Positions 1 through 64,000 of a stretch of DNA of 64,000 nt are shown here, one piece after another. The DNA lies in NCBI RefSeq assembly GCF_028368935.1, contig NZ_JAQNDK010000006.1, forward strand, positions 789,501-853,500, given 5' to 3'. The position numbers and the translations under genes are program-made. Within the stretch, counting starts at the first letter, position 1; each line of letters begins with the position of its first letter. Source of the DNA: Sorangium aterium (lineage in GTDB: Bacteria; Myxococcota_A; Polyangia; Polyangiales; Polyangiaceae). The notes below the pieces were generated by a model. The model saw only the letters and a program-made list of their open reading frames with translations. It made no database searches and had not been told where the DNA came from.

Positions 1-280
1 CCTCGCTCTCGATCCGAAACGTAGTCCAGGCCGAGGTGACGTCCGTGGTTGCGAGCAGCCAGCTGTTCAGGCGAACGCCCGCCGCCACCTGCGCCGCGAC
101 ATGAATCGTATTCAGCGCCCGGTCCTGCGGCGAGGCCGTGAAGATACCGTACAGCGCAATATGGCCGCGGCCGCCAGATCGCACCGGAATGTCCCCCGTC
201 GTCTGTGCCCAGCTCGGCGCCGCCCCCGCCAACGCAACCACGGTGACCGTGAGCCCGAGCCCGAACGCCCGCCTCCTCAC
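1..280 (-). CDS. Secreted protein of unknown function, N-terminal part only
   Basis: Not recognised. A GTG at 280-278 opens a frame that is still open at the window edge (93 residues visible). The product starts MRRRAFGLGLTVTVV and has a basic n-region, a hydrophobic core and an Ala-X-Ala-like cleavage site (SWAQ) near residue 27, so it is probably exported by Sec without a lipid anchor. The mature part (IPVRSGGRGHIALYGIF and onward) fits no family I can name. The start overlaps the stop of the upstream NHL-repeat gene as GTGA, which makes it the third gene of a translationally coupled operon. The open frame, signal peptide and overlap are seen; the expression coupling is inferred. Confidence 0.7.
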   Translation of the reverse strand, partial: MRRRAFGLGLTVTVVALAGAAPSWAQTTGDIPVRSGGRGHIALYGIFTASPQDRALNTIHVAAQVAAGVRLNSWLLATTDVTSAWTTFRIESE

Positions 281-876
281 TTCGTCCTCCGGAATTTCTG
301 CACGCCGCGACCCCTCAGGCTGGTGACGTAGACGCTGCCGTCGTGCCCCACGGCGATCCCGTGCCCCCAATCGATCTCCCCGGGACCGTCCCCCGATGTG
401 CTCCACCGGTCCACAATCTTCCCGTCGAGGCTCATCCGCAGCACATGCCCTCGGGGCCGCTCTGGATCCTGATCGCCTCCGTCTACGACGTAGACGTGCC
501 GATCGGGTCCGAAGGCGATCGCCCACGGTCGCCCCAGCGCGGCGCTCTTCCACTGCGCCAGATAGTCGCCGTTCGCGCTGAAGACCTGAACACGCGCGTT
601 CTCCCGGTCTGCCACGTAGACGCGCCCCTCGTCGTCGGTGACGATGCCGTGAGGCGTGTCGAGTTGTCCCCGCCCGAAGCCCTTCTCGCCCCACTCCATG
701 ACGAACTCGCCGTCCTTGGAGAAGCGCGCGATCCGCGCATGGTTGTAGCCGTCCGCCACATAGACGTCGCCGTCCAGGCCGAAGGCCACGTTGGTGGGCC
801 GGTCGAACTGCTCCGGGCTCGCCGCGCACCCGATGCCTGCGAGCAATACGAGGATCCACACACCGATGCCCTTCAT
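277..876 (-). CDS. NHL-repeat lipoprotein, four blades (C-terminal half of a six-bladed propeller)
   Basis: The 199-residue product begins MKGIGVWILVLLAGIGC, a lipoprotein signal with the lipobox AGIGC, followed by four NHL blades of the type PTNVAFGLDGDVYVADGY, PHGIVTDDEGRVYVADREN, PWAIAFGPDRHVYVVDGG and GHGIAVGHDGSVYV. Families of secreted six-bladed NHL proteins related to the peptidyl-alpha-hydroxyglycine lyase domain carry these blades C-terminal to two further blades in one chain. Here the two missing blades are in the preceding gene. The frame is open to 1017, but the lipobox, and the ATG overlapping the upstream stop as ATGA, fix the start at 876. Role: probably a ligand-binding or scaffold propeller at a membrane surface; no catalytic residues can be assigned. 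Confidence 0.82.
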   Translation of the reverse strand: MKGIGVWILVLLAGIGCAASPEQFDRPTNVAFGLDGDVYVADGYNHARIARFSKDGEFVMEWGEKGFGRGQLDTPHGIVTDDEGRVYVADRENARVQVFSANGDYLAQWKSAALGRPWAIAFGPDRHVYVVDGGDQDPERPRGHVLRMSLDGKIVDRWSTSGDGPGEIDWGHGIAVGHDGSVYVTSLRGRGVQKFRRTK

Positions 877-1346
877 GGCGCCTCGCCGAGGGTCATGACC
901 ACATCCCCCTCCGCCGTCAGCTTGAACACCCGGTTCTGCTCGGAGTCCGTCACCCAGACGAAGTCGTTGCGATCCACCTCGATCCCGTGCGGATAGAAGA
1001 ACAGCCCCTCTCCCCACGCGTCGAGCAGCTCGCCCGTCTCTGGATCGAAGACCAAGATCGTGGGTTCGCTGATCGGCGCGTCGTTCCCTGACGTGCGCCC
1101 GGCCGCATGGCTCACCAGCACGCGCCCCCGCGCGTCGACCGCCACGTCAAGCGCCGGGCCGAACACCATCCCGTCAGGGACACGCGGCCACCCGTCCGCC
1201 ACCGCGTACGGCGGCGCTACAGGCGCGTCGTCCGCCGCCGGCGGTCGCGATGTGCACGCCCCCGCGAGCGTCAACCCTACCAGCCAGCGGCGGCCCCCGC
1301 GCTGCGCACAGGAGACCGACGTTGCGTTGCGAAGCAGCCATCCCAT
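873..1346 (-). CDS. NHL-repeat lipoprotein, two blades (N-terminal half of a six-bladed propeller)
   Basis: A 157-residue product. A TTG at 1361 is in frame, but the ATG at 1346 gives a compact lipoprotein signal (MGWLLRNATSV... LTLAGAC) and leaves the operator at 1355-1367 outside the gene. After the lipobox come blades DVAVDARGRVLVSHAAG and PHGIEVDRNDFVWVTDSE, ending in the typical FKLTAEGDVVMTLG strand. In homologous single-chain proteins this strand runs straight into the blade that opens the next gene, so the pair looks like a gene fission with a new lipoprotein signal at the break. It is the first gene of a minus-strand operon divergent from a TetR regulator. Confidence 0.78.
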   Translation of the reverse strand: MGWLLRNATSVSCAQRGGRRWLVGLTLAGACTSRPPAADDAPVAPPYAVADGWPRVPDGMVFGPALDVAVDARGRVLVSHAAGRTSGNDAPISEPTILVFDPETGELLDAWGEGLFFYPHGIEVDRNDFVWVTDSEQNRVFKLTAEGDVVMTLGEAP

Positions 1347-1352
1347 GACCAA

Positions 1353-1369
1353 GTATAACAATGTTATCC
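1353..1369. promoter_or_regulatory. Palindromic operator between the NHL operon and the TetR gene
   Basis: The perfect dyad ATAACA-A-TGTTAT lies at 1355-1367, and a G/C pair at 1353/1369 extends it. It sits 9 bp upstream of the NHL operon start and 37 bp upstream of the regulator start. It is strikingly A+T-rich in a G+C-rich setting. Dyads of this size between a TetR-family gene and a divergent operon are normally the operator for that repressor; the assignment is inferred from position and symmetry. Confidence 0.75.
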
Positions 1370-1405
1370 TGATGGCGTCAACGGGCGAGGCGCGGACGTG
1401 GCAAG

Positions 1406-2200
1406 ATGGTGGGCATGGGTGTGATGAATGCCGATGAACCGGTGGAGCGCGTGTTCACGGCGCTCTGTGAGGGACGGTTGACGCGCGACGATCTGACGGC
1501 CCGCAAGATCGCCGCGTTCCTGGGCCAGACGACGATGGTGCTGTATCACCACTTCGGCTCGCTCGACGGATTCCTCATCCGCGTCGATGGCCTCGGGTGG
1601 CGGCGGCTCGCCGAGCGCCTCGACGCGCGGGCGCGCGGCGGCGCCGACGCGCGGTCGCTCGCCGTCGGTTACGTCGAGTTCGCGCTGTGCCATCCGGACC
1701 TGTACTGGCTGATGGCCGAGCGCCGCTTCGACCGCGCCCGCCTGCGCGAGCAGGGGCGCCTGCGGCTCGCGCGCCCTCTTTGGAGCTCATTCGTCGAGCT
1801 CTTGCGCCATCATGGCAGCAGGCGGCCGGAGGAGGATACCCACGTGCTCTTCGCGGGCCTCCATGGCATCGCGATGCTCGCACTGAGCGGGCGCTCCAAC
1901 CTGGGTGAGGTTTCTTCCAAGATTCCTTCCAGCCCGGGTAGGGCCCCCCCTGGAGGCCCGGGTGGGACCCCATTCAACCCGGGTGAGGAACCGAACCTGG
2001 GTGAGGGGACCGCCACGGGTGAGGAACCGAACTTGGGTGAGGGGTCCACCGCCAACCCGGGTGAGGGCCTCGCCGCAGATTCGGAGGTGGCCTTCGCCGC
2101 GGCACGCCGTCTCGCGGACCTCGTCCTCCCCGTCCGTCCACCCGAGCCGACCGCCTCCCAGGCGGGCCACGACCGCGGCGGCCCAGGGCGCCGCGCCTGA
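1406..2200 (+). CDS. TetR-family transcriptional regulator with an in-frame repeat insertion
   Basis: A 264-residue one-component regulator. Residues about 20-50 form the TetR helix-turn-helix (LTARKIAAFLGQTTMVLYHHFGS), followed by a helical ligand/dimer domain. Around residue 165 (after LHGIAMLALSGR) the domain is interrupted by about 55 residues of repeats such as NPGEEP/NLGEGT, and then the C-terminal helix resumes (EVAFAAARRLADLV). Without the insertion the length would be normal for TetR. It is divergent from the NHL operon and probably represses it through the palindrome at 1355-1367. ATGs at 1406, 1415 and 1424 are all possible starts. Whether the repeat is tolerated as a surface loop or disturbs the fold cannot be told from sequence. 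Confidence 0.8.
   Translation: MVGMGVMNADEPVERVFTALCEGRLTRDDLTARKIAAFLGQTTMVLYHHFGSLDGFLIRVDGLGWRRLAERLDARARGGADARSLAVGYVEFALCHPDLYWLMAERRFDRARLREQGRLRLARPLWSSFVELLRHHGSRRPEEDTHVLFAGLHGIAMLALSGRSNLGEVSSKIPSSPGRAPPGGPGGTPFNPGEEPNLGEGTATGEEPNLGEGSTANPGEGLAADSEVAFAAARRLADLVLPVRPPEPTASQAGHDRGGPGRRA
1898..2066 (+). repeat. Degenerate 18-bp repeats inside the TetR gene
   Basis: Copies of AACCYGGGTGAGG begin at about 1898, 1976, 1994, 2012, 2030 and 2054. The central ones are spaced 18 bp, or six codons, so the reading frame is kept (Asn-Pro/Leu-Gly-Glu hexamers). The copies at 1994 and 2030 share nearly the same 18-bp context. Confidence 0.8.
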
Positions 2201-2486
2201 GCCGTCCGCCCAGGCGCGTTCAGGCGCCAGAGCGCTCGCAGGACGCTCCGCGCGCGACGCACCGGCTCCTGGCGCACGGCTCGCCGGCGAGGAAGAAAGG
2301 GAAAGCGCGTCGGCGCGCGCCTTCGCGCCGGGCGCATACCTCGCGTGGCGCGGGGCTTGCGCTGGAATTGTGCGAGACCGAGACCGACCCCAGCACATCG
2401 CGCCCGTTCGCCGGCCAGGCCGCGCAATGTCGGGGAAATCGGCACGTCCTGCGAGCTCGCGGCATCTATCTGGGTTCGGAGGTGTT

Positions 2487-5400
2487 ATGCGCGCGCGACG
2501 CACGGTCGCTTGGTTGCTCAGCGGGGGGCTCCTCACTGCCGGCGCCGGTTGTGGCAGCGACGAACCGGAGGCGCTCGGCTCGGCGCGGCTCGCGGCCGTC
2601 GCGAGCGCCGACCGCACCGTGCACGCGCCCGATGCGCTCGGCGCCCAGCACCAGGCCGCGATCGCCGCCAACGCGGACGCGAGCATCCTCGTCGCGACCT
2701 ACACCGATCCGCGCGGCGCCCTCGCAGATCCGATCAGCCTGTCCGGCGTCGCGCGCTCCGCCGACGGCGGCAGATCGTTCGCCGAGGTCCTCGGCCCGAA
2801 CGGCGTGGGCGCGCTGCCCTCGGCCGCCGGCGGGCGGGTGCTCGGCGCCCCCCGCGTCGTCCACGATCCGACCCGCGACGTGTTCGTCAGCTCCTCCACC
2901 TACGTCCGGCCCACCGACGGCCTCCAGGGCCTCTGCATCCATGGCTCGACCCCCGGCAGCACGGCCGGCTCCTCGTGGTCCGCACCGGTCGAGGTGGCTC
3001 CCGCGTTCGTCGCGGGGGAGAGCGCCGAGCAGGCCTCCATCGACGTCAACGCGGCGACCGGGCGCCTCTCCGTCACCTGGGTTCAGCGCGGCGGAGCGTC
3101 TCCGAGGATCCTCTACAGCCACTCCGACGATCTCGGCCACACCTGGTCGCCCGCGGCCACGATCGCCCAGGCGCCTGCAGGCGGCGATCTGGACGGGCCG
3201 AGCGCGCGCATCCTCCCCGGGGCGACCGACCGGGACTCGGTCGTCTACGCCGTCTTTCGCGCCATCGAGCCGGGGACCTCGCTGCGCAACATCGGTTGCC
3301 GCCGGTCCATCGACGGAGGCGTCACCTGGGAGCCGCTCACCCTCCTCGACGAGGCCAGCTACCCCGCGGAAGACCAGATCCTCGGCGTCGACCAAGGAAG
3401 GAGCGCCCCGTCGATCGACGTCGACCAGGCCACGCGGCAGGTCTACGTCGTCTATCAGCGGAGCGGCGCCCGCGGGACAGGGGACATCGCGCTGCGCTCC
3501 TTCACCGAGCAGTGCACCGCGGGCCCCGCCGTCCTCCTCAACAGCAATCCAGGGCGCGATCGGGCCCAGTTCTTCCCCTTCGTGGCCGTCGACCGAACGA
3601 CCGGCACAGCGCACGTCGTCTACTACGACCAGGACGTCGAGAGCTCGGGCGACATGACCGAGATCGTCCACACCGCGTCGAGCGATCAAGGCGCCTCCTT
3701 CAGCCCCCCTGCGGCGATCTCGGACCACCCCTTTCACGCGGGCCACGGCAACGACGCCTCCCGGCAGAACCTCGGCGACCGCATCGGCGGCGTGGCGCTC
3801 GCCGGCGAGCTCTACAGCGTCTTCAGCATGACGGCCACCCCGCCGCGGTTCGACGAGGGGCAGCCGTCGTCGACATCCCTGATCGCGCCCAACGTCCACC
3901 TGGACGTCCTCGACGAGCTCGCGCGCGTCCCGCCGCTGCGCGCGGCCGGCACCCGGATCGCGGACACCGCGTGCGGCGCTCTCGCGAACGAGCGCATCGA
4001 TCCCGGGGAGCTCGTCGACGTCGGCGTCTACCTGGAGAACTACCTCGCCAACCCGATCTCCGGCAGGACGACCGTCTCGCGGATCACCGCCACGCTGTCG
4101 ACGGAGACGCCCTCCGTGACCATCGTGAGGGCGAGCGCGCTCTACCCCGATATCGAGCCCCTCCGCACCGTCGCGGGCGACGCGCCGTTCGTCCTCAAAA
4201 CGGCCCGGGACTTCGTTCCGGGAACGCCGATCGACCTGACGCTCACGGTGAGCTCGGCTCAGGGTACGGTCGAGCTGCCGATCCAGCTCGAGACGGGCTC
4301 GCCGGGCGCCGCGGAGGTACTCCTCCGCGAGGATTTCAACGCCGGGAGCGCGCCCGCGCTGCCCTCCGGGTGGCAGTCGGTGCGCGCCGGCGGGTCGGCC
4401 TCCGCCTCGCCGTGGACGGTCGCGCAGACGCTGACGCCCGGAAACAACGCGGCATTTCACGACGAGGAGGCGGCGACGTCGCTCGTCGCGCTGGTGTCGC
4501 CCGCCGTGACCATCCCGGAGAGCTCCGGGAACTCCTACGTCACGCTCGACTTCGATCTCACCTACGAGCTGGAGGACGATCCGCAAAAGCTCATCCAGGC
4601 GTTCGACGGCCTGACGCTGCACGTGGAGGATCTCACGGCTGGCGCCGCGCCCCGGGCGGTCCTCGCGGAGGCGTTCGCCGAGCGGATCATCACCGGAGGG
4701 AGCCACCACTTCCCCAAGCACCTTCCAGCCCGCGACGACCCGGACTACCTCGAGGACAACGCGGTATGGTCCGGCAGCTCCAGCGGGAGCAAGCACGTAT
4801 CGATCCGCTTCCCTGGCGCTGGGTTACGGGGGCGGACCGTGAGGCTCCGATTCGACTACACGCAGGACGACAGCCGGGTCTGCACGGATATCGGGCGCCC
4901 TGGGCCGTGCGGCGTCGCGGTCGATAACATCGCGCTCGCGGCGGTGCCGGTCGTGTCCGGCGCCTGCGGGGCGGACCTGGCCATCACCCAGGCGGCCGCG
5001 CCTGATCCTGTGTCGCCGGGCGCGCAGTTCACGGTGACGATCGACGTCGCCAACGAAGGGCCGGGCGACGCGAGCGACGTCGTGGTGTCGTCCGCGCTGC
5101 CCGCCGGGGCGAGCCTCGTCAGCGCCGCGGGGACCGGCTGGACGTGCGATCCGGCCGGCGAAGAGCTCGTGTGCCGGCGCGCCTCGCTCGCCGCACGGGA
5201 GAGCTCGTCGATCGCGGTCACCCTGGTCGCGCCCACGCTCGCGCCGCGCACGGTCAACGAGGAGATCGAGGGCACGGCGAAGGTGAGCTCCAGCGACTAC
5301 GATCCGGCGCCGGAGAACAACGAGAGCGGCGTGCGCGTCGACGTCTCCGTGCCGGCGCGCCTGATCTGCTATCTCACGGTCCTCGGCGAGCGCATCCCCC

Positions 5401-6641
5401 GCGAGGATCTCGCCTATACGGCGCTCATCAGCAACACGGGGGGGCGCGTGCAGCACGACAACGCAGGGTTCGAGTTCGTTGACGTGCTCCCGCCCGAGCT
5501 CCTGCTGGAAGGCGCGTTCGCGGACAGCGGCGCGGTCTCGGCCGATCCCACCACCAACACGGTGGGCTGGGACGGCGAGGTCGAGCCGGGGGAGTGGGTG
5601 GTGCTCACGATCGAAGCGATCCTCCTTCCCCTGACCGATGGACTCGTCGTCACGAACCAGGGCACGCTGTTCTTCGACGCGGACTCGGACGGCGTCAACG
5701 AGTCGAGCGCGATGACCGACGAGCCCCTGTTCGCCGGCGCGGCCGATCCGACGGTGCTCATGGTGAGGCCCGCCATCTGCGGCGATGGCGAGCTCGGGCT
5801 AGGCGAGGAGTGCGACGACGGCAACCTGCGCAACGGGGATTGCTGCTCGGATCTGTGCACCGCCGAGCCGCCGACCACGATCTGCCGCATCGCGACCTCG
5901 CTGTGCGATCCAGGGGAGTATTGCGACGGCGCAGGGAGCTGCCCCGCGGACGTGAGCCTGCCGGACGGCGCCAGCTGCGATGATTTCGATGTTTGTAATG
6001 GCAGCGATGTCTGCTTCCAGGGACTTTGTCTGAGCGACCTCCCGCTCGACTGCGATGACGGGGATCCGACGACCACCGACGAGTGCCATCCCTTCTTCGG
6101 CTGCCGGAACACGCCGAGCGGCGCCACGGTGGGAGGGGTCGGAGGCGGAGACGACGGAGGAACTGCAGTCGGCGCAGGCGGCGGCGACGCGGGCGGCAGC
6201 GGAGCGGGCGGCAGCGGAGCGGGCGGCAGCGGAGCAGGCGGCAGCGGCGCAGGCGGCAGCGGCGCAGGCGGCGGCGTCGCGGGCGGTAACGGCGCAGGCG
6301 GCAGCGGTGCGGGCGGCGGCGGCGACGCCGGAGGACCGGCCGAGGGCGCTGGAGGCAGGAGCGACGGCGCCGGCGGCGATTGCTCCACCGATGCCGGCGG
6401 GGCGGGCGGCGCTGGGGTCGGTGGTGGTCGAGATGCGGCGGGTGGGGGTGGGGAAGGGGGAGGAGGCCAATCCGACGGAGGAGCGCCCCCGGGCCCATGC
6501 TGCTGTTTGAGCATCAGCTGCGCGTATACCGCCATGGGCGGTGAGACCGGGCACGCGCCAGGAGCGGCCCGTGCGCTCGCGCTGTGCGGCGTCCTCGTGG
6601 CGCTCGGCAGCGCGCGCCGCGCTCGCCGCCGTCGCTGCTGA
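2487..6641 (+). CDS. Large surface lipoprotein: sialidase-like propeller, DUF11 repeats, Cys-rich repeats and anchoring tail
   Basis: A 1384-residue exported protein. The frame is open far upstream, but the lipoprotein signal MRARRTVAWLLSGGLLTAG-AGC fixes the start at 2487. Domains in order: about 50-460, Asp-box/sialidase-like propeller strands (RSADGGRSF, YSHSDDLGHTW, RSIDGGVTW, ASSDQGASF); about 480-820, beta-sandwich segments; about 830-1080, two DUF11-like domains (ADLAITQAAAPDPVSPGAQF and a second copy); about 1090-1210, Cys-rich repeats (CGDGELGLGEECDDGN); a Gly/Ser/Ala linker encoded by 15-bp repeats; then CCCLSISC, a hydrophobic helix and an Arg cluster (RRARRRRC). That tail resembles the Cys-helix-Arg layout of myxobacterial MYXO-CTERM sorting signals, although the Cys context differs. 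Sialidase chemistry is not supported because the Arg triad is not evident. Confidence 0.8.
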   Translation: MRARRTVAWLLSGGLLTAGAGCGSDEPEALGSARLAAVASADRTVHAPDALGAQHQAAIAANADASILVATYTDPRGALADPISLSGVARSADGGRSFAEVLGPNGVGALPSAAGGRVLGAPRVVHDPTRDVFVSSSTYVRPTDGLQGLCIHGSTPGSTAGSSWSAPVEVAPAFVAGESAEQASIDVNAATGRLSVTWVQRGGASPRILYSHSDDLGHTWSPAATIAQAPAGGDLDGPSARILPGATDRDSVVYAVFRAIEPGTSLRNIGCRRSIDGGVTWEPLTLLDEASYPAEDQILGVDQGRSAPSIDVDQATRQVYVVYQRSGARGTGDIALRSFTEQCTAGPAVLLNSNPGRDRAQFFPFVAVDRTTGTAHVVYYDQDVESSGDMTEIVHTASSDQGASFSPPAAISDHPFHAGHGNDASRQNLGDRIGGVALAGELYSVFSMTATPPRFDEGQPSSTSLIAPNVHLDVLDELARVPPLRAAGTRIADTACGALANERIDPGELVDVGVYLENYLANPISGRTTVSRITATLSTETPSVTIVRASALYPDIEPLRTVAGDAPFVLKTARDFVPGTPIDLTLTVSSAQGTVELPIQLETGSPGAAEVLLREDFNAGSAPALPSGWQSVRAGGSASASPWTVAQTLTPGNNAAFHDEEAATSLVALVSPAVTIPESSGNSYVTLDFDLTYELEDDPQKLIQAFDGLTLHVEDLTAGAAPRAVLAEAFAERIITGGSHHFPKHLPARDDPDYLEDNAVWSGSSSGSKHVSIRFPGAGLRGRTVRLRFDYTQDDSRVCTDIGRPGPCGVAVDNIALAAVPVVSGACGADLAITQAAAPDPVSPGAQFTVTIDVANEGPGDASDVVVSSALPAGASLVSAAGTGWTCDPAGEELVCRRASLAARESSSIAVTLVAPTLAPRTVNEEIEGTAKVSSSDYDPAPENNESGVRVDVSVPARLICYLTVLGERIPREDLAYTALISNTGGRVQHDNAGFEFVDVLPPELLLEGAFADSGAVSADPTTNTVGWDGEVEPGEWVVLTIEAILLPLTDGLVVTNQGTLFFDADSDGVNESSAMTDEPLFAGAADPTVLMVRPAICGDGELGLGEECDDGNLRNGDCCSDLCTAEPPTTICRIATSLCDPGEYCDGAGSCPADVSLPDGASCDDFDVCNGSDVCFQGLCLSDLPLDCDDGDPTTTDECHPFFGCRNTPSGATVGGVGGGDDGGTAVGAGGGDAGGSGAGGSGAGGSGAGGSGAGGSGAGGGVAGGNGAGGSGAGGGGDAGGPAEGAGGRSDGAGGDCSTDAGGAGGAGVGGGRDAAGGGGEGGGGQSDGGAPPGPCCCLSISCAYTAMGGETGHAPGAARALALCGVLVALGSARRARRRRC
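6190..6321 (+). repeat. 15-bp tandem repeats encoding a GGSGA linker
   Basis: Repeats close to GCGGGCGGCAGCGGA encode Gly-Gly-Ser-Gly-Ala units between the Cys-rich domain and the C-terminal tail of the large lipoprotein. This is a flexible stalk, and its length could vary by slippage. Confidence 0.8.
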
Positions 6642-6665
6642 CGGCGGCGCCCGCGCGCCCCGCGA

Positions 6666-8027
6666 TCACCTGTAGACGAAGACCCCCTTCAGGTCCTCGG
6701 TCTGCGAGATGGGCGTGCCGTCCTTCTTCGAGGTGGTCCTGAACTGGTAGATCATCCCGGGGATCAGCCCGGGACCGTCGTACTCGACAGAGACGCTCTC
6801 GCTCCCCGTCACCCTGGGCACCTCCAGGTTCTCCCAGATCTTCGCGCCGAGCGCGTCGAACAACCGCACCTCGTAGAGATCTTCGCTGGAGTCGTCCTCG
6901 AAGACGAACGTGGGTGTCCCGCTGACCTCCTCCAGCGCGCTCGCGCCGGGCGAGACCACGCCGATCGCGCCCGTCACCTTGAACGACTCCTGGACCATCA
7001 GGTCCTGGCCAGAGACCGTGATGCGCACGATCTCGGTCCCGCCGATCGACGTGTCAGGATCTCGCACGAGCGCATCGTCCTCGAACGCGGCGAGGACCAC
7101 GTAATCGCCGTCGGGGACCCCGGCGATAGAGAACTCGCCGGTGACGTCGCCTTGCCGTAGCCCTCGCGGGGTCTCGCCGCGCGCGGTCGCCTCGTCAAAG
7201 GTATCGGCCACGACGAGGATGACCGAGGTCGCGCTCCCGCCTGGAGCATTCACGATCTCGACCTTGCCGCTCACCACCGCCGTGGCGTCTCCGGTCGCGT
7301 GAAGATCCACGCCCGTCGTCTCCTTGCCGGCGCTGACGGTCGCGCTCGCCGTGTCGAGCGCGAGGCCAGCGGCATAACCGTTCACCGTCACGTCGCCCGC
7401 AGCCACGTTGTAGATGGTGTAGCTGCCGTCGAGATCGGCCGCGCCGGTGGCGCCGCCCGCGACGAGCAGCGTCCCGCCGGGCTGGTCGGCGTGGACGACC
7501 CCGGAGATGGAACCGAGCCCCTCGCTGTCCGAGAGCGGCAACAGCGAGATCTCCGTCGCCGCCGACTCGATCGCGAGCGGTTTGCCCGCTGCGGTGGAGA
7601 GGTCGATGGGCAGCGCGACCCGCGGTGCCTTCGGGAACGTCTCGTAAGCCTGCGCGTCGGCGCGCAGCGTGATGTTGGCCTCGACCGGAGCGCCGCTCAG
7701 ATCGCGCCGCGCGGGCACGACGAGCTCATAGGTCCCGTCGGCTCCGGTGACCGCCACCCGGGAGATCACCGCGTCGCTCGGGTCCCGGGCGAGCACGCGC
7801 GCGCCCGCGACGGCCTTGTCGTCGAGCGAGTCGTAGACGCGCCCCCTCAGGGTCACCGGCTCGAAGCAAGCGGGCTGGGCGCCCTCCACCTCCTCGCACA
7901 CCTGCGGCGCGGCGCACCCTGTCTGTTCGGCCACCGAGCAGCTCTGCGGCTGACCCTCGTCGTCGCCGCCGCACCCCATCCCCATCAAGGCGCACAGCAA
8001 TCCAACAGATATCGAGCGCATCACCAT
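6666..8027 (-). CDS. Carboxypeptidase-regulatory-like (beta-sandwich) lipoprotein
   Basis: A 453-residue lipoprotein. The ATG at 8027 (MVMRSISVGLLCALMGMGC) follows the ribosome-binding site AAAGGAG by 8 bases; an upstream in-frame TTG includes that site and is rejected. After the lipobox there is a short Cys-rich stretch (CAAPQVCEEVEGAQPACFEP), then three or four transthyretin-like carboxypeptidase-regulatory repeats: VTLRGRVYDSLDDKAVAGARV, GSISGVVHADQPGG, VVSGKVEIVN and a last beta domain ending VYR. Such domains are adhesive or structural and have no catalytic centre. It converges on the preceding plus-strand lipoprotein gene with only 24 bp between stops. Its partner is unknown. Confidence 0.8.
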   Translation of the reverse strand: MVMRSISVGLLCALMGMGCGGDDEGQPQSCSVAEQTGCAAPQVCEEVEGAQPACFEPVTLRGRVYDSLDDKAVAGARVLARDPSDAVISRVAVTGADGTYELVVPARRDLSGAPVEANITLRADAQAYETFPKAPRVALPIDLSTAAGKPLAIESAATEISLLPLSDSEGLGSISGVVHADQPGGTLLVAGGATGAADLDGSYTIYNVAAGDVTVNGYAAGLALDTASATVSAGKETTGVDLHATGDATAVVSGKVEIVNAPGGSATSVILVVADTFDEATARGETPRGLRQGDVTGEFSIAGVPDGDYVVLAAFEDDALVRDPDTSIGGTEIVRITVSGQDLMVQESFKVTGAIGVVSPGASALEEVSGTPTFVFEDDSSEDLYEVRLFDALGAKIWENLEVPRVTGSESVSVEYDGPGLIPGMIYQFRTTSKKDGTPISQTEDLKGVFVYR

Positions 8028-8254
8028 CGACTCGTCTCCTTTCAAATCTGTCTTGTCGCCGCAGGCAGAGCTCCTCGGCCCGTGAGCGGCCAGCGCCGCG
8101 GCCTGCGATCTCGTCGCCGCTTCAAGCAGGGGCAGTGAATCACGCAGGCGCAGCGGGCGCCGAGCAGGGCGAATACCAACCCCCCGGTTCTTCTATGTCT
8201 TTCGTGGTTCTATCCCTGTCCTCCAATCCAGGGAGAACCCGGGCCGGCGCTGGG

Positions 8255-9343
8255 CTAGTTCAGGATGACCTGGCAGCAGCCGGTGATACAGTAGTAGCCT
8301 GCGGCACATGGCGCCTGGCCGGCGAGCCCGCACGGCTGGACCCCGGTTACGCACTGGCCTTGGGGCTCGCCGGTGGGCCCGCCACCGCTGCCTGTCGCGT
8401 CTCCGCCGCCGCCTGTCGCGGCTCCGCCGCCTCCACCGCCGACGCCCGCTCCGCTGGTGCCGCTCTCGAAGCAGTCGTCTGGCAGCGTGTCCTTGCCAAG
8501 GCACAGCTCGCAGTGGCCGCACTCGTTCAGGCAAGCATCCACGGGCGTGCAGGGCTCGCAGCGGGTCGGGTCGGACTCGTGGCCGCGCGAGCAGGAGCCT
8601 TCGCCGGTGCCATCGGCGTCGGAGCCGAGCCAGACGTACTTGCCGCCGCCCGCCGGCAGCTCGCAGCAGCCGAAGCAGTCGCAGCCGTTCGGCGTGAGAG
8701 GACCGCAGATCGTATGGCAGGTATCGGACTGCTCGCCGTTGAGATCGCTGCAGCTCTTGCCCGCTGCGCCCGGCGTCGAGGCCCGGCTGTCATAGGCGCA
8801 CATCGTCCCGTTGATCGACTCGGGGTGAAACCCGGGTGCGACCTCGTGCTCATCGCACTTGTGGTTCCAGTGGCAATCGTCGTTGCCGGAGCCGGAGTCC
8901 TGGTCGAAATAACAGTCGACGGTGCACGCCGGCCCCGCCTGGCCGGGGATCCCGCCGTAGTAGCTGCCCTCGGTGTTGTCGCACGGGCCGAGGCAGTCCG
9001 GGTCCTGCGCGTCGACGAGCCCGTCGCCATCGTTGTCGACGAGATCCCCGCACGCGTACGTCTTGCCCTGACACTCGACGATGCTCGTCGGTGCCGCAAT
9101 GCCTCCGCCCGCAGCGCCGGTACCGGCCCCGCCGCCGCTCGCGCTTCCGCCGCCGCTCGCGCTTCCGCCGCCGCTCGCGCTGCCGCCGCCGCTCGCGCTG
9201 CCGCCGCCGCTCGCGGTGTCGCCTCCTCCCGCGCCGCCGGACGGGGCGGCGCCGTCAACGGTGCTGTCGCTACAGCCGGCGCTGAGGGTGAGTCCAAACA
9301 GGGCGGTCACCAACGAGAGAGGGAGAGAGAGAGCTAGGCGCAT
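8255..9343 (-). CDS. Cys-rich lipoprotein with Gly-Ser-Ala stalk
   Basis: A 362-residue lipoprotein: signal MRLALSLPLSLVTALFG with lipobox SAGC, a stalk of five GGGSAS units (residues about 45-75), then a Cys-rich body that starts IVECQGKTYACGDLVDNDGDGLVDAQDPDCLGPCDNTE. I know this sequence type from myxobacterial lipoproteins of unknown function; DNDGDGLVD resembles a calcium-binding loop. More than 30 cysteines imply disulfides and an extracytoplasmic location. A second Gly-rich linker (residues about 300-330) separates a small C-terminal Cys knot. The start is the ATG at 9343, supported by the signal. It appears monocistronic. Confidence 0.78.
   Translation of the reverse strand: MRLALSLPLSLVTALFGLTLSAGCSDSTVDGAAPSGGAGGGDTASGGGSASGGGSASGGGSASGGGSASGGGAGTGAAGGGIAAPTSIVECQGKTYACGDLVDNDGDGLVDAQDPDCLGPCDNTEGSYYGGIPGQAGPACTVDCYFDQDSGSGNDDCHWNHKCDEHEVAPGFHPESINGTMCAYDSRASTPGAAGKSCSDLNGEQSDTCHTICGPLTPNGCDCFGCCELPAGGGKYVWLGSDADGTGEGSCSRGHESDPTRCEPCTPVDACLNECGHCELCLGKDTLPDDCFESGTSGAGVGGGGGGAATGGGGDATGSGGGPTGEPQGQCVTGVQPCGLAGQAPCAAGYYCITGCCQVILN
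9135..9217 (-). repeat. 18-bp tandem repeats encoding the GGGSAS stalk
   Basis: Near-identical 18-bp units (CGCTCGCGCTGCCGCCGC and one-base variants) encode five consecutive Gly-Gly-Gly-Ser-Ala-Ser hexapeptides in the Cys-rich lipoprotein. Confidence 0.8.
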
Positions 9344-9601
9344 GGTGTCTCCAGAGGTGGCTCAGGCGCTCCCGCCCGCAGCGCGAGTTGCGGAGCGGGA
9401 CTACCGGCGCGTTCATCCGGAGTAGTTCCGCCGCGGTCAGGTCACGGCTCAGAAAAATGACCGATCGCGAAAAAAACGCGGAGCCATCGTGAAGCCGGCG
9501 TGCGGTCGTGGGGTGACAACCCACGTTGTGCTCGCAGTTTCCTCTTCTCTTTCAGGTAGCCACCGAGCGGGCACGCTCGGCGTTCACATGGGGCCGCGTG
9601 G

Positions 9602-9630
9602 CCGCTGCGCGCCGGGACCGCGCGCAGCGG
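9602..9630 (-). terminator. Hairpin terminator candidate after the TSP3 gene
   Basis: A perfect 10-bp stem (CCGCTGCGCG paired with CGCGCAGCGG, 9602-9611 with 9621-9630) and a 9-base loop lie 4 bases beyond the stop of the TSP3 gene, at the end of the PEGA/SBBP/TSP3 operon. There is no T tract, as is common in this genome. Confidence 0.6.
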
Positions 9631-9633
9631 CGG

Positions 9634-11259
9634 TCACGCTGCGTGATCGCGCCGCCGGCGGGCGCCCAGGCCCAGCGCGCCGGCGAGGAGCGCCACGAGG
9701 CCGACGAGCGTACCGCCGCGCTCGCCTCGCTGCATCGCGCAGACCAGCCCGGATGAGACCTCCGGCTCCGTGGACCCGCCGCCGCTGCTACCCGCACCAC
9801 CGCTGTCGTCGCAGGCGTCGCCGACCCCGTCGGCGTCGCCATCCCCCTGATCCGCGTTGGCCGTGAGCGGGCAGTTGTCGTCGCCGTCCGGGACGCCGTC
9901 GTTGTCGTCGTCCGCGTCATCGACGTCGCAGGCGTCGCCTTGATAGTCCTCGTCGCTGTCGGCCTGATCCGCGTTGGGCACGGAGGTGCAGTTGTCCTGC
10001 TCGTCCGGGACGCCGTCGTTGTCGTCGTCTTCCTCGCAGGCGTCGCCCTGACCGTCGCCGTCGCTGTCGGCCTGATCGGGGTTGTACTCCTCGTCGCAGT
10101 TGTCCGCCGCGTCGCTCAGGCCGTCTCCGTCCACGTCCTCGCAAGCGTTGCCCACGCCGTTGTCGTCGGCGTCCGTCTGATCGGGGTTCGGCACGTGCGG
10201 GCAGTTGTCCGTCTCGTCCGGTATGCCGTCGCGGTCGCCGTCGACGTCGGCCCCGAGGTCGCAGGCGTCGCCGCGGCGGTCGCCGTCGCCGTCGGTCTGA
10301 TCCTGGTTGGGCACGTGCGGGCAGTTGTCCTCCGTGTCCACGACGCCGTCGTTGTCGTCGTCGTCCTCGCAGGCATCGCCGGTGCCGTCGCCGTCCGTAT
10401 CTTCCTGGAACAGGTTGGACACGACAGCGCAGTTGTCCTCCACGTCGACCACGCCATCGTCGTCGCTGTCGGGATCGCAGGCGTCGCCGAGGCTGTCCCC
10501 GTCCGCGTTCTCCTGGCCAGGGTTCTGATCCGCAGGGCAGTTGTCCTCTGCGTTGCGCAGCCCGTCGCCGTCGGCGTCGATGTCGGGCTCGCAGAAGTCG
10601 CCGATGCCGTTGCCGTCGCTGTCCTCCTGGTTCGGATTGCGCGTGGCAGGGCAGTTGTCGCAGAGATCGCCGATCTTGTCGTCGTCTCTGTCCTGCTGGA
10701 GCGAGTTCGGGACGTCGCGGCAGTTGTCGACGTCGTTGTCGATGCCGTCGCCGTCGTCGTCACCGGCCTCACAGACGTCGCCGGTGCCGTCTCCATCGGA
10801 GTCCATCTGACTGGCGTTCGCCGTGAAAGGACAGTTGTCGTCGGCATCCAGGACACCGTCGTTGTCGTCATCGTCGTCGCAGGCGTCGCCGGTGCCGTCC
10901 TCCTCCGCATCCGACTGGTCCGGGTTCATCGCGACAGGGCAGTTGTCGCAAGCGTCGCCGACGCCGTCGGCGTCCGAATCCCGCTGATCCTGATTGGCGA
11001 CGGACGAGCAGTCGTCGCACGCATCGCCGACCGCATCGCCGTCGGCATCCGCTTGATCCGGATTCTGGGTCTGCACGCAGTTGTCCTGGGAATCCACCAC
11101 CCCATCCAGATCGGTATCGGGGTCCTCCGCCCACCCGGTGGCCGGCGGGATCAGCCCGAACAGGCCCGCCAAGAGCCCCACCGACAACCGTCGCCCGCGC
11201 GACCGCACGCCCCTCGTCCCCGCACGTTTCATCGCGCCTCCATCCTTCATGGCCTTCAT
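9634..11259 (-). CDS. Thrombospondin-type-3-repeat surface protein with anchoring tail
   Basis: A 541-residue exported protein, third gene of a coupled operon. The ATG at 11259 overlaps the upstream stop as ATGA; the ATG at 11232 (MKRAGTRGVRSRGRRLSVGLL) also gives a good signal peptide ending ATGWA. The body is a run of about a dozen TSP3/calcium-binding units with the pattern DSDGDGxGDACDNCP, so it should be an acidic, calcium-dependent rod outside the cytoplasm. The C-terminus has a Ser/Gly linker, Cys, a hydrophobic helix (LVGLVALLAGALGLG) and RRRRD, a MYXO-CTERM-like sorting or anchoring signal. Likely a surface spacer or adhesin; its partners may be the co-transcribed propeller and PEGA proteins. 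Confidence 0.85.
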   Translation of the reverse strand: MKAMKDGGAMKRAGTRGVRSRGRRLSVGLLAGLFGLIPPATGWAEDPDTDLDGVVDSQDNCVQTQNPDQADADGDAVGDACDDCSSVANQDQRDSDADGVGDACDNCPVAMNPDQSDAEEDGTGDACDDDDDNDGVLDADDNCPFTANASQMDSDGDGTGDVCEAGDDDGDGIDNDVDNCRDVPNSLQQDRDDDKIGDLCDNCPATRNPNQEDSDGNGIGDFCEPDIDADGDGLRNAEDNCPADQNPGQENADGDSLGDACDPDSDDDGVVDVEDNCAVVSNLFQEDTDGDGTGDACEDDDDNDGVVDTEDNCPHVPNQDQTDGDGDRRGDACDLGADVDGDRDGIPDETDNCPHVPNPDQTDADDNGVGNACEDVDGDGLSDAADNCDEEYNPDQADSDGDGQGDACEEDDDNDGVPDEQDNCTSVPNADQADSDEDYQGDACDVDDADDDNDGVPDGDDNCPLTANADQGDGDADGVGDACDDSGGAGSSGGGSTEPEVSSGLVCAMQRGERGGTLVGLVALLAGALGLGARRRRDHAA

Positions 11260-12710
11260 GGCGACAGCTTGGTCACGAACACGTCCGTGCCCTCGCCTCC
11301 CTCGATCCGCTTCTCCCCGAACGTCACCTTCCCGGTGAACGCGCCGGTCACGTAGACCTGCCTGTCGCTGTCGATGGCCACGCTCGTCGCCCGGTCCGCG
11401 CCAGCGCCGCCGAAGCGGTGGCTCCACTGGTAGCCGCCGTCCGGATCGAGCTTGGCCACGAACACGTCGTCGTCTCCCGCGCTCGTCACCGAGCCGTCCG
11501 CCAGCGTCGTGTCTCCGCGGAACCCCCCCGCCACGACCACGTACCCCGCGCCGTCGACGAGGAGCTGACCCAGCGACGCGCCGTCCTCGCCGATCACCCG
11601 GCTATAGATGTGCTCGCCCTTCGAATCGAGCTTGGCCACGAACACCGCCGGGTGCTCTCCGGCCGTCCGAGGGCCCCCGCCGAGATCGATCGTCGCGCCG
11701 AACTCCCCGCCCACGATCACGTTGCCCGCCCCGTCCACCGCGACCGCCTTGGCCCGCTGCGGCCCCGCGTCGCCGAAGCGCTTGCTCCAGCGGTGCTTGC
11801 CGAGCGCGTCGAAGCTCGCCACGAACACATCGAAATCCCCGGCGCTCTCCAGGGGATCGCCGCCGAGATCGAGCGTGCCGGCGAAATCTCCGACCACGAT
11901 CGCGTTGCCGCGCTCGTCCATCGCCACTGCGCGGGCCTGCTGATCGAAGCCGTCGCCGAACCGCTCGCTCCAGAGCGGCGCGCCGTCGGCGTCGAAGCTG
12001 GCCAGGAACACGTCGCTGCCCCCGGCGCTCTCGAGCCGGTCCTCGCCGACGTGCAGCGCGCCCGAGAAGCGCCCGGCCACGACGAGGCGCCCCGTCGCCG
12101 TCGTCGCCACGCTCGTCGCCGCCTGGAAGCCGATGCCCCCGAGCGGCTGCAGCCACAGCTCCTGCCCCTCCGCGTCGAGCCTCGCGACGTAGCCGTCTCG
12201 CCCGCCGGCGCTCGTCCGCGGCTCGCCGCCGAACTCCAGCGTGCCGGAGAACTCCCCCGCGACCAGGAGGCCCTCGTTCCCGTCCGGCACGAGCGAGTTC
12301 ACCGTCTGCGGATCGAACGCACCGAAGCGCTTCAGCCCGAGCCCCGACCCGTCGCTCGCCGAGAGCCGCGCCCAGAAGACGTTCTCCTCGCCGATCGGGG
12401 TCACGCTCTCGTCGTCGAGGGCCACGTCCTCCGCCTTCGTGAGCCTGCCGAGGAGCGCCGCGGTGCGGTCGTCGGCGACGGCCACGTTCGCCCCTGCACG
12501 CTCTCCGTCGCCCCCGAGCGCGCGCGCCCACTGCACCTCGCCGCCCGACTGCGGCGCGCCGCCGCCCTCGCCGCCGGCCCCCGCGGGGGTCGACAGGCTG
12601 AGCTCGGGAGCGCAGCCGAGCGCCGCAGCGCCGAGCGCCGCAGCGCCGACCATCACGACGCCGAGCGCCGCGCCGGCTGTCGTTGCCGGGTAGAACCACC
12701 GCACCCTCAT
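11256..12710 (-). CDS. SBBP-repeat beta-propeller lipoprotein
   Basis: A 484-residue lipoprotein. The signal MRVRWFYPATTAGAALGVVM ends in the lipobox AALGC; the ATG at 12710 shares one base with the stop of the upstream PEGA gene (TGATG). After a short Gly-rich linker come seven or so repeats of about 55 residues such as GNAIVVGDFAGTLDLGGDPL followed by SAGDFDVFVASFDALGKHRW, which is the SBBP (Sorangium beta-propeller) repeat. They should close as a propeller on the cell surface. No enzyme motif is visible. Paralogous to the gene at 16393-18207. Its coupling to the PEGA and TSP3 genes suggests one envelope complex. Confidence 0.85.
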   Translation of the reverse strand: MRVRWFYPATTAGAALGVVMVGAAALGAAALGCAPELSLSTPAGAGGEGGGAPQSGGEVQWARALGGDGERAGANVAVADDRTAALLGRLTKAEDVALDDESVTPIGEENVFWARLSASDGSGLGLKRFGAFDPQTVNSLVPDGNEGLLVAGEFSGTLEFGGEPRTSAGGRDGYVARLDAEGQELWLQPLGGIGFQAATSVATTATGRLVVAGRFSGALHVGEDRLESAGGSDVFLASFDADGAPLWSERFGDGFDQQARAVAMDERGNAIVVGDFAGTLDLGGDPLESAGDFDVFVASFDALGKHRWSKRFGDAGPQRAKAVAVDGAGNVIVGGEFGATIDLGGGPRTAGEHPAVFVAKLDSKGEHIYSRVIGEDGASLGQLLVDGAGYVVVAGGFRGDTTLADGSVTSAGDDDVFVAKLDPDGGYQWSHRFGGAGADRATSVAIDSDRQVYVTGAFTGKVTFGEKRIEGGEGTDVFVTKLSP

Positions 12711-13777
12711 CAGAACACCCCCTGCCACACCACGCCTTGCGCCGTGGGCGTCGCGATCGGCACGAGCGACGACGCCCGCTCGCCGCCCACCCTGGGCCGC
12801 AGGAGGATGCCGCCCAGCGCCGCGCCCACGCCGGCGATGCCGACCGCGCCAAGGGTCACCGAAAGCCCCAGGCTGCGGTTCCACCGCGCTCGGAGCGCCT
12901 CCATGCTCTCGAAGTCGTGGACGGTCCGGTCGCATACGGCTCCGGGGCACTCCTCCTCGACCCGAGCCCGCGCGGCCATGTGGTCGACAGCAAACACCGC
13001 GCTCCCCGCGAGCGCCGCGAGCCCCACGCCGCCCGCCGTCCATGCCCACAGCGGTACCGGCGCGCGGGGCTCCGCCGGCGCATCCGCGGGCGGCGGCTGC
13101 CCTCCGCCCACGTTTGCGCCCATGCTCCCACCTGCGGCCGCGCCTGCCTTCGGCTCGGTCGAAGGCCCTGGCACGAGGCGGATGCGGACCTCCACCGGCG
13201 CGCGCTCCGCCTGCTTCAGCGTGACCTCGCGCCGCCCCGTCTGGAAGCCCGGCGCCGTCACCACCACCTCGTGGCGACCGGGGTTGAGCTTGCGCGGGTA
13301 GGGGAGCGCCGCGCGGGGGATCGGCTGGCCGTCCACGCGCGCCTCGATCTGGTCCAGCGCCGCGCCCTCGACCCGCAGCTGGAGCGACGGGATGCGCGCC
13401 TCGAGCTGCTCGACCATCGTCGCGGCGGCCGCCCGCGCCTGCGTGAACACCGGAGGCTCGTCGCTCCCGAGGGGCAGGTGGACGACCTCGTACGCCGTCT
13501 CCCGGGCCTCGATCAGGCGACCGAGCGCCTCGTCGGCGCGCGCGAGATCGAGCCCCGTCGTGGGGGCACGCACGAGCGCATGGGCCGCCTGGAAATCCTC
13601 GCGGGCGCCGGCGACGTCCCCCGCGTCGCGCTTCTTGCGCCCCTCGATGAGGAGCGTCCGCGCGGTCTGACGATCCGCCGCCGAGGGCTCGGCCCGCGCC
13701 GGAAGCGCCCCGGCGACCGAGAGGACAGCCAGGGCTATGCCTGCGGCGCGGGAGGCACGGGGGCGCAACAATTTCAT
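12710..13777 (-). CDS. PEGA-domain periplasmic protein with TPR-like region and membrane helices
   Basis: A 355-residue protein. The ATG at 13777 gives a signal peptide (MKLLRPRASRAAGIALAVLSVAGALPARA). Residues about 30-110 are a helical TPR-like segment (ARTLLIEGRKKRDAGDVAGA). Residues about 120-200 are a PEGA-type beta domain (EARVDGQPIP, NPGRHEVVVTAPGFQ). A Pro/Gly linker is followed by a hydrophobic helix (LWAWTAGGVGLAALAGSAVF), a short CPGAVCD loop and a second hydrophobic segment near the C-terminus. PEGA proteins with this layout are common in Polyangiales, often near Ser/Thr kinases, and are thought to be envelope components. First gene of the operon that continues into the SBBP and TSP3 genes. 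Confidence 0.78.
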   Translation of the reverse strand: MKLLRPRASRAAGIALAVLSVAGALPARAEPSAADRQTARTLLIEGRKKRDAGDVAGAREDFQAAHALVRAPTTGLDLARADEALGRLIEARETAYEVVHLPLGSDEPPVFTQARAAAATMVEQLEARIPSLQLRVEGAALDQIEARVDGQPIPRAALPYPRKLNPGRHEVVVTAPGFQTGRREVTLKQAERAPVEVRIRLVPGPSTEPKAGAAAGGSMGANVGGGQPPPADAPAEPRAPVPLWAWTAGGVGLAALAGSAVFAVDHMAARARVEEECPGAVCDRTVHDFESMEALRARWNRSLGLSVTLGAVGIAGVGAALGGILLRPRVGGERASSLVPIATPTAQGVVWQGVF

Positions 13778-13979
13778 CTCATCACCAAGCCGCCCGGGAC
13801 TGTCCCGGACTACTCGATCATGATCGCACGCCGCTCGCGCGGGGGTCAACTACGCCAGCGCGCGCGCATCGTGCTCATGGGCCCATGGCGCGCGCATCGC
13901 GTATGGCGTCGATCACGTCGATCACGTCCATCCACATCCATTGCGCTCACCGGTTGTTGGCGTTCGCGACTCGCTCCGT

Positions 13980-15632
13980 TCACGTGGCCGGGCGACTCTG
14001 CGGCAGCGGCACGGTGGGCGTCGGGCCGGCGACCCCCTCCCGCTCCTTCGGCGGCGAGATGGATCCTCCTGCGCTGAGGGGCGCCTCGCTCGGCGCGATC
14101 GGCGCGAGATCGGCCGTCGCCGGGCCTCGAAGGACGCGGCCCACGGCGTCGAAGCGGGCGCCGTGACAGCGGCAGTCCCAGCTGCGCTCCGCGGAGTTCC
14201 ACGAGACCACGCCGCCGAGGTGCGTACACATCGCCGACATCTCGTGGAGCTGCCCTTGCGGATCCCGGTAGACGGCGAGCTTCTTCAGGCCCCTGCGCAC
14301 GACGGCGCCGGCGCCGGGCGCGATCTGCGCCACGTCATCGACATCGCCCTTGCCGAACCATGAGGCGTACTGGCACGCGACATTGAGGTTTTCCTTCGCG
14401 TACTCGGAGACGGCGGCCAGGCTCAGGTTGACGCGGGTGGGATCGAAGAGCGACGCCATCCGGCTCTCGCGGCCCTGCACGAGATCCGAGATCACGAGGC
14501 CTGCGATCGTCCCGTGCGTCATGCCGTTGCCACAGTCGCCGGTGGCGATGAGGATCCTCGAGCCCTTCTTGACGCGACCGATGTACGCGAGGCCGTCGAC
14601 CGTCTCCATCACCTCGCCGGACCAGCGGTGCAGCACCTCGCCGGCCTGCGTGAAGCGCTCTCTCGCCCACGCCTCGAGCCGCGCGTGGCGCTGGTCCGCG
14701 TCGCTGGCCTGTCCGGTCTTGTGGTCCTCTCCTCCCACGAGGAGCACCTCGTCCGGGCCGTCCGCGCCGTTGATGTTGGCGAGGCGGACGTAATGGAACG
14801 GTTCGGCCGTATCCCAGTAGAGCCCCGGCGGGACGGCGCCCCGGGGGATGCGCAGGCCGACGACGTAGGTCCGGTAACCGGCTTGCTTCAGGTGCACGGC
14901 GATGCGCGGAATGAAGGGGGAGTTCGTGGCGAGCACGGCCTCGCCGGCGATCACCCGGTGCCCGCGGGCCGTCCTGACGACGACCTCGTGAGGCACGGCG
15001 CCCTCGTCGACGTCGACCACGTGCGCGAGCGTGTAGAGCTTGCCCCCGTCGCGCTCGATCGCCCGCGCGAGCCCCGCGAGGTACCTGCGAATATGAAACT
15101 GCGCTTGATCGGGGAAGCGGACCGCGGGCCCCGTATCGAAATCGAGCAGCGGCGCGCGGTCGACGTAATGAGTGGAGCCGAGCCCGGCGCGCTGCGCGGC
15201 CTCGAGCTCGTCCCGGAGGGTGGCCGGGGGCGACCCCGGGGCCGCGAAGAGATAGCCGTGGACGCGCCGGAAGTCACAGTCGATCTTCTCTTCCGCGACG
15301 ATCCGCTCGATCGTCTCGATGGCCGTCGTGTGGCTCCTTGCCGCGAGGCGCAGGCGGCTCCTGCTGTGGAGCTTCGTGAGCGAGGCCCAGCGCCGATCGA
15401 GCGCGTGCGTGATGTGCGCGGTGGTGAGCCCCGATTCGCCCCCGCCGACGGCGCCGTTGTCGAGGACGACGACGCTCTTGCCGGCCTTCGCGAGGAGATA
15501 TGCCGTCGTCAGCCCGGCGATCCCCGCGCCGACGACGCACACGTCCGCCTCGTGGTCGGTCGCGAGGGGGGTCATCGGAGGGATGACGGCGTGGGTCCAG
15601 GCGGTGTTCTTATCGTAGGCTCGCTCTGTCAT
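13980..15632 (-). CDS. FAD-dependent (DAO-type) oxidoreductase with C-terminal Rieske 2Fe-2S domain
   Basis: A 550-residue two-domain redox enzyme. The N-terminal Rossmann motif is VCVVGAGIAGLTTAYLLAKAG (residues about 31-51), followed by a DAO/glycine-oxidase-like body with the second FAD motif near ILIATGDCGNGMTHG. Residues about 440-520 form a Rieske domain: a CTH motif (Cys-X-His) and, 15 residues on, CRCH (Cys-X-X-His), which supplies the four cluster ligands. The fusion resembles the YhfW-like group; the substrate is unknown. The ATG at 15632 has GGAG 5 bases upstream. It probably passes electrons between the 2Fe-2S centre and FAD. It stands alone on its strand, well upstream of the second SBBP gene. 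Confidence 0.88.
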   Translation of the reverse strand: MTERAYDKNTAWTHAVIPPMTPLATDHEADVCVVGAGIAGLTTAYLLAKAGKSVVVLDNGAVGGGESGLTTAHITHALDRRWASLTKLHSRSRLRLAARSHTTAIETIERIVAEEKIDCDFRRVHGYLFAAPGSPPATLRDELEAAQRAGLGSTHYVDRAPLLDFDTGPAVRFPDQAQFHIRRYLAGLARAIERDGGKLYTLAHVVDVDEGAVPHEVVVRTARGHRVIAGEAVLATNSPFIPRIAVHLKQAGYRTYVVGLRIPRGAVPPGLYWDTAEPFHYVRLANINGADGPDEVLLVGGEDHKTGQASDADQRHARLEAWARERFTQAGEVLHRWSGEVMETVDGLAYIGRVKKGSRILIATGDCGNGMTHGTIAGLVISDLVQGRESRMASLFDPTRVNLSLAAVSEYAKENLNVACQYASWFGKGDVDDVAQIAPGAGAVVRRGLKKLAVYRDPQGQLHEMSAMCTHLGGVVSWNSAERSWDCRCHGARFDAVGRVLRGPATADLAPIAPSEAPLSAGGSISPPKEREGVAGPTPTVPLPQSRPAT

Positions 15633-16392
15633 AGGCGCTCCGCGTCTGGACGCCGAGGGCTTTGGCCCGGCGCTTCGTCTCGGTGATCGGTCGTGTGGTC
15701 CGCTGCCCGGGAGGCGTGATGATCTGCGGCACCGGACGCCGCGGACACGGCCTCCATGGCCGCCGCGCCGCCGGCGCGCGCGGGGGGACGCGCGCCGGCG
15801 GCGCTCTTCGTTCGCGCGCGAATGCGCGCTCGGGCGAGCTCGTCAGGCCCCTTTCGCCACGCCGGCCTCCCGCGCGCCGACGCTTGCCCGCGCGGCGCTT
15901 ATCGCCGCTGCGCGCGAAGAGCGCGAGCGCAAAGAGAGTCGTGGCGCTCCGGAGCCAAGCTACCCACATTGCTCGCGGGACAATGCAGATCGCGTACCGC
16001 GCCCACCGCCGCCCGGCGCGGCACGTATGTCGGAGGTGCCGCGGGGCTCACGGTGAGGCATTCTGCCACGATGAGGCGAACCTGCGGCGCGCAGCGTGCG
16101 TCCGAGCCCATCGCGGGCAGCGTGCAAGAGAACGGTTGGTCAGCGGGGGCGCCGCCCAGGCGAGGCGCGCCGGTCAGGCGGGACGCGTCGTACCGGCAGA
16201 TCCACGGGTAGCCGCTCGTTGCCACGAATTCGCCGCGACAGCTGCTTGATTCGATCCGCGCGCACGCGTACTTGACGTCCACGACACAGCAGATTGAGGA
16301 CGTTCGACAGCCTACGGCGAGGGGGGGCCGGACCAGCCTTGGCTCCGCCGAGCGCCCGTGGCTCGGGCTCTTCGTCGGGATATGGAGGATTG
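15633..16392. other. 760-bp divergent intergenic region without a convincing gene
   Basis: It separates the Rieske-FAD gene from the second SBBP gene. The open frames in it look random, with high Arg/Ala content and no family motif or signal peptide with a ribosome-binding site. The one clear feature is the perfect hairpin at 15765-15804. The last 10 bases hold the ribosome-binding site GGAGG of the SBBP gene. Confidence 0.6.
15765..15804. terminator. Perfect 16-bp inverted repeat, terminator-like
   Basis: GCGCCGCCGGCGCGCG at 15765-15780 pairs perfectly with CGCGCGCCGGCGGCGC at 15789-15804 around an 8-base loop. It lies between two divergent genes, where a terminator is not expected, so it may end a short unannotated transcript or act as a leader structure. 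Confidence 0.5.
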
Positions 16393-18207
16393 ATGAAAGC
16401 GCACTTGGTGACGAAAGTGGCTCGGATTGCTCTTCTGACGGGCATGGGACTTCCCCTGGGCTGCGACGGCTGCGACTCGGAGCCCGAGGACGGCGCCACC
16501 TCGTCGGCGAGCGGCGTCGGGGGCGCCGGCGGGCAAGGCGGCGAAGGCGGCGTCGGCGGGCAGGGCGGGGCCGGAGCCGGCGGCGGGCAAGGCGGTGAAG
16601 GCGGCGCCGGCGGCAGCGGTGGAGTCGGAGGCGCCGGCGGGCAAGGGGGCGAAGCGGGCGCCGGCGGCAGCGGTGGAGTCGGAGGCGCCGGCGGCAGCGG
16701 TGGAGTGGGAGGCGCCGGCGGGCAAGGTGGCGAAGCGGGCGCGGGCGCATCAGGTGGAGTGGGGGGCGCAGGAAGCGGCGGCGGCGCGGGCGGAAGTGGT
16801 GGCGGCGAGCCTCCGGCGTTCCTCGGAGATGCCCTGTGGGGGCGCGGCGCCGGCGATGCCAAGAACGAGCGAATCGAGGCGATCGCTGCAGATCCGCACG
16901 AGAACGTCGTCCTGGTCGGCGGCTTCGAGACTTCGATCAACTTCGGCGGTGAGGCGGACGCCCTCGTGAGCGAGGGTGATCTCGACCTCTTCGTCGTGAA
17001 GCTCGACGCAGCGGGGGGCCACGTCTGGAGCAGGCGTTTCGGCGACAAGTCCGAGCAGGTTGCGTTCGCGGTGGCCACGGATTCGATCGGCAACGTCGTC
17101 GTCGCCGGGGAGTTCGAGGGAACCCTCAACTTCGGCGCGGACCCGAGCACGGCGCTCGTGAGCGCCGGTGGGAAGGACCTCTTCGTTGCCAAGCTCGACG
17201 CCGACGGCAACCACGTCTTCAGCAAGCGCTTTGGCGGCGAGCTCGACCAGGGCGCCACGGCCGTGGCCGTCACCGAGGCGGGCGAGATCGTCGTCCTCGG
17301 CATGGTCGACGGCAGCATCAATTTCAGCGAGGATCCCGGGACCGCGCTCGAGGGGAGCGGCAGTCCCAACGTCGTCGTCGCGAAGCTCGACCCGAGCGGC
17401 GGCCACCTCTGGAGCCGGCGATTCGGGTCCGCGGAGAGCTGGCAGCGCTTCCGCAGCGTCGCGGTCGGCGAGTCGGCCCTCTACGCGGCCGGCGCGTTCG
17501 GCGGAAAGCTCGAGATCGACGGCCACGCCGTGGAGAGCGCCGTCGACGGCTCGCGCGACGGCGAGCCGATCTACGGCATCGATGGGCTCGTTCTGCGGTT
17601 CGATCTCGCATCGGGCGGCCTCGCCTGGGCTCGGTCGCTCGGCGCCGCCGGCGAGCAGTTCGCCAAGTTCGTCACCCTCGGGCTCGACGGCCATCCGGTC
17701 GTCCTCGGCAACTACAGCGCTCCGTTCCGCGTCGGGTCCACGGACATCGAGCAGGCTCCGGTCGGGGAGTACGACCTCTACCTGGCCCGGCTCGACGCAG
17801 GGACGGGTGCGCCGCTCGCCGCCCGCGGGCTTCCCTCCGCGGGCGACGAGTTCGTCTGGGGCTTCTCGCAGGATCCCTGGGGCAACCACGTGCTGAGCGG
17901 TTACTTCACGGAGGCGCTCGAGCTCGGCGGGGCGCCGGTCGAGATCGAGCCGCCCGAGTCGGGCGATGCGTTCGTCGCGAAGCTCAGCCAGGACTTCTCC
18001 GAGGAGCTCTGGTCCGACGTCTACCGCGATGGGGTCTTCTGCTTCGCCACGGCCCAGGCCGTCACCGGCAGCGGGAACACCGTCGCCGCCGGCCTCTTCC
18101 ACGGCGCGCGGATCGAGCTCGGCGGAGGCCTCCCCGCCATCGAGCACAGCGCGCCTGCGGGCGACCGAAGCAACGCCGACGTCTTCCTCGTCACCCTGTC
18201 GCCGTGA
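16393..18207 (+). CDS. SBBP-repeat beta-propeller lipoprotein with long Gly-rich stalk
   Basis: A 604-residue lipoprotein. The ATG at 16393 is preceded by GGAGG (16384-16388); the signal MKAHLVTKVARIALLTGMGL leads to the lipobox PLGC. Residues about 35-130 are a Gly-rich stalk (GGVGGAGGQGGEAGAGG units). The rest is SBBP propeller repeats: NVVLVGGFETSINFGGE, NVVVAGEFEGTLNFGAD, EIVVLGMVDGSINFSED and so on, each followed by DLFVVKLDAAGGHVWSRRFG-like strands. Paralogue of the gene at 11256-12710, but monocistronic and with a much longer stalk. Presumably surface-displayed; no catalytic residues recognised. Confidence 0.85.
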   Translation: MKAHLVTKVARIALLTGMGLPLGCDGCDSEPEDGATSSASGVGGAGGQGGEGGVGGQGGAGAGGGQGGEGGAGGSGGVGGAGGQGGEAGAGGSGGVGGAGGSGGVGGAGGQGGEAGAGASGGVGGAGSGGGAGGSGGGEPPAFLGDALWGRGAGDAKNERIEAIAADPHENVVLVGGFETSINFGGEADALVSEGDLDLFVVKLDAAGGHVWSRRFGDKSEQVAFAVATDSIGNVVVAGEFEGTLNFGADPSTALVSAGGKDLFVAKLDADGNHVFSKRFGGELDQGATAVAVTEAGEIVVLGMVDGSINFSEDPGTALEGSGSPNVVVAKLDPSGGHLWSRRFGSAESWQRFRSVAVGESALYAAGAFGGKLEIDGHAVESAVDGSRDGEPIYGIDGLVLRFDLASGGLAWARSLGAAGEQFAKFVTLGLDGHPVVLGNYSAPFRVGSTDIEQAPVGEYDLYLARLDAGTGAPLAARGLPSAGDEFVWGFSQDPWGNHVLSGYFTEALELGGAPVEIEPPESGDAFVAKLSQDFSEELWSDVYRDGVFCFATAQAVTGSGNTVAAGLFHGARIELGGGLPAIEHSAPAGDRSNADVFLVTLSP

Positions 18208-18212
18208 CGGCA

Positions 18213-18246
18213 GATCGGGCGCGGAGGGATCCCCGCGCGCCCGATC
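18213..18246. terminator. Bidirectional hairpin terminator between convergent genes
   Basis: A perfect 11-bp stem, GATCGGGCGCG (18213-18223) with CGCGCCCGATC (18236-18246), and a 12-base loop sit between the stop of the SBBP gene and the stop of the convergent KGG gene. The placement fits a shared terminator. Confidence 0.65.
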
Positions 18247-18273
18247 ACCGACGCTGGTGTGCCGCCGCGCCGC

Positions 18274-18654
18274 TCAGTTGGCTTCGTTGCGCTGCTGGTC
18301 GGCGCGCTGCGCGGTGCTGCTGCCCTGCTCGCCCTCGCGCTCGCCCTCACCCGGCGCGCCGCTCGGTCCGTCGCTGCGCGACTCGCCGCCCTTGCGCCCG
18401 ATCTGCGCCATGTGTCCGCGGTTCTGGCTCACGGCCGCGCCGCCTTTGCGGCCGATCGCGGCCATGTGCTCGCGATTCTGGCTCACGCTCGCGCCGCCCT
18501 TGCGGCCGGCTGCGCGGGCCTCCTCGGAGCTGAACTCGTGGGCCGTGCCCTTCTCGTGCGCGGCCTTGCCGCCCATGCTCGCGATCGCGCGTTGCTGCTT
18601 CTGGTCCATCGCCGCGAACCCACGACTGCTGCTCTGACCGTGTTGCTGTGCCAT
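18274..18654 (-). CDS. KGG-repeat stress-induced small protein
   Basis: A 126-residue, very hydrophilic protein. The ATG at 18654 follows AAGGAG by 6 bases. It starts MAQQHGQSSSRGFAAMDQ and then carries four KGG motifs: SMGGKAAHEKG, AAGRKGGASVSQNREHM, AIGRKGGAAVSQNRGHM and QIGRKGGESRSD. This is the repeat of the general stress protein family that includes E. coli YciG and Bacillus GsiB-like proteins (plant LEA-like). The likely role is protection under stress or starvation in the cytoplasm. The last 30 residues are a low-complexity Glu/Gln/Arg tail. An upstream in-frame extension lacks any family similarity and is rejected. Confidence 0.88.
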   Translation of the reverse strand: MAQQHGQSSSRGFAAMDQKQQRAIASMGGKAAHEKGTAHEFSSEEARAAGRKGGASVSQNREHMAAIGRKGGAAVSQNRGHMAQIGRKGGESRSDGPSGAPGEGEREGEQGSSTAQRADQQRNEAN

Positions 18655-19600
18655 GAGTCGTCTCCTTGGTGTCTGGGCGCATCGCTTCAGCCCCCGCACG
18701 GGCGACCCAGGCGTGGTGCCCTGTGGGATCGTCGCTGAGCGATGTCGGCTCCTCGGGGGGACTGCAACGTGAGTGCCATGAAGAGGGATCCATGGACACT
18801 CGACGTCACCGGCGCGGATCCAAGGGCCATCCGTGGATTCTCGTGAGAGCTCGGGAGCGTCCAGGGTGCGCTCCAGCCGGGCGAGGTGACGGCGATGCTC
18901 CGCGCGCACCCGGGGGAGGACGCGGTTTCTGCGCCGACGTGCGCCGCGCCCATTGCATCGCGTTGCGTCCAGCGCTGCTCAGCCCGGCCGAGACCGGCGT
19001 TCCAGCGGACGGCCCGCCGCGCGGCAGACTGCCCCACGGGTCGTGAGCGGGCGGGCCATCGCGCCTCGTCCTCGGCGCGCGGTCGAGATGACGCGCTCTC
19101 TCGTGTGGACGACTCGGGCGCTCGCGACGTCGCCGACGTCACGGCCGCCGGGCCGCCGCGAGGATCGAGCTCCGGTGTCCAGAGCGCTTGACGGCGCGAG
19201 TTCTCGAGCACCATCGCCGACCCCGGCGTCGCGGGCGCAGCCGTCGCGCAGAGCCGGAGGTGACGCCGCCGCGCAGATTCTGCGCGTCAGCGAGCCCTGC
19301 AGCGCAACCTGGGACGCGACGGCGGCATCGTGGCGACGCGTAGACGCTGCGCCGCTGCGTCGCCGCGTTCGCACGCGAGCGGCCCGCCGAGGCGGCGGTG
19401 GGCTGTCGCCCAGGCGCCGCGCCGGGGGCGCGGAGGCTCCTGCCGCCGTCGAGCGGCGCGAGGCGGGCCGTCAAAAACTCGACATCCGCGTGGCCCCCGA
19501 GTTGCTCCGCCTGTTGCCTCCCGGTCGCTGGAGCGTCACCGATGTCACGGTGACGCCACGCGCGAACACGTGATAGAGAGCGGCCCGGCGTCAGCAGCCC
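18655..19600. other. 946-bp region without a convincing gene
   Basis: Several open frames cross it on both strands, but all are Arg/Ala/Pro-rich with no recognisable domain, and they overlap one another. It lies upstream of both flanking genes (KGG on the minus strand, the PAP2-like gene on the plus strand), so it is probably regulatory or eroded DNA. The clearest element is a dyad at 19533-19556. Confidence 0.5.
19533..19556. promoter_or_regulatory. Perfect 9-bp dyad upstream of the PAP2/Aur1-like gene
   Basis: GCGTCACCG, a 6-base spacer ATGTCA, then CGGTGACGC. It is centred about 56 bp upstream of the ATG at 19601, where an operator or a leader hairpin could act. The function is inferred only from symmetry and position. 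Confidence 0.4.
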
Positions 19601-20659
19601 ATGCGCACCATGCCATCCCTGGAACGTCCCCGAATGCAAGAGAGGCTCACAACGGACTGTGACGAGGTCGCCGGCTCCGGCGGGCTGGTCGACGTCGAGC
19701 GCGAAGGCGCGCTGTTGAAGGACGCTCTACGCGGCCTGGTCGGCGTGTTCGCTCTCCACGACGTGATCCTCATCGGCTATCTCGTCTTGACGACGATGTT
19801 CCTGCTCGGGGCGCCGCCGACGGAGCTGCGAGCGCAGTCCATGAACCGCAATCTCGCGGGCATCGCCGCCCTGGTGTCCGTCTGTTTGCTCGTTCGTCGC
19901 GCCACGTTCCTGGCGCCGCTGCTCCGGAGCGTGCTTTACCGACTCTCGCTCGTCGGCGCCTTCCTCCTCAACTACCTGTCGCTCCGGACCCTTCTGCCGG
20001 CGGTCCGGAGCGATAGCGTCGACGCGGAGCTCCTCCACCTCGACCTCCTCCTCTTCCACGTCGAGCCAGCCCTCTGGATGGAGCGCTTCAACACGCGCCC
20101 GATCGTGGAGTGGTTCTCCTTCTTCTATTTCAGCTACTTCTTGATCTGTTTCCTCTCGATGGTGCTGGCGGTCTGGGTCGCCCGCCCCGGCCGGGGGACG
20201 ACGGAGTACGCGGTCGGCTCCACGCTCGTCTACTGTGTTGGCCAGCTCGGCTACATGGCGGTCCCTGCGTACGGCCCGATCAAGGCGCTGAGCCACCTCT
20301 ACCAGGGGCCGCTGGACGGCGGCTTCTTCTGGGGCTGCGTGAGCAGCGTCGTGCAGGCCGGCGGCGCGATGAAGGACGTCTTTCCCTCCTTGCACACCGC
20401 CGCGCCGCTCTGGTTCGCCCTCTATACGTTCCACCGCGCGCGCACCGACCGGCGCCTCTTCTGGCTTGCCGTGGTGGCCGCGTTCTTCTCCATGAACATC
20501 ATCGTCTCCACCATGCTCCTCCGCTGGCACTACGCGGTCGACGTGGTCGCCGGCGTCGTCCTGGCCGTTGGCACGGCGTGGCTCACGCCGCGGCTAGTCC
20601 GCTGGGAAGAGGGCCTCCGCGCCCGCCTGGGTCAGCCGCAGCCGTGGAGCTTCCGGTAA
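19601..20659 (+). CDS. PAP2-superfamily membrane enzyme, Aur1/inositolphosphotransferase-like
   Basis: A 352-residue polytopic membrane protein. Six or more hydrophobic helices are visible (VFALHDVILIGYLVLTTMFL, LIGVAF-type segments, WFSFFYFSYFLICFLSMVLA, LFWLAVVAAFFSMNIIVSTML). The active-site motifs of lipid phosphatase/phosphotransferases of the Aur1 and sphingomyelin-synthase type are present: FPSLHT (residues about 265-270) and HYAVDVVAG (about 309-317), giving the His-His-Asp triad. A plausible role is transfer of a phospho-headgroup to a lipid acceptor such as ceramide; some myxobacteria make sphingolipids. ATGs at 19601 and 19613 are both possible starts and no clear ribosome-binding site is visible. 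It is monocistronic. Confidence 0.78.
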   Translation: MRTMPSLERPRMQERLTTDCDEVAGSGGLVDVEREGALLKDALRGLVGVFALHDVILIGYLVLTTMFLLGAPPTELRAQSMNRNLAGIAALVSVCLLVRRATFLAPLLRSVLYRLSLVGAFLLNYLSLRTLLPAVRSDSVDAELLHLDLLLFHVEPALWMERFNTRPIVEWFSFFYFSYFLICFLSMVLAVWVARPGRGTTEYAVGSTLVYCVGQLGYMAVPAYGPIKALSHLYQGPLDGGFFWGCVSSVVQAGGAMKDVFPSLHTAAPLWFALYTFHRARTDRRLFWLAVVAAFFSMNIIVSTMLLRWHYAVDVVAGVVLAVGTAWLTPRLVRWEEGLRARLGQPQPWSFR

Positions 20660-20934
20660 GCGCGCCTCTCCGGCCCTGGCGCGCTCCTGCCCCGCGCGCC
20701 TTCGAGCCGGGGGAGCAGGTCTCAATGAGCCGGCCCCGGCCTGAGCTCGGTGAGCACGAGCAGGGCGCCGGCAGCGGGCTGGGCGACAGCTTGGCGCAGG
20801 GGCTCTCCGGGCCAGGAAAGGCGATGAAGCGGCGGGTGGCAGACTCGCCCCACGTCATCGAGCGTGGGTGCCGCTCAGCCCCGTGACGCCCGCCGCGGGG
20901 CTGCCGTCGTCCAACGTGACCTTCTGGCGGCCGC

Positions 20935-22875
<1,941 letters not shown>

Positions 22876-22927
22876 CGAGTTGTCCTGGGCGCCCAGCGCG
22901 CCCTCATGAGCTGACGGTCACTGAGCG

Positions 22928-22962
22928 CTCCGCCCTCCGCCCTCCGTCCTCCATCCTCCGTC
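22928..22962. repeat. Five tandem heptamers CTCCRYC
   Basis: CTCCGCC, CTCCGCC, CTCCGTC, CTCCATC, CTCCGTC in direct succession, followed by CTCAAAA. A short tandem repeat in the exporter leader that could change promoter spacing by 7 bp per unit. Confidence 0.7.
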
Positions 22963-23024
22963 CTCAAAATGCACTAACCGGGCCAGCTCTGCCTTGACCG
23001 TGACCATGGAGGAGGTGTGGGAGG

Positions 23025-23048
23025 GGGCTGCTGCCTCAGCAGCAGCCC
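23025..23048. other. Perfect 10-bp hairpin in the hybrid kinase leader
   Basis: GGGCTGCTGC, loop CTCA, GCAGCAGCCC. It lies about 140 bases upstream of the likely start of the hybrid kinase. It could terminate or attenuate a transcript from the left, or be a leader structure. Confidence 0.45.
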
Positions 23049-23189
23049 GTGGTGATCGGCTGCTGCGGCGCACGCAGGGGTGGTCCTGCGCTCGAACGAT
23101 CCGGATCCACGCGCGGGCCCCCCGTGGAAGTTCAAGGTGGCTGTCGCTCGGCCCTTGCGTGGTCGGCGATCTCCGCTAAGCGCATCAGG

Positions 23190-26100
23190 ATGAGCTGTTC
23201 TCTGTCTCGAGCAGCCGCGAGCGTGATGCGAGAAGGGATGAAACAGCGGTCGAGCGAGGAACGCGCAGAAGGGCGCGACTTCATCGAATGCCTGGAAGAC
23301 CTCGCGATCGTGCGACCCGTGGATGACTCCGAAGAACATCTCCTCTGGGACACCGAGCTTCTGAAGCAGGAGCTCGCCCGCGCGAGCCCTGGTCGCGAGT
23401 CGGGGCTGATGCGGCTCCTCGCGGCGCGGGTCGCGATGAACAGCTCTTTCCAGTTCTTCGGCCTGCTCGACGCCCACGGTACGAGCTGGGAGTCGAACCA
23501 TACCTCGACCCGCGGCGCCGGCGTGGAGCGGAGGGAGGTGCACGGCGTGCCCTTCTGGGAGTGCCGCTGGTGGCAGGGCTCGCCGGAGATCCAGGAGCGC
23601 CTGAAGGACGCGGTGCGGCGCGCGGCGCGCGGCGAGTTCGTCAGGTACGACGTGGATGTCCTCGGGGGCAACGAAGGTGAGCGGCGCATCACCATCGATT
23701 TCAACCTGAACCCCGTCAAGGATCGGCAGGGCAAGGTGGTCTTCATGATCGCCGAGGGGCGGGACGTCACCGAGCAGCGGCGGCTCGAGCGCGAGGTCGC
23801 GCAGCACCGGGACGAGCTCGCGACGCTCGACCGCCTCAAGACGGAGTTCGTGGCCAACGTGAGCCACGAGTTCCGCACCCCGCTCACCCTCATCCTCGGG
23901 CGCGTCGAGGACGCGCTGTCGAGCCAGGCGAGGTCGCTCTCGGGCGACGGCCTCTCCGCGGCCCACAGGAGCACCCTCCGGCTCCTCCGGCTCGTGAACA
24001 CGCTGCTCGATTTCTCCCGCATCGAGGCGGGGCGCCTCCAGACGTCGTTCGCGCCCACCGATCTCGCGCGGCTCACCGCGGAGCTCGCGAGCTCCTTCCG
24101 CTCGCTGATCGAGGGCGCGGGCCTGTCGCTCGTCGTGGACTGCCCGCCGCTGCCCGAGCCCGTCTACGTCGACGCGGCGCAATGGGAGAAGGTCGTCATG
24201 AACCTCCTCTCGAACGCCTTCAAGTTCACGTTCGAGGGGGAGATCGCGGTCTCGCTGCGCGCTCACCCGGACCACGTCGAGCTGACCGTGCGCGACACCG
24301 GCACCGGGATCCCCTCGGAGGAGCTCCCGCGCATCTTCGAGCGGTTCCACCGCGTGCAGGGCGCGCGCAGCCGGAGCATCGAGGGCACCGGGATCGGGCT
24401 CGCCCTCGTCCAGGAGCTCGTCAAGGCGCACGGCGGCTCGCTGCGCGCCTCGAGCGCGGTGGGGCAGGGGAGCGCGTTCACCGTGGCGATCCCGAGGGGC
24501 CGCGCGCACCTGGCGCCGGAGCGCGTGGTCGCCGCCGGGGAGCCGGCGCCCTCGGCGGCGAGCGCGAACCTCCACGTGCTCGAGGCGTCCCAGTGGTCCT
24601 CGCGTGGGTGCGAAGGCGCGGCGCCGACGGGCCCGGAGCCGCGCGCCGACGCCGCGCCCGTGCAGGTCACCCCGGGGGGCGGAGAGGGGCGGATCCTCGT
24701 CGCCGACGACAACGCGGACATGCGCGAGTACCTCATCCACCTGCTCACGCCGAGGTGGAGCGTGGAGGCGGCCTCGGACGGGCGGGCGGCCCTCGAGGCC
24801 GCGCTCGCGCGCCCGCCCGACCTCGTGGTGAGCGACGTGATGATGCCCGAGCTCGACGGCGTGGCGCTCCTCCGGGAGCTCCGGGCGGACCCGAGGACGA
24901 GCAGCGTCCCTGTGGTGCTCGTGTCCGCTCGGGCGGGGGAGGACGCCGTCGTCGAGGGCCTCGACACGGGGGCGGACGATTACCTGGTGAAGCCGTTCTC
25001 GCCGCGCGAGCTCCTCGCCCGCGTCCGGACGCAGATCGAGATGGCGCGGATGCGGCGGCGCGCCGTCGAGGCCGCGGAGCGCGAGCGCGCGCAGGAGCTG
25101 CCTCGCTTCCTGGACGCGGCGAGCGTGGTGCTGGCCGAGTCGCTCGACTATTCCACGACGCTCGCGCGGGTGGCGCAGCTCGCGGTGCCTGTGCTCGCCG
25201 ACTTCTGCCTCGTCGACGCGCTCGACGAGGAGGACGGCACCTTCCGGCGGGTGGGCGTGGCGCACTCGGACCCCTCGCTCGCCGCCGTGGCCGAGGAGGC
25301 GAAGCGCTTCGCGCCCAAGCTCGACGGCAACCCGGAGCACCCGCCGACCAAGGTGCTCCTCGAGCAGAGGTCGGTGCTCGTCGAGCACTTCACCGACGAG
25401 CAGATGTGCGCCATCGCGCAGAACGACGATCACCTCCGGGTGATCCGGGCCATCGGGGGGCACTCGTTCATGTGCGTCCCGCTGGCGCGGCGGGGGCGGC
25501 TCTTCGGGACGCTGACCTTCATCGTCGTGCGATCCGAGCGCCGGTACAGCCCGGCGGACCTCGCGGCGGCGGAGGAGCTCGGGCGCCGCTGCGCGCTCGC
25601 GGTGGACAACGCGCGCCTGTACAGGGACGCGCAGAGCGCGATCGCGCTGCGGGACGAGTTCCTCTCGATCGCCTCCCACGAGCTGAAGACGCCGCTCACC
25701 CCGCTCGCGCTGCAGATCCAGACCCTGATGCGCCGCGCGCCCGAGCTGTGCCATGACAGCGAGCGCCTCCCGTGGCTCATGGACCGGCTCGGGCTCGTTC
25801 GCCGGCAGAGCGAGCGGCTGAGACGGCTCGTCGATAACCTCCTCGACATCTCCCGCATTTCCGCGGGGCGCCTCGCCCTGGAGCTGGAGCAGGTCCGGCT
25901 GTCGGACATCGTCCGGCAGGTGGTGTCTCGCTTCCAGGAGGGCGGCGAGATCGCGGAGGCGGGCTCGCGGGTCACCGTGAGCGCGGCGGACGACGTCGCA
26001 GGGAGCTGGGATCGGGTGCGGCTCGAGCAGGTCGTCGAAAACCTCGTCTCGAACGCGCTCAAATATGGTCAGGGAAACCCGATCGAGATCACCGTCGCCC

Positions 26101-26384
26101 CGATGGGCCCGATGGCCACGTTGACGATCGCGGACCACGGCATCGGGATCGCGCAGGAGCACATCGGGCGGATCTTCGGGCGGTTCGAGCGCGCCGTGTC
26201 GGCGCGGCACTATGGCGGCCTGGGCATGGGGCTCTACATCACGATGCAGGTGGTCGAAGCGCTGGATGGTTCGATCGAGGTGAGCTCTGCCCTGGGAGAG
26301 GGCTCGACCTTCAAGGTGACCCTGCCGCTCGCCGGCCCTCGGGGCTCGGGCCGGCGGGGTCTGCCGGGATTCGAGGGCGCCTGA
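23190..26384 (+). CDS. Hybrid sensor histidine kinase with two complete kinase modules
   Basis: A 1064-residue cytosolic sensor. Order: PAS-like domain (residues about 30-200); HisKA with VSHEFRTPL (His about 226); HATPase with NLLSNAFKF and GTGIGLAL; receiver domain with the acceptor Asp in VVSDVMMPELDG (about 548) and Lys in YLVKPFSP; GAF-like domain (about 620-800, FLDAASVVLAESLDYSTTLA onward); second HisKA with ASHELKTPL (His about 830); and second HATPase (NLVSNALKY, GLGMGLYI). No membrane helix is visible. One chain thus holds two phosphorylation sites plus a receiver, an internal relay. A response regulator follows 85 bp downstream, probably in the same transcript. The start is uncertain: ATGs at 23190, 23226 and 23238 are all possible. 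Confidence 0.85.
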   Translation: MSCSLSRAAASVMREGMKQRSSEERAEGRDFIECLEDLAIVRPVDDSEEHLLWDTELLKQELARASPGRESGLMRLLAARVAMNSSFQFFGLLDAHGTSWESNHTSTRGAGVERREVHGVPFWECRWWQGSPEIQERLKDAVRRAARGEFVRYDVDVLGGNEGERRITIDFNLNPVKDRQGKVVFMIAEGRDVTEQRRLEREVAQHRDELATLDRLKTEFVANVSHEFRTPLTLILGRVEDALSSQARSLSGDGLSAAHRSTLRLLRLVNTLLDFSRIEAGRLQTSFAPTDLARLTAELASSFRSLIEGAGLSLVVDCPPLPEPVYVDAAQWEKVVMNLLSNAFKFTFEGEIAVSLRAHPDHVELTVRDTGTGIPSEELPRIFERFHRVQGARSRSIEGTGIGLALVQELVKAHGGSLRASSAVGQGSAFTVAIPRGRAHLAPERVVAAGEPAPSAASANLHVLEASQWSSRGCEGAAPTGPEPRADAAPVQVTPGGGEGRILVADDNADMREYLIHLLTPRWSVEAASDGRAALEAALARPPDLVVSDVMMPELDGVALLRELRADPRTSSVPVVLVSARAGEDAVVEGLDTGADDYLVKPFSPRELLARVRTQIEMARMRRRAVEAAERERAQELPRFLDAASVVLAESLDYSTTLARVAQLAVPVLADFCLVDALDEEDGTFRRVGVAHSDPSLAAVAEEAKRFAPKLDGNPEHPPTKVLLEQRSVLVEHFTDEQMCAIAQNDDHLRVIRAIGGHSFMCVPLARRGRLFGTLTFIVVRSERRYSPADLAAAEELGRRCALAVDNARLYRDAQSAIALRDEFLSIASHELKTPLTPLALQIQTLMRRAPELCHDSERLPWLMDRLGLVRRQSERLRRLVDNLLDISRISAGRLALELEQVRLSDIVRQVVSRFQEGGEIAEAGSRVTVSAADDVAGSWDRVRLEQVVENLVSNALKYGQGNPIEITVAPMGPMATLTIADHGIGIAQEHIGRIFGRFERAVSARHYGGLGMGLYITMQVVEALDGSIEVSSALGEGSTFKVTLPLAGPRGSGRRGLPGFEGA

Positions 26385-26469
26385 GGCGCCCGGCGCGAGG
26401 GGGGCCCGCGGGCCGGCCCGAGGTCGTGGCGCCCTGGTCGCCGTCACCCTGCGAAGGGAGCGAGTGCGC

Positions 26470-26850
26470 ATGACGATGAGCCGTCCCAGCAAGCGCATCC
26501 TGATCGTCGATGACGACGCCGCGATTCGCCGTACCTTGAGCGAGCTCCTGGAAGAGGAGGGATATGCCGTCGCCTGCGCCGCGAACGGGCGCGAGGCCCT
26601 GGCAACCCTGCGGGACGATCCCTCGTCCATCGCGCTCGTCCTGCTCGACCTGATGATGCCGGTCATGGATGGGTTCCAGTTTCGCGCCGAGCAGAAGCGC
26701 GACCCGACGCTCGCCGCCACGCCCACCGTGGTGATGACCGCGCGCGGCGCGACGGAGCGCGCCGGCATCGACGCGGACGCGATCCTCAGCAAGCCGTTCG
26801 ATGTGCTGAAGCTGATGGACACCATCGAGCGGAGCTTCCGGAGGGAGTGA
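26470..26850 (+). CDS. Single-domain response regulator (receiver)
   Basis: A 126-residue CheY-like receiver: acidic pair DDD in ILIVDDDAA, phospho-acceptor Asp in VLLDLMMPVMDG (residue about 55), Thr in VVMTARG and the conserved Lys in ILSKPFD. It has no output domain, so it probably works by protein contact or as a relay partner of the hybrid kinase just upstream. A ribosome-binding site (GAAGGGAG) ends about 10 bases before the ATG at 26470; a GTG two codons upstream and an ATG two codons downstream are alternatives. Confidence 0.87.
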   Translation: MTMSRPSKRILIVDDDAAIRRTLSELLEEEGYAVACAANGREALATLRDDPSSIALVLLDLMMPVMDGFQFRAEQKRDPTLAATPTVVMTARGATERAGIDADAILSKPFDVLKLMDTIERSFRRE

Positions 26851-26947
26851 TCCGGCGGCGCGCGGCGTGCGGGCTGGAAACTTCACGCCTTTCATGATTG
26901 GCCGGGAGCTGGCCGGCTCGCTCGAACCTGAGTCCGTCGGCCCGCAG

Positions 26948-27946
26948 TCATGGCTGGCTCTTGGTCAGGCCGATGGCGCCCTTCACCACCTTGCCGAGCT
27001 CGGCGACGGGGCCGCGCCCCCAGTAGTGAAAGAAGAGGATGCGCGGCTCTTCGCCGATCATATGATGGTGGATCGCCACGATATTGATCTTGCCCGCGCG
27101 GAGCGCCTTCAGGACGGGCTGGAGCTCGTCCTCGGTGACCGCGAAGTCGCCGTCGACGACGGCATTGTCATCCGTGCCTGCGAATGCGGCCCACGTGTTC
27201 ACGCCCATCGCCTTGCCGATCTTACAGCCGCAGTCGGCGACGGCGGCCGGTCGGCCGATCACCGCCTTGGCCATGCCGTCCTTGGCGGTGACCTTGACCC
27301 CGAGCGCCGCCTCCACCTTGGCCGGGTCGATGGTGCTCTTGGCCGGAATGGCCGGCCCCTCGAAGCGCTCGCGCGGCTTCGGCGCCTTCTGCCGGATGGC
27401 CCGCGCCGCGTCCAAGGCAGCGCGTACGCCCTTGCCGAGAGCGTCCAGCTTGCCCTCGCCGCCGATGTGCATGAAGTAGACCTTGGGCCGGTCAAAGAAG
27501 AAGTGGTTGTGGAGCGCGGTGACCTCGAGCCCGGCATCGAAGGCGGCGCTCATGGCGTCGTTCACCTCGTCCTCGAACATGACGAGATCGCCCATCACCA
27601 TGGCCTCGACGCCCGGCTTGTGGCCGGGGGTGAACCCGGCCCACGAGGTGAGGCCCATGAACGGCGGCATGGCCCAGCCATCCACCTCGACCTTGACGTC
27701 GTTCCGGGGGAACGAGACCTTCACGACGCCTTCGGTGACCTCCGCCTTGCCCCCCGTGGACGCCTCGACGACCGCGGGATCCACGGTGGCCGGGGCGGCC
27801 ACCGGTGCCTGAGCGGCGGAATCGGCTGCAGGCGGAGCGGCGGGGCGCGCGACCGCCGGCGGCTCGGCCGAGGGCGCCGGGGATGCGTTGCTACAGCCGA
27901 GCGCCATCAGCGCGGCGAGACCGAGCCAATCAACGATGTTCCTCAT
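26948..27946 (-). CDS. DUF1259 (LppY/LpqO-type) lipoprotein, two repeats
   Basis: A 332-residue lipoprotein: signal MRNIVDWLGLAALMALGC, an Ala/Pro-rich spacer, then two DUF1259 domains in tandem. The first carries LTSWAGF, DLVMFEDEVNDAM and ALHNHFFFDRPKVYFMHI. The second carries VNTWAAFAGTDD, DFAVTEDELQPVL and AIHHHMIGEEPRILFFHYWG. The His-rich motifs (HNHFF, HHHM, FMH, FFH) suggest metal binding, but no reaction is established for the family. GAGGAG lies upstream of the ATG at 27946. It follows the DUF1080-like remnant on the same strand, with which it may once have formed an operon. Confidence 0.85.
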   Translation of the reverse strand: MRNIVDWLGLAALMALGCSNASPAPSAEPPAVARPAAPPAADSAAQAPVAAPATVDPAVVEASTGGKAEVTEGVVKVSFPRNDVKVEVDGWAMPPFMGLTSWAGFTPGHKPGVEAMVMGDLVMFEDEVNDAMSAAFDAGLEVTALHNHFFFDRPKVYFMHIGGEGKLDALGKGVRAALDAARAIRQKAPKPRERFEGPAIPAKSTIDPAKVEAALGVKVTAKDGMAKAVIGRPAAVADCGCKIGKAMGVNTWAAFAGTDDNAVVDGDFAVTEDELQPVLKALRAGKINIVAIHHHMIGEEPRILFFHYWGRGPVAELGKVVKGAIGLTKSQP

Positions 27947-27984
27947 CGCTTCTTCTCCTCTTGTCCAAGCGGCATCTTCTCAGA

Positions 27985-28386
27985 TCAGAGCGGCATGATG
28001 GTGAGGTCGTCAAAGTACGTGACCGAGTCCGCCTTGGTCCAAACACCGACCTTCCCCGGCGCAGTGAACGTCCGGTCCGTCGCGTCGATGATCTGGCTCC
28101 CGCCCCAGTGAACCTGGATCCGGTCCTCGCGGGCATCTACCCGCAGCTCGTGCCAGTTGCCAGTCACCGCGCCACTCCAGCTGGCGATCTGCGTCCGGCG
28201 TCCGTCCTTGACATGATAGAGCCGCACATTGCCCTCGAGCGCGTTCGCACGGGTGATGTAGTAGTTGTTCTCGTCGAGATAGCGGAAGACGAGGCCACAT
28301 GCCTGGTCCACCTTGCCGGAAACGGCCTTGCACCTGACCGGGGCCCGGAGGTCGCGGATCGTGGGCTCATCGGCGACGGCCGCGGA
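27985..28386 (-). pseudogene. 5'-truncated DUF1080-like (LamG/concanavalin-fold) gene remnant
   Basis: The frame encodes the C-terminal part of a DUF1080-like domain: TIRDLRAPVRCKAVSGKVDQ, then GLVFRYLDENNYYITRANAL, DGRRTQIASWSG and TADSVTYFDDL-like strands, ending TIMPL and a stop at 27985. Homologous similarity continues upstream of the only possible internal start (a GTG at about 28311) and then stops at an in-frame TAG at 28387-28389. The signal peptide and the first roughly 80-100 residues of such proteins are missing. The sequence beyond the break belongs to a different gene fragment, so this is a truncation, not a short gene. Confidence 0.72.
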
Positions 28387-28609
28387 CTACCTTTCATCGC
28401 TCGGTCTCAGCCCGCTCCAGATCGGGACCCGCTCAGGGTTCGCGCTGTATGCGGCTGTCGCGGTCGCAGTCGGCATTCTCTACTGCGAGCTCTCGCCCGC
28501 GCTCGATCAGCACACGCAGACCGCGAAGGCCGCGCCTCTCCTGCGGTCGCGCCGGATCGTCTTCCGGCTCGCGGCGCTGTTCAGCCTCGACTCGTTCGGC
28601 GGCGGGTTC
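28385..28609 (+). pseudogene. MFS transporter remnant with internal deletion
   Basis: In one plus-strand frame the sequence reads DYLSSLGLSPLQIG, which looks like the first-helix loop of an MFS permease, then jumps directly to SGFALYAAVAVAVGILYCEL and SRRIVFRLAALFSLDSFGGG, which belong near the middle of such transporters. It ends abruptly at 28609 (GGGF), where minus-strand ChrB sequence begins. About 150 residues are missing inside, and everything after the central FGGGF motif is lost. There is no start codon with a ribosome-binding site. Assignment is by recognition of the MFS sequence pattern. Confidence 0.6.
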
Positions 28610-28903
28610 AGGAGCACCTCGAACGTGCAGCGGTCGCCTTCGTGGGTGAACTCGGCCTCGAACATGTCGAAGCGAAGCTCGCCCGGCTCCGGCGAGTAAC
28701 CCTTGCCGCTCACGAACTTGAAGCACGCCTCCGGATCGAGGAAGCGCCGGATGATCCACGCGCTCGCGATGCGGTCGACGTGGATGTTCTTGCGGGTGAC
28801 CCACGTACGGCCGCGTACCTCGGCGGCCAGCACGGCCGGCCGACGCTTCGTCGACGCCCAGACGTTGCAGATGGCGTCCGATCTTCACACGGAGGTATGC
28901 GGG
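28610..28903 (-). pseudogene. ChrB-like chromate-resistance gene remnant with internal and 3' deletions
   Basis: Two pieces of a ChrB-domain protein lie in order on the minus strand in different frames. An N-terminal piece, AYLRVKIGRHLQRLG (about 28900-28856), is followed after a deletion and frame change by the C-terminal-domain piece GRTWVTRKNIHVDRIASAW, then IIRRFLDPEACFKFV, FDMFEAEFTHEGDRCTFEVL. The similarity stops at 28610, exactly where the MFS remnant ends. ChrB-type proteins regulate or assist chromate resistance; this copy lacks its central region and its end and cannot be functional. Confidence 0.65.
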
Positions 28904-28957
28904 CTTGGGCGGTTCTCGTGCCGGTGGTGGAGGTCAGGCACGTGAGGGGGGTTGTGC

Positions 28958-31498
28958 CTAGGCGCCCGCCCTCGAGCCGCACATGGTCGTGAGCACCGCG
29001 AGCAGCTCCGCCGGTTCGATGGGCTTCGGGACATGGGTGGTGAACCCTGCCCGCAATGCGCGCATGCGATCCTCCGTGCGCGCATAGGCGGTGAGCGCGA
29101 TCGCCGGGGTCCGCCCCCCGCTCGCCGCCGGGAGCGCGCGGATCTTGCGGATCAGCGCGTAGCCGTCCTCGCCGGGCATCGCGACGTCGGACACGAGCAC
29201 GTCGGGCTGCAGCGCCTTCACAGCGAGCAGCGCCTCGGCCGCGGACGAGACGGCCGTCACGCGCGCGCCGCACTGCTCGAGCATCGTGACGAGGAGCTCG
29301 CGCGTGTCGTCCTCGTCCTCGACCACGAGCACGTTCAGCGCCGCGAGCTCCGGCGGGCGGTCGCTCCCGGCAGAGACGCTCGGCAGCAGCGCCAGCCGGC
29401 GCCCTCGGCCCTGGCTCGGCGGCGCCGCGAGCGGCAGCTGGACGACGAACGTGGCGCCCTGACCCTCCCCGTCGCTCAGCGCGTGAGCCGTGCCGCCGTG
29501 CATCTCCACGAGGCTCTTCACGATCGTGAGCCCGAGGCCCAGGCCGCCGTGCCTGCGGGTCGTGCCGCTCTCGGCCTGCCGGAACTGCTCGAACACGTAC
29601 GGCAAGAACGCGGGCTCGATGCCCTGGCCGGTGTCGGACACGGTGATCTCGGCGGACCCGTCGGCGCGATCGAGCCGGATGCGCACCACCCCGCCGCGCG
29701 GCGTGAACTTCACCGCGTTGTTGAGCAGGTTCCAGACGACCTGCTGCAGCCGGCCCGCGTCGCCCGCGACGGCGCCCACGCCGGGCTCGATCAGCGGCAG
29801 GAGCCGCACCCCCTTGGCGTCGGCCGCCGGCCGCACGACCTCGAGGGCGGCGTCGATCACGGGCACGAGCTCGATCGGATGGACGTCCAGCCGGAGCTTG
29901 CCGGCCATGATGCGCGAGATGTCGAGCAGATCGTCGATGAGCTGCGCCTGCGCCTGGGCGTTGCGCTCCACCGTCTCCAGCGCCTTGTCGCGGCGCTCCT
30001 CGGCGAGCTTGCCGGTGCGCAGCATCCGGATCCAGCCGAGGACCGCCGTGAGCGGCGTGCGGAGCTCGTGGCTCATCGTCGCCAGGAACTCGTCCTTCAG
30101 GTGGCTGGCGGCCTCGGCCTCCCGACGGGCGGACTGCGCCGCGGCGAGCAGGTCTTGCCGCTCCTCCTCCGCGCGCTTCCGCGCCGTGATGTCGAAGAAC
30201 GAGGAGACGACGCCGGCCACGGAGCCGTTCGCGCCGCGGAGCGGCTGCGCGTTCACCGAGAGCCACACGATCGAGCCGCCCGGCCGCTCCAGCCCGAGCA
30301 GGACGCCCGACTGAGGCGCGCCCGTCCGGAGCGCGATCTGCGAGGGGACCATCTCGAAAGGGAAGGGCGAGCCGTCCTCGCGGACGAGCCTGCACGACGG
30401 GCCCGGCATCGTGGACCCGACGAGCTGGGCCATGGGCAGGCCGAGGATCCGCTCGGCGCTCGCGTTCGCGGTGCGGATGACGCCGCGCTCGTCCTCGAGC
30501 GTGATGCCCTCCTCGAGCGCGCTGATGATCACGCGATAGCGCTCCTCGCTGTCCCGGAGCGCCCGCTCCGCCTCGATCGCGTCGGTCTCGTCGCGCGTGA
30601 TCAGCACGGCGCCCGCGGGCGAGCCGTCGGCGTGCCGGAGCGGCGACGCCGTCCCGGCGAGGGCGCGGATCGAGCCGTCCGGGCGCGTCACGAGCCAGCG
30701 CGCGTTCTCGACCTTTTCGCCCAGGAGCGCGCGGTGGAGCGGGTCCTCGTCGGGGCGCAGCGGCCGGCCGTCCAGCGCGAGCAGCCCGCGGGGCCGGAGC
30801 GACTCGATCGCGTCGCTCGCGTCGCGCTCGTACACCCCGTGCTGCCGCTGGGCCTCGCCGTTGCAGATCCGGAGCGCCCCGCGCGCGTCCGCGGCCATGA
30901 TGCCGTCGCCGCTCTGCTCGATGAGCGCGCGCAGCAGATCGCGCTCCACCGCCGCGACCCGCTCGGCCCGCTCGGCCCGCTCGCGGAGCCGCTTCGAGCG
31001 GAGGAGCGCGCCGACGCGCGCCGACAGCGCGGCCGCCGGGCAGGGCTTGACCACGTAGTCGTCGGCGCCCGCGGTGAGCCCCTCGACGAGGTCCTCCTCC
31101 TGCCCGGCCACGGTCAGGATGAGGATCGGGAGCCCGACCGTGGCGGGGCGCGACCGCAAGAGGCCGCAGATCTCGGTGCCGGACATGGCCGGCATCACCT
31201 GGTCGAGCACGAGGACGTCCGGCAGATCGCCGCCCGCCACGCGCTCGAGCATCGCGGCGGCGTCCGTGAAGAGTTGGACCTCGTACCCCGGCGCGAGGGC
31301 GCGCGCGGCCATCTCGGCCTCCAGCAACGAATCGTCGAGGATCCACACCACCCCGCGCTGCGCGTGCTCGCTCGGCGGAGGCTCCATGCCCACCTCCCGG
31401 ACGCCTCGCCCCGCGGCCGGCGCCGGGCGCCGGGGCGGGCCGTTCGCATCGCGCGCGGCGTCGGCGAGCACGAAGTCCATCGTCATTGGCCGATTCAT
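28958..31498 (-). CDS. Hybrid histidine kinase: REC-PAS-PAS-HisKA-HATPase-REC
   Basis: An 846-residue soluble sensor kinase. The ATG at 31498 is 4-5 bases after CCTGGAG; longer in-frame extensions are low-complexity. Domains: N-terminal receiver (VVWILDDSLLEAEMA, acceptor Asp about 97 in DVLVLDQVMPAMSG, Lys in VVKPCPAAAL); coiled-coil; PAS (about 170-290, ALIEQSGDGIMAADARGALR); second PAS (about 300-420); HisKA with MSHELRTPL (His about 476); HATPase (NLLNNAVKF, GLGLGLTI); and C-terminal receiver (VLVVEDEDD, Asp about 770 in LVSDVAMPGEDGYAL). The first receiver lets another kinase control it, and the last one relays onward. It is divergent from the chemosensory operon. Confidence 0.88.
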   Translation of the reverse strand: MNRPMTMDFVLADAARDANGPPRRPAPAAGRGVREVGMEPPPSEHAQRGVVWILDDSLLEAEMAARALAPGYEVQLFTDAAAMLERVAGGDLPDVLVLDQVMPAMSGTEICGLLRSRPATVGLPILILTVAGQEEDLVEGLTAGADDYVVKPCPAAALSARVGALLRSKRLRERAERAERVAAVERDLLRALIEQSGDGIMAADARGALRICNGEAQRQHGVYERDASDAIESLRPRGLLALDGRPLRPDEDPLHRALLGEKVENARWLVTRPDGSIRALAGTASPLRHADGSPAGAVLITRDETDAIEAERALRDSEERYRVIISALEEGITLEDERGVIRTANASAERILGLPMAQLVGSTMPGPSCRLVREDGSPFPFEMVPSQIALRTGAPQSGVLLGLERPGGSIVWLSVNAQPLRGANGSVAGVVSSFFDITARKRAEEERQDLLAAAQSARREAEAASHLKDEFLATMSHELRTPLTAVLGWIRMLRTGKLAEERRDKALETVERNAQAQAQLIDDLLDISRIMAGKLRLDVHPIELVPVIDAALEVVRPAADAKGVRLLPLIEPGVGAVAGDAGRLQQVVWNLLNNAVKFTPRGGVVRIRLDRADGSAEITVSDTGQGIEPAFLPYVFEQFRQAESGTTRRHGGLGLGLTIVKSLVEMHGGTAHALSDGEGQGATFVVQLPLAAPPSQGRGRRLALLPSVSAGSDRPPELAALNVLVVEDEDDTRELLVTMLEQCGARVTAVSSAAEALLAVKALQPDVLVSDVAMPGEDGYALIRKIRALPAASGGRTPAIALTAYARTEDRMRALRAGFTTHVPKPIEPAELLAVLTTMCGSRAGA

Positions 31499-32063
31499 GG
31501 TTCTCCAGGAGCAGCAGGGGCCGCGAGGCGTATCGCTAGAGGGCGGCGCCTCTCGGGGCGGGACGGGGCACGGAGACGCGTTGGTTCCGCAAGCGTCTTT
31601 ACCGCCCAGTCTCATCTGAGTGAGAGCCTGCGACGATGCAAGCGTAATACGATGAAAGACGCCCTGTCGCTCTCTTCTGGTTGCGTCTGGTCGCGTTCGG
31701 TCGCGTTTGGCGGCGTGGCGTCCGGTCGCGGCAGGTTGCGCCAGGTTGCTTCTGGTCATTGCGCCCCGCATCACGCGGCGGTCGCCGGTTTCCATCGACC
31801 GCTGTCATGGCGTTCGCGCGCCTGCCGACGTTCGCCGGCGCACTGGCGCTCCTCGGGGGAGCCCGGACTCGTCAGCGAGCACAGCAGACCTCGCCGGCGC
31901 CGGCTCGACGCGCAGGCAGCGCACGGCCGGCGCGCTGCTCGCGCGAGCCGGGGAACCGGAGCTCGGGGCGGGGCTGACGGGAGTTCCCTGATTCTCCCAC
32001 GGACGCACAGGCGCGATTGACACCTCGTGTTCGGAAAGGCTATTCCCTCGACCGAGCACCGCT
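31499..32063. other. 565-bp divergent intergenic region with decamer repeats
   Basis: Between the hybrid kinase and the chemosensory operon. No gene-like frame is seen. It holds the decamer array at 31676-31760. The promoter of the chemosensory operon should lie toward its right end, but I see no clear -35/-10 pair and no strong ribosome-binding site before the GTG at 32064. Confidence 0.55.
31676..31760. repeat. Degenerate 10-bp tandem repeats TYYGGTYGCG
   Basis: Successive units are TCTGGTTGCG, TCTGGTCGCG, TTCGGTCGCG, TTTGGCGGCG, a 5-base spacer, TCCGGTCGCG, GCAGGTTGCG, CCAGGTTGCT and TCTGGTCATT. The period is close to one helical turn, so a protein binding each unit would bind one DNA face. 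Confidence 0.75.
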
Positions 32064-32447
32064 GTGGCAGAGATCCTCGTCGTCGATGACAGCAGGGTGA
32101 TGCGTGAGATGGTGGTGGCCTGCCTGCGGGCAGAGCAGCACGGGTTCGCGCACGCGGCGAGCGGGCTCGAGGCGATTGAGACGCTCTCGCTCAGGCCGTT
32201 CGATCTCGTGGTGCTCGACCTGAATATGCCCGATATCGGGGGACTCGAGGTGATCGAGTTCATCCGGGGTCAAGACAGGCTGCGGAGCCTGCCGATCCTG
32301 GTGGTGACGACCCGGGGTGATGAGGAGTCTCGTGCCCGCACGCTCGCCGCGGGGGCGTCCGAGTTCATGACGAAGCCCTTCACTCCTGACGCCATCCTGG
32401 CCAGCGTGCGCGCGCTCCTGCAGGACGGCGTCGCCGGCGCCGGATGA
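32064..32447 (+). CDS. cheY: CheY-like response regulator of the chemosensory operon
   Basis: A 127-residue receiver: EILVVDDSRVMRE with the acidic pair, acceptor Asp in VVLDLNMPDIGG (residue about 54), Thr-Thr in VVTTRGD and Lys in FMTKPFTP. The start is a GTG (32064). The stop overlaps the cheA start by 4 bases (ATGA), so the two are translationally coupled and this receiver is the obvious phosphorylation target of that kinase. There is no DNA-binding or enzymatic output domain, so output is by protein contact. Confidence 0.9.
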   Translation: MAEILVVDDSRVMREMVVACLRAEQHGFAHAASGLEAIETLSLRPFDLVVLDLNMPDIGGLEVIEFIRGQDRLRSLPILVVTTRGDEESRARTLAAGASEFMTKPFTPDAILASVRALLQDGVAGAG

Positions 32448-34618
32448 CCGGCGCGCTCGATGTGAACGAGTTCGTGGCCGGCTACCTCGTCGAGGTGGAA
32501 GAGCACCTCTCCGCGTCGACGGCCAACCTCCTCGCCGTCGAGGCGGCCCTCCGCGCCGGCGAGTCGAGCCCCAGGCCGATCCGGGAGCTCTTCCGCGCCC
32601 TCCACACCATCAAGGGCCTCTCCGCCATGGTCGGCGTGGAGCCGATCGTGGATCTCGCCCACGGGATGGAGACCGTGCTCCGGGCGGCGGACCGGGCGGC
32701 CGGGAGCCTCTCCGGCTCGTCGATCGAGGTGCTGCTCCGCGGGCTCCGGTCCATCGAGGAGCGGGCCCGGGCCCTCGCCGAGGGCAAGCCGGTGCTGCCG
32801 GCGGCGCCGGAGCTCCTCGCCGCGCTCACCGCGCTCGATCTCGCCGCCGCGCCGTCGCCGCCCGTGCCGACGATCGGCGCCGATCCCGAGATCCTCGCGA
32901 AGCTCGGGCCCGGCGAGCGGGTGCAGCTCGCGCAGGGCGTGGCCGGCGGGCGGCGCGCGCTGCGGGTCGACTTCACCCCCTCGCCGGCGCGCACCGCCGA
33001 GGGGGTGAACATCACGACCGTCCGCGAGCGCGTCGGCAAGCTCGCCGAGATCGTCAAGGTCGTCCCGCTCTCGGTGCCGGCCAGCGATGGGGCGCCGGGC
33101 GGCATCGTCTTCGCGCTCCTCGTCCTCACGAGCGCGCCCGACGAGGAGGTCGCGCGCGCGGCGGCGGCGGACGGCGTCCGCGCGCTCACGGTGGAGCCCG
33201 CCGTCCCGCCGGCCGTCGCGGCCCTGGCGGAGCGCGAGCCGGACGAGCCGGTGGACCGGGAGCCCCAGCTCCGAGGCGTCGTCCGCGTCGAGGTGGCGCG
33301 CCTCGACGACGCGCTCGACAAGCTGTCGGCGCTCGTCGTCACGCGGTTCCGGCTCGCGCGGGCGGCCGCCGAGCTGCGCGCCCGGGGGGTCGACACCCGC
33401 GATCTGTCGGAGATCCTGCGCGAGCACGACCGGACGCTGCGCGACCTCCGCGGCGCCATCATGCGCGCGCGCATGATCTCCGTGAAGGAGCTCCTCGAGC
33501 GCGTGCCGCTCGTCGTCCGCGGCCTCGGCCGCGCGACCGGCAAGCAGGTCCGGCTCGAGATCGACGCCGGCAAGGCCGAGCTCGACAAGGCGGTCGCGGA
33601 GCGCGTCTTCCCTGCGATCGTGCACCTGCTCCGGAACGCCGTAGATCACGCGATCGAGCCGCCCGCCGAGCGGCGGCGCCTCGGCAAGCCCGAGGAGGGC
33701 GTCGTCCGGGTCTCCTGCTTCGAGCGCTCCAGCAATCAGCTCGAGCTCAGCGTCGCCGACGACGGCCGCGGCATCGATCGCGCGCTGGTGGCGAGGCGGG
33801 CCGGCCGCCCCGCGCCCGAGAGCGACGCGGCGCTGCTCGACCTCATCACGCTCCCTGGGCTGTCGACGCTCGACCAGGCGACGAAGACCAGCGGCCGCGG
33901 GCTCGGGATGGACATCGTGCGCCGCATCGCGGTGGAGCAGCTCAGCGGCGAGCTCGCGGTGAGCACGTCGCCCGGCGCCGGCACCACCTTCACCCTCCGG
34001 ATCCCGCTCACGTTGACCATCGTGGACGCCTTCTCCTTCCTGTGCGGTGACCAGCTGTTCGTGACGCCCGTCGCGGGCGTCGAGGAGGTCGTGGAGATCG
34101 ATGCCGCCCGCATCATCCGCGGCCCGGCCCCTGGCGAAGCGCGGGGCGGGAGCATGTTGCCAGCCGCGGGCGAAGCGCGGGGCGGGAGCATGTTGCCAGC
34201 CGCGGGCGAAGCGCGCGGCGGGACGATGTTGCCAGCCGCAGGCGAAGCGCGCGGCGGGACGATGTTGCCAGCCGCGGGCGAAGCGCGCGGCGGGACGATG
34301 TTGATCGAGCGCCGTGGCGAGGTCGTGCCCCTCGTCGACCTCGGCGCCCTCTTCGAGACCGGGGCCTCGCCCGCGCGCAGGGCGCTCGTCGTCCGCCGCC
34401 ACGGCGCGCCCTTCGCGTTCGGCGTGACCCGCGTGATCGGCCAGCAAGAGGTGGTCGTGCGGCCGCTCGAGGACCCGCTCGTCAGGGTGCCGGGCGTGTC
34501 TGGCTCGACGGATCTCGGCGATGGGCGCCCCACGCTCGTCCTCGACCTCGTGACCCTCAGCGGCAGGCTCTCCGCCGGCCGCGGCGGCCGCGGCGCGCTC
34601 GTCTGGGTGGCCTCGTGA
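32444..34618 (+). CDS. cheA: CheA-type chemosensory histidine kinase with in-frame repeat in the CheW-like domain
   Basis: A 724-residue kinase. HPt domain with the phospho-His in ALHTIKG (about residue 54); a linker region; dimerisation helices (LRDLRGAIMRARMISVKELL); ATPase domain with N-box HLLRNAVDHAIE (about 395), DDGRGID and GRGLGMDIV; and a C-terminal CheW-like regulatory domain (about 524-724). Inside that domain, between VEIDAARIIRG and the ERRGEVVPLVDL strand, lie five copies of a 12-residue unit AGEARGGTMLPA, an unusual insertion in a conserved coupling fold. It overlaps cheY (ATGA) and cheW (GTGA). It should autophosphorylate on the HPt and pass phosphate to the adjacent CheY and CheB. 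Confidence 0.92.
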   Translation: MTGALDVNEFVAGYLVEVEEHLSASTANLLAVEAALRAGESSPRPIRELFRALHTIKGLSAMVGVEPIVDLAHGMETVLRAADRAAGSLSGSSIEVLLRGLRSIEERARALAEGKPVLPAAPELLAALTALDLAAAPSPPVPTIGADPEILAKLGPGERVQLAQGVAGGRRALRVDFTPSPARTAEGVNITTVRERVGKLAEIVKVVPLSVPASDGAPGGIVFALLVLTSAPDEEVARAAAADGVRALTVEPAVPPAVAALAEREPDEPVDREPQLRGVVRVEVARLDDALDKLSALVVTRFRLARAAAELRARGVDTRDLSEILREHDRTLRDLRGAIMRARMISVKELLERVPLVVRGLGRATGKQVRLEIDAGKAELDKAVAERVFPAIVHLLRNAVDHAIEPPAERRRLGKPEEGVVRVSCFERSSNQLELSVADDGRGIDRALVARRAGRPAPESDAALLDLITLPGLSTLDQATKTSGRGLGMDIVRRIAVEQLSGELAVSTSPGAGTTFTLRIPLTLTIVDAFSFLCGDQLFVTPVAGVEEVVEIDAARIIRGPAPGEARGGSMLPAAGEARGGSMLPAAGEARGGTMLPAAGEARGGTMLPAAGEARGGTMLIERRGEVVPLVDLGALFETGASPARRALVVRRHGAPFAFGVTRVIGQQEVVVRPLEDPLVRVPGVSGSTDLGDGRPTLVLDLVTLSGRLSAGRGGRGALVWVAS
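34133..34303 (+). repeat. 36-bp tandem repeat inside cheA, five copies
   Basis: Units start at 34133, 34169, 34205, 34241 and 34277, exactly 36 bp apart; the last is partial. The unit begins GGCGAAGCGCG and contains ATGTTGCCAGCCGC. Copies differ at only a few positions (AGC/ACG for Ser/Thr, G/A in the Ala codon), so the array is recent. Being a multiple of 3, changes in copy number keep the frame. Confidence 0.9.
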
Positions 34619-35052
34619 GCGAGCTGCACGTGGTCCTGAAGGTGGCGGACACCGAGTACGTCATCTCGGCGGTGGACGTGCTCCACATGGAGTCGTTCGC
34701 CGGGGCGACCCGGGTGCCGGGGACGCGATCGTACGTCGGCGGCCTGGTGCAGATCCGGGGCCGCGTGGTCCCGGTCGTGGATCTGCGCGTCCGCTTCGGG
34801 CTCCCGAGCGCGGAGCCGACGCTCGACTCGCGTGTCATCGTCGTCCAGCACGGCGGCCGCACCGTGGGCCTCCTGGTGGACAGCGCGCGCGAGGTCGTCA
34901 ACATCGCCGAGGGCGAGCTGCGGCCGCCCCCCGAGGTCATGGCGGAGGAGAGCGCCGGGTTCGTCAGGGCCGTCGCGAAGATCGGGGGGCGCCTCGTCAT
35001 GCTCGTCGACGTCGGCAGGATCATCGGTGAGGAGCAGGATCATGGCAGCTGA
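34615..35052 (+). CDS. cheW: CheW-type coupling protein
   Basis: A 145-residue single CheW domain: [40 protein letters not shown]-type core strands, [10 protein letters not shown] and [13 protein letters not shown], all typical. It links the receptor to the kinase in the signalling array. The GTG at 34615 overlaps the cheA stop as GTGA, and its own end overlaps the receptor gene by 11 bases. No repeat insertion is present here, in contrast to the CheW-like domain of the neighbouring kinase. Confidence 0.92.
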
Positions 35053-37591
35053 TGCAATCGCGGACATCGATGGCGCGCTCGCTCGGGCGGAGCAGACCGA
35101 GCGCGCGCTCCGTCAAGCGGTCGCGACCGTCGCCGGCGTCGAGCAGGCAGCCGCCCGGCTCGCCGCCCTCGGCGCCGAGCAGGCCACCGCCGGCAGGGAG
35201 CAGGGGGCCATGGCGGGGGCGCTCGCGGGCGAGCTCGAGGAGATCGGTGCGGCCGCGCAGGCGCTCGCCCGCACGGGGCAGCGGGTGGGCGACGCCGTCG
35301 TCGAGGTCGTGAGGGGGACCGAGGGCATGGCGGGAGGCATCGGCGCGCTCGCCCCCGCGCTCACCAGCGTGAAGGGCGACGCCGACGCGCTCGCCGCCTC
35401 GTCGGATACGACCGCGGTCGCGCTCGAGGAGATCGCCCGCTCGGTGAAGGCGGTGAGCGCCAGCGCCGAGGAGCTCGCGTCCTCCAGCGAGGAGCTCCTC
35501 GGCGCGGTCTCCGTGACGAGCGGATCGGCCGACGAGGCGGCGGCCCGCGGGGAGAGCAACGCCGCGGCGATCGAGGAGATCGGGGCCACCATCGAGGAGA
35601 TGTCGAAGGGCGTCGCGCGCCTCTCGGCCGACGCCAAGGGGGTCGGGGCGCAGATCTCGAGCATGGCCGCGGCTGTCGTGGGCGTGAGCGGCTCCCTCGA
35701 TCGCGTCGCGAAGGACGCGACCGAGATGGCGAGCGCGGTCGAGGAGACCGCGGCGACCGCCGAACAGATGGCGCGGTCGATCCGCGGGGTGGCCGAGAGC
35801 GCGAAGGCGCTCGACGGGAGCGCGTCGACGACCGCGAGCACGATCACGGAGATCGCGAGCTCGGTCGAGGAGGTCGCGGTCACCGCCGAGAAGAACGCGG
35901 CGACCATCGAGGCGAACGCGGTCGCCACCGAGCAGCTCGCGCGGACCGCGCAGCAGGTCGCGCAGAGCGCCGAGCAGATCAGCGGGCTCGCGGCCGGCAA
36001 CGCCGCCACGTCGTCGCAGGTCGAGGCCTCGACGCGGCGGATCGTCGCCATCGTCGAGACCGCGCGCGCGACCGCCGAGCAGGGGGTCGCGACCGCGCGC
36101 CAGGGCGCCGCGACGGTCGGCCGGTCCATCGCCGGGCTCGGGAGCATCCGGCAGGCGATGGCCGACTCCGCTTCGGTCATGAAGGAGATGGGCAAGCGGG
36201 CGGAGGAGATCGGCGACATCGTCCAGACGATCAACCTGATCGCCGATCGCACGAACCTCCTCTCGCTCAACGCCAGCATCGAGGCCGCGCGCGCGGGGGA
36301 GCACGGCCGCGGCTTCGCCGTCGTCGCCGAGGAGATCCGCAACCTCGCCGATCGGGCCGCCGTCTCGAGCGCCGAGATCGCCAAGATCGTCCGCGCGCTC
36401 CAGGCGAGCGCCCGGGAGGCGGTGGCCGCCTCGAGCGAGGGCGTCAAGGTCGCGGACGAGGGGACCCGGCTCGCGAGCGACGCCGATCGGGCGCTCACGT
36501 CCATCCTGCAGGGGGTCGAGGAGCTCGGCCGCTCGATCCGCGACATCGACCGGGCGAACGCGGAGCAGGTGCAGGCGGTGGCCTCTTTGACCCAGACCGC
36601 GTCGCGCATGAGCGACGAGGGCAAGGCGGTCGCGCGCTCCGCGGCCGAGCAGACCAGGGCGATCCAGGCGCTCGCGCAGGGCAGCGCCGAGATGCGGCGC
36701 ATGGCCCGGCAGACGAAGGACGCGACCGCCGAGCAGGCGCGCGCGCTGCGGGACGCCGTGAAGGCCAACGCGCAGCTCACGTCCACCGCCGAGCGGGTGT
36801 CGCGGGCGATGGACGAGCAGGCGACAGGGGCGTCGCAGCTCGCCAAGGTCGCCGCGCAGATGCGCGCGCTGACCCAGCAGACCAACGCCGCCATGATCGA
36901 GCAGACCCGCACCCTGGCCGGGATCACGGCGCTCACGCAGGACGTCACGGGCGCGTCGCAGCGCATGGTCGCCGGCCTCGCGGAGCAGGCGGGCGGCGCG
37001 ACCGAGATCGCGCGCGCGATGGACGACATCCGCCGGCTGTCGGCCCAGTCGGCGCGGGGCATCGGCGACCAGGCGCGGGCCGCGAAGCAGCTGGAGGCGT
37101 CCGCCCGCCAGGTCGCGCGGCTCGCGGCGGCGGTGACCGCCGCGACGGCGGACCAGGGCAAGGCGACGGCGGCCCTGGCGAAGGAGGGGGAGTCCGTGCG
37201 CCGGATCGCCAGGCAGACGGCGCGGGCCGTGGCCGATCAGGCGGAGACGATCCTCGCCCTCGCGTCGGGCGCGAACCGGCACACGGCGTCGCTCCAGGCC
37301 GCCGAGAAGGGGGTAGGCGAGCTCTCGACCCGGAGCGAGGAGCACGCCGCCTCGCTCTCGCGGCTGCGCGATCCGGTCCGGGAGCTGCTCGCCTCCACGG
37401 CCAGGCACGCGAGGGACACCGGCGCGATCGCGAGCGACGCTGGCCAGGTGGTCGAGCAGCTCGGCAGGATCCGGCAGGCGAGCGCGGAGCACGCGGACGC
37501 CGTCGCGGGCATCGTCGCCACGGTCGCCCACGCCGTCGCCCACATCAAGGCGAACGGGACGCAGCACCCCGCGCCGCCGGAGACAGCGTGA
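35042..37591 (+). CDS. Soluble methyl-accepting chemoreceptor
   Basis: An 849-residue, almost entirely helical Ala/Glu-rich coiled coil with no membrane segment and no recognisable N-terminal ligand domain. The receptor hairpin tip is present around residues 390-445: [20 protein letters not shown], then [20 protein letters not shown] and [12 protein letters not shown]. Heptad repeats with Gln/Glu pairs suitable for CheR/CheB modification flank it. After the hairpin another roughly 400 residues of coiled coil continue, far more than in ordinary receptors. The ATG at 35042 lies within the cheW end. The receptor should be cytoplasmic and may sense an internal state or receive input from the HEAT protein encoded next. 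Confidence 0.88.
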
Positions 37592-39945
37592 TCGCCCGGC
37601 GCCCCGCGCTCGCCATCTCGGACGCGGAGCGGCAGCGCGTCGAGCAGGTGGAGCGGCTCGCCGCCTCGGGGCCTCCGGGGGCGCCTGCGCTCGTCGAGAT
37701 GCTCGCGGATCCGAGCTGGACCGTGCGGCGGGCCGTGGTCGCGTCGCTCGCCGCGCTCGGCGATGCGGCGGTCCACCCCCTGTGCGCGTGCCTCTCCACC
37801 CGGCGCGACAGCGAGGCGCGCATCGCCGCCACGGTCGACGCGCTCGTCGCGTCGCTGGGCGACGTCGACGCCGCCGTGCTCGCCCTGAGCCTGGATCCTC
37901 GCCCCGCGCTCGTCGCCGACGCGGCGCAGATCCTCGGCCGCCGCGGCAGCGCGAAGGCCGTCTCCCGGCTCGCGGAGCTCACGTCGCACCCCGACGACAA
38001 CGTCGCGGTCGCCGCGATCGAGGCGCTCGGCCGGGTCGGCGGCAGGTCCGCGGTCGACTCGCTCGTGGAGGCTGTTTCCAGCGGGAATTTCTTCCGTGTC
38101 TTCCCGGCGATCGACGTGCTGGGCCGGAGCGGCGACCCGCGCGCGACCGGGCCGCTGGCGGTCCTCCTCGATGATCCTCGCTACGTGCTCGAGGCGGCGC
38201 GGGCGCTCGGCCGCACCGGCAGCCGCGGCGCCGTGGCGCCGCTGGTGCGCCTCCTCGGGCGGCCGAGCGACGGCGTCGTGCGCGTCGCCGCGGCGGCGCT
38301 CGCCGAACTGCGCGAGCGGTACCGCGAGCGCTACGGGACGGCCGCGCCGATCGACGAGGCGCTCCGGAGCGAGGCGCCGGCGCCCGGCGTGGCGCGGCGG
38401 CTCTCCCAGAGCCTCACGGGCGCGGATCCGGCCGAGCAGGCCGCCCTCTGCAGCGTGCTCGGCGCGATCGGGGGCGACGACGCCCTGCTCGAGCTGACGC
38501 GCCTGCTCGACGCCGGTCCTCCCGTCGCGGGCGCCGCCGCGGAGGCGCTCGGCCAGCTCTCGCGGAGCGCGGATCCCCGGGTGCTCGCGGCGCTGCGCGA
38601 CGGCGACAGCCCGCGCAGGCTCCTGCTCCTGCCGCTCGTCCGGGGCGTCGCGGCGGCGGGCGAGGCGGAGCGCTGCCTCGCCGATCCGGACGCGGAGGTC
38701 CGCGCGGCGGCGTGCGACGCGCTCGCGCGCATCGCGGAGCCCAGCTCGGCGCGCGCGCTGTTCCAGGTCCTCGACGACCCGAGCCCCCGCGTGGTCCACG
38801 CCGCGACGACCGCGATCCAGTGCCTCGGCGGCCCGGACGTCGAGGGGCTCGCGCTCGCCGCGGCCCACGAAGGGACCCCGGCCGCGCGGCGGACGGCCCT
38901 CCGGATCCTCGGGCACCTCGCGCCTGCGTCGGCGCTGCCGGTCTTCCTCGACGGCCTCTGCGACCCCGACGTGCGGGCGCGCGAGCAGGCGATCCATGGC
39001 CTCGCGTCCCTCGCGGCGCCGGCGGCGCTCGACGCGCTCGTCGCGGTCGCGGCCGATCCCACGGCGCGGATCCGGGCCGTCGCGATGCGGGCGCTCGGGC
39101 AGTCGCGCCGGGATCCTCGCGTGATCGGCGCGCTCCTCGCGGGGCTCCGCGACGGCGACGCATGGGTCCGGTACTACGCCTGCCAGTCGCTGGGGAAGCT
39201 CGGGTGGGAGGCGGCGGCAGGGGTCATCGCCGAGCGGCTCCGGGACGAGAGCGGCCAGGTGCGCGTGGCGGCGATCGAGGCGCTGTCGGGGATCAAGGGC
39301 GATCTCGCGCTCGAGGCGCTGGAGCAGGCGGCCCGGGACGGCGACACGGACATGCGGCGGTCGGCGCTGATCGGGCTCGGCATCGCCGGGCGGGAGGCGT
39401 CGCTGCCGACGTTGCTCGACGCGCTCTCGTCCCCGGACGTGGCGACCCGGCTGGTCGCGGTCTCGGCGATCTCCGGCTTCTCGTCGCCCGAGGTCCTGCC
39501 GGCGCTCGTGCGCGCGGCGAGCGACCCCGACGAGAGCGTGCGTGCGGCGGCGACCAGCTTCATCGCGGGGCGGCCAGGCGCCGAGGCGACGCGGACGCTC
39601 GTCGCGCTGCTCGTCACGTCGCGGGCGCAGGGCCCGCTCCTCGCCGCGCTGTCGACGCCCGTGCCGGGCCGCATCGAGGGCATCCTCGACGCGCTGGGCA
39701 CGGCGGACGACGAGCTCTCGCCGCTCCTGACCGCGGCGCTCGCGCGGATGCGGCTCCCCGGGGCGCACGCCGCGCTCCTCGAGGCGCTCCGGCTGCCGCG
39801 CGCGCCGGCGCGGAAGGCGGCCGCCACGACGCTCGCCGCGGTGGCCACCCGCGAGGGCTTCGCGGCGGTCGAGCGCGCCGCGCGGACCGATCCAGATCCC
39901 GAGGTGCGGCGCGTGTCCGCGTCCGTCCTCGCACAGTGGGCCTGA
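37588..39945 (+). CDS. HEAT-repeat (PBS-lyase-like) protein of the chemosensory operon
   Basis: A 785-residue alpha-solenoid made almost wholly of HEAT repeats of about 31 residues ([79 protein letters not shown]). The GTG at 37588 overlaps the receptor stop as GTGA, so it is a genuine member of the operon. HEAT proteins act as binding scaffolds; as I recall, a HEAT-repeat partner is also described for the Che7 system of Myxococcus xanthus. A likely job is coupling the array to its output or input partner. No catalytic residues are visible. Confidence 0.85.
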
Positions 39946-39949
39946 TCCC

Positions 39950-40786
39950 GTGGGCATGACGAGCCGCCTCCCCATCTCCCCGCAGGTCTTCGCGATCTTC
40001 AGCGCGCTCGTCGCCGAGAAGATCGGCTTCCACTACGACGCGGCCGATCGCGAGCTGCTCGGCGACAAGCTGTCGGCGCGCGCCATCGACGCGGGCTTCG
40101 ACTCGCTGCTCGATTACTACTATTTCCTCCGCTACGACCCGGCGGGCGCCGCCGAGATGGACGCGCTGATCGACGGGCTGGTCGTGGGCGAGACGTACTT
40201 CTTCCGCGAGTTCGCGCAGATCGAGCTCGCGGTCTCGGAGTTCATCGCGCCGCGCGTTGCGGCGGGCGGCCGGCCGCGGATCTGGTCGGCGGCCTGCTCG
40301 AGCGGCGAGGAGCCGTTCACGCTCGCGATGCTCCTGGCCGAGCGGGGCCTGCTCGACAAGGTCGATGTCATCGCGAGCGACATCAGCGCGCGGGCGCTCT
40401 CGCGGGCCCAGGCCGGCGTGCTCGGGCCCCGCTCGCTCCGGAGCAACGCCCCGCCGCCTCCGTTCGCCGAGCGGTGGTTGCAGGTGACGCCCGATCGCGT
40501 CGTCGTGAGCGCCGAACTCAGGCGGGCGATCGACTGGCGGCGGATCAACCTGCTCGACGCGTCCCAGGTCGCGTCGCTCGGGCAGCTCGACGTCGTGATC
40601 TGCCGCAACGTGCTCATCTACTTCCACGACAACACGGCGCGGTGGGTGGTCAAGAACCTCGCGGGGGCGCTCTCCGCGGGCGGGATCCTCCTGGTCGGGG
40701 TCTCCGAGTCGCTCTTCAGGCTCGGCACCGCGCTCTCCTGCGAGGAGCGGGGCGGCGTGTTCCTCTACCGGAACGCGGAGCGATGA
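39950..40786 (+). CDS. cheR: CheR-type chemoreceptor methyltransferase
   Basis: A 278-residue SAM-dependent glutamate methyltransferase. The N-terminal helical domain (residues about 10-80) is followed by GETYFFRE, IWSAACSSGEEPFTLAMLL (SAM-binding motif I), VIASDISARAL, the RRINLLD strand and VVICRNVLIYF (motif IV region), then GGILLVGVSES. All CheR hallmarks are intact. The start is a GTG at 39950, 5 bases after the HEAT gene stop, with an ATG at 39956 as alternative. The stop overlaps the cheB start (ATGA). It methylates the receptor encoded two genes upstream. Confidence 0.92.
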   Translation: MGMTSRLPISPQVFAIFSALVAEKIGFHYDAADRELLGDKLSARAIDAGFDSLLDYYYFLRYDPAGAAEMDALIDGLVVGETYFFREFAQIELAVSEFIAPRVAAGGRPRIWSAACSSGEEPFTLAMLLAERGLLDKVDVIASDISARALSRAQAGVLGPRSLRSNAPPPPFAERWLQVTPDRVVVSAELRRAIDWRRINLLDASQVASLGQLDVVICRNVLIYFHDNTARWVVKNLAGALSAGGILLVGVSESLFRLGTALSCEERGGVFLYRNAER

Positions 40787-41817
40787 GGCGCCCTGCGGTC
40801 CGCGTGCTCGTGGTCGACGACTCGGCCTTCGTGCGCAAGGTGCTGCGGCAGGTCCTCAACGCGAGCTCCGCGATAGAGGTCGTCGACACGGCCATGGACG
40901 GCCTGGACGCGCTGGAGAAGATCGCGCGCTACAAGCCGGATGTCGTCACGCTGGATCTCGTGATGCCGAACCTCGACGGCCTCGGCGTGCTCGCGTCATT
41001 GCCGCGCGAGGGCGCGCCGCGGGTGATCGTCGTCAGCAGCGCCGACGCGGACAGCGATCTCGGCGTCAGGGCGCTCCAGGAAGGCGCGACCGATCTCGTG
41101 GAGAAGCCGACGGCGCTCGCGACCGAGCGCCTCTTCGGCCTCGCGGACGAGCTGGTCCGCAAGGTGCTCGCCGCCGCCGAGGCCAAGATCCACCGCGCAG
41201 AGCCGCCGCCCGCGCCGCCGCCCGCGCCTGGCGCGATCCCGGCGCTCTCGCGCACGCGGGTCGTCGTGATCGGCGCGTCGACCGGCGGCCCTCTGGCGCT
41301 GACGCGGCTCTTCGCAGGGATGCCCGCCGGGTTCCCGGCCCCGATCGTCGTCGCGCTGCACATCCCGCCTGGCTACACGGAATCGCTGGCGCGCCGCCTG
41401 GACGACGCGAGCGCGCTCTCGATCGTCGAGGCGTCGGACGATCTCCCGCTCCGGCCCGGGCTCGTGGTCCTCGCGCGCGGGGGGACGCACATCGAGGTCC
41501 GGCGCGACCTAACGCGCGCCAGCGTCCGCTTCGTGGCGACGGCCGACTCGTCCCTCTACTGCCCGTCGGTGGATCTGCTCTTCGCGAGCGCCGCGGCCGA
41601 GTTCGGGCCGGGCGTCCTCGGGGTCGTGCTGACGGGCATGGGGGACGACGGCCTGGAGGGCTCCCGGGCGATCCGCGCGGCGGGCGGGAGGATCCTCGCC
41701 GAGGCCGAGTCGTCCTGCGTCGTTTACGGCATGCCCCGCCGCGTGCTGGAGGCCGGGCTCGCCGCGGCCGTGGCGCCGATCGATCAGATGCCTGCGGCCA
41801 TCCTGCGGCATCTTTGA
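40783..41817 (+). CDS. cheB: CheB-type chemoreceptor methylesterase/deamidase
   Basis: A 344-residue response regulator-esterase. The receiver has acidic Asp residues in VLVVDDSAFVRK, acceptor Asp in VVTLDLVMPNLDG (about 56) and Lys in LVEKPTAL. A Pro/Ala linker (about 140-155) leads to the esterase domain with the catalytic Ser in IGASTGGPLAL, His in VALHIPPGYTE and Asp in LTGMGDDGLEG, so the triad is complete. The ATG at 40783 overlaps the cheR stop. It removes methyl groups from the receptor under CheA control. Last gene of the operon; a convergent gene ends 26 bp beyond. Confidence 0.93.
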   Translation: MRRPAVRVLVVDDSAFVRKVLRQVLNASSAIEVVDTAMDGLDALEKIARYKPDVVTLDLVMPNLDGLGVLASLPREGAPRVIVVSSADADSDLGVRALQEGATDLVEKPTALATERLFGLADELVRKVLAAAEAKIHRAEPPPAPPPAPGAIPALSRTRVVVIGASTGGPLALTRLFAGMPAGFPAPIVVALHIPPGYTESLARRLDDASALSIVEASDDLPLRPGLVVLARGGTHIEVRRDLTRASVRFVATADSSLYCPSVDLLFASAAAEFGPGVLGVVLTGMGDDGLEGSRAIRAAGGRILAEAESSCVVYGMPRRVLEAGLAAAVAPIDQMPAAILRHL

Positions 41818-41843
41818 CGTCGCACATCGCACGGCGCGCCTCG

Positions 41844-43046
41844 TCACAGCGGCCAGTAGACGACCTTCCCCTCGATCTCCTGGAACGTCGCTGCGTTGCC
41901 GTCCTGGGAGACAATGAAGGCGATCCGCTCCGGGTACCCCGCGACGAACGCCGCGGCCGCGCGGTGGCGGGTGCCTCGCGCGTCGAGGCTCAAGCTCGCG
42001 TCCATCCGCTGGTCGGGCGTGGCGGCGAAGACCTCGGAGATGATCGCCCGCGGAGGCGGCAGCTTCGCGCCGAACGCGAGCACGTCGAGGGCGTGGCTCA
42101 TCACGACCGCGCCGTCGACGGTCGTCAGCCGGACGATGAGCTCGAGCAGCCGGCTGACGCGCTCGGACCGCTGGAGCGCGTGCTCCGATTCGCTCGCCGC
42201 CGGCCTCCCCCCGGACGGCTGGCATGGCCCGTCCGGCAGGTGGGTCTCGTGCGCGCCGGCGAGGTCGAGGATGGCCGAGCCGAGGCACAGGGCAGGGGTC
42301 AGCCGTTTGACCTCGGTGTCGAGCTGATTGCCCTCTTCACCGAAGAGCTGCGGCAGGCCCTCGCCCGGTCCCAGTACGACCAGGAGCCCGCCGCGGCCGA
42401 GCTCGACCATCCCCTCGACGATGCGCAGCAGATAGCCGCGCACATTGCGGGCGAGCGCGCTCGCCTGGTCCCGCGCGACGGTCCGCTCGATGGAGTCGAG
42501 CAGCGGCAGGTTCTTGGGCATCCACGTCCGCACGGCGCCGCGCTCGTATCGGACGACCTCCCATTCGCCGCGGTACACGGCCACGACGCCGGGCTTCGGG
42601 GCGACGACGCGCACGAGCTGATCGAGCGCGAACGACGGCCGGCCGTGCGGCACCGCGATGCCGGCGACGGCGAGCGACCCCTCGAGCGGCACCACGGCCA
42701 GGAAGGAGCGCGGCCACGCGCTCGCCGGAGCCAGGTTGGCCAGGTGCTCCGCGTCGAACGCCACCGGGGACCCGAACCGCACGAGATCCCACGCGGGCTC
42801 TCCGGACTCGAACTCGGCGAGGCGCTCGGCGAACACGACGCCGATCGGGTTGAGCCGCCCCTCCTCCGTCGCCATGGACGCGAAGAACAGCGTCTCGATC
42901 AGCTGCGTCAGGATCGCGGCGAAGGAGGGCGGCGCCTCGTCGGGGGCGACGCGGGCGCCCGGAGCCAGCTTCTGCGCCGCGAGCGGGGCCTGCCCTTGCA
43001 GCTCGAGGAAAGCCGCCGTGACGTCCGCCGGATACTTGGGGCGCAT
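41844..43046 (-). CDS. Diadenylate-cyclase-like (DAC domain) protein, probable c-di-AMP synthase
   Basis: A 400-residue soluble protein. The C-terminal third carries the two DAC signatures in correct order: Asp-Gly-Ala in TTVDGAVVMSHALDVLAFGA and, 35-40 residues later, RGTRHRAAAAF (the RHR motif that binds ATP phosphates). DisA and CdaA use these residues to make c-di-AMP from two ATP. The N-terminal 270 residues have no domain I recognise; they may be a sensor domain like those fused to DAC in the Pfam DACN group. The ATG at 43046 has GGAGG 13 bases upstream. It converges on cheB. Activity is inferred from the motifs; structural context residues such as those of the DisA hinge are not verified. 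Confidence 0.72.
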   Translation of the reverse strand: MRPKYPADVTAAFLELQGQAPLAAQKLAPGARVAPDEAPPSFAAILTQLIETLFFASMATEEGRLNPIGVVFAERLAEFESGEPAWDLVRFGSPVAFDAEHLANLAPASAWPRSFLAVVPLEGSLAVAGIAVPHGRPSFALDQLVRVVAPKPGVVAVYRGEWEVVRYERGAVRTWMPKNLPLLDSIERTVARDQASALARNVRGYLLRIVEGMVELGRGGLLVVLGPGEGLPQLFGEEGNQLDTEVKRLTPALCLGSAILDLAGAHETHLPDGPCQPSGGRPAASESEHALQRSERVSRLLELIVRLTTVDGAVVMSHALDVLAFGAKLPPPRAIISEVFAATPDQRMDASLSLDARGTRHRAAAAFVAGYPERIAFIVSQDGNAATFQEIEGKVVYWPL

Positions 43047-43118
43047 GAGCTCGCTCTACCCTCCTCCGCGCCCCCGGCCAGCCCGGCGGGCGGCGCGCGG
43101 ACCGCTTCGCCGTGCTCG

Positions 43119-44069
43119 CTACGCGGCCCGACGCGAGCTGCCGCCCTTCCGCTTCGGGGTCTCCGCCTTCCGCGCCCTGGATTTGCCGCCCTCTTCCGGC
43201 GCTGGTCTGTCGTTTTTCGTGCCGTTTTTCGCCTCGTCGTTCGCGGCCTTCCCGCCCTTCTGTCCGAGGCTCTTCTTGAGCAGCGCGATGAGATCCACCG
43301 TGCCGGTGGCGCGGCGCTCGCGCTCTTCCTCCACGGGCTCCGCTGGCGCGGTCGTGCGGCCGGATTTCACCTTCTTCTCGATGAGCTTCATCACGTCGTC
43401 ACGGTACTCGTCCTTGTATTTCTCCGGCTCCCACGCGGTGGCCATCTCGGCCACCAGCCGCTCCGCCATCTCCAGCTCCCGCTTGCCGAGCCCCTTTCCC
43501 TTGGCGTCCATCTCGGGCAGGTCGAGCTCCTCGTCGGAGCGGAGCTCGTGCGCGAACCGGAGCAGGTTCAGCACGAGCCCTCTGCCGTGCGGCCTCACCG
43601 CGGCGATGTGCTCGCGCGTCCGGATCACGACCTTCGCGATACCGACCTTGCCCGTCTTCCGCAGCGCCTCGCGCAGGAGGACATACGCCGTCACCGGCGA
43701 TCGCTTCTTGCCGTTCTGGGACGCGGGAGCGAGGAAATACGGTTTATCGTAGTACATCGGGTCGATCTCCGAGGCGTCGACGAAGTCGAGGATGTCCACG
43801 GTCTGCGTCGCCTCCACGTTCGCGCGGCGCAAGTCCTCGTCGGACAGGACGACATACTCGTCTTTCTCGTAGGGATAGCCGCGGACGATATCGTCCCAGC
43901 TCACCGGCTCGCCCGTCTCCCGGTTCACGCGCTCATAGCGGATCGGCCCCATGGTGCGCCTGTCGAGCTGGGTGAAGTGGAGCTCGTCGGGCTCCTCGGC
44001 GGGGTAGAGGGCCACCGGGATCTGCACGAGCCCGAAGCTGATACTCCCTTTCCAGATGCTGCGAGGCAT
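43119..44069 (-). CDS. ku: Ku homodimer, DNA double-strand-break end-binding protein
   Basis: A 316-residue bacterial Ku. The ATG at 44069 is preceded by AAGGAG. The start MPRSIWKGSISFGLVQIPV is the family signature, followed by RYERVNRETGEPV, KDEYVVLSDEDL, IDPMYYDKPYFLAP and RTREHIAAVRPHG. The core beta-barrel ring is complete, and a basic Lys/Arg-rich C-terminal tail of about 60 residues (KGGKAANDEAKNGTKNDRP region, ending SSRRAA) should aid DNA binding and ligase recruitment. It acts in non-homologous end joining with LigD, which is not in this window. An upstream extension of the frame lacks similarity. Confidence 0.93.
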   Translation of the reverse strand: MPRSIWKGSISFGLVQIPVALYPAEEPDELHFTQLDRRTMGPIRYERVNRETGEPVSWDDIVRGYPYEKDEYVVLSDEDLRRANVEATQTVDILDFVDASEIDPMYYDKPYFLAPASQNGKKRSPVTAYVLLREALRKTGKVGIAKVVIRTREHIAAVRPHGRGLVLNLLRFAHELRSDEELDLPEMDAKGKGLGKRELEMAERLVAEMATAWEPEKYKDEYRDDVMKLIEKKVKSGRTTAPAEPVEEERERRATGTVDLIALLKKSLGQKGGKAANDEAKNGTKNDRPAPEEGGKSRARKAETPKRKGGSSRRAA

Positions 44070-44333
44070 GTGCGCTCCTTCGACCCGGGCGGCGACCCGA
44101 GGGGCCGCGCCAGGTCCGTCATGGCGGGCAATGCAAGCCGGCGGCCGACGACGCGTCCTCGCGGAGCCTGCGCCGCGCGCCCGTCCCGGCCGCCCGGGGG
44201 CATCGCGGATCCTGCGCCTCCCGCCGCGCGCTGCCACAGCCGAGGTCGCGTTTCGCCACGGCGGACCGGGCGCGCGCCGATCGGTGGTGATCGCTGCCCC
44301 ACGCGCCTTGGCCCGCTGTATAACCCGCGTGAC

Positions 44334-44933
44334 ATGCCTCGGCGTTCCCACGACCTTCACGGCGCCGCGCCGGACGAGAGCCGGACAGCGCTGCTCCTCA
44401 TCGACGTGATCAACGATCTGGACTTCCCGGGAGGAGACCGGCTGCTCGCCCACGCGCTCCCGATGGCGCACCGCGTCCGGGCGCTGAAGCAGCGGTGTCG
44501 CGACGCCGGCATTCCGGCGGTCTACGTGAACGACAACTTCGGCCGCTGGCAATCCAACTTCCACCGTCAGATCGAGCACTGCCTGGAAGAGGGCGTCCGC
44601 GGCCGCGAGATCGCGGCGCTATTGCGGCCTGGAGAGGACGATTATTTCGTGCTCAAGCCCAAGCACTCCGGCTTCTACGGCACCACGCTGGAGATCTTGC
44701 TCGAGTCGCTCGGCGCGCAGACGCTCCTCCTCACCGGCATGGCGGGGAACATCTGCGTCCTGTTCACCGCGAACGACGCCTACATGCGCGATTACCGGCT
44801 GTTCGTCCCGTCGGACTGCACGGCCTCCGAGACGGAGGAGGACAACGGCCATGCGCTCCGGCAGATGCAGCGCTTCCTCAAGGCCGACATCACGCCGTCG
44901 GACGAGCTCGACCTCGAGCGGCTGCCCGCCTGA
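44334..44933 (+). CDS. Isochorismatase-like cysteine hydrolase
   Basis: A 199-residue Rossmann-like hydrolase. The triad of the family is visible: Asp in ALLLIDVINDLDFPGG (about residue 25), Lys in FVLKPKHSGFYGT and Cys in LTGMAGNICVLFTANDAYM. The family includes nicotinamidases, isochorismatases and N-carbamoyl hydrolases; nothing in the sequence selects among them. The ATG at 44334 begins MPRRSHDLHGAAPDESR. It is divergent from ku across a 264-bp gap. Probably cytoplasmic; no operon partner. Confidence 0.85.
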   Translation: MPRRSHDLHGAAPDESRTALLLIDVINDLDFPGGDRLLAHALPMAHRVRALKQRCRDAGIPAVYVNDNFGRWQSNFHRQIEHCLEEGVRGREIAALLRPGEDDYFVLKPKHSGFYGTTLEILLESLGAQTLLLTGMAGNICVLFTANDAYMRDYRLFVPSDCTASETEEDNGHALRQMQRFLKADITPSDELDLERLPA

Positions 44934-45000
44934 GGCCGGCCGATGCGCGGCGTCAGGCGGGCAGCTGCCCGAGGTCACGTGGGAAGAGAGAGCGTCGCGC

Positions 45001-45546
45001 TCAGGCGACGGCCTTCTGCTTCGACGAGATCCCCTCTTCGGTGAGGACCGCGATGTCGGTCGCGCCGCTGCGCTCCAGGATCTGCTTGGCGAGCGCGCGC
45101 TCGTTGCTGTCGTTGACGTGGACGGAGATGAGGATGTTGCCGCCCTTGATCTTCCCCTCGTACTGCTTGGCCTCGACCTCGGGGATGCCGAGCCCGATCA
45201 GGGCGCCGGTCACGCCGCCGAGCGCGGCGCCGGCCGCGGCGCCGCTCAGCGCGGCCATGATGGGGCCGGCGGCGATGAAGGGCCCGAGCCCCGGGATGGC
45301 GAGGGCGCCAATGCCCGCGAGCAGCCCGATGGTCCCGCCGACCGCGCCGCCCGCGCTGGCGCCCGCCGTCGCGCCCTCGGGCGCCTTCGTGTGCTTCTCG
45401 TGCGCGAAGTCCCGCGTCCCGTGCTTGTCGGGAAACAGCGCCGAGATGTCGCCTGTCATGAAGCCGGCGCGCTGCAGATCGCCGACGATGATGTCTGCCT
45501 GAGCGAGCGTGCTCACGAGGCCAAGGACCGCTTTCTTCGTTGCCAT
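45001..45546 (-). CDS. Glycine-zipper general-stress-like membrane-associated protein
   Basis: A 181-residue protein. The ATG at 45546 follows AAGGAAG. Residues about 1-45 (KKAVLGLVSTLAQADIIVGD) and the C-terminal 40 residues (ISVHVNDSNERALAKQILE) resemble the two halves of the general stress protein 17M/YflT-like fold. They enclose a Gly/Ala-rich hydrophobic hairpin (ASAGGAVGGTIGLLAGIGAL and GAAAGAALGGVTGALIGLG), a glycine zipper able to insert in a membrane. A second gene for a BON lipoprotein lies 31 bp upstream on the same strand, so the two probably form an envelope-stress operon. Function is not established. Confidence 0.72.
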   Translation of the reverse strand: MATKKAVLGLVSTLAQADIIVGDLQRAGFMTGDISALFPDKHGTRDFAHEKHTKAPEGATAGASAGGAVGGTIGLLAGIGALAIPGLGPFIAAGPIMAALSGAAAGAALGGVTGALIGLGIPEVEAKQYEGKIKGGNILISVHVNDSNERALAKQILERSGATDIAVLTEEGISSKQKAVA

Positions 45547-45577
45547 GGTGTCTTCCTTTCGGACCGTTCGATTCGGT

Positions 45578-46021
45578 TCAGTCAACGTCGACTTCGAGCT
45601 GGTTATCGACCTTCTGCACACCCGGGATCCCGAGGGCGATCGCGCCGATATCGGCCTTCTCCTTGTCGCTCTTCACCGGGCCGCGCAGCGTCACCACCTG
45701 CCCCGTCGTGATGATCTTGACGTTCTTCGCGCTCATCGAGAGCGTGTCGTTCGCGACCACCGCCTGGCGGATCTTCTGGGTGATCGTGCGATCGGCCTCG
45801 TTCTCGCCCTGGTCCCCGGGGGTCAGCGCGGCGGGATCGCGATCGCGATCGTTCTTGCCCGTGTTGTCGGCGGCCGTCGGCGTGGGGCTGTTCGCCCGCT
45901 GGGCGATCTCGCCCGGCACCGCGGGATTGCCGTCCGAGCGAGTCGTGCCTTCCGCTCGATCGCAGCCGGCCGCAGCGGCGAGCGAGAGAGGCATCAGCAG
46001 GAGGTATTTTGCTGTGTTCAT
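45578..46021 (-). CDS. BON-domain lipoprotein
   Basis: A 147-residue lipoprotein: signal MNTAKYLLLMPLSLAAAAGC, a hydrophilic spacer, then one BON domain (residues about 80-147: ITQKIRQAVVANDTLSMSAKNV, TGQVVTLRGPVKSDKEKADI, GVQKVDNQLEVD). BON domains bind membranes or associate with envelope proteins, as in OsmY and BamE-related stress factors. The lipobox AAAGC places it in the envelope. Likely co-transcribed with the downstream glycine-zipper stress protein. Confidence 0.87.
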   Translation of the reverse strand: MNTAKYLLLMPLSLAAAAGCDRAEGTTRSDGNPAVPGEIAQRANSPTPTAADNTGKNDRDRDPAALTPGDQGENEADRTITQKIRQAVVANDTLSMSAKNVKIITTGQVVTLRGPVKSDKEKADIGAIALGIPGVQKVDNQLEVDVD

Positions 46022-46366
46022 GCCCGCCGCCCTCGCAAGGCCCGGGCCATCCCCCGGTGGAGAGCGCCTGTCGGTGCGCGGCCGTGGCCACGGCGGAGCA
46101 TGACCCCCGTCACGCCGGAGGATGAGATGCCTTTTTTCACGCCGTACCGTGGGTCGGCTCTTCCATGCGTCGGCGCGCGGCTGGCAAGCTCATGACTGGA
46201 AAGAGGCCGGACTGCCCCAAGTGGGGCGAACTGCCCCGTGCCGGCCATGTCAGAAAGGGAGAACTTGCGCTATCGCGCGGAGGACGGTGCGTGTGTACGC
46301 CTGTGACGGACGTCGTCGAGAGCGCCAGTCGCCAGCACCGGATCGGGCCCGCGCTGGAGGAAGGGC
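46022..46366. other. 345-bp intergenic region, promoter region of the BON operon
   Basis: It lies between the start of the BON gene and the stop of the large kinase-activator gene. Open frames crossing it are antisense or random in composition. A short dyad GCCCC-AAGT-GGGGC is visible near 46212-46225. No promoter can be assigned with confidence. Confidence 0.5.
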
Positions 46367-49300
46367 TCAGTCGTCGCGGGCGCCTTTCGGCCGTTCGGTC
46401 GTGCGTGCGTTTGGCGGTTCGATCGGCCGTTCGATTCCCAGCCTCCGCAGCTTCCGGTAGAATGTCGCTCTCGACATGCCCGCCTCGCGCGCGGCCTGCA
46501 GCGCGTTCCAGCCGGTCCGCTCGAGCGCGGCGAGCAGCGCGGCGCGCTCGTCGCGCGGCGGTCGCAGCGCGCCGCGGCCGCCGCCTTCCTGCGCGCGGGG
46601 CAGGTCCACGTCGTCGGGGCCGATCCTGCGGCCGTCGCAGAGCACGACCGCCTTCGTGATCACGTTCTCCAGCTCGCGCACGTTGCCGGGCCAGCCGTGC
46701 TGGCCGAGCCGCCGAAGCGCCTCGTGGGACAGGTGCGGCGCCGGGCGGCCCAGCTGCTCGGCGGCGCGGCGCACGAAGTGGAGCGCGAGCTCCGGCAGGT
46801 CCTCCAGGCGATCGCGCAGCGCCGGGAGCCGGATCTGCACCACGGCGACGCGGTAGTAGAGGTCCTCGCGGAAGCGCCCGCGCGCGGCCTCGGCCAGGAG
46901 ATCGCGGTTCGTCGCGCAGACGAGGCGGAAGTCCACGCGCACGGCCTCGGCGCTGCCCACCGGGCGCACCTCGCGCTCCTGGAGCACCCGGAGCAGCTTC
47001 GCCTGCACCTCGAGCGGCATCTCGCCCAGCTCGTCGAGGAAGAGCGTGCCGCCGCGCGCCGCGACCACGAGGCCGGTCCGGTCCCGGTCGGCCCCCGTGA
47101 ACGCGCCGCGGACGTGCCCGAAGAGCTCCGACTCGAGCAGCGCGGCGGGGAGCGCGGCGCAGTTGATCCCCATGAACGGGCCGCTCTTCCGCGGGCCGGC
47201 GAAGTGGATGGCGCGCGCGACGAGCTCCTTGCCGGTGCCGCTCTCGCCCGTCACGAGCACGTTGACCGGCGCCTCGACCACGCGGTCGAGCGTCGCGAAC
47301 ACAGCGCGGAGCGCGGGGCCGCGCCCCACGATGGCGCCGTAATCGTAGCGGTGCTCCAGCGCCTGCTGGCGGACGAGCACCTGCTCCTGCAGACGGTCGA
47401 TCTCCGCGGCCTGGCCGCGCAGGAGCTCCTCGACGCGGCGCCGCTCGGCCTCGAGCTCCACGGTGCGGCGGCGCAGATCGTCGACGAGCCGCGCGTTGCG
47501 CAGCGCGAGCGCGACCTGGTCGGCGAAGGCGAGGAGCAGGTCGACGTCCTCCGGCGCGAAGCGCGCGCGCCGGAAGCGGTTGTCGAGGTAGAGCGCGCCG
47601 AGCACGCCGTCCGGCGAGCGGATCGGCACGGCGATCACGGACCTGAGCCGCATCGCGTGCACCGACGCGTGCTCGTGGAAGCGCGGGTCCTCCTGGGCGT
47701 CCACGGTGACCACGGGCTCCTGCGTCGCGATCGCGCGCTCGGCGATGCCGTAGCTGAACTTGAGGTGGCTCCTGCCGACCTTCTCCCGGTCGACGTTGCG
47801 CGCGACCGCCACGCGCAGCTCGCCGCCCGGCTGCTCGATCAGCAGGAACCCGCGCTCCGCGGCCGTGAGGTCGATCGCGGCGTCCATCGCCATCGCGAGG
47901 ATGTCGGCGATCTCGACGGAGGAGTTGAGCCTGCGGAACACCGCGAGGAGCCGCTCGAGCTTGGCCGTGCGCTCCGCCGCCGGCTGCGCCGCGGGCTCGG
48001 CCGCCGCGGGCGCGCGCGACGGCTGGGCCGCGCGGCGCCGGGGGTGTGTCCAGAAGGCGTGCTGCAGCGCCTCCGGCAGCGAGCGCGCCATGGCGGTCCA
48101 GGCGGCTGCCGCGCGCTCCCGCTGCGCCGCGGCGGCCTCGGGCTCGCCTGCGAGCTCGTGGGCCTCGGCCAGGGCCAGGCGGACGTCCGCGGCGAGGTCG
48201 GGCTGCGCCGCGCGCTCGGCGAGGCCGAGGGCGCGCTCGAGGCGCTCCCGGGCAGCGGTGAGGTCCTGACCGAGGTTGCCGTCGCCCTCGCCGTCGAGCA
48301 GCGCGAGCCGCCCCTCCAGCAGCGCCGCGCGCGCCCCGAGGTCGGGCGCCTCCCGGGCGGCTCCGTGCTCGCGCGCACGGCCCAGCGCGGCCCACGCGTC
48401 GCCCGCCGCGCCCCGCGCGAGGTGGGCCCGGCAGAGCTCCAGCTCCTCCTCCACCACCTCCCGCTGCGCCCCCTGCGCCTCGAAGCCGCGCCGCGACCGC
48501 TCGAAGCAGCGCGCCGCCTCCTCGGCGTCGCCGGCCGCGAGCGCGCAGTCCCCGAGGACCGAGGCCGCCGCCGCCGCGAAGAACGGCGCGCCCCGCCGCG
48601 CGGCCTCCGCCTCCACCCGCGAGGCGACGCGGGCGGCCCGCTCGAACGCCCCCACGTCCGCCCAGAGCTTCGCCAGATCGAAATCGAGGACGAGGACCAG
48701 GTCCGCCTGGCCCAGGGCGGAGGCCAGCCGCGCCCCGCGCTCGTAAGCGGCGAGCGCTTCCCCGAGCTCGCCCGACTGGTGGCACGCCGTGCCCACGTTG
48801 AGGCTGCAGCGCGCCACCAGGTCGCCGAGCCCGTGCTCCTCCGCGGTCGCCAGCGCCTGCCGGTACCCCACGAGCGACGCCTCGACCTCCCCGGCCCGGA
48901 AGGCGTCGATCGCCTGGTACGACAGCGCCCGCACCAGCGCCCTCGGCGCGCGCCGATCGCGGTGCAGCCCGGCGGCGAGCCCGAGGTGCAGTCCCGCGAG
49001 CCGGCGCTCGCCGAGGTAGCTCGCCGCGACGCCGACGTCCTCGTGGAGGCTCGCCAGCACCTCCGGCTCGTCGCACCACGCGAGCGCCGGCTCGGCGCGG
49101 GCCCGCGCCTCCGCGTGGGATCCGAGCCGCAAGAGCGCCCGGCTCGCGAGATCGGCGAGGGCCGCGCGCTCGCGCGGCGTGGACGATGACGCCGAGCCCT
49201 CCCCGCCGGCCTGCTCGACCCGCTCGGCCTCGTCGAGCCGCGCGAGCGCCGCCGTGGGGTCGCCCAGCTCCAGCAGGCACGCGCCGAGCCGGACGAGCGC

Positions 49301-51307
49301 CTGCGCGCGCCGCGCGCCGAGCCCTCCGGCCTCGTCGCTCGCGAGCAGGTGCTCCAGCACCTCGCGCGCCCGCGCCGCGCGGCCGGCGCGCTGGAGGGTG
49401 GACGCGATCTCGAGCCGCGCCTCCGCCGACGTCGCCGCCTCGAGCAGCGCCTCCGCGGTCGCGGCCCACGGCGTTGGATCCGCCTCGCGCTCCGCGCGCC
49501 GCTCGAGGAACAGGCGCTCGGCGGCCGCCGCGTCGCCCGACAGCGCGAGGTGCAGCGCCCGCTGCTCGGCGTGCGCCGGCAGGGCGGCGGCCGCCCGCGC
49601 GTGCGCCGCGCGGACCACCTCGCCGCCGAGCGCGCAGAGGAGGGCGGCGATCGGCCCGGCGCGCGTCAGCGTCCACCCCCCTGCGGTGCGGGCGGCGACG
49701 CCGCGGGCGGCGAGCTCGGCCAGGTGCGCGACCGGGAGCCCGAGCGGCGGCAGCTCCTCGTCGGCGACCGCGCCGCCCTGCACGGCCAGCGTCGCCACCG
49801 CGTCCCGCAGCGGCCGCCCGAGGCCCCGCAGCCGCAGCGCGTAGCGCGCGCTCGCCCCGGGCGTCGTCGCGTCGAGCCCGGCCACGTCCCCGCTCTCGGC
49901 GAGCCGCCCCGCGATCACCACGAGATCGGCGGGCCACCCCGCGCTCGCGCGCAGCACGACCTCCGTCGCGTCGCCCAGGCCGATGTCGTCCATCCAGCGC
50001 TGCACCGCCTCGCGCCCGAGCGGCGGCAGCGCGACCTCGCGCGCGCTCCGTCCCGCCTCGGCGGCCACCGCGGCGAGCGGCGCGCGGCCGCCGCCGTGCG
50101 GGACGCGCTCGGCGGCGAGGAGCAGGACCGGATCCTCGGGGCCGAGCAGGCGGGCGAGCGCCTCGAGCATCTCCCGGTCCGCCCCGCTCACCTCGTCGGC
50201 GTCGTCGAGCACGAGCACCAGCGGCCCGGCCCCCGCGTCGCCGCCTCCTCCTCCCCGCGCGCGCGTCAGGCGCTCGTGCGCGCGCAGGGCGCCCAGCGCG
50301 CCGGCGGGGAGCGCCTCCTCGCCGGTCGCGCGGCGCAGCATCGAGGCCACCGGCGCGCTGGCCCTGGCGAAGCCCTCCACGGCCTCCATCCGGAGCTCGG
50401 CGCTCCACGTCGCCTCGCGCAGGAGGCGGCTCTTCCCGCAGCCTGGCTCCCCGGAGATCACGCAGACGCGCGGGCCGCGCTCGCCTCGCTCGAGCGCGGC
50501 GAGCGCCTCGGCGACCGCGCGCAGCTCACCCTCGCGCCCGACGAGGTGGGGCGGCTCCGGCGGCGGCGGGGCCAGGGCGCGCGGCGCGGCGCCCACCCAG
50601 TCGAGCACCTCGCCCGCGTCGGCCGGGCGGTCGCGCGGCTCGGACCGCACGAGGCGCTTTGCGAGCGCGCCGATCGCCTCCGGCAGCGGCTCCGCGAGCA
50701 GCGGCGCGATCGCCTCGAGCGTGCGGCCGAGCGAGAACAGGTCCGCGCGCCCGTCGGCCGGCTCGCCGCGGATCACCTCGGGCGCGAGGTAGCCCCGGGT
50801 GCCGGAGACGCCGTCGTCGGGCCTCCCCCCGAGCCGCGCCGCGCACGACAGGTCGATCAGGACCGCGCGCCCCGAGGCCCCGACGAGGATGTTGGCCGGC
50901 TTCACGTCGCCGTGGCGGATGCGCGCGCGGTGGAGGAACCGGAGCGCGTCGAGCACGTCCACGATCGCGGCCCGCGCCTCCTCGAAGCGGCGGCCTGTCA
51001 CGTACTCGTCGAGCGGCGCGCCCAGCACCGCCTCCGACGTGAAGTAGAAGCGCGGCTCGCCGGTCTCCCGGAGCATGCCGAAGTCGAGCACCCGGACGAG
51101 GTGCGGATGGAAGAGCCCCGCCAGCATCCTGAACTCGCCGCGGAACGCCGCCCGCTCCGCCGTGCGCGCGTGGCCGAGCAGCTTGAGGCACAGGTCCCGC
51201 CCGAGCGCCTCGTCGCGCGCGAGCCACGCCGTGGCCAGGCCCCCCCGCCCCAGGGGACGGATCAGGCGGTAGCGGCGGGCGAGCAGGGTCCCTTCGGCTT
51301 GGCTCAC
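46367..51307 (-). CDS. Ser/Thr protein kinase fused to ATPase, TPR, GAF and sigma-54 activator domains
   Basis: A 1646-residue signalling protein starting at a GTG (51307). Order: protein kinase (1-250) with Gly loop LGRGGLATAW, Lys42 in LCLKLLG, catalytic RHGDVKPAN (Asp134) and DLS in place of DFG (Asp152); STAND/AAA ATPase with Walker A GEPGCGKSRLL and Walker B LVLVLDDAD (about 270-560); TPR-like helices (about 600-1100); GAF domain (about 1130-1290); sigma-54 AAA+ domain with GESGTGKE (about 1350), GAFTGAD (about 1399) and GGTLFLDELGEM; and Fis-type helix-turn-helix (NALQAAREAGMSRATFYRKL). The intact GAFTGA predicts direct activation of sigma-54 polymerase. The HGD and DLS variants leave kinase activity open. 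It is divergent from a lipoprotein gene with a sigma-54 promoter, its probable target. Confidence 0.9.
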   Translation of the reverse strand: MSQAEGTLLARRYRLIRPLGRGGLATAWLARDEALGRDLCLKLLGHARTAERAAFRGEFRMLAGLFHPHLVRVLDFGMLRETGEPRFYFTSEAVLGAPLDEYVTGRRFEEARAAIVDVLDALRFLHRARIRHGDVKPANILVGASGRAVLIDLSCAARLGGRPDDGVSGTRGYLAPEVIRGEPADGRADLFSLGRTLEAIAPLLAEPLPEAIGALAKRLVRSEPRDRPADAGEVLDWVGAAPRALAPPPPEPPHLVGREGELRAVAEALAALERGERGPRVCVISGEPGCGKSRLLREATWSAELRMEAVEGFARASAPVASMLRRATGEEALPAGALGALRAHERLTRARGGGGGDAGAGPLVLVLDDADEVSGADREMLEALARLLGPEDPVLLLAAERVPHGGGRAPLAAVAAEAGRSAREVALPPLGREAVQRWMDDIGLGDATEVVLRASAGWPADLVVIAGRLAESGDVAGLDATTPGASARYALRLRGLGRPLRDAVATLAVQGGAVADEELPPLGLPVAHLAELAARGVAARTAGGWTLTRAGPIAALLCALGGEVVRAAHARAAAALPAHAEQRALHLALSGDAAAAERLFLERRAEREADPTPWAATAEALLEAATSAEARLEIASTLQRAGRAARAREVLEHLLASDEAGGLGARRAQALVRLGACLLELGDPTAALARLDEAERVEQAGGEGSASSSTPRERAALADLASRALLRLGSHAEARARAEPALAWCDEPEVLASLHEDVGVAASYLGERRLAGLHLGLAAGLHRDRRAPRALVRALSYQAIDAFRAGEVEASLVGYRQALATAEEHGLGDLVARCSLNVGTACHQSGELGEALAAYERGARLASALGQADLVLVLDFDLAKLWADVGAFERAARVASRVEAEAARRGAPFFAAAAASVLGDCALAAGDAEEAARCFERSRRGFEAQGAQREVVEEELELCRAHLARGAAGDAWAALGRAREHGAAREAPDLGARAALLEGRLALLDGEGDGNLGQDLTAARERLERALGLAERAAQPDLAADVRLALAEAHELAGEPEAAAAQRERAAAAWTAMARSLPEALQHAFWTHPRRRAAQPSRAPAAAEPAAQPAAERTAKLERLLAVFRRLNSSVEIADILAMAMDAAIDLTAAERGFLLIEQPGGELRVAVARNVDREKVGRSHLKFSYGIAERAIATQEPVVTVDAQEDPRFHEHASVHAMRLRSVIAVPIRSPDGVLGALYLDNRFRRARFAPEDVDLLLAFADQVALALRNARLVDDLRRRTVELEAERRRVEELLRGQAAEIDRLQEQVLVRQQALEHRYDYGAIVGRGPALRAVFATLDRVVEAPVNVLVTGESGTGKELVARAIHFAGPRKSGPFMGINCAALPAALLESELFGHVRGAFTGADRDRTGLVVAARGGTLFLDELGEMPLEVQAKLLRVLQEREVRPVGSAEAVRVDFRLVCATNRDLLAEAARGRFREDLYYRVAVVQIRLPALRDRLEDLPELALHFVRRAAEQLGRPAPHLSHEALRRLGQHGWPGNVRELENVITKAVVLCDGRRIGPDDVDLPRAQEGGGRGALRPPRDERAALLAALERTGWNALQAAREAGMSRATFYRKLRRLGIERPIEPPNARTTERPKGARDD

Positions 51308-51315
51308 CCGCGCAG

Positions 51316-51362
51316 TGTCTCACGGATGTGCCATCTGAGACAGTGAGACACTCTATGAGACA
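51316..51362. promoter_or_regulatory. Cluster of four TGAGACA sites, candidate activator binding site
   Basis: TGAGACA occurs at 51336-51342, 51344-51350 and 51356-51362, and in inverse orientation (TGTCTCA) at 51316-51322. The site lies 9 bases upstream of the kinase-activator start and about 70-115 bp upstream of the predicted start of transcription from the divergent sigma-54 promoter, the normal distance for an enhancer of a sigma-54 activator. Binding by the Fis domain of the adjacent activator is inferred. Confidence 0.7.
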
Positions 51363-51404
51363 TATGTGCCTTGGATTTCGCGTCGATTTCCGTTCTTTTT
51401 CATT

Positions 51405-51420
51405 CGGCACCAGGTTTGCT
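51405..51420 (+). promoter_or_regulatory. Sigma-54 (-24/-12) promoter
   Basis: CGGCACCAGGTTTGCT has the invariant GG (51406-51407) and GC (51418-51419) exactly 10 bases apart and matches the consensus TGGCAC-N5-TTGCT except at the first base. It points to the lipoprotein gene and predicts transcription starting near 51431. Confidence 0.75.
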
Positions 51421-51432
51421 CTAATGGCCGGC

Positions 51433-52158
51433 ATGGCGATGCAGACGACATACGGACACCGAGGACGGCGGGGCGCGCGCGTCGCGACGCTCCTCGGGGT
51501 GCTGCTTGGCGGCTGTGTCGTGAGCCCGCAGCCGAGCCCGCCGGTCCACGAGCCGATCCTGGATACGGGGCTCGTCGGCGTCTCGGGCGACCCCATGGTC
51601 TTGCGGCAACAGGTCTTCCTCAAGGGGGAGCCTGGCGCGGTCGAGCCGGCGGAGGGCGTGGTCCTGGTGACGAACCTCGACAGCGCCGACGCGCCCGTCG
51701 TCGCGGAGATCAAGGCCGACGGCAGCTTCGTGGCCGCGGTGGACGCGTCGACGGAGCAGGTCCTGCGGATCCAGGTGAAGCAGGGCGAGCGCCGGTCGGA
51801 GCCGGTGGATCTGCAGCTGACCGGGGAGCCCATCGACGCGACGCGGACGATGCTGGCGCACCTGCCTTGCCTCACGATCGAGCCCGCCGCGTGGGTCTCG
51901 CTCGAGGCCGGCGAAGGCGACGTGGTCGTCCGCAATTCGTGCGCCGAGGAGGTGGCCATCGGCGCGCCGCGCTTGCGCCGGGGCGCAGGGCCGTTCGGGT
52001 TCAGCCCGGCGGAGGCGTTCGTGGTGCCGGCGGGCGAGTCCGCCGTCGTCACGGTGCGCGCGGACGGTGAAGGGGTGGAGCGCGAGGACGTGCTCTTCCT
52101 CGAGGTCACGGCGCCGGAGCCTGGGCGCCGCGCCGTGACATTGACGCTCCCCGACTGA
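51433..52158 (+). CDS. Lipoprotein of unknown function, probable target of the adjacent activator
   Basis: A 241-residue product if started at 51433. ATGs at 51424 and 51439 are in frame, but the -12 element at 51418-51419 puts the transcript start near 51431, so the mRNA would be almost leaderless. The signal GARVATLLGVLLGGCVVS contains the lipobox LGGC. The body (residues about 40-235) looks all-beta: DPMVLRQQVFLKGEPGAV, VVLVTNLDSADAP, IRNSCAEEV-like strands, and a closing REDVLFLEVTAPEPGRRAVT. The last 100 residues resemble an immunoglobulin-like or choice-of-anchor fold (VVRNSCAEEVAIGAPRLR). I do not recognise a family. A 9-bp hairpin surrounds its stop codon. Confidence 0.75.
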   Translation: MAMQTTYGHRGRRGARVATLLGVLLGGCVVSPQPSPPVHEPILDTGLVGVSGDPMVLRQQVFLKGEPGAVEPAEGVVLVTNLDSADAPVVAEIKADGSFVAAVDASTEQVLRIQVKQGERRSEPVDLQLTGEPIDATRTMLAHLPCLTIEPAAWVSLEAGEGDVVVRNSCAEEVAIGAPRLRRGAGPFGFSPAEAFVVPAGESAVVTVRADGEGVEREDVLFLEVTAPEPGRRAVTLTLPD

Positions 52159-52170
52159 GCGGTCGGGGAG
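52147..52170 (+). terminator. Hairpin at the stop codon of the sigma-54-controlled lipoprotein
   Basis: CTCCCCGAC, loop TGAGCG (contains the TGA stop), GTCGGGGAG: a perfect 9-bp stem. A second, imperfect G+C-rich dyad follows at about 52183-52220. No T tract is present; termination is inferred. Confidence 0.5.
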
Positions 52171-52303
52171 ACGAACAACGAACTCGCGCGCCGCGCTCGA
52201 CGTACTGCGCGCGGCGCGAGGCGCCCCTTCCTCTGGTGGAGGGGAGGGGCTCGTGGATGTCTATCGCCTCGCCGGGGACGGCGGGGCTCTTTTGGAGGAA
52301 CAC

Positions 52304-53425
52304 ATGAACGTCCAGAATCGTATCAAGAGCAGCCGTATCGGATCCTTCCTCTGGCTCGCGCTTTCGATGCTCCCGCTCGCCGCGGGCTGTCACGTGGAGA
52401 TCGCCGACGACAGCACCGCCTCCGACTCGGCGGAGGTGAAGGGCGGCGGCGGCGGGCAGGGCAAGGCCTGCGGCGGCCTCCTCGGCCTCTCCTGCAAGAA
52501 GGGCCTTTTCTGCGACTACGAGCTCGACGCCATGTGCGGCGCGGCCGATCAGACGGGCACCTGCCAGTCCATCCCCAAGGCGTGCACGAAGGAGTACAGG
52601 CCGGTCTGCGGCTGTGACGGCAACACGTACGGCAACGAGTGCATGGCGAACGCGGCGGGCACGTCGGTGTCGTCGGTCGGCGAGTGCGCGCCTCCTCCGG
52701 GGGATACCTGCGGCGGCCTCCTCGGCCTCTCCTGCAAGGACGGGTACTTCTGTGACTTCGCGCCCGACGCCCAGTGCGGCGCGGGCGACATGACGGGCAC
52801 CTGCCTGCCCACGCCGGGCGCGTGCACCAGGGAGTACAACCCGGTCTGCGGCTGTGACGGGAACACGTACGGCAACGCGTGCACCGCGAACGCGGCGGGC
52901 GTCTCGGTCGCGTCGAGCGGCGAGTGCGCGCCGCCTCCGGAAGAGGGCAAGGCGTGCGGCACCCGCGGCGGCTGGACGTGCGAGAAGGGCGAGTTCTGCA
53001 ACTTCGCGCCCGAGGTCGAGTGCGGCGCGTGGGACGGGCCGGGGACCTGCACGCCCATCCCGGAGGCGTGCACGCTCGAGTACAACCCGGTCTGCGGCTG
53101 CGACGGCCAGACGTACAGCAACGCCTGCGCCGCCGCCTCGGCGAGCGTGTCGGTCGCCTCGAAGGGCGAGTGCGCGCCTGCGGGGAAGATCTGCGGCGGC
53201 ATCGCGGGCTTCGCGTGCGACAAGGGCGAGTTCTGCAACTACAGCATCGAGGCCATGTGCGGCGCGGCTGATCAGACGGGCACCTGCCAGACCATCCCGG
53301 AGGCGTGCACCGAGCAGTACGACCCGGTCTGCGGCTGCGACGACACCACGTACGGCAACGAGTGCTTCGCGCACGCGGCGGGCGTGTCGGTCGTGTCGCG
53401 CGGCGAGTGCGCCGAGCGCCGGTAA
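52304..53425 (+). CDS. Lipoprotein with four Kazal-like protease-inhibitor repeats
   Basis: A 373-residue lipoprotein. The ATG at 52304 follows TTGGAGG. Signal and lipobox: FLWLALSMLPLAAGC. Then come four tandem units of about 80 residues, each with a Cys-rich first half (CGGLLGLSCKKGLFCDY and GAADQTGTC) and a Kazal-type second half (ACTKEYRPVCGCDGNTYGNE, then C..NAAGTSVSSVGEC). PVCGCDG-TYGN-C is the Kazal core. Such proteins inhibit serine proteases; on a predatory bacterium's surface this could guard against self or foreign proteases. The reactive-site residues differ among repeats (K, R, L and E before Y), suggesting different targets. A strong hairpin follows. Confidence 0.87.
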   Translation: MNVQNRIKSSRIGSFLWLALSMLPLAAGCHVEIADDSTASDSAEVKGGGGGQGKACGGLLGLSCKKGLFCDYELDAMCGAADQTGTCQSIPKACTKEYRPVCGCDGNTYGNECMANAAGTSVSSVGECAPPPGDTCGGLLGLSCKDGYFCDFAPDAQCGAGDMTGTCLPTPGACTREYNPVCGCDGNTYGNACTANAAGVSVASSGECAPPPEEGKACGTRGGWTCEKGEFCNFAPEVECGAWDGPGTCTPIPEACTLEYNPVCGCDGQTYSNACAAASASVSVASKGECAPAGKICGGIAGFACDKGEFCNYSIEAMCGAADQTGTCQTIPEACTEQYDPVCGCDDTTYGNECFAHAAGVSVVSRGECAERR

Positions 53426-53444
53426 GGCGGCATCGTAGGCGCCG

Positions 53445-53494
53445 GCCGCGCCGCGCGTCGCGCGACACCCCCCTCGCGCGACGCGCGGCGCGGC
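53445..53494 (+). terminator. Perfect 21-bp hairpin terminator after the Kazal gene
   Basis: The 21 bases at 53445-53465 are perfectly complementary to those at 53474-53494, around the loop CACCCCCC. It begins 20 bases after the Kazal stop codon and 51 bp before the next gene on the same strand. It lacks a T tract but is exceptionally stable. Confidence 0.7.
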
Positions 53495-53544
53495 GGCGCC
53501 GCCCTTGACCGGCTCCGCGCCGGTTCCGTAGCATCCTGCCGCGC

Positions 53545-55254
53545 ATGAGCGCCGCTCGATCCCAGACAGCGTCCACGCTCCTCCTCGACGAGCACTTCGA
53601 GGCCGGCGACGACCGGTTCGTGGACGAGGTGCTCGCGTCGGAGGCGGGCCGGAAGCTGAAGGCGCTCGCCCCGCGCTGGTACGCGGACCGGCGCCCGTTC
53701 GCGCGCCGCGCGCTGCTCCGCTACATCGACGACGGCTGCGACCGGCCGCACCACCGCGGCCTCGTCAAGGTCCTTTACAAGCTCGCCGAGCAGGCGGGAG
53801 ACGACGAGATCGTCGGCCGCTTCATGGTCGCCTTCGATCGCCTCGTCCGCCGCAAGCTCGTCAAGGTGACCCGCTACGACTGGGTGACCAGGACCTCCAG
53901 CGACGAGCCCTGCCTCGTCAGCGACACCGGCGTGCCGGTCAGCCTCCCGAAGGGCGACGTCGAGTCGCCGCGCTTCTCGATGCGGACGCGCCACTACCTG
54001 CGACGCCGCGCGTTCCGCTACTTCCGGCGGCTCGGCCGGCGCGACGCCGCCCGCTACGGCCGCGCGATCCGCGCCGCGCTTGCGCTCTACCGCGACGAGC
54101 ACCTCGACAGGCCCGAGCGCCTGCTCGACGCCTGGGGGCTGCTCCACGCGCTCTACTGGGGCTCGCCCGCCCTCGATCGGCTCCCGCGCGGCGTCCGCCT
54201 CGCGGAGGGCGCCGCCCTCGCCGAGCTCGAGCCCGCGCCGATCTACCCCGAGGCGTGGCAGGGCGCCTTCGACGAGGTGCTCGACCTGGTCACGGCCGCG
54301 AGGAGCCGCACTGTCCGGGCGTTCGCCGTCGGGCTCCTCGAGCGCGACCACGCCGCCGAGCTCCGCGGCCTGCCGCTCGCCCGCGTGCGAGCGCTCCTCG
54401 AGAGCCCGCACGACGAGGTGCAGACCTTCGCCGCCGGCCTGCTCCGCCAGGTCCCGGGCCTCGGGAGCCTGCCGATCGCGGACTGGCTCTCGCTGCTCCA
54501 GACCGAGAACGCCGCGGCGCTCGCCTTCCTCTGCGAGGCGGTCGTCGAGCATGTGTCGCCGGCGCGGCTCTCGCTCGCCGAGTGCGTGGACCTCGCTCGC
54601 GCGCGCGCCGCGCCGGTCGCGGAGCTCGGCCTCCGCTGGGCGAGGACGAAGCCCGTCGAGACTGCAGCGGATCTCGACACGATCGCGCGCCTCGCGACGG
54701 CGGTCGCCCCTCGCGTGCGAGAGGAGGCGGTCGCGTGGCTCATCGAGGTGCTCGGGCGCTCGCCCCACGGCCGGGCCGAGCACGTGCGCGATCTCCTGGA
54801 CTCCCGCCACGAGGACGTCCGCGCCCGCGCGCTCGAGCTCTTCGAGGCCGACGCCCGCTTCCGCGACGACACCGGCCTGTGGGCCGCGCTGGCCGAGACG
54901 CCCCACGCGGACGCCCGCGCGTTCCTGATCCGGCACCTCGCCGCCCGCAAGGCGGCCTTCTCGCCCGAGGCGCTGCGGCACGTCTGGGCGGCGGCGCTGC
55001 TCGCCGTCCACGGCGGCGCGCGCGACAAGCGCGCGGTCGTCCGGCAGATCGCGGACCGCGTGGTCGCCCGGCCCGGCGAGGCGGACGCGCTCCTGCCGCT
55101 GCTCGGCGTCGCGCTCCGCAGCGTGCGCGCGCCCGAGCGGCGCGCCGCCCTCGGCGCGCTCGCCCGCGCCGCGTTCCGCGCCCCCGCGCTGCGCGACGCC
55201 ATCGCGCGCAGGCTCCCGGAGCTCCGGCTGTTCGAGGGGGAGGACGCGGCGTGA
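53545..55254 (+). CDS. HEAT-like alpha-solenoid protein paired with a SWIM-domain protein
   Basis: A 569-residue soluble protein. The N-terminal 60 residues (TLLLDEHFEAGDDRFVDEVL, LRYIDDGC) precede a basic region (LRRRAFRYFRRLGRRDAARY), then helical HEAT-like repeats: VRAFAVGLLERDHAAELRGL, ALLESPHDEVQTFAAGLLRQV, LLDSRHEDVRARALELFEAD, LLGVALRSVRAPERRAALGAL. No catalytic motif is seen. The stop overlaps the SWIM gene start (GTGA), so the two are made together. Paired HEAT-like and SWIM proteins are known in bacteria with MoxR/vWA 'ternary' conflict systems, but those partners are absent here. Function unknown; probably a scaffold. Confidence 0.7.
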   Translation: MSAARSQTASTLLLDEHFEAGDDRFVDEVLASEAGRKLKALAPRWYADRRPFARRALLRYIDDGCDRPHHRGLVKVLYKLAEQAGDDEIVGRFMVAFDRLVRRKLVKVTRYDWVTRTSSDEPCLVSDTGVPVSLPKGDVESPRFSMRTRHYLRRRAFRYFRRLGRRDAARYGRAIRAALALYRDEHLDRPERLLDAWGLLHALYWGSPALDRLPRGVRLAEGAALAELEPAPIYPEAWQGAFDEVLDLVTAARSRTVRAFAVGLLERDHAAELRGLPLARVRALLESPHDEVQTFAAGLLRQVPGLGSLPIADWLSLLQTENAAALAFLCEAVVEHVSPARLSLAECVDLARARAAPVAELGLRWARTKPVETAADLDTIARLATAVAPRVREEAVAWLIEVLGRSPHGRAEHVRDLLDSRHEDVRARALELFEADARFRDDTGLWAALAETPHADARAFLIRHLAARKAAFSPEALRHVWAAALLAVHGGARDKRAVVRQIADRVVARPGEADALLPLLGVALRSVRAPERRAALGALARAAFRAPALRDAIARRLPELRLFEGEDAA

Positions 55255-57401
55255 GCTTCGATCTCCGCTACCTCGGCAAGAGCGGCATGAAGGAGCTCGG
55301 CGGCGGTGCCGCCCTCAGCTTCGCGCCCAACCTCGCGCGCCCCAGGGTCTTCTTCGACGGCGAGCTCGCGCGGCCGGTGCGCTTCCGCGAGGCGATCAGC
55401 GCGCTCCACGACGTCGTCGTGGGCGACCTGCGGCGCCTGCCGAAGGATCGCTCCGCCCACGAGGCGTGGAAGCAGCAGGAGGCCGAGCGCGAGGCCCGGC
55501 TCCGCCGGGAGATCCACGGCGAGGCCATGAAGGCCGAGCTCGCGCGCCTCGGGAACGCGCCGCTGCCGCGGAACCTCGAGGCCGACTTCCGGAAGATGCA
55601 CAAGCTCTACTGGGGCGCGCGCGTCCGCTGGGCGAACGAGCTTGCGAAGAGTGATCCGCAGCTCTTCCGCCACCTCGTCCCCTGCGATCCGGTCGTGACG
55701 GTCGCGCCCGATGTCGTCTTCTTCGAGTGCTTCTCCAAGGACGAGTCGAGCTACGGCTGCCTCTCGGTCGATCGCGACGCCTTCCGTGGCGCGCAGGACG
55801 CCGGCCTCGGCACGACGAACGTCGACTACTCGCTCGCGCTCTACGAGCACTTCCAGACGCTCCGCAGCTACCGGCCGACGCGGCTCCTCGTCGATCCGAC
55901 AGGCTTCGAGGTCGCCGTGGAGGGCCGCGGCGACTACCGCGAGGAGAAGATCGATCTCCCGCCCTCGTGGCTGCGCGGCTTCGGCCAGCTCCAGGCGGCG
56001 ATGTGCCTGCCGTGCCGGAGGGTCGAGGTCCCCGTGGAGGCGGTCTACTCGCTGCTCGCGCACCTCGACCGGCACCGCGAGCGCACGGGCCCGCGCAGCC
56101 TGCGCTTCCAGCTCACGCCGGGCAAGGCGCCGATCCTCGTGCTCGACCCGTGGGGCGTCTCCATCCCGTGCCGCGGCGTCACCTGCGACGATGTCCCCGT
56201 GGCCGTGGGGCCCGCGGCGGGCGGGGGAGGGCTCGGCCCGTACCGCTCCGGGGCGCCGAGGGGCGCGCCGGCGGCGGAGGCGACCGAGGAGATCAAGGTG
56301 TGGGGGAGGCGCCGCATCGAAGTGCTCGCGCGGCTCTTGCCGCTCGCCGATCGGATCGAGGTGCGGCTGCTCGGCTCCGGGCTGCCGAGCCTGTGGATCG
56401 TCTTCATGGGCGAGATGCGCTTCACGCTCGCGCTCTCGGGCTGGACGGCGAACGACTGGACCTCGGGCTCTCACCTCGACGTCATGGCGGACGCCTTCAC
56501 CCCGGACGCGCAGCTGGCGGACCGGGTCGCGCGCCACCTCGAGATGGTCCGTCGCGCGTCCTACGGCGAGCTCGCCGTGTCGATGGGCGCGCCGGACGGC
56601 GCGCTTCGCAGCGCGCTGCACCTCGCCGCGAAGCAGGGGCAGGTGGTTTACGACCACGCCGCGGAGTGTTATCGCTGCCGCCCGGTGATGCCGGTCGCCC
56701 TCTCCGACGCGCTGCTCGGCCCCGAGCCCCCGGAGCTCGCGGAGGGCCGGCGCATCGCCCGGGGCGGCGTGGAGATCGCGCGGGAAGAGACGCTCTCCGG
56801 CGGCCGCCGCGTCGTCATGGCCAGGGCCAAGGCGACGAGCTGCGAGCTGCTCCTCGACACCGACGGCGCGATCAAGAAGGCGAAGTGCAGCTGCTCGTAC
56901 TTCTACAAGAACCGGCTGCGCGCGGGCCCGTGCCGGCACCTGCTCGCGGTCAAGCTCCACCTGTCCGGCCGCGGCGACGCGGCGCCCTCGCAGCAGCCTC
57001 CGGAGCCGCCGGGGCAGGCGGCGGCCGCCCCGCGCGGCACGAGGGCGGCGACGGCCGCCCCGCGAGGCGAGGCCGTTCCGTTCCCCGCGGAGCTCCTCGT
57101 CGAGATCGAGCGCGCCGCGGCCGCCCAGCGGGTGGGGCTCGCGGAGGTCGTCGAGGCGTCGTGGGATCTCGCGTTCGAGCGCATCCAGGGCTGCCGCTCC
57201 TGGGTCGAGGCCCTGGCGCTGGGCGGTCCGGAGGCGGAGCGGGCGCTCCGCGCGCGCGAGCTCCGCGCGCCGGTCATCAGGACGCTCCCGGTCCACGCGG
57301 ACGTGCTCGTCGAGATCCGGCGCGTCGCTGACCAGTTCAAGGCGAGCCCCGCCGCGGTGGTGGGCCTCGCGTGGCTCGTCGCCAGGCGATCGACGAAGTG
57401 A
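55251..57401 (+). CDS. SWIM zinc-finger protein
   Basis: A 716-residue soluble protein starting at a GTG (55251) overlapping the previous stop as GTGA. The SWIM domain lies at about residues 525-570 (ARAKATSCELLLDTDGAIKK, then CSCSYFYKNRLRAGPCRHLL), with the four zinc ligands C-X-C and C-X-H intact. The N-terminal 110 residues contain a helical segment (EAWKQQEAEREARLRREI). The middle (about 130-460) has beta-rich segments with a Cys pair and no family I can name. After the SWIM finger a Pro/Ala linker leads to a small helical C-terminal domain with two similar halves (FPAELLVEIERAAAAQRVGL and LPVHADVLVEIRRVADQFKA), ribbon-helix-helix-like in appearance. SWIM fingers bind DNA or proteins. The retron starts about 120 bp downstream. 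Confidence 0.8.
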   Translation: MSFDLRYLGKSGMKELGGGAALSFAPNLARPRVFFDGELARPVRFREAISALHDVVVGDLRRLPKDRSAHEAWKQQEAEREARLRREIHGEAMKAELARLGNAPLPRNLEADFRKMHKLYWGARVRWANELAKSDPQLFRHLVPCDPVVTVAPDVVFFECFSKDESSYGCLSVDRDAFRGAQDAGLGTTNVDYSLALYEHFQTLRSYRPTRLLVDPTGFEVAVEGRGDYREEKIDLPPSWLRGFGQLQAAMCLPCRRVEVPVEAVYSLLAHLDRHRERTGPRSLRFQLTPGKAPILVLDPWGVSIPCRGVTCDDVPVAVGPAAGGGGLGPYRSGAPRGAPAAEATEEIKVWGRRRIEVLARLLPLADRIEVRLLGSGLPSLWIVFMGEMRFTLALSGWTANDWTSGSHLDVMADAFTPDAQLADRVARHLEMVRRASYGELAVSMGAPDGALRSALHLAAKQGQVVYDHAAECYRCRPVMPVALSDALLGPEPPELAEGRRIARGGVEIAREETLSGGRRVVMARAKATSCELLLDTDGAIKKAKCSCSYFYKNRLRAGPCRHLLAVKLHLSGRGDAAPSQQPPEPPGQAAAAPRGTRAATAAPRGEAVPFPAELLVEIERAAAAQRVGLAEVVEASWDLAFERIQGCRSWVEALALGGPEAERALRARELRAPVIRTLPVHADVLVEIRRVADQFKASPAAVVGLAWLVARRSTK

Positions 57402-57520
57402 GGTTCACCCAGGATCCGAGAGCCCAGCCCTGCAAGGAGATCCGTCCGCTCGAGCCCAACATGCTGCGGCGCTCCGCCGCGGTGGAGAGTGCTCTTCCAT
57501 GCATCCCCACACCCGATGTT

Positions 57521-57834
57521 CTTTGGGCGCCTTTAGCAGCTGTGCGGTTCCACTCAGAGGGACCTGACGGTCCTGGAACCGCACAGCTGCCAGGCGCCTG
57601 GGTGATCGGGCGTGGTCACGAGCAAGTAGTCGGGCGGGCGGGCCTCCTTGGAGGGCTGGACTGGGTGATGGGGTACTTTGGCCGAAGGTGGGGTCTTTTG
57701 AACCGCCAAGGCGCCATAAGACGCCAAGAAAACCACAAAAATCTTGGCGTCTTATGGCGTCTTGGCGGTTCCATCATTCTGGCAGGGTGGGGTAGGTACC
57801 CCACCACCCTGAACCGGGTGCTGCCCAGAGGAAC
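57521..57834 (+). ncRNA. Candidate retron msr-msd RNA
   Basis: The 439-bp gap before the retron reverse transcriptase is unusually structured. (1) GCAGCTGTGCGGTTCCA (57536-57552) pairs perfectly with 57574-57590; an inner 5-bp stem (GGACC/GGTCC) and an outer GGCGCC/GGCGCC pair extend it. (2) A 29-nt arm at 57700-57728 pairs with 57743-57771 with one mismatch around the A-rich 14-base loop 57729-57742, the shape of an msd stem. (3) CTTTGGGCGCC (57521-57531) can pair with GCTGCCCAGAG (57820-57830) at 10 of 11 positions counting G-T pairs, fitting the a1/a2 repeats. The large palindrome could alternatively be a dispersed intergenic repeat of the CGCCAAG type. The branch guanosine is not fixed; AGC at 57535-57537 is a candidate. 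Confidence 0.65.
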
Positions 57835-57840
57835 GGTCGA

Positions 57841-59469
57841 ATGGGCTTCTGGGACAAGCTGAAGTCGATGCTCGGCCTGGGCGGGGCCGAGCAGGGCGAG
57901 CGAGCGCCGGGTGGGACCGAGGCCGAGCAGGCCCAGGGGGCGCAGGCCGGGCCCGCGGCCGCCGCGCAGCCGGCCGCCCGCGCCGGGCAGCCCCGCGCCG
58001 CGGCGGCGGGCGCGAAGCCGCGCCCTGCGGACCCCTACGCCGCTGGCGGGATCCTCGGCCTCTCCGCGGACGAGCTGCGCAAGCGCGCGCTCAAGATCAA
58101 CCCGCGCATGACGGCCTGGATCGGCCGCGTGGACACGATCCCGCCGCAGAGCGACGAGCGCACCGCCCTCATCGATCGGGGCCTCATCCTGCGCGGCCTG
58201 CTCACCGAGGCGCAGATCGCCGAGATCCACCGCATCGGCGATCTCTGGCTCAGGCACAAGGACGCCGCGTCGCTCGCCGGCGCCGCCGCGGCGCGCTCGG
58301 CCGACGAGGCGATCGAGCGGCTCAAGCGCGAGAAGCTCGCCCGCAAGGAGGAGAAGCGGCGCCAGAGCGCCGAGCGCAAGCGGCAGCGCGCCGAGGCGGT
58401 GGCCCGCCGCCGGGCCGAGGACATCATTTTCCTTGGCACCGATGTCTCGGCGGGCCTCGCGGACCGGCGCTCGCACGTCGAGTCGCTCGCCCAGCGCGGG
58501 TTGCCCGTGCTGTCCACTCCGGCCGACCTGGCCGCTGCCCTCGGCGTCCCCGTCCCGCGGCTGCGCTGGCTCTGCTTTCATGGCGAGGCCGTCGAGCGTC
58601 CGCACTACGTGTACTTCGACGTCCCGAAGCGCTCGGGCGGGATGAGGCAGCTCGCGGCGCCCCACGCCTCGCTGGCCGCGGCGCAGGCGTGGGTCCTGCG
58701 CGAGATCCTGGAGAAGCTGCCCGTCGAGGAGCCCGCGCACGGCTTCGTGAAGGGCCGCTCCACGGTCACCAACGCGCGCCCGCACACGCGCCGCGATGTG
58801 GTCGTGAACCTCGACCTGTCCGATTTCTTCCCGACCATCACGTTCCCGCGGGTACGCGGCGTCTTCCATCGGCTCGGCTACTCCCCGGCGGTGGCCACGC
58901 TCCTCGCCCTGCTCTGCACCGAGCCGCCGCGGCGGCCGGTCGAGTACGACGGGCAGCGCTACTGGGTCGCGGTCGGCGATCGCGCCCTGCCGCAGGGCGC
59001 CTGCACGAGCCCGGCGATCTCGAACCAGGTCGCGCGGAAGCTCGATCGCCGCCTCGCCGGCATGTGCGCCCGCGCGGGCTTCACGTACACGCGGTATGCG
59101 GACGACCTCACCTTCTCTGCGCCACCGGGCAAGCGCGGCGATATGGCGATGCTGCTGGCCCGCGTCCGCCACATCGTCGAGGAGGAGGGCTTCGCCATCA
59201 ATCCGGCGAAGGGCCGTATCCAGCGCGCCGGCGGTCGGCAGGTGGTGACGGGCGTCGTGGTCAACGACAAGCCCTCTGCGCCGCGCGAGGAGGTGCGCCG
59301 CCTGCGCGCGATCCTCCACGCGGCGAAGAAGACCGGCCTCGCCGCCCAGAACCGCCAGGGCGTGCCGGACTTCGAGGCGCACCTGCGCGGCAGGATCGCC
59401 TATGTGCAGATGATCGACCGCGAGCGGGCCGCGCCGCTCCTGTCGGCCCTCGACGCGCTCACGGGGTGA
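57841..59469 (+). CDS. Retron reverse transcriptase, myxobacterial type
   Basis: A 542-residue enzyme. An N-terminal extension of about 240 residues (Ala/Gly-rich start, then LIDRGLILRGLLTEAQIAEI and a charged coiled coil LKREKLARKEEKRRQ) precedes the palm/finger domains, as in the Mx162-type retron enzymes of myxobacteria. RT motifs: HGFVKGRSTVTNARPH (the retron NAXXH motif, residue about 309), VNLDLSDFFPTI (catalytic Asp), LPQGACTSPAISN, YADDLTFS (catalytic Asp pair, about 419), and VVTGVVVNDKP, the VTG motif that recognises the msr RNA. All essential residues are present. It should prime on the upstream RNA and make branched msDNA. No ring nuclease, HNH or other effector is fused, so an effector, if any, must be separate. 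Confidence 0.92.
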   Translation: MGFWDKLKSMLGLGGAEQGERAPGGTEAEQAQGAQAGPAAAAQPAARAGQPRAAAAGAKPRPADPYAAGGILGLSADELRKRALKINPRMTAWIGRVDTIPPQSDERTALIDRGLILRGLLTEAQIAEIHRIGDLWLRHKDAASLAGAAAARSADEAIERLKREKLARKEEKRRQSAERKRQRAEAVARRRAEDIIFLGTDVSAGLADRRSHVESLAQRGLPVLSTPADLAAALGVPVPRLRWLCFHGEAVERPHYVYFDVPKRSGGMRQLAAPHASLAAAQAWVLREILEKLPVEEPAHGFVKGRSTVTNARPHTRRDVVVNLDLSDFFPTITFPRVRGVFHRLGYSPAVATLLALLCTEPPRRPVEYDGQRYWVAVGDRALPQGACTSPAISNQVARKLDRRLAGMCARAGFTYTRYADDLTFSAPPGKRGDMAMLLARVRHIVEEEGFAINPAKGRIQRAGGRQVVTGVVVNDKPSAPREEVRRLRAILHAAKKTGLAAQNRQGVPDFEAHLRGRIAYVQMIDRERAAPLLSALDALTG

Positions 59470-59879
59470 TAGCTGGGCGCATCTTCGTGCGCTACGGGCT
59501 CAGTTGCATCGTTCGGCTCGCCGCGGCGTACTTTCGTAGGCCGGCGGCGCGCCGCCGGACGAAGAGGATCTGGTCGAAGGCGACGACGCGCCGGTCTGAG
59601 CCCAGAGCGCCCTGATCGGATCCGAGCATCGACCGAGGGCTCAGGCTGCAACCTGGGCCCTCTTCCCTTTTGTCACCCCCTTGCCGGTGACTTTACGGGC
59701 GGCCCCTCGCCGGCGGCCAGCTCGCATCCATTTCCCGTGGATTCCCCTGGATCTGCGTGGCCAGCCCACGTGCTCCTCGGCCGAGCAATGTCCTACCGCT
59801 TTCGTGAGGATGCTTGCAGCTAGAGAACGTGCGGGCGAGCGTGCGCGGGCGAGAAAAATCTCGGGGTGGAGGCAATGAG
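59470..59879 (+). other. 410-bp gap between the retron and the toxin operon
   Basis: No gene seen. The first 180 bases are Arg-rich in every frame and unstructured. A weak dyad GTCACC/GGTGAC lies near 59673-59692. The last 20 bases hold the ribosome-binding site GGTGGAGG for the lipoprotein gene at 59880. The promoter of the toxin operon must lie here. Confidence 0.5.
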
Positions 59880-61331
59880 ATGAGGACGGTGCGATTGGCG
59901 ACGATCGTTGGGGCGGCCCTTGCCGCCCTGGTGCTTGGTGCGACGGCGCCCGGGTGCCTGTGGGATCGCGAGGAGCCCCTGAGCGGGAGGATCTGCGCGA
60001 TACCGAATACCGGTGTTGTCGCGCACTGCGTCGACGCGAGCGAGGGCCCGGCCAGCGCGTGGAACAAGGCCGAAGCGGACGGCGAGCTGCCGATATTCAT
60101 GTGGGCATGGTGGTCGGGTCGGGTGACGCCCGAGGAGCTCATCGCGAACGAGGCGGAGCTCGGAGCCTGGTTCGACACCATCGATCGGGTCGTGTCCTAT
60201 GTGCGCGACGAGAGGAAGCACGCCGAGTCGCTCCGGGCGACGCTCCATGGCGAGCTCGGTAAGCTGCTCCGGCTGATCAGGGATAGCCAGGAGGAGGCCC
60301 TCCAGGCAGAGCCGATCCATGCGGCCGACAACTTCAACGAGGCGATGACCGGCAAGGCGAGCGCCGAGCGGGAGCCCCTCGCCGCAGCGATCGTGGCGGA
60401 CAAGCTGGCGATGGCCGCCGTGCAGGCCGTCCTCGATCGAGCCAGGGACGAGGGCGCGCCGCTGCAATCCAGGTACGCGGGCGCGGCGGCGCGCTTCGCC
60501 GCCTACCGCGCGACCGAGGCGGCGGAGACGGCGGCGTACGCGGCGCTCTCGGCGCAGGCATCGCGATCGATGATCGACGAGCTCGACGGCGTGGAGCAGG
60601 CGGTGCTCGCGGCGGCGCGCGAGGCGAGCCGCGCGCCCAGCGAGCTCGCCGCGGAGGTGATGAGGCTGTCGGCGGAGCTCCAGGCGCTTGCGGTCTCGTT
60701 CGACGAGGCAATCGCGCCGCATAAGGAAGTCCTTGCGACACACGGCTCGGTGGTGCCGGACATGACATCGGGGGCGCTGCGGTCGCTGAGCGCGATGCTG
60801 GGGTATGTGCAGCGGCGGGTCGCCCGGAGCGACGCGACCGCGACGGCGCTGCTCGGCGGGATCGCGCTGCGCCGGCAGGCGCTCCGCGCGCTGCAGATGG
60901 ATGAGGGGGCGCGCGAGGCGAGCGCGCGGTCGCGGATCCGCCGGGCCTCGGAGGTGTTCAGCGAGGGAGCGCGCGCGCGGGCGGCGGCGCTGTCGGCGGC
61001 GCCGCCGATGAGCGAGAAGGTCGGGCTGCCGCTCTTGGCCGAGCGGTGCGGGGAGCTCTTGGCGCTGGTGCAGATGCGGCCGCTCTGCGAGGCGGCGTCG
61101 TCCTCGTGGCGAGAGGCGGGGTGCGCGGCGCTCCGAGGGCGGTTCGACGCCGCGGAGGCCGAGCTCAGGACGGGCTTGCCGCAGACGATCGCGGCGGGCC
61201 TCGCGGCGCTGCGGGAGAGGGGGATGGGCGCGGCGGAGCTCGATGCGGCTCAGGCGAGGCTCGACGCGGGTGACGTGAAGGGCGCCGCGATCGCGTATGA
61301 CGCCGCCGTGCGCGGCGCGGAGGGGACATGA
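59880..61331 (+). CDS. Lipoprotein of unknown function, first gene of the toxin operon
   Basis: A 483-residue lipoprotein. The ATG at 59880 follows GGTGGAGG by 8 bases. Signal MRTVRLATIVGAALAALV with lipobox TAPGC. The mature part is almost wholly helical and Ala/Glu/Arg-rich (SRYAGAAARFAAYRATEAAE, LSAELQALAVSFDEAIAPHK, RRASEVFSEGARARAAALSA), with a Trp-rich short segment near residue 75 (IFMWAWWSGRVTPEELI). No family recognised. Its stop overlaps the start of the toxin-like gene as ATGA. By position it may be an accessory or docking factor for export or anchoring of the downstream toxin protein. Confidence 0.75.
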   Translation: MRTVRLATIVGAALAALVLGATAPGCLWDREEPLSGRICAIPNTGVVAHCVDASEGPASAWNKAEADGELPIFMWAWWSGRVTPEELIANEAELGAWFDTIDRVVSYVRDERKHAESLRATLHGELGKLLRLIRDSQEEALQAEPIHAADNFNEAMTGKASAEREPLAAAIVADKLAMAAVQAVLDRARDEGAPLQSRYAGAAARFAAYRATEAAETAAYAALSAQASRSMIDELDGVEQAVLAAAREASRAPSELAAEVMRLSAELQALAVSFDEAIAPHKEVLATHGSVVPDMTSGALRSLSAMLGYVQRRVARSDATATALLGGIALRRQALRALQMDEGAREASARSRIRRASEVFSEGARARAAALSAAPPMSEKVGLPLLAERCGELLALVQMRPLCEAASSSWREAGCAALRGRFDAAEAELRTGLPQTIAAGLAALRERGMGAAELDAAQARLDAGDVKGAAIAYDAAVRGAEGT

Positions 61332-63112
61332 GAAGCTCGAAGGAGGTCGCGCGGCGCGGCCGGAGCTTCGTGGTGGTCCAGAAGCTCGTCGCGCTTGTCA
61401 CGGCGCTGGCGGTGCTGGCGCCGTCGTTCGCGTGGGCCGGCACGCCGTACACCATCCTCTGGAGCAACCGCCAGGACGTCGACTCGTGCGCGAGCGGCGA
61501 GCTGGAGACGGAGGGTGACGCCCTCTTCGAGGTGAACCAGACGCCCCTGTCCACCTACGGGATCCCGGGCGCGCTGCAGGTCGAAGGCGACGGCTCTCGG
61601 AGCAACACGCTCGAGGCGGGGTTCGACTCGGTGCTGCTCCTCACGGGGGCCAACCAGTTCGACTTCGGGGTCCACACCGTCAACGGGGGCAACTGGTGTA
61701 CCCACGCGCACGACGTGGTGCACCTCGTCTCGGAGCCGCTCGGGCTGAACAAGCCGCTCTTCGACATCCGCCGCGATGGGACCGGCTTCAATGGCAGCAC
61801 CGTCGCCGACCTCAGCCTCGCGGAGATCAACCCCGCGCTCGCGCGCGACATCGCGGACCTGGAGGTCGCGATCGGCAAGCTGATGGAGGCGATCCTCCGG
61901 AATGCCGCCAGGGTCGCGGACCTCCGGGCGCGGATGGATCTGCTGCGGCAGCTCGATACCGAGCTGCACGACCTGGTGAGCCGGCCGCTGGACGAGATCT
62001 CGCGGACCGATCTCGACGCGATCCTCGACCGCTACGAGGACGTGGTCGACCCGGCGACGCGGGCGGCGATGGAGCAGCTCGTCGACGACCTGAAGAAGAG
62101 CGTCAGCGACCTGGAGGACGAGCTCGGGCGGCTCATCGACGAGTTCGGTGCGCAGGCCGACGAGGTGGCGGACCTCGCGACGCAGGACGCGCGCGCCGAA
62201 GGGTGGAATCCCGATGATCCGCAGGCGTACGCGCTCGGGGAGAGCGAGGTGCCGGGGGTCGAAGTGCCGGACATTTCGGAGGTAGAGGGAGCGTTCGAGG
62301 AGGGGAGAGACCCGTACGCTGCGTATGCGGGCGGCGTGATCGCGGCGCTGGAGGCCGACGTGAGCGGCGACGTAGTGGTCGCGCGGGCGGACTTCGTGGC
62401 GAACGTGAGGGCGTGGCGAGCGAACAGCGCGGCGCTGGAGATCGCGCTGCGCGACCGGATGGGGGTGTCGCTGGCGGAGACAAACGCGTTCCTGAAGGCG
62501 CAGAATCGGATCACGGCGGTCGTGCGGCGGTACATGGATGCGTCGGACTGGTTCATCGACACGCCCATCCCGGCCGACCTGCGGGCGCAGGTGGACACGG
62601 TGCTGAAGCCGCGGTTCGATGCGCTCGCCGACCAGATGAAGGACAGCCTCAACCAGTGGACTGGCGACGGGCTCGACCTGGAGCAGACGCAGCTCTACCA
62701 GACGATCAGCGCGTTCGCGGGGGCGATGTCGATCGTCGGCGAGGGGTTCGAGGCGTATGCGGAGGTGATGCAGACGCTGGTGCACGCGACGACGCGCATC
62801 GGGGTGGGGTTCGTGCCGGTGGTGGGGCCGACGCTCGACCTGTGCGAGGCGGTGACGGGCAAGGCGTGGTGCTTGCCGTCGGGGGAGGAGCTCAGCGACG
62901 AGGAGCGGATCTTCTCGGGGCTGGGTTTCGGGCTCGGGGCGGTCGGGCCGATGTGGCGCGCGGTCAAGACCAGCAGCGGGCTGCGGCCGGCCGCGATCCG
63001 GGTGGCCGGGGAGATCGCCGAGATCGAGGAGGTTTTCGCCAAGATCGTGAAAACGAAACGCGTCCGGGGGTACAAGAACCTCCGCGGCGCGATCACCAAG
63101 CAGAAAAAATAG
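61328..63112 (+). CDS. Polymorphic-toxin carrier protein with pre-toxin TG domain
   Basis: A 594-residue exported protein as read. Signal peptide ALVTALAVLAPSFAWAG; an N-terminal beta region with Cys pairs (residues about 40-150); a long helical/coiled-coil region (about 165-300, VAIGKLMEAILRNAARVADL, LVDDLKKSVSDLEDELG); a second helical part; then at about 486-545 a pre-toxin-TG-type motif (TRIGVGFVPVVGPTLDLCEA, VTGKAWC, SGEELSDEERIFSGLG). That domain normally sits directly before a C-terminal toxin in polymorphic toxins. The frame ends at a TAG after AAAAAA, while coding sequence for the expected toxin continues in other frames. Two single-base corrections would give a 736-residue protein ending at 63536. 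Confidence 0.82.
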   Translation: MRSSKEVARRGRSFVVVQKLVALVTALAVLAPSFAWAGTPYTILWSNRQDVDSCASGELETEGDALFEVNQTPLSTYGIPGALQVEGDGSRSNTLEAGFDSVLLLTGANQFDFGVHTVNGGNWCTHAHDVVHLVSEPLGLNKPLFDIRRDGTGFNGSTVADLSLAEINPALARDIADLEVAIGKLMEAILRNAARVADLRARMDLLRQLDTELHDLVSRPLDEISRTDLDAILDRYEDVVDPATRAAMEQLVDDLKKSVSDLEDELGRLIDEFGAQADEVADLATQDARAEGWNPDDPQAYALGESEVPGVEVPDISEVEGAFEEGRDPYAAYAGGVIAALEADVSGDVVVARADFVANVRAWRANSAALEIALRDRMGVSLAETNAFLKAQNRITAVVRRYMDASDWFIDTPIPADLRAQVDTVLKPRFDALADQMKDSLNQWTGDGLDLEQTQLYQTISAFAGAMSIVGEGFEAYAEVMQTLVHATTRIGVGFVPVVGPTLDLCEAVTGKAWCLPSGEELSDEERIFSGLGFGLGAVGPMWRAVKTSSGLRPAAIRVAGEIAEIEEVFAKIVKTKRVRGYKNLRGAITKQKK

Positions 63113-63536
63113 ACATTTTCGAGAAGAAAGCGGCCAAGTTCCTGGTGGACGACGGCAGGTCGCTCGTCGGGGTCGGCGACGACGGGTGCGCACGGTGCTC
63201 GACATTCCGAGGGAGTCACGGACGGGTACCATCGAGGGGAAGGCGCCCGACTTCCTGTCGGTGTCCAGCGGGCACAAGCTCATCCTGAGCGAGGCGAAAG
63301 GCGGAACGATCAACGCTCGCGAGGTGCGCGCTCAGCTCTCGAACGCGATGGCGGCGCTGAGGGACAAGTGGGGGCTCGCTGGAGACGTACAGCGGGTCGA
63401 GCTCATCATGGAGCAAGGAGCGAAGTTCGACCCGAAGAAATTCACCGTCAAGGACGGCTACCTATTCGATTCGGACGCGCGCAAGAACGTCACGCTGGAG
63501 GGCTTCAACGAATTCATCATGGTGATCCGGCTATGA
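63113..63536 (+). pseudogene. Frame-disrupted C-terminal toxin domain, PD-(D/E)XK nuclease-like
   Basis: After the TAG the next frame reads KIDIFEKKAAKFLVDDGRSL to GVGDD, and the third frame then continues VRTVLDIPRESRTGTIEGKA, PDFLSVSSGHKLILSEAKGG, TINAREVRAQLSNAMAALRD and onward to EFIMVIRL and a stop at 63534-63536. PDFLSV... LSEAKGG fits a PD-(D/E)XK nuclease core (Asp then Glu-X-Lys). One base is missing at the A6 run (63103-63109 region) and another at the GGG near 63183. Each break is in a homopolymer. The piece from the GTG at 63186 could be translated alone (116 residues), but it is more likely the tip of the upstream toxin. Decay, assembly error or programmed frameshifting are all possible. 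Confidence 0.68.
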
Positions 63537-64000
63537 GCTATTCAGGACCTCACTTCCTCGCCTGGTGTGATGAGCCAGAACGGGTCGATGCGTTCGCGGC
63601 GGCGCTGTCCGCGCTGATGATTCCGGGGGATCTCATCGACCTGATGATGAGCGCGACTATAACGTGCAGGACACGATCCATTGACGACGTTCTTGCCACG
63701 GTTCGCGCCAACTTCGGAGGACAGAAGAGCGCTCACCTAGGATCCGGCGTGATGCTGCGGGAATCAGAGCGCGTCATGGTGTTCAGCCTCGCTTGCTACC
63801 CCGAAGACAGCGAAGATGACCATCCTTTCGGCCCTCTTGAGGCCAAGGCGGGCGAACGCAAGTGGGATTTCTACCCGTACGAGATCCCCGTGGGCAGGCG
63901 CCCCCGCTCCGTGGAGGCCGAGGCCGCGGCCGCCTACCACATGGTCCAAGGTGACGTTGAGGATCTCCTGCTCCGCCTCTGCGCGCCGGATGCGAGCGGG
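63533..64000 (+). CDS. Probable immunity protein, 3' end outside the window
   Basis: An ATG at 63533 overlaps the stop of the toxin tip as ATGA and opens a frame with no stop before the window edge (156 codons). The product begins MSYSGPHFLAWCDEPERVDA and continues with acidic and aromatic segments (YPEDSEDDHPFGPLEAKAGE, KWDFYPYEIPVGRR). There is no signal peptide. I know no family for it; its place directly after a toxin tip is that of the cognate immunity gene. Hand counts of two 60-base lines here give about 58-62 % G+C, against 73 % in a line of the retron gene, which suits a horizontally acquired toxin-immunity cassette. Confidence 0.68.
   Translation, partial: MSYSGPHFLAWCDEPERVDAFAAALSALMIPGDLIDLMMSATITCRTRSIDDVLATVRANFGGQKSAHLGSGVMLRESERVMVFSLACYPEDSEDDHPFGPLEAKAGERKWDFYPYEIPVGRRPRSVEAEAAAAYHMVQGDVEDLLLRLCAPDASG

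Follow-up and report, generated by a model that had tools for sequence, protein, structure and literature searches.

The name chrL comes from Arthrobacter FB24: there, chromate induces the gene, and deleting it reduces chromate resistance (PMC2751784, in the text available). Its product is an LppY/LpqO lipoprotein, and in Cupriavidus neocaledonicus STM 6070 the operon chrB2A2CF-cep-chrL contains both cep, encoding a ConA-like protein, and chrL, encoding such a lipoprotein (PMC7060636, in the text available). On the plasmid pMOL28 of Cupriavidus metallidurans CH34, chrI is located on one strand. The other strand carries genes for ChrB, a chromate transporter, a superoxide dismutase, chrE, a ChrB-domain protein, two small genes, and genes for an MFS transporter and a DUF1259 protein. 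Byssovorax is a myxobacterium. A Byssovorax MAG contains a chrA-DUF1259-chrB locus (L126, L007), and neither an MFS gene of the family described below nor a ConA-like gene was detected on its 17.9 kb contig.

The window analyzed here is a stretch of 64,000 nucleotides from Sorangium aterium (NZ_JAQNDK010000006.1, positions 789,501 to 853,500). The block under study occupies an interior position on a contig of 1.07 Mb, in a genome of 13.47 Mb. From 26464, the gene order is response regulator (+), DUF1259 gene (-, intact), ConA-like remnant (-), MFS remnant (+), ChrB remnant (-) and histidine kinase (-); the three remnants occupy 27985-28912 (Table 1). The block is poorer in G+C (67.5%) than its flanks (72.9%). 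Very probably, the block is a decayed chr (chromate-resistance) operon, which was acquired in this lineage between two genes of two-component systems and then decayed, with the chrL-like DUF1259 gene as its survivor. Neither an insertion sequence nor an integrase is seen on reading the ORFs between the flanks. In the available parts of the literature on DUF1259, chrL/LppY, chrB/chrA/MFS or Sorangium and chromate, this locus is not named. In a putatively CheA-like ORF beyond the kinase gene (32444-34618), GEARGG(S/T)ML occurs as a tandem array of five copies with a spacing of 12 residues.

Table 1. Features of the block and its flanks, in window coordinates
Feature	Position	Strand	Evidence or remark
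Response-regulator gene, left flank	26464..26850	+	surrounding DNA 81-87% identical to congeners
Block between the flanking genes	26851..28957		no counterpart in 4/5 congeners
DUF1259 (LppY/LpqO, chrL-like) lipoprotein gene, intact, 332 aa	26948..27946	-	PF07485, E 1.1e-72
ConA-like (DUF1080-like) gene without its 5' third	27985..28384	-	70% identity to L008 protein; model positions ~58-195/196
MFS piece 1 (near TM1-TM2)	28385..28426	+	ungapped profile 16.2-17.3 bits, 0/2000 shuffles
Junction inside MFS, ~129 codons gone, frame kept	28427..28432		profile scan; pMOL28 MFS alignment
MFS piece 2 (~TM6, loop, start of TM7)	28430..28609	+	model positions ~168-228; 46% identity to pMOL28 MFS
MFS/ChrB junction, both genes cut before their 3' ends	28609..28610		MFS and ChrB model alignments
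ChrB piece 2 (first half of ChrB_C)	28610..28854	-	PF09828 positions 1-66/132; model positions 170-247/316
Junction inside ChrB, frame changed	28855..28858		ChrB model and Byssovorax chrB comparison
ChrB piece 1 (near N-terminus, start missing)	28855..28912	-	72% identical to Byssovorax chrB at the DNA level; model positions 10-28 (E 5.7e-7)
Fifth junction, loss of the ChrB 5' end	28912..28913		~45 bases from the histidine-kinase stop codon
Histidine-kinase gene, right flank	28958..31795	-	DNA 83-89% identical to five congeners

The larger ChrB piece matches the Pfam family ChrB_C (PF09828) with an E-value of 6.9e-26, in the first half of the profile only. Against a model built from 74 ChrB sequences, this piece scores 147.6 bits in a single minus frame; a match to the N-terminal part of the same gene is found in a different minus frame (17.7 bits, E 5.7e-7 in a six-frame translated search). 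The internal deletion in ChrB proposed by the sequence-only reading is thus seen as a junction, out of frame, of model positions 10-28 with 170-247. Around 97 of the 316 model positions remain. Of the N-terminal part, which corresponds to PF20229 in an intact relative, positions 10-28 alone are left. In comparison with Byssovorax chrB, about 400 bases are gone at the internal junction, where the linker aligns poorly. The sequence GGCG is present at both edges of the gap in Byssovorax chrB, which would fit microhomology at this junction, but a 4-base match is weak in such G+C-rich DNA. The DNA match to Byssovorax chrB stops at 28612, consistent with the proposal that the MFS and ChrB genes are cut off at the same base. 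At the other end, the ChrB similarity starts abruptly at 28912: the sequence before that point has no ChrB match, and a start codon is absent from the ChrB frame between the preceding stop and 28912. Four junctions had been placed nearly to the base from the sequence alone; they are located about where they were placed, and the cut 5' end of ChrB adds a fifth.

The MFS piece hits no Pfam family at E<=1 and shows no useful NCBIfam match, and the latter applies to the block proteins in general. It scores 65.4 bits against a model of 21 sequences of its MFS family. For its beginning, taken up to 28426, the profile gives 17.3 bits at model position 26 with 13 residues and 16.2 bits at position 23 with 16 residues. 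With 19 residues, the score at position 21 is 15.6 bits (reached in 4/2000 shuffles), whereas none of nine placements adjoining the rest of the piece on its upstream side exceeds 3.3 bits. The internal deletion of the MFS gene, claimed from the sequence alone, is therefore well supported. The 25-residue stretch after the junction scores 29.6 bits at model position 169, and the alignment of the second piece with the pMOL28 MFS protein starts with the 28430 codon. Model positions ~23-38 are joined to ~168-228 in frame. What remains is ~79 of 397 model positions, or ~20% of the length, and a full-length transporter is not encoded. MAFFT and HMMER align the MFS piece as one stretch without an internal gap. 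The possibility that the internal deletion is an error, raised by these contiguous alignments, was dropped after the position-by-position profile scan.

The ConA-like remnant matches PF06439, of which DUF1080 is presumably the former name, with 18.5 bits, below the curated cut-off of 26.8. Its intact relative is also below the cut-off, with 21.2 bits. The name DUF1080 used in the sequence-only reading is therefore backed by a sub-threshold match only, while the claimed loss of the 5' end is confirmed: the remnant scores 229 bits against an 8-sequence model from position ~58 on, and at most 138 of the 196 positions are left. The L008 protein in Table 1 is encoded right after chrB. The junction with the MFS piece at ~28384 can be placed to within ~12 bases, since weak similarity continues past it in the minus-strand frame. 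All three remnants thus match their families by profile search, ChrB through Pfam and the other two through the models built here.

The MFS piece and the main ChrB piece are both free of internal stop codons. The third-position G+C is 0.86 in the ConA-like remnant, 0.87 in the MFS piece and 0.91 in the main ChrB piece, and 0.79 in the ChrB piece of 19 codons. The retention of this codon bias in the larger pieces fits a decay that is not old.

As claimed from the sequence alone, the DUF1259 gene is the only one left intact. PF07485 matches it in two stretches, its product shares 54% identity with its counterpart in the pMOL28 chr operon, and its relatives are named LppY/LpqO in some plasmid records. 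The block resembles the pMOL28 operon in containing the ChrB, MFS and DUF1259 families; the MFS and DUF1259 genes of the two are homologous, and in pMOL28 the MFS gene lies between chrB and DUF1259. In contrast to the block, the genes of pMOL28 are whole, chrB to DUF1259 are on one strand, and the chromate transporter, superoxide dismutase and chrE are present. In the block, the transporter is missing and the MFS gene is reversed. The Byssovorax MAG locus has the closest ChrB (82-84% identity) and the closest DUF1259 protein in the search of relatives (71-72%), but it is intact and its chrB is convergent to DUF1259. As in STM 6070, genes for a ConA-like exported protein and an LppY/LpqO lipoprotein are neighbors in the block, with cep likened by its description. 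The chrB2 of STM 6070 also appears to be inactivated; there, an insertion shifts the frame after residue 214, whereas several large parts are gone in the block (PMC7060636, in the text available).

Eight of 80 chrB loci (L008, L023, L033, L037, L045, L047, L050, and L072) have a ConA-like gene after chrB in the same orientation, and in two of them, L023 and L033, this gene is followed by DUF1259. Many other chrB loci have their ConA-like gene further away or on the other strand. On the basis of these neighbors in L023/L033, together with pMOL28, STM 6070 and chrL of FB24, the block is read as a decayed chr operon. No intact copy of the window's gene arrangement was found among the relatives examined. 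Among 11 distinct chrB loci with the MFS family, the MFS gene is downstream of chrB on the same strand in nine (L006, L014, L024, L036, L049, L057, L072, L077, and L086), as on the same strand in pMOL28, and upstream on the opposite strand in two (L012 and L056). The layout of the window, downstream and on the opposite strand, is seen in 0/11, in a survey where loci are cut at contig ends and some MFS genes were possibly missed. A small local inversion of the MFS piece is therefore likely, besides the deletions. The sequence-only reading attributed the scar to deletions; large parts are indeed missing, but the reversed strand suggests that an inversion was also involved.

ChrB and the MFS family have no match in any of the five congeners. 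The distance between the regulator and kinase matches, without the block, is 85 bp in G001, 80 bp in G002, 1207 bp in G004 and 322 bp in G005. In G003, the stretch examined has a match to the kinase and none to the response regulator, and the empty site is accordingly counted in four of the five. The spacer of G004 (L122 2415-2969) contains a different ORF of 184 aa. A search among 46 genomes of the family at E<=1e-250 finds the histidine kinase in its own genome and G002 only, the other four congeners being outside this sample; the flanking site is thus not shown outside the genus. Of 59 relatives, 5 have a ChrB match and 8 a DUF1259 match, one of the latter being a weak 54-residue match in the congener G001 (E 8.1e-4); across the class, ChrB was found in 35 of 317 genomes. 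All these counts include the genome itself. The MFS piece is matched in 14 of 377 genomes of the phylum (own included), with no chr partner around seven of these, some of the stretches ending at contig ends. In G572, a member of the same family, a 46-residue C-terminal MFS fragment is located on the opposite strand upstream of an intact chrB-DUF1259-chrA operon (L172 7144-7284), and a 47-residue ConA-like match lies beyond the operon (L172 12345-12485). Decay of accessory chr genes may thus recur.

The original proposal was the loss of a metal-resistance neighborhood. The chr operon neighbors in relatives agree with this, but the absence of the block from the congeners examined suggests a decayed acquisition rather than the loss of a genus-wide locus. 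It could still be considered that the chr block was ancestral in the genus, cleanly lost in the five sampled congeners and lost only partly here. The best relatives of the DUF1259 protein belong to the same bacterial family (G008 71-72%, L187 71%, and L174 70%), which would also fit an old presence with repeated losses. Such a history is unlikely, since all five congeners would have to have lost the block, and in the four where both flanking genes are found, the 80-1207 bp between them contain no matching DNA. Insertion is probably the better explanation.

How the scar was formed is another question. A single complex rearrangement with template switching, instead of stepwise deletions, might have made several junctions and reversed the MFS gene, as five junctions lie within ~530 bases and the MFS gene is in reverse orientation relative to 9/11 chrB-MFS loci and pMOL28. 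Stepwise deletions with an inversion explain the scar equally well, however, and second copies of the scar pieces were not found in the genome, which makes this rearrangement quite improbable. An assembly or sequencing artefact is hardly credible given the interior position on the contig, the intact flanking genes and the normal codon bias of the larger pieces. There is likewise hardly any chance that the pieces still function as short genes. Separate genes for the N- and C-terminal parts of ChrB do exist in FB24 (PMC2751784, in the text available), but here the C-terminal domain itself is halved and the MFS gene has lost most of its length.

In the decayed-acquisition reading, a chr operon with chrB, a ConA-like exported-protein gene, a chrL-like DUF1259 gene and an MFS gene would have entered the lineage between two convergent two-component genes. 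Decay would have followed, probably recently and for the most part through deletions, each spanning a few hundred bases. The outcome would be the present site, with chrA absent, the ChrB, MFS and ConA-like genes in pieces, and the DUF1259 lipoprotein gene alone still encoding a whole protein. The pairing of chrA next to chrB, expected of a functional chr operon, is not seen in the block. Elsewhere in the genome, two matches to the chromate-transporter family PF02417 lie side by side on another contig, in one gene-sized stretch, which is 36% identical to Byssovorax chrA. The ChrB search found no second ChrB in the genome. Judging from gene content, inducible chromate resistance has likely been lost.

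No chr partner was detected within 9-13 kb around DUF1259 in the related genomes G015, G043 and G056, while in G050 chrA is ~6 kb from it. The three former cases hint that the lipoprotein may be useful alone. In L127, L129 and L130, DUF1259 genes are found with no chrB, chrA, MFS or ConA-like partner detected in the 9-13 kb examined. It can be speculated that one template-switching event reversed and joined the pieces and that the DUF1259 lipoprotein was recruited to a role without ChrA and ChrB, its gene being transcribed by read-through from the neighboring histidine-kinase gene, but this combination is very improbable. The scar is better regarded as an ordinary operon remnant, produced by ordinary gene decay. 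It documents the decay of an accessory chromate operon, in which a chrL-like DUF1259 gene has outlasted its partners.
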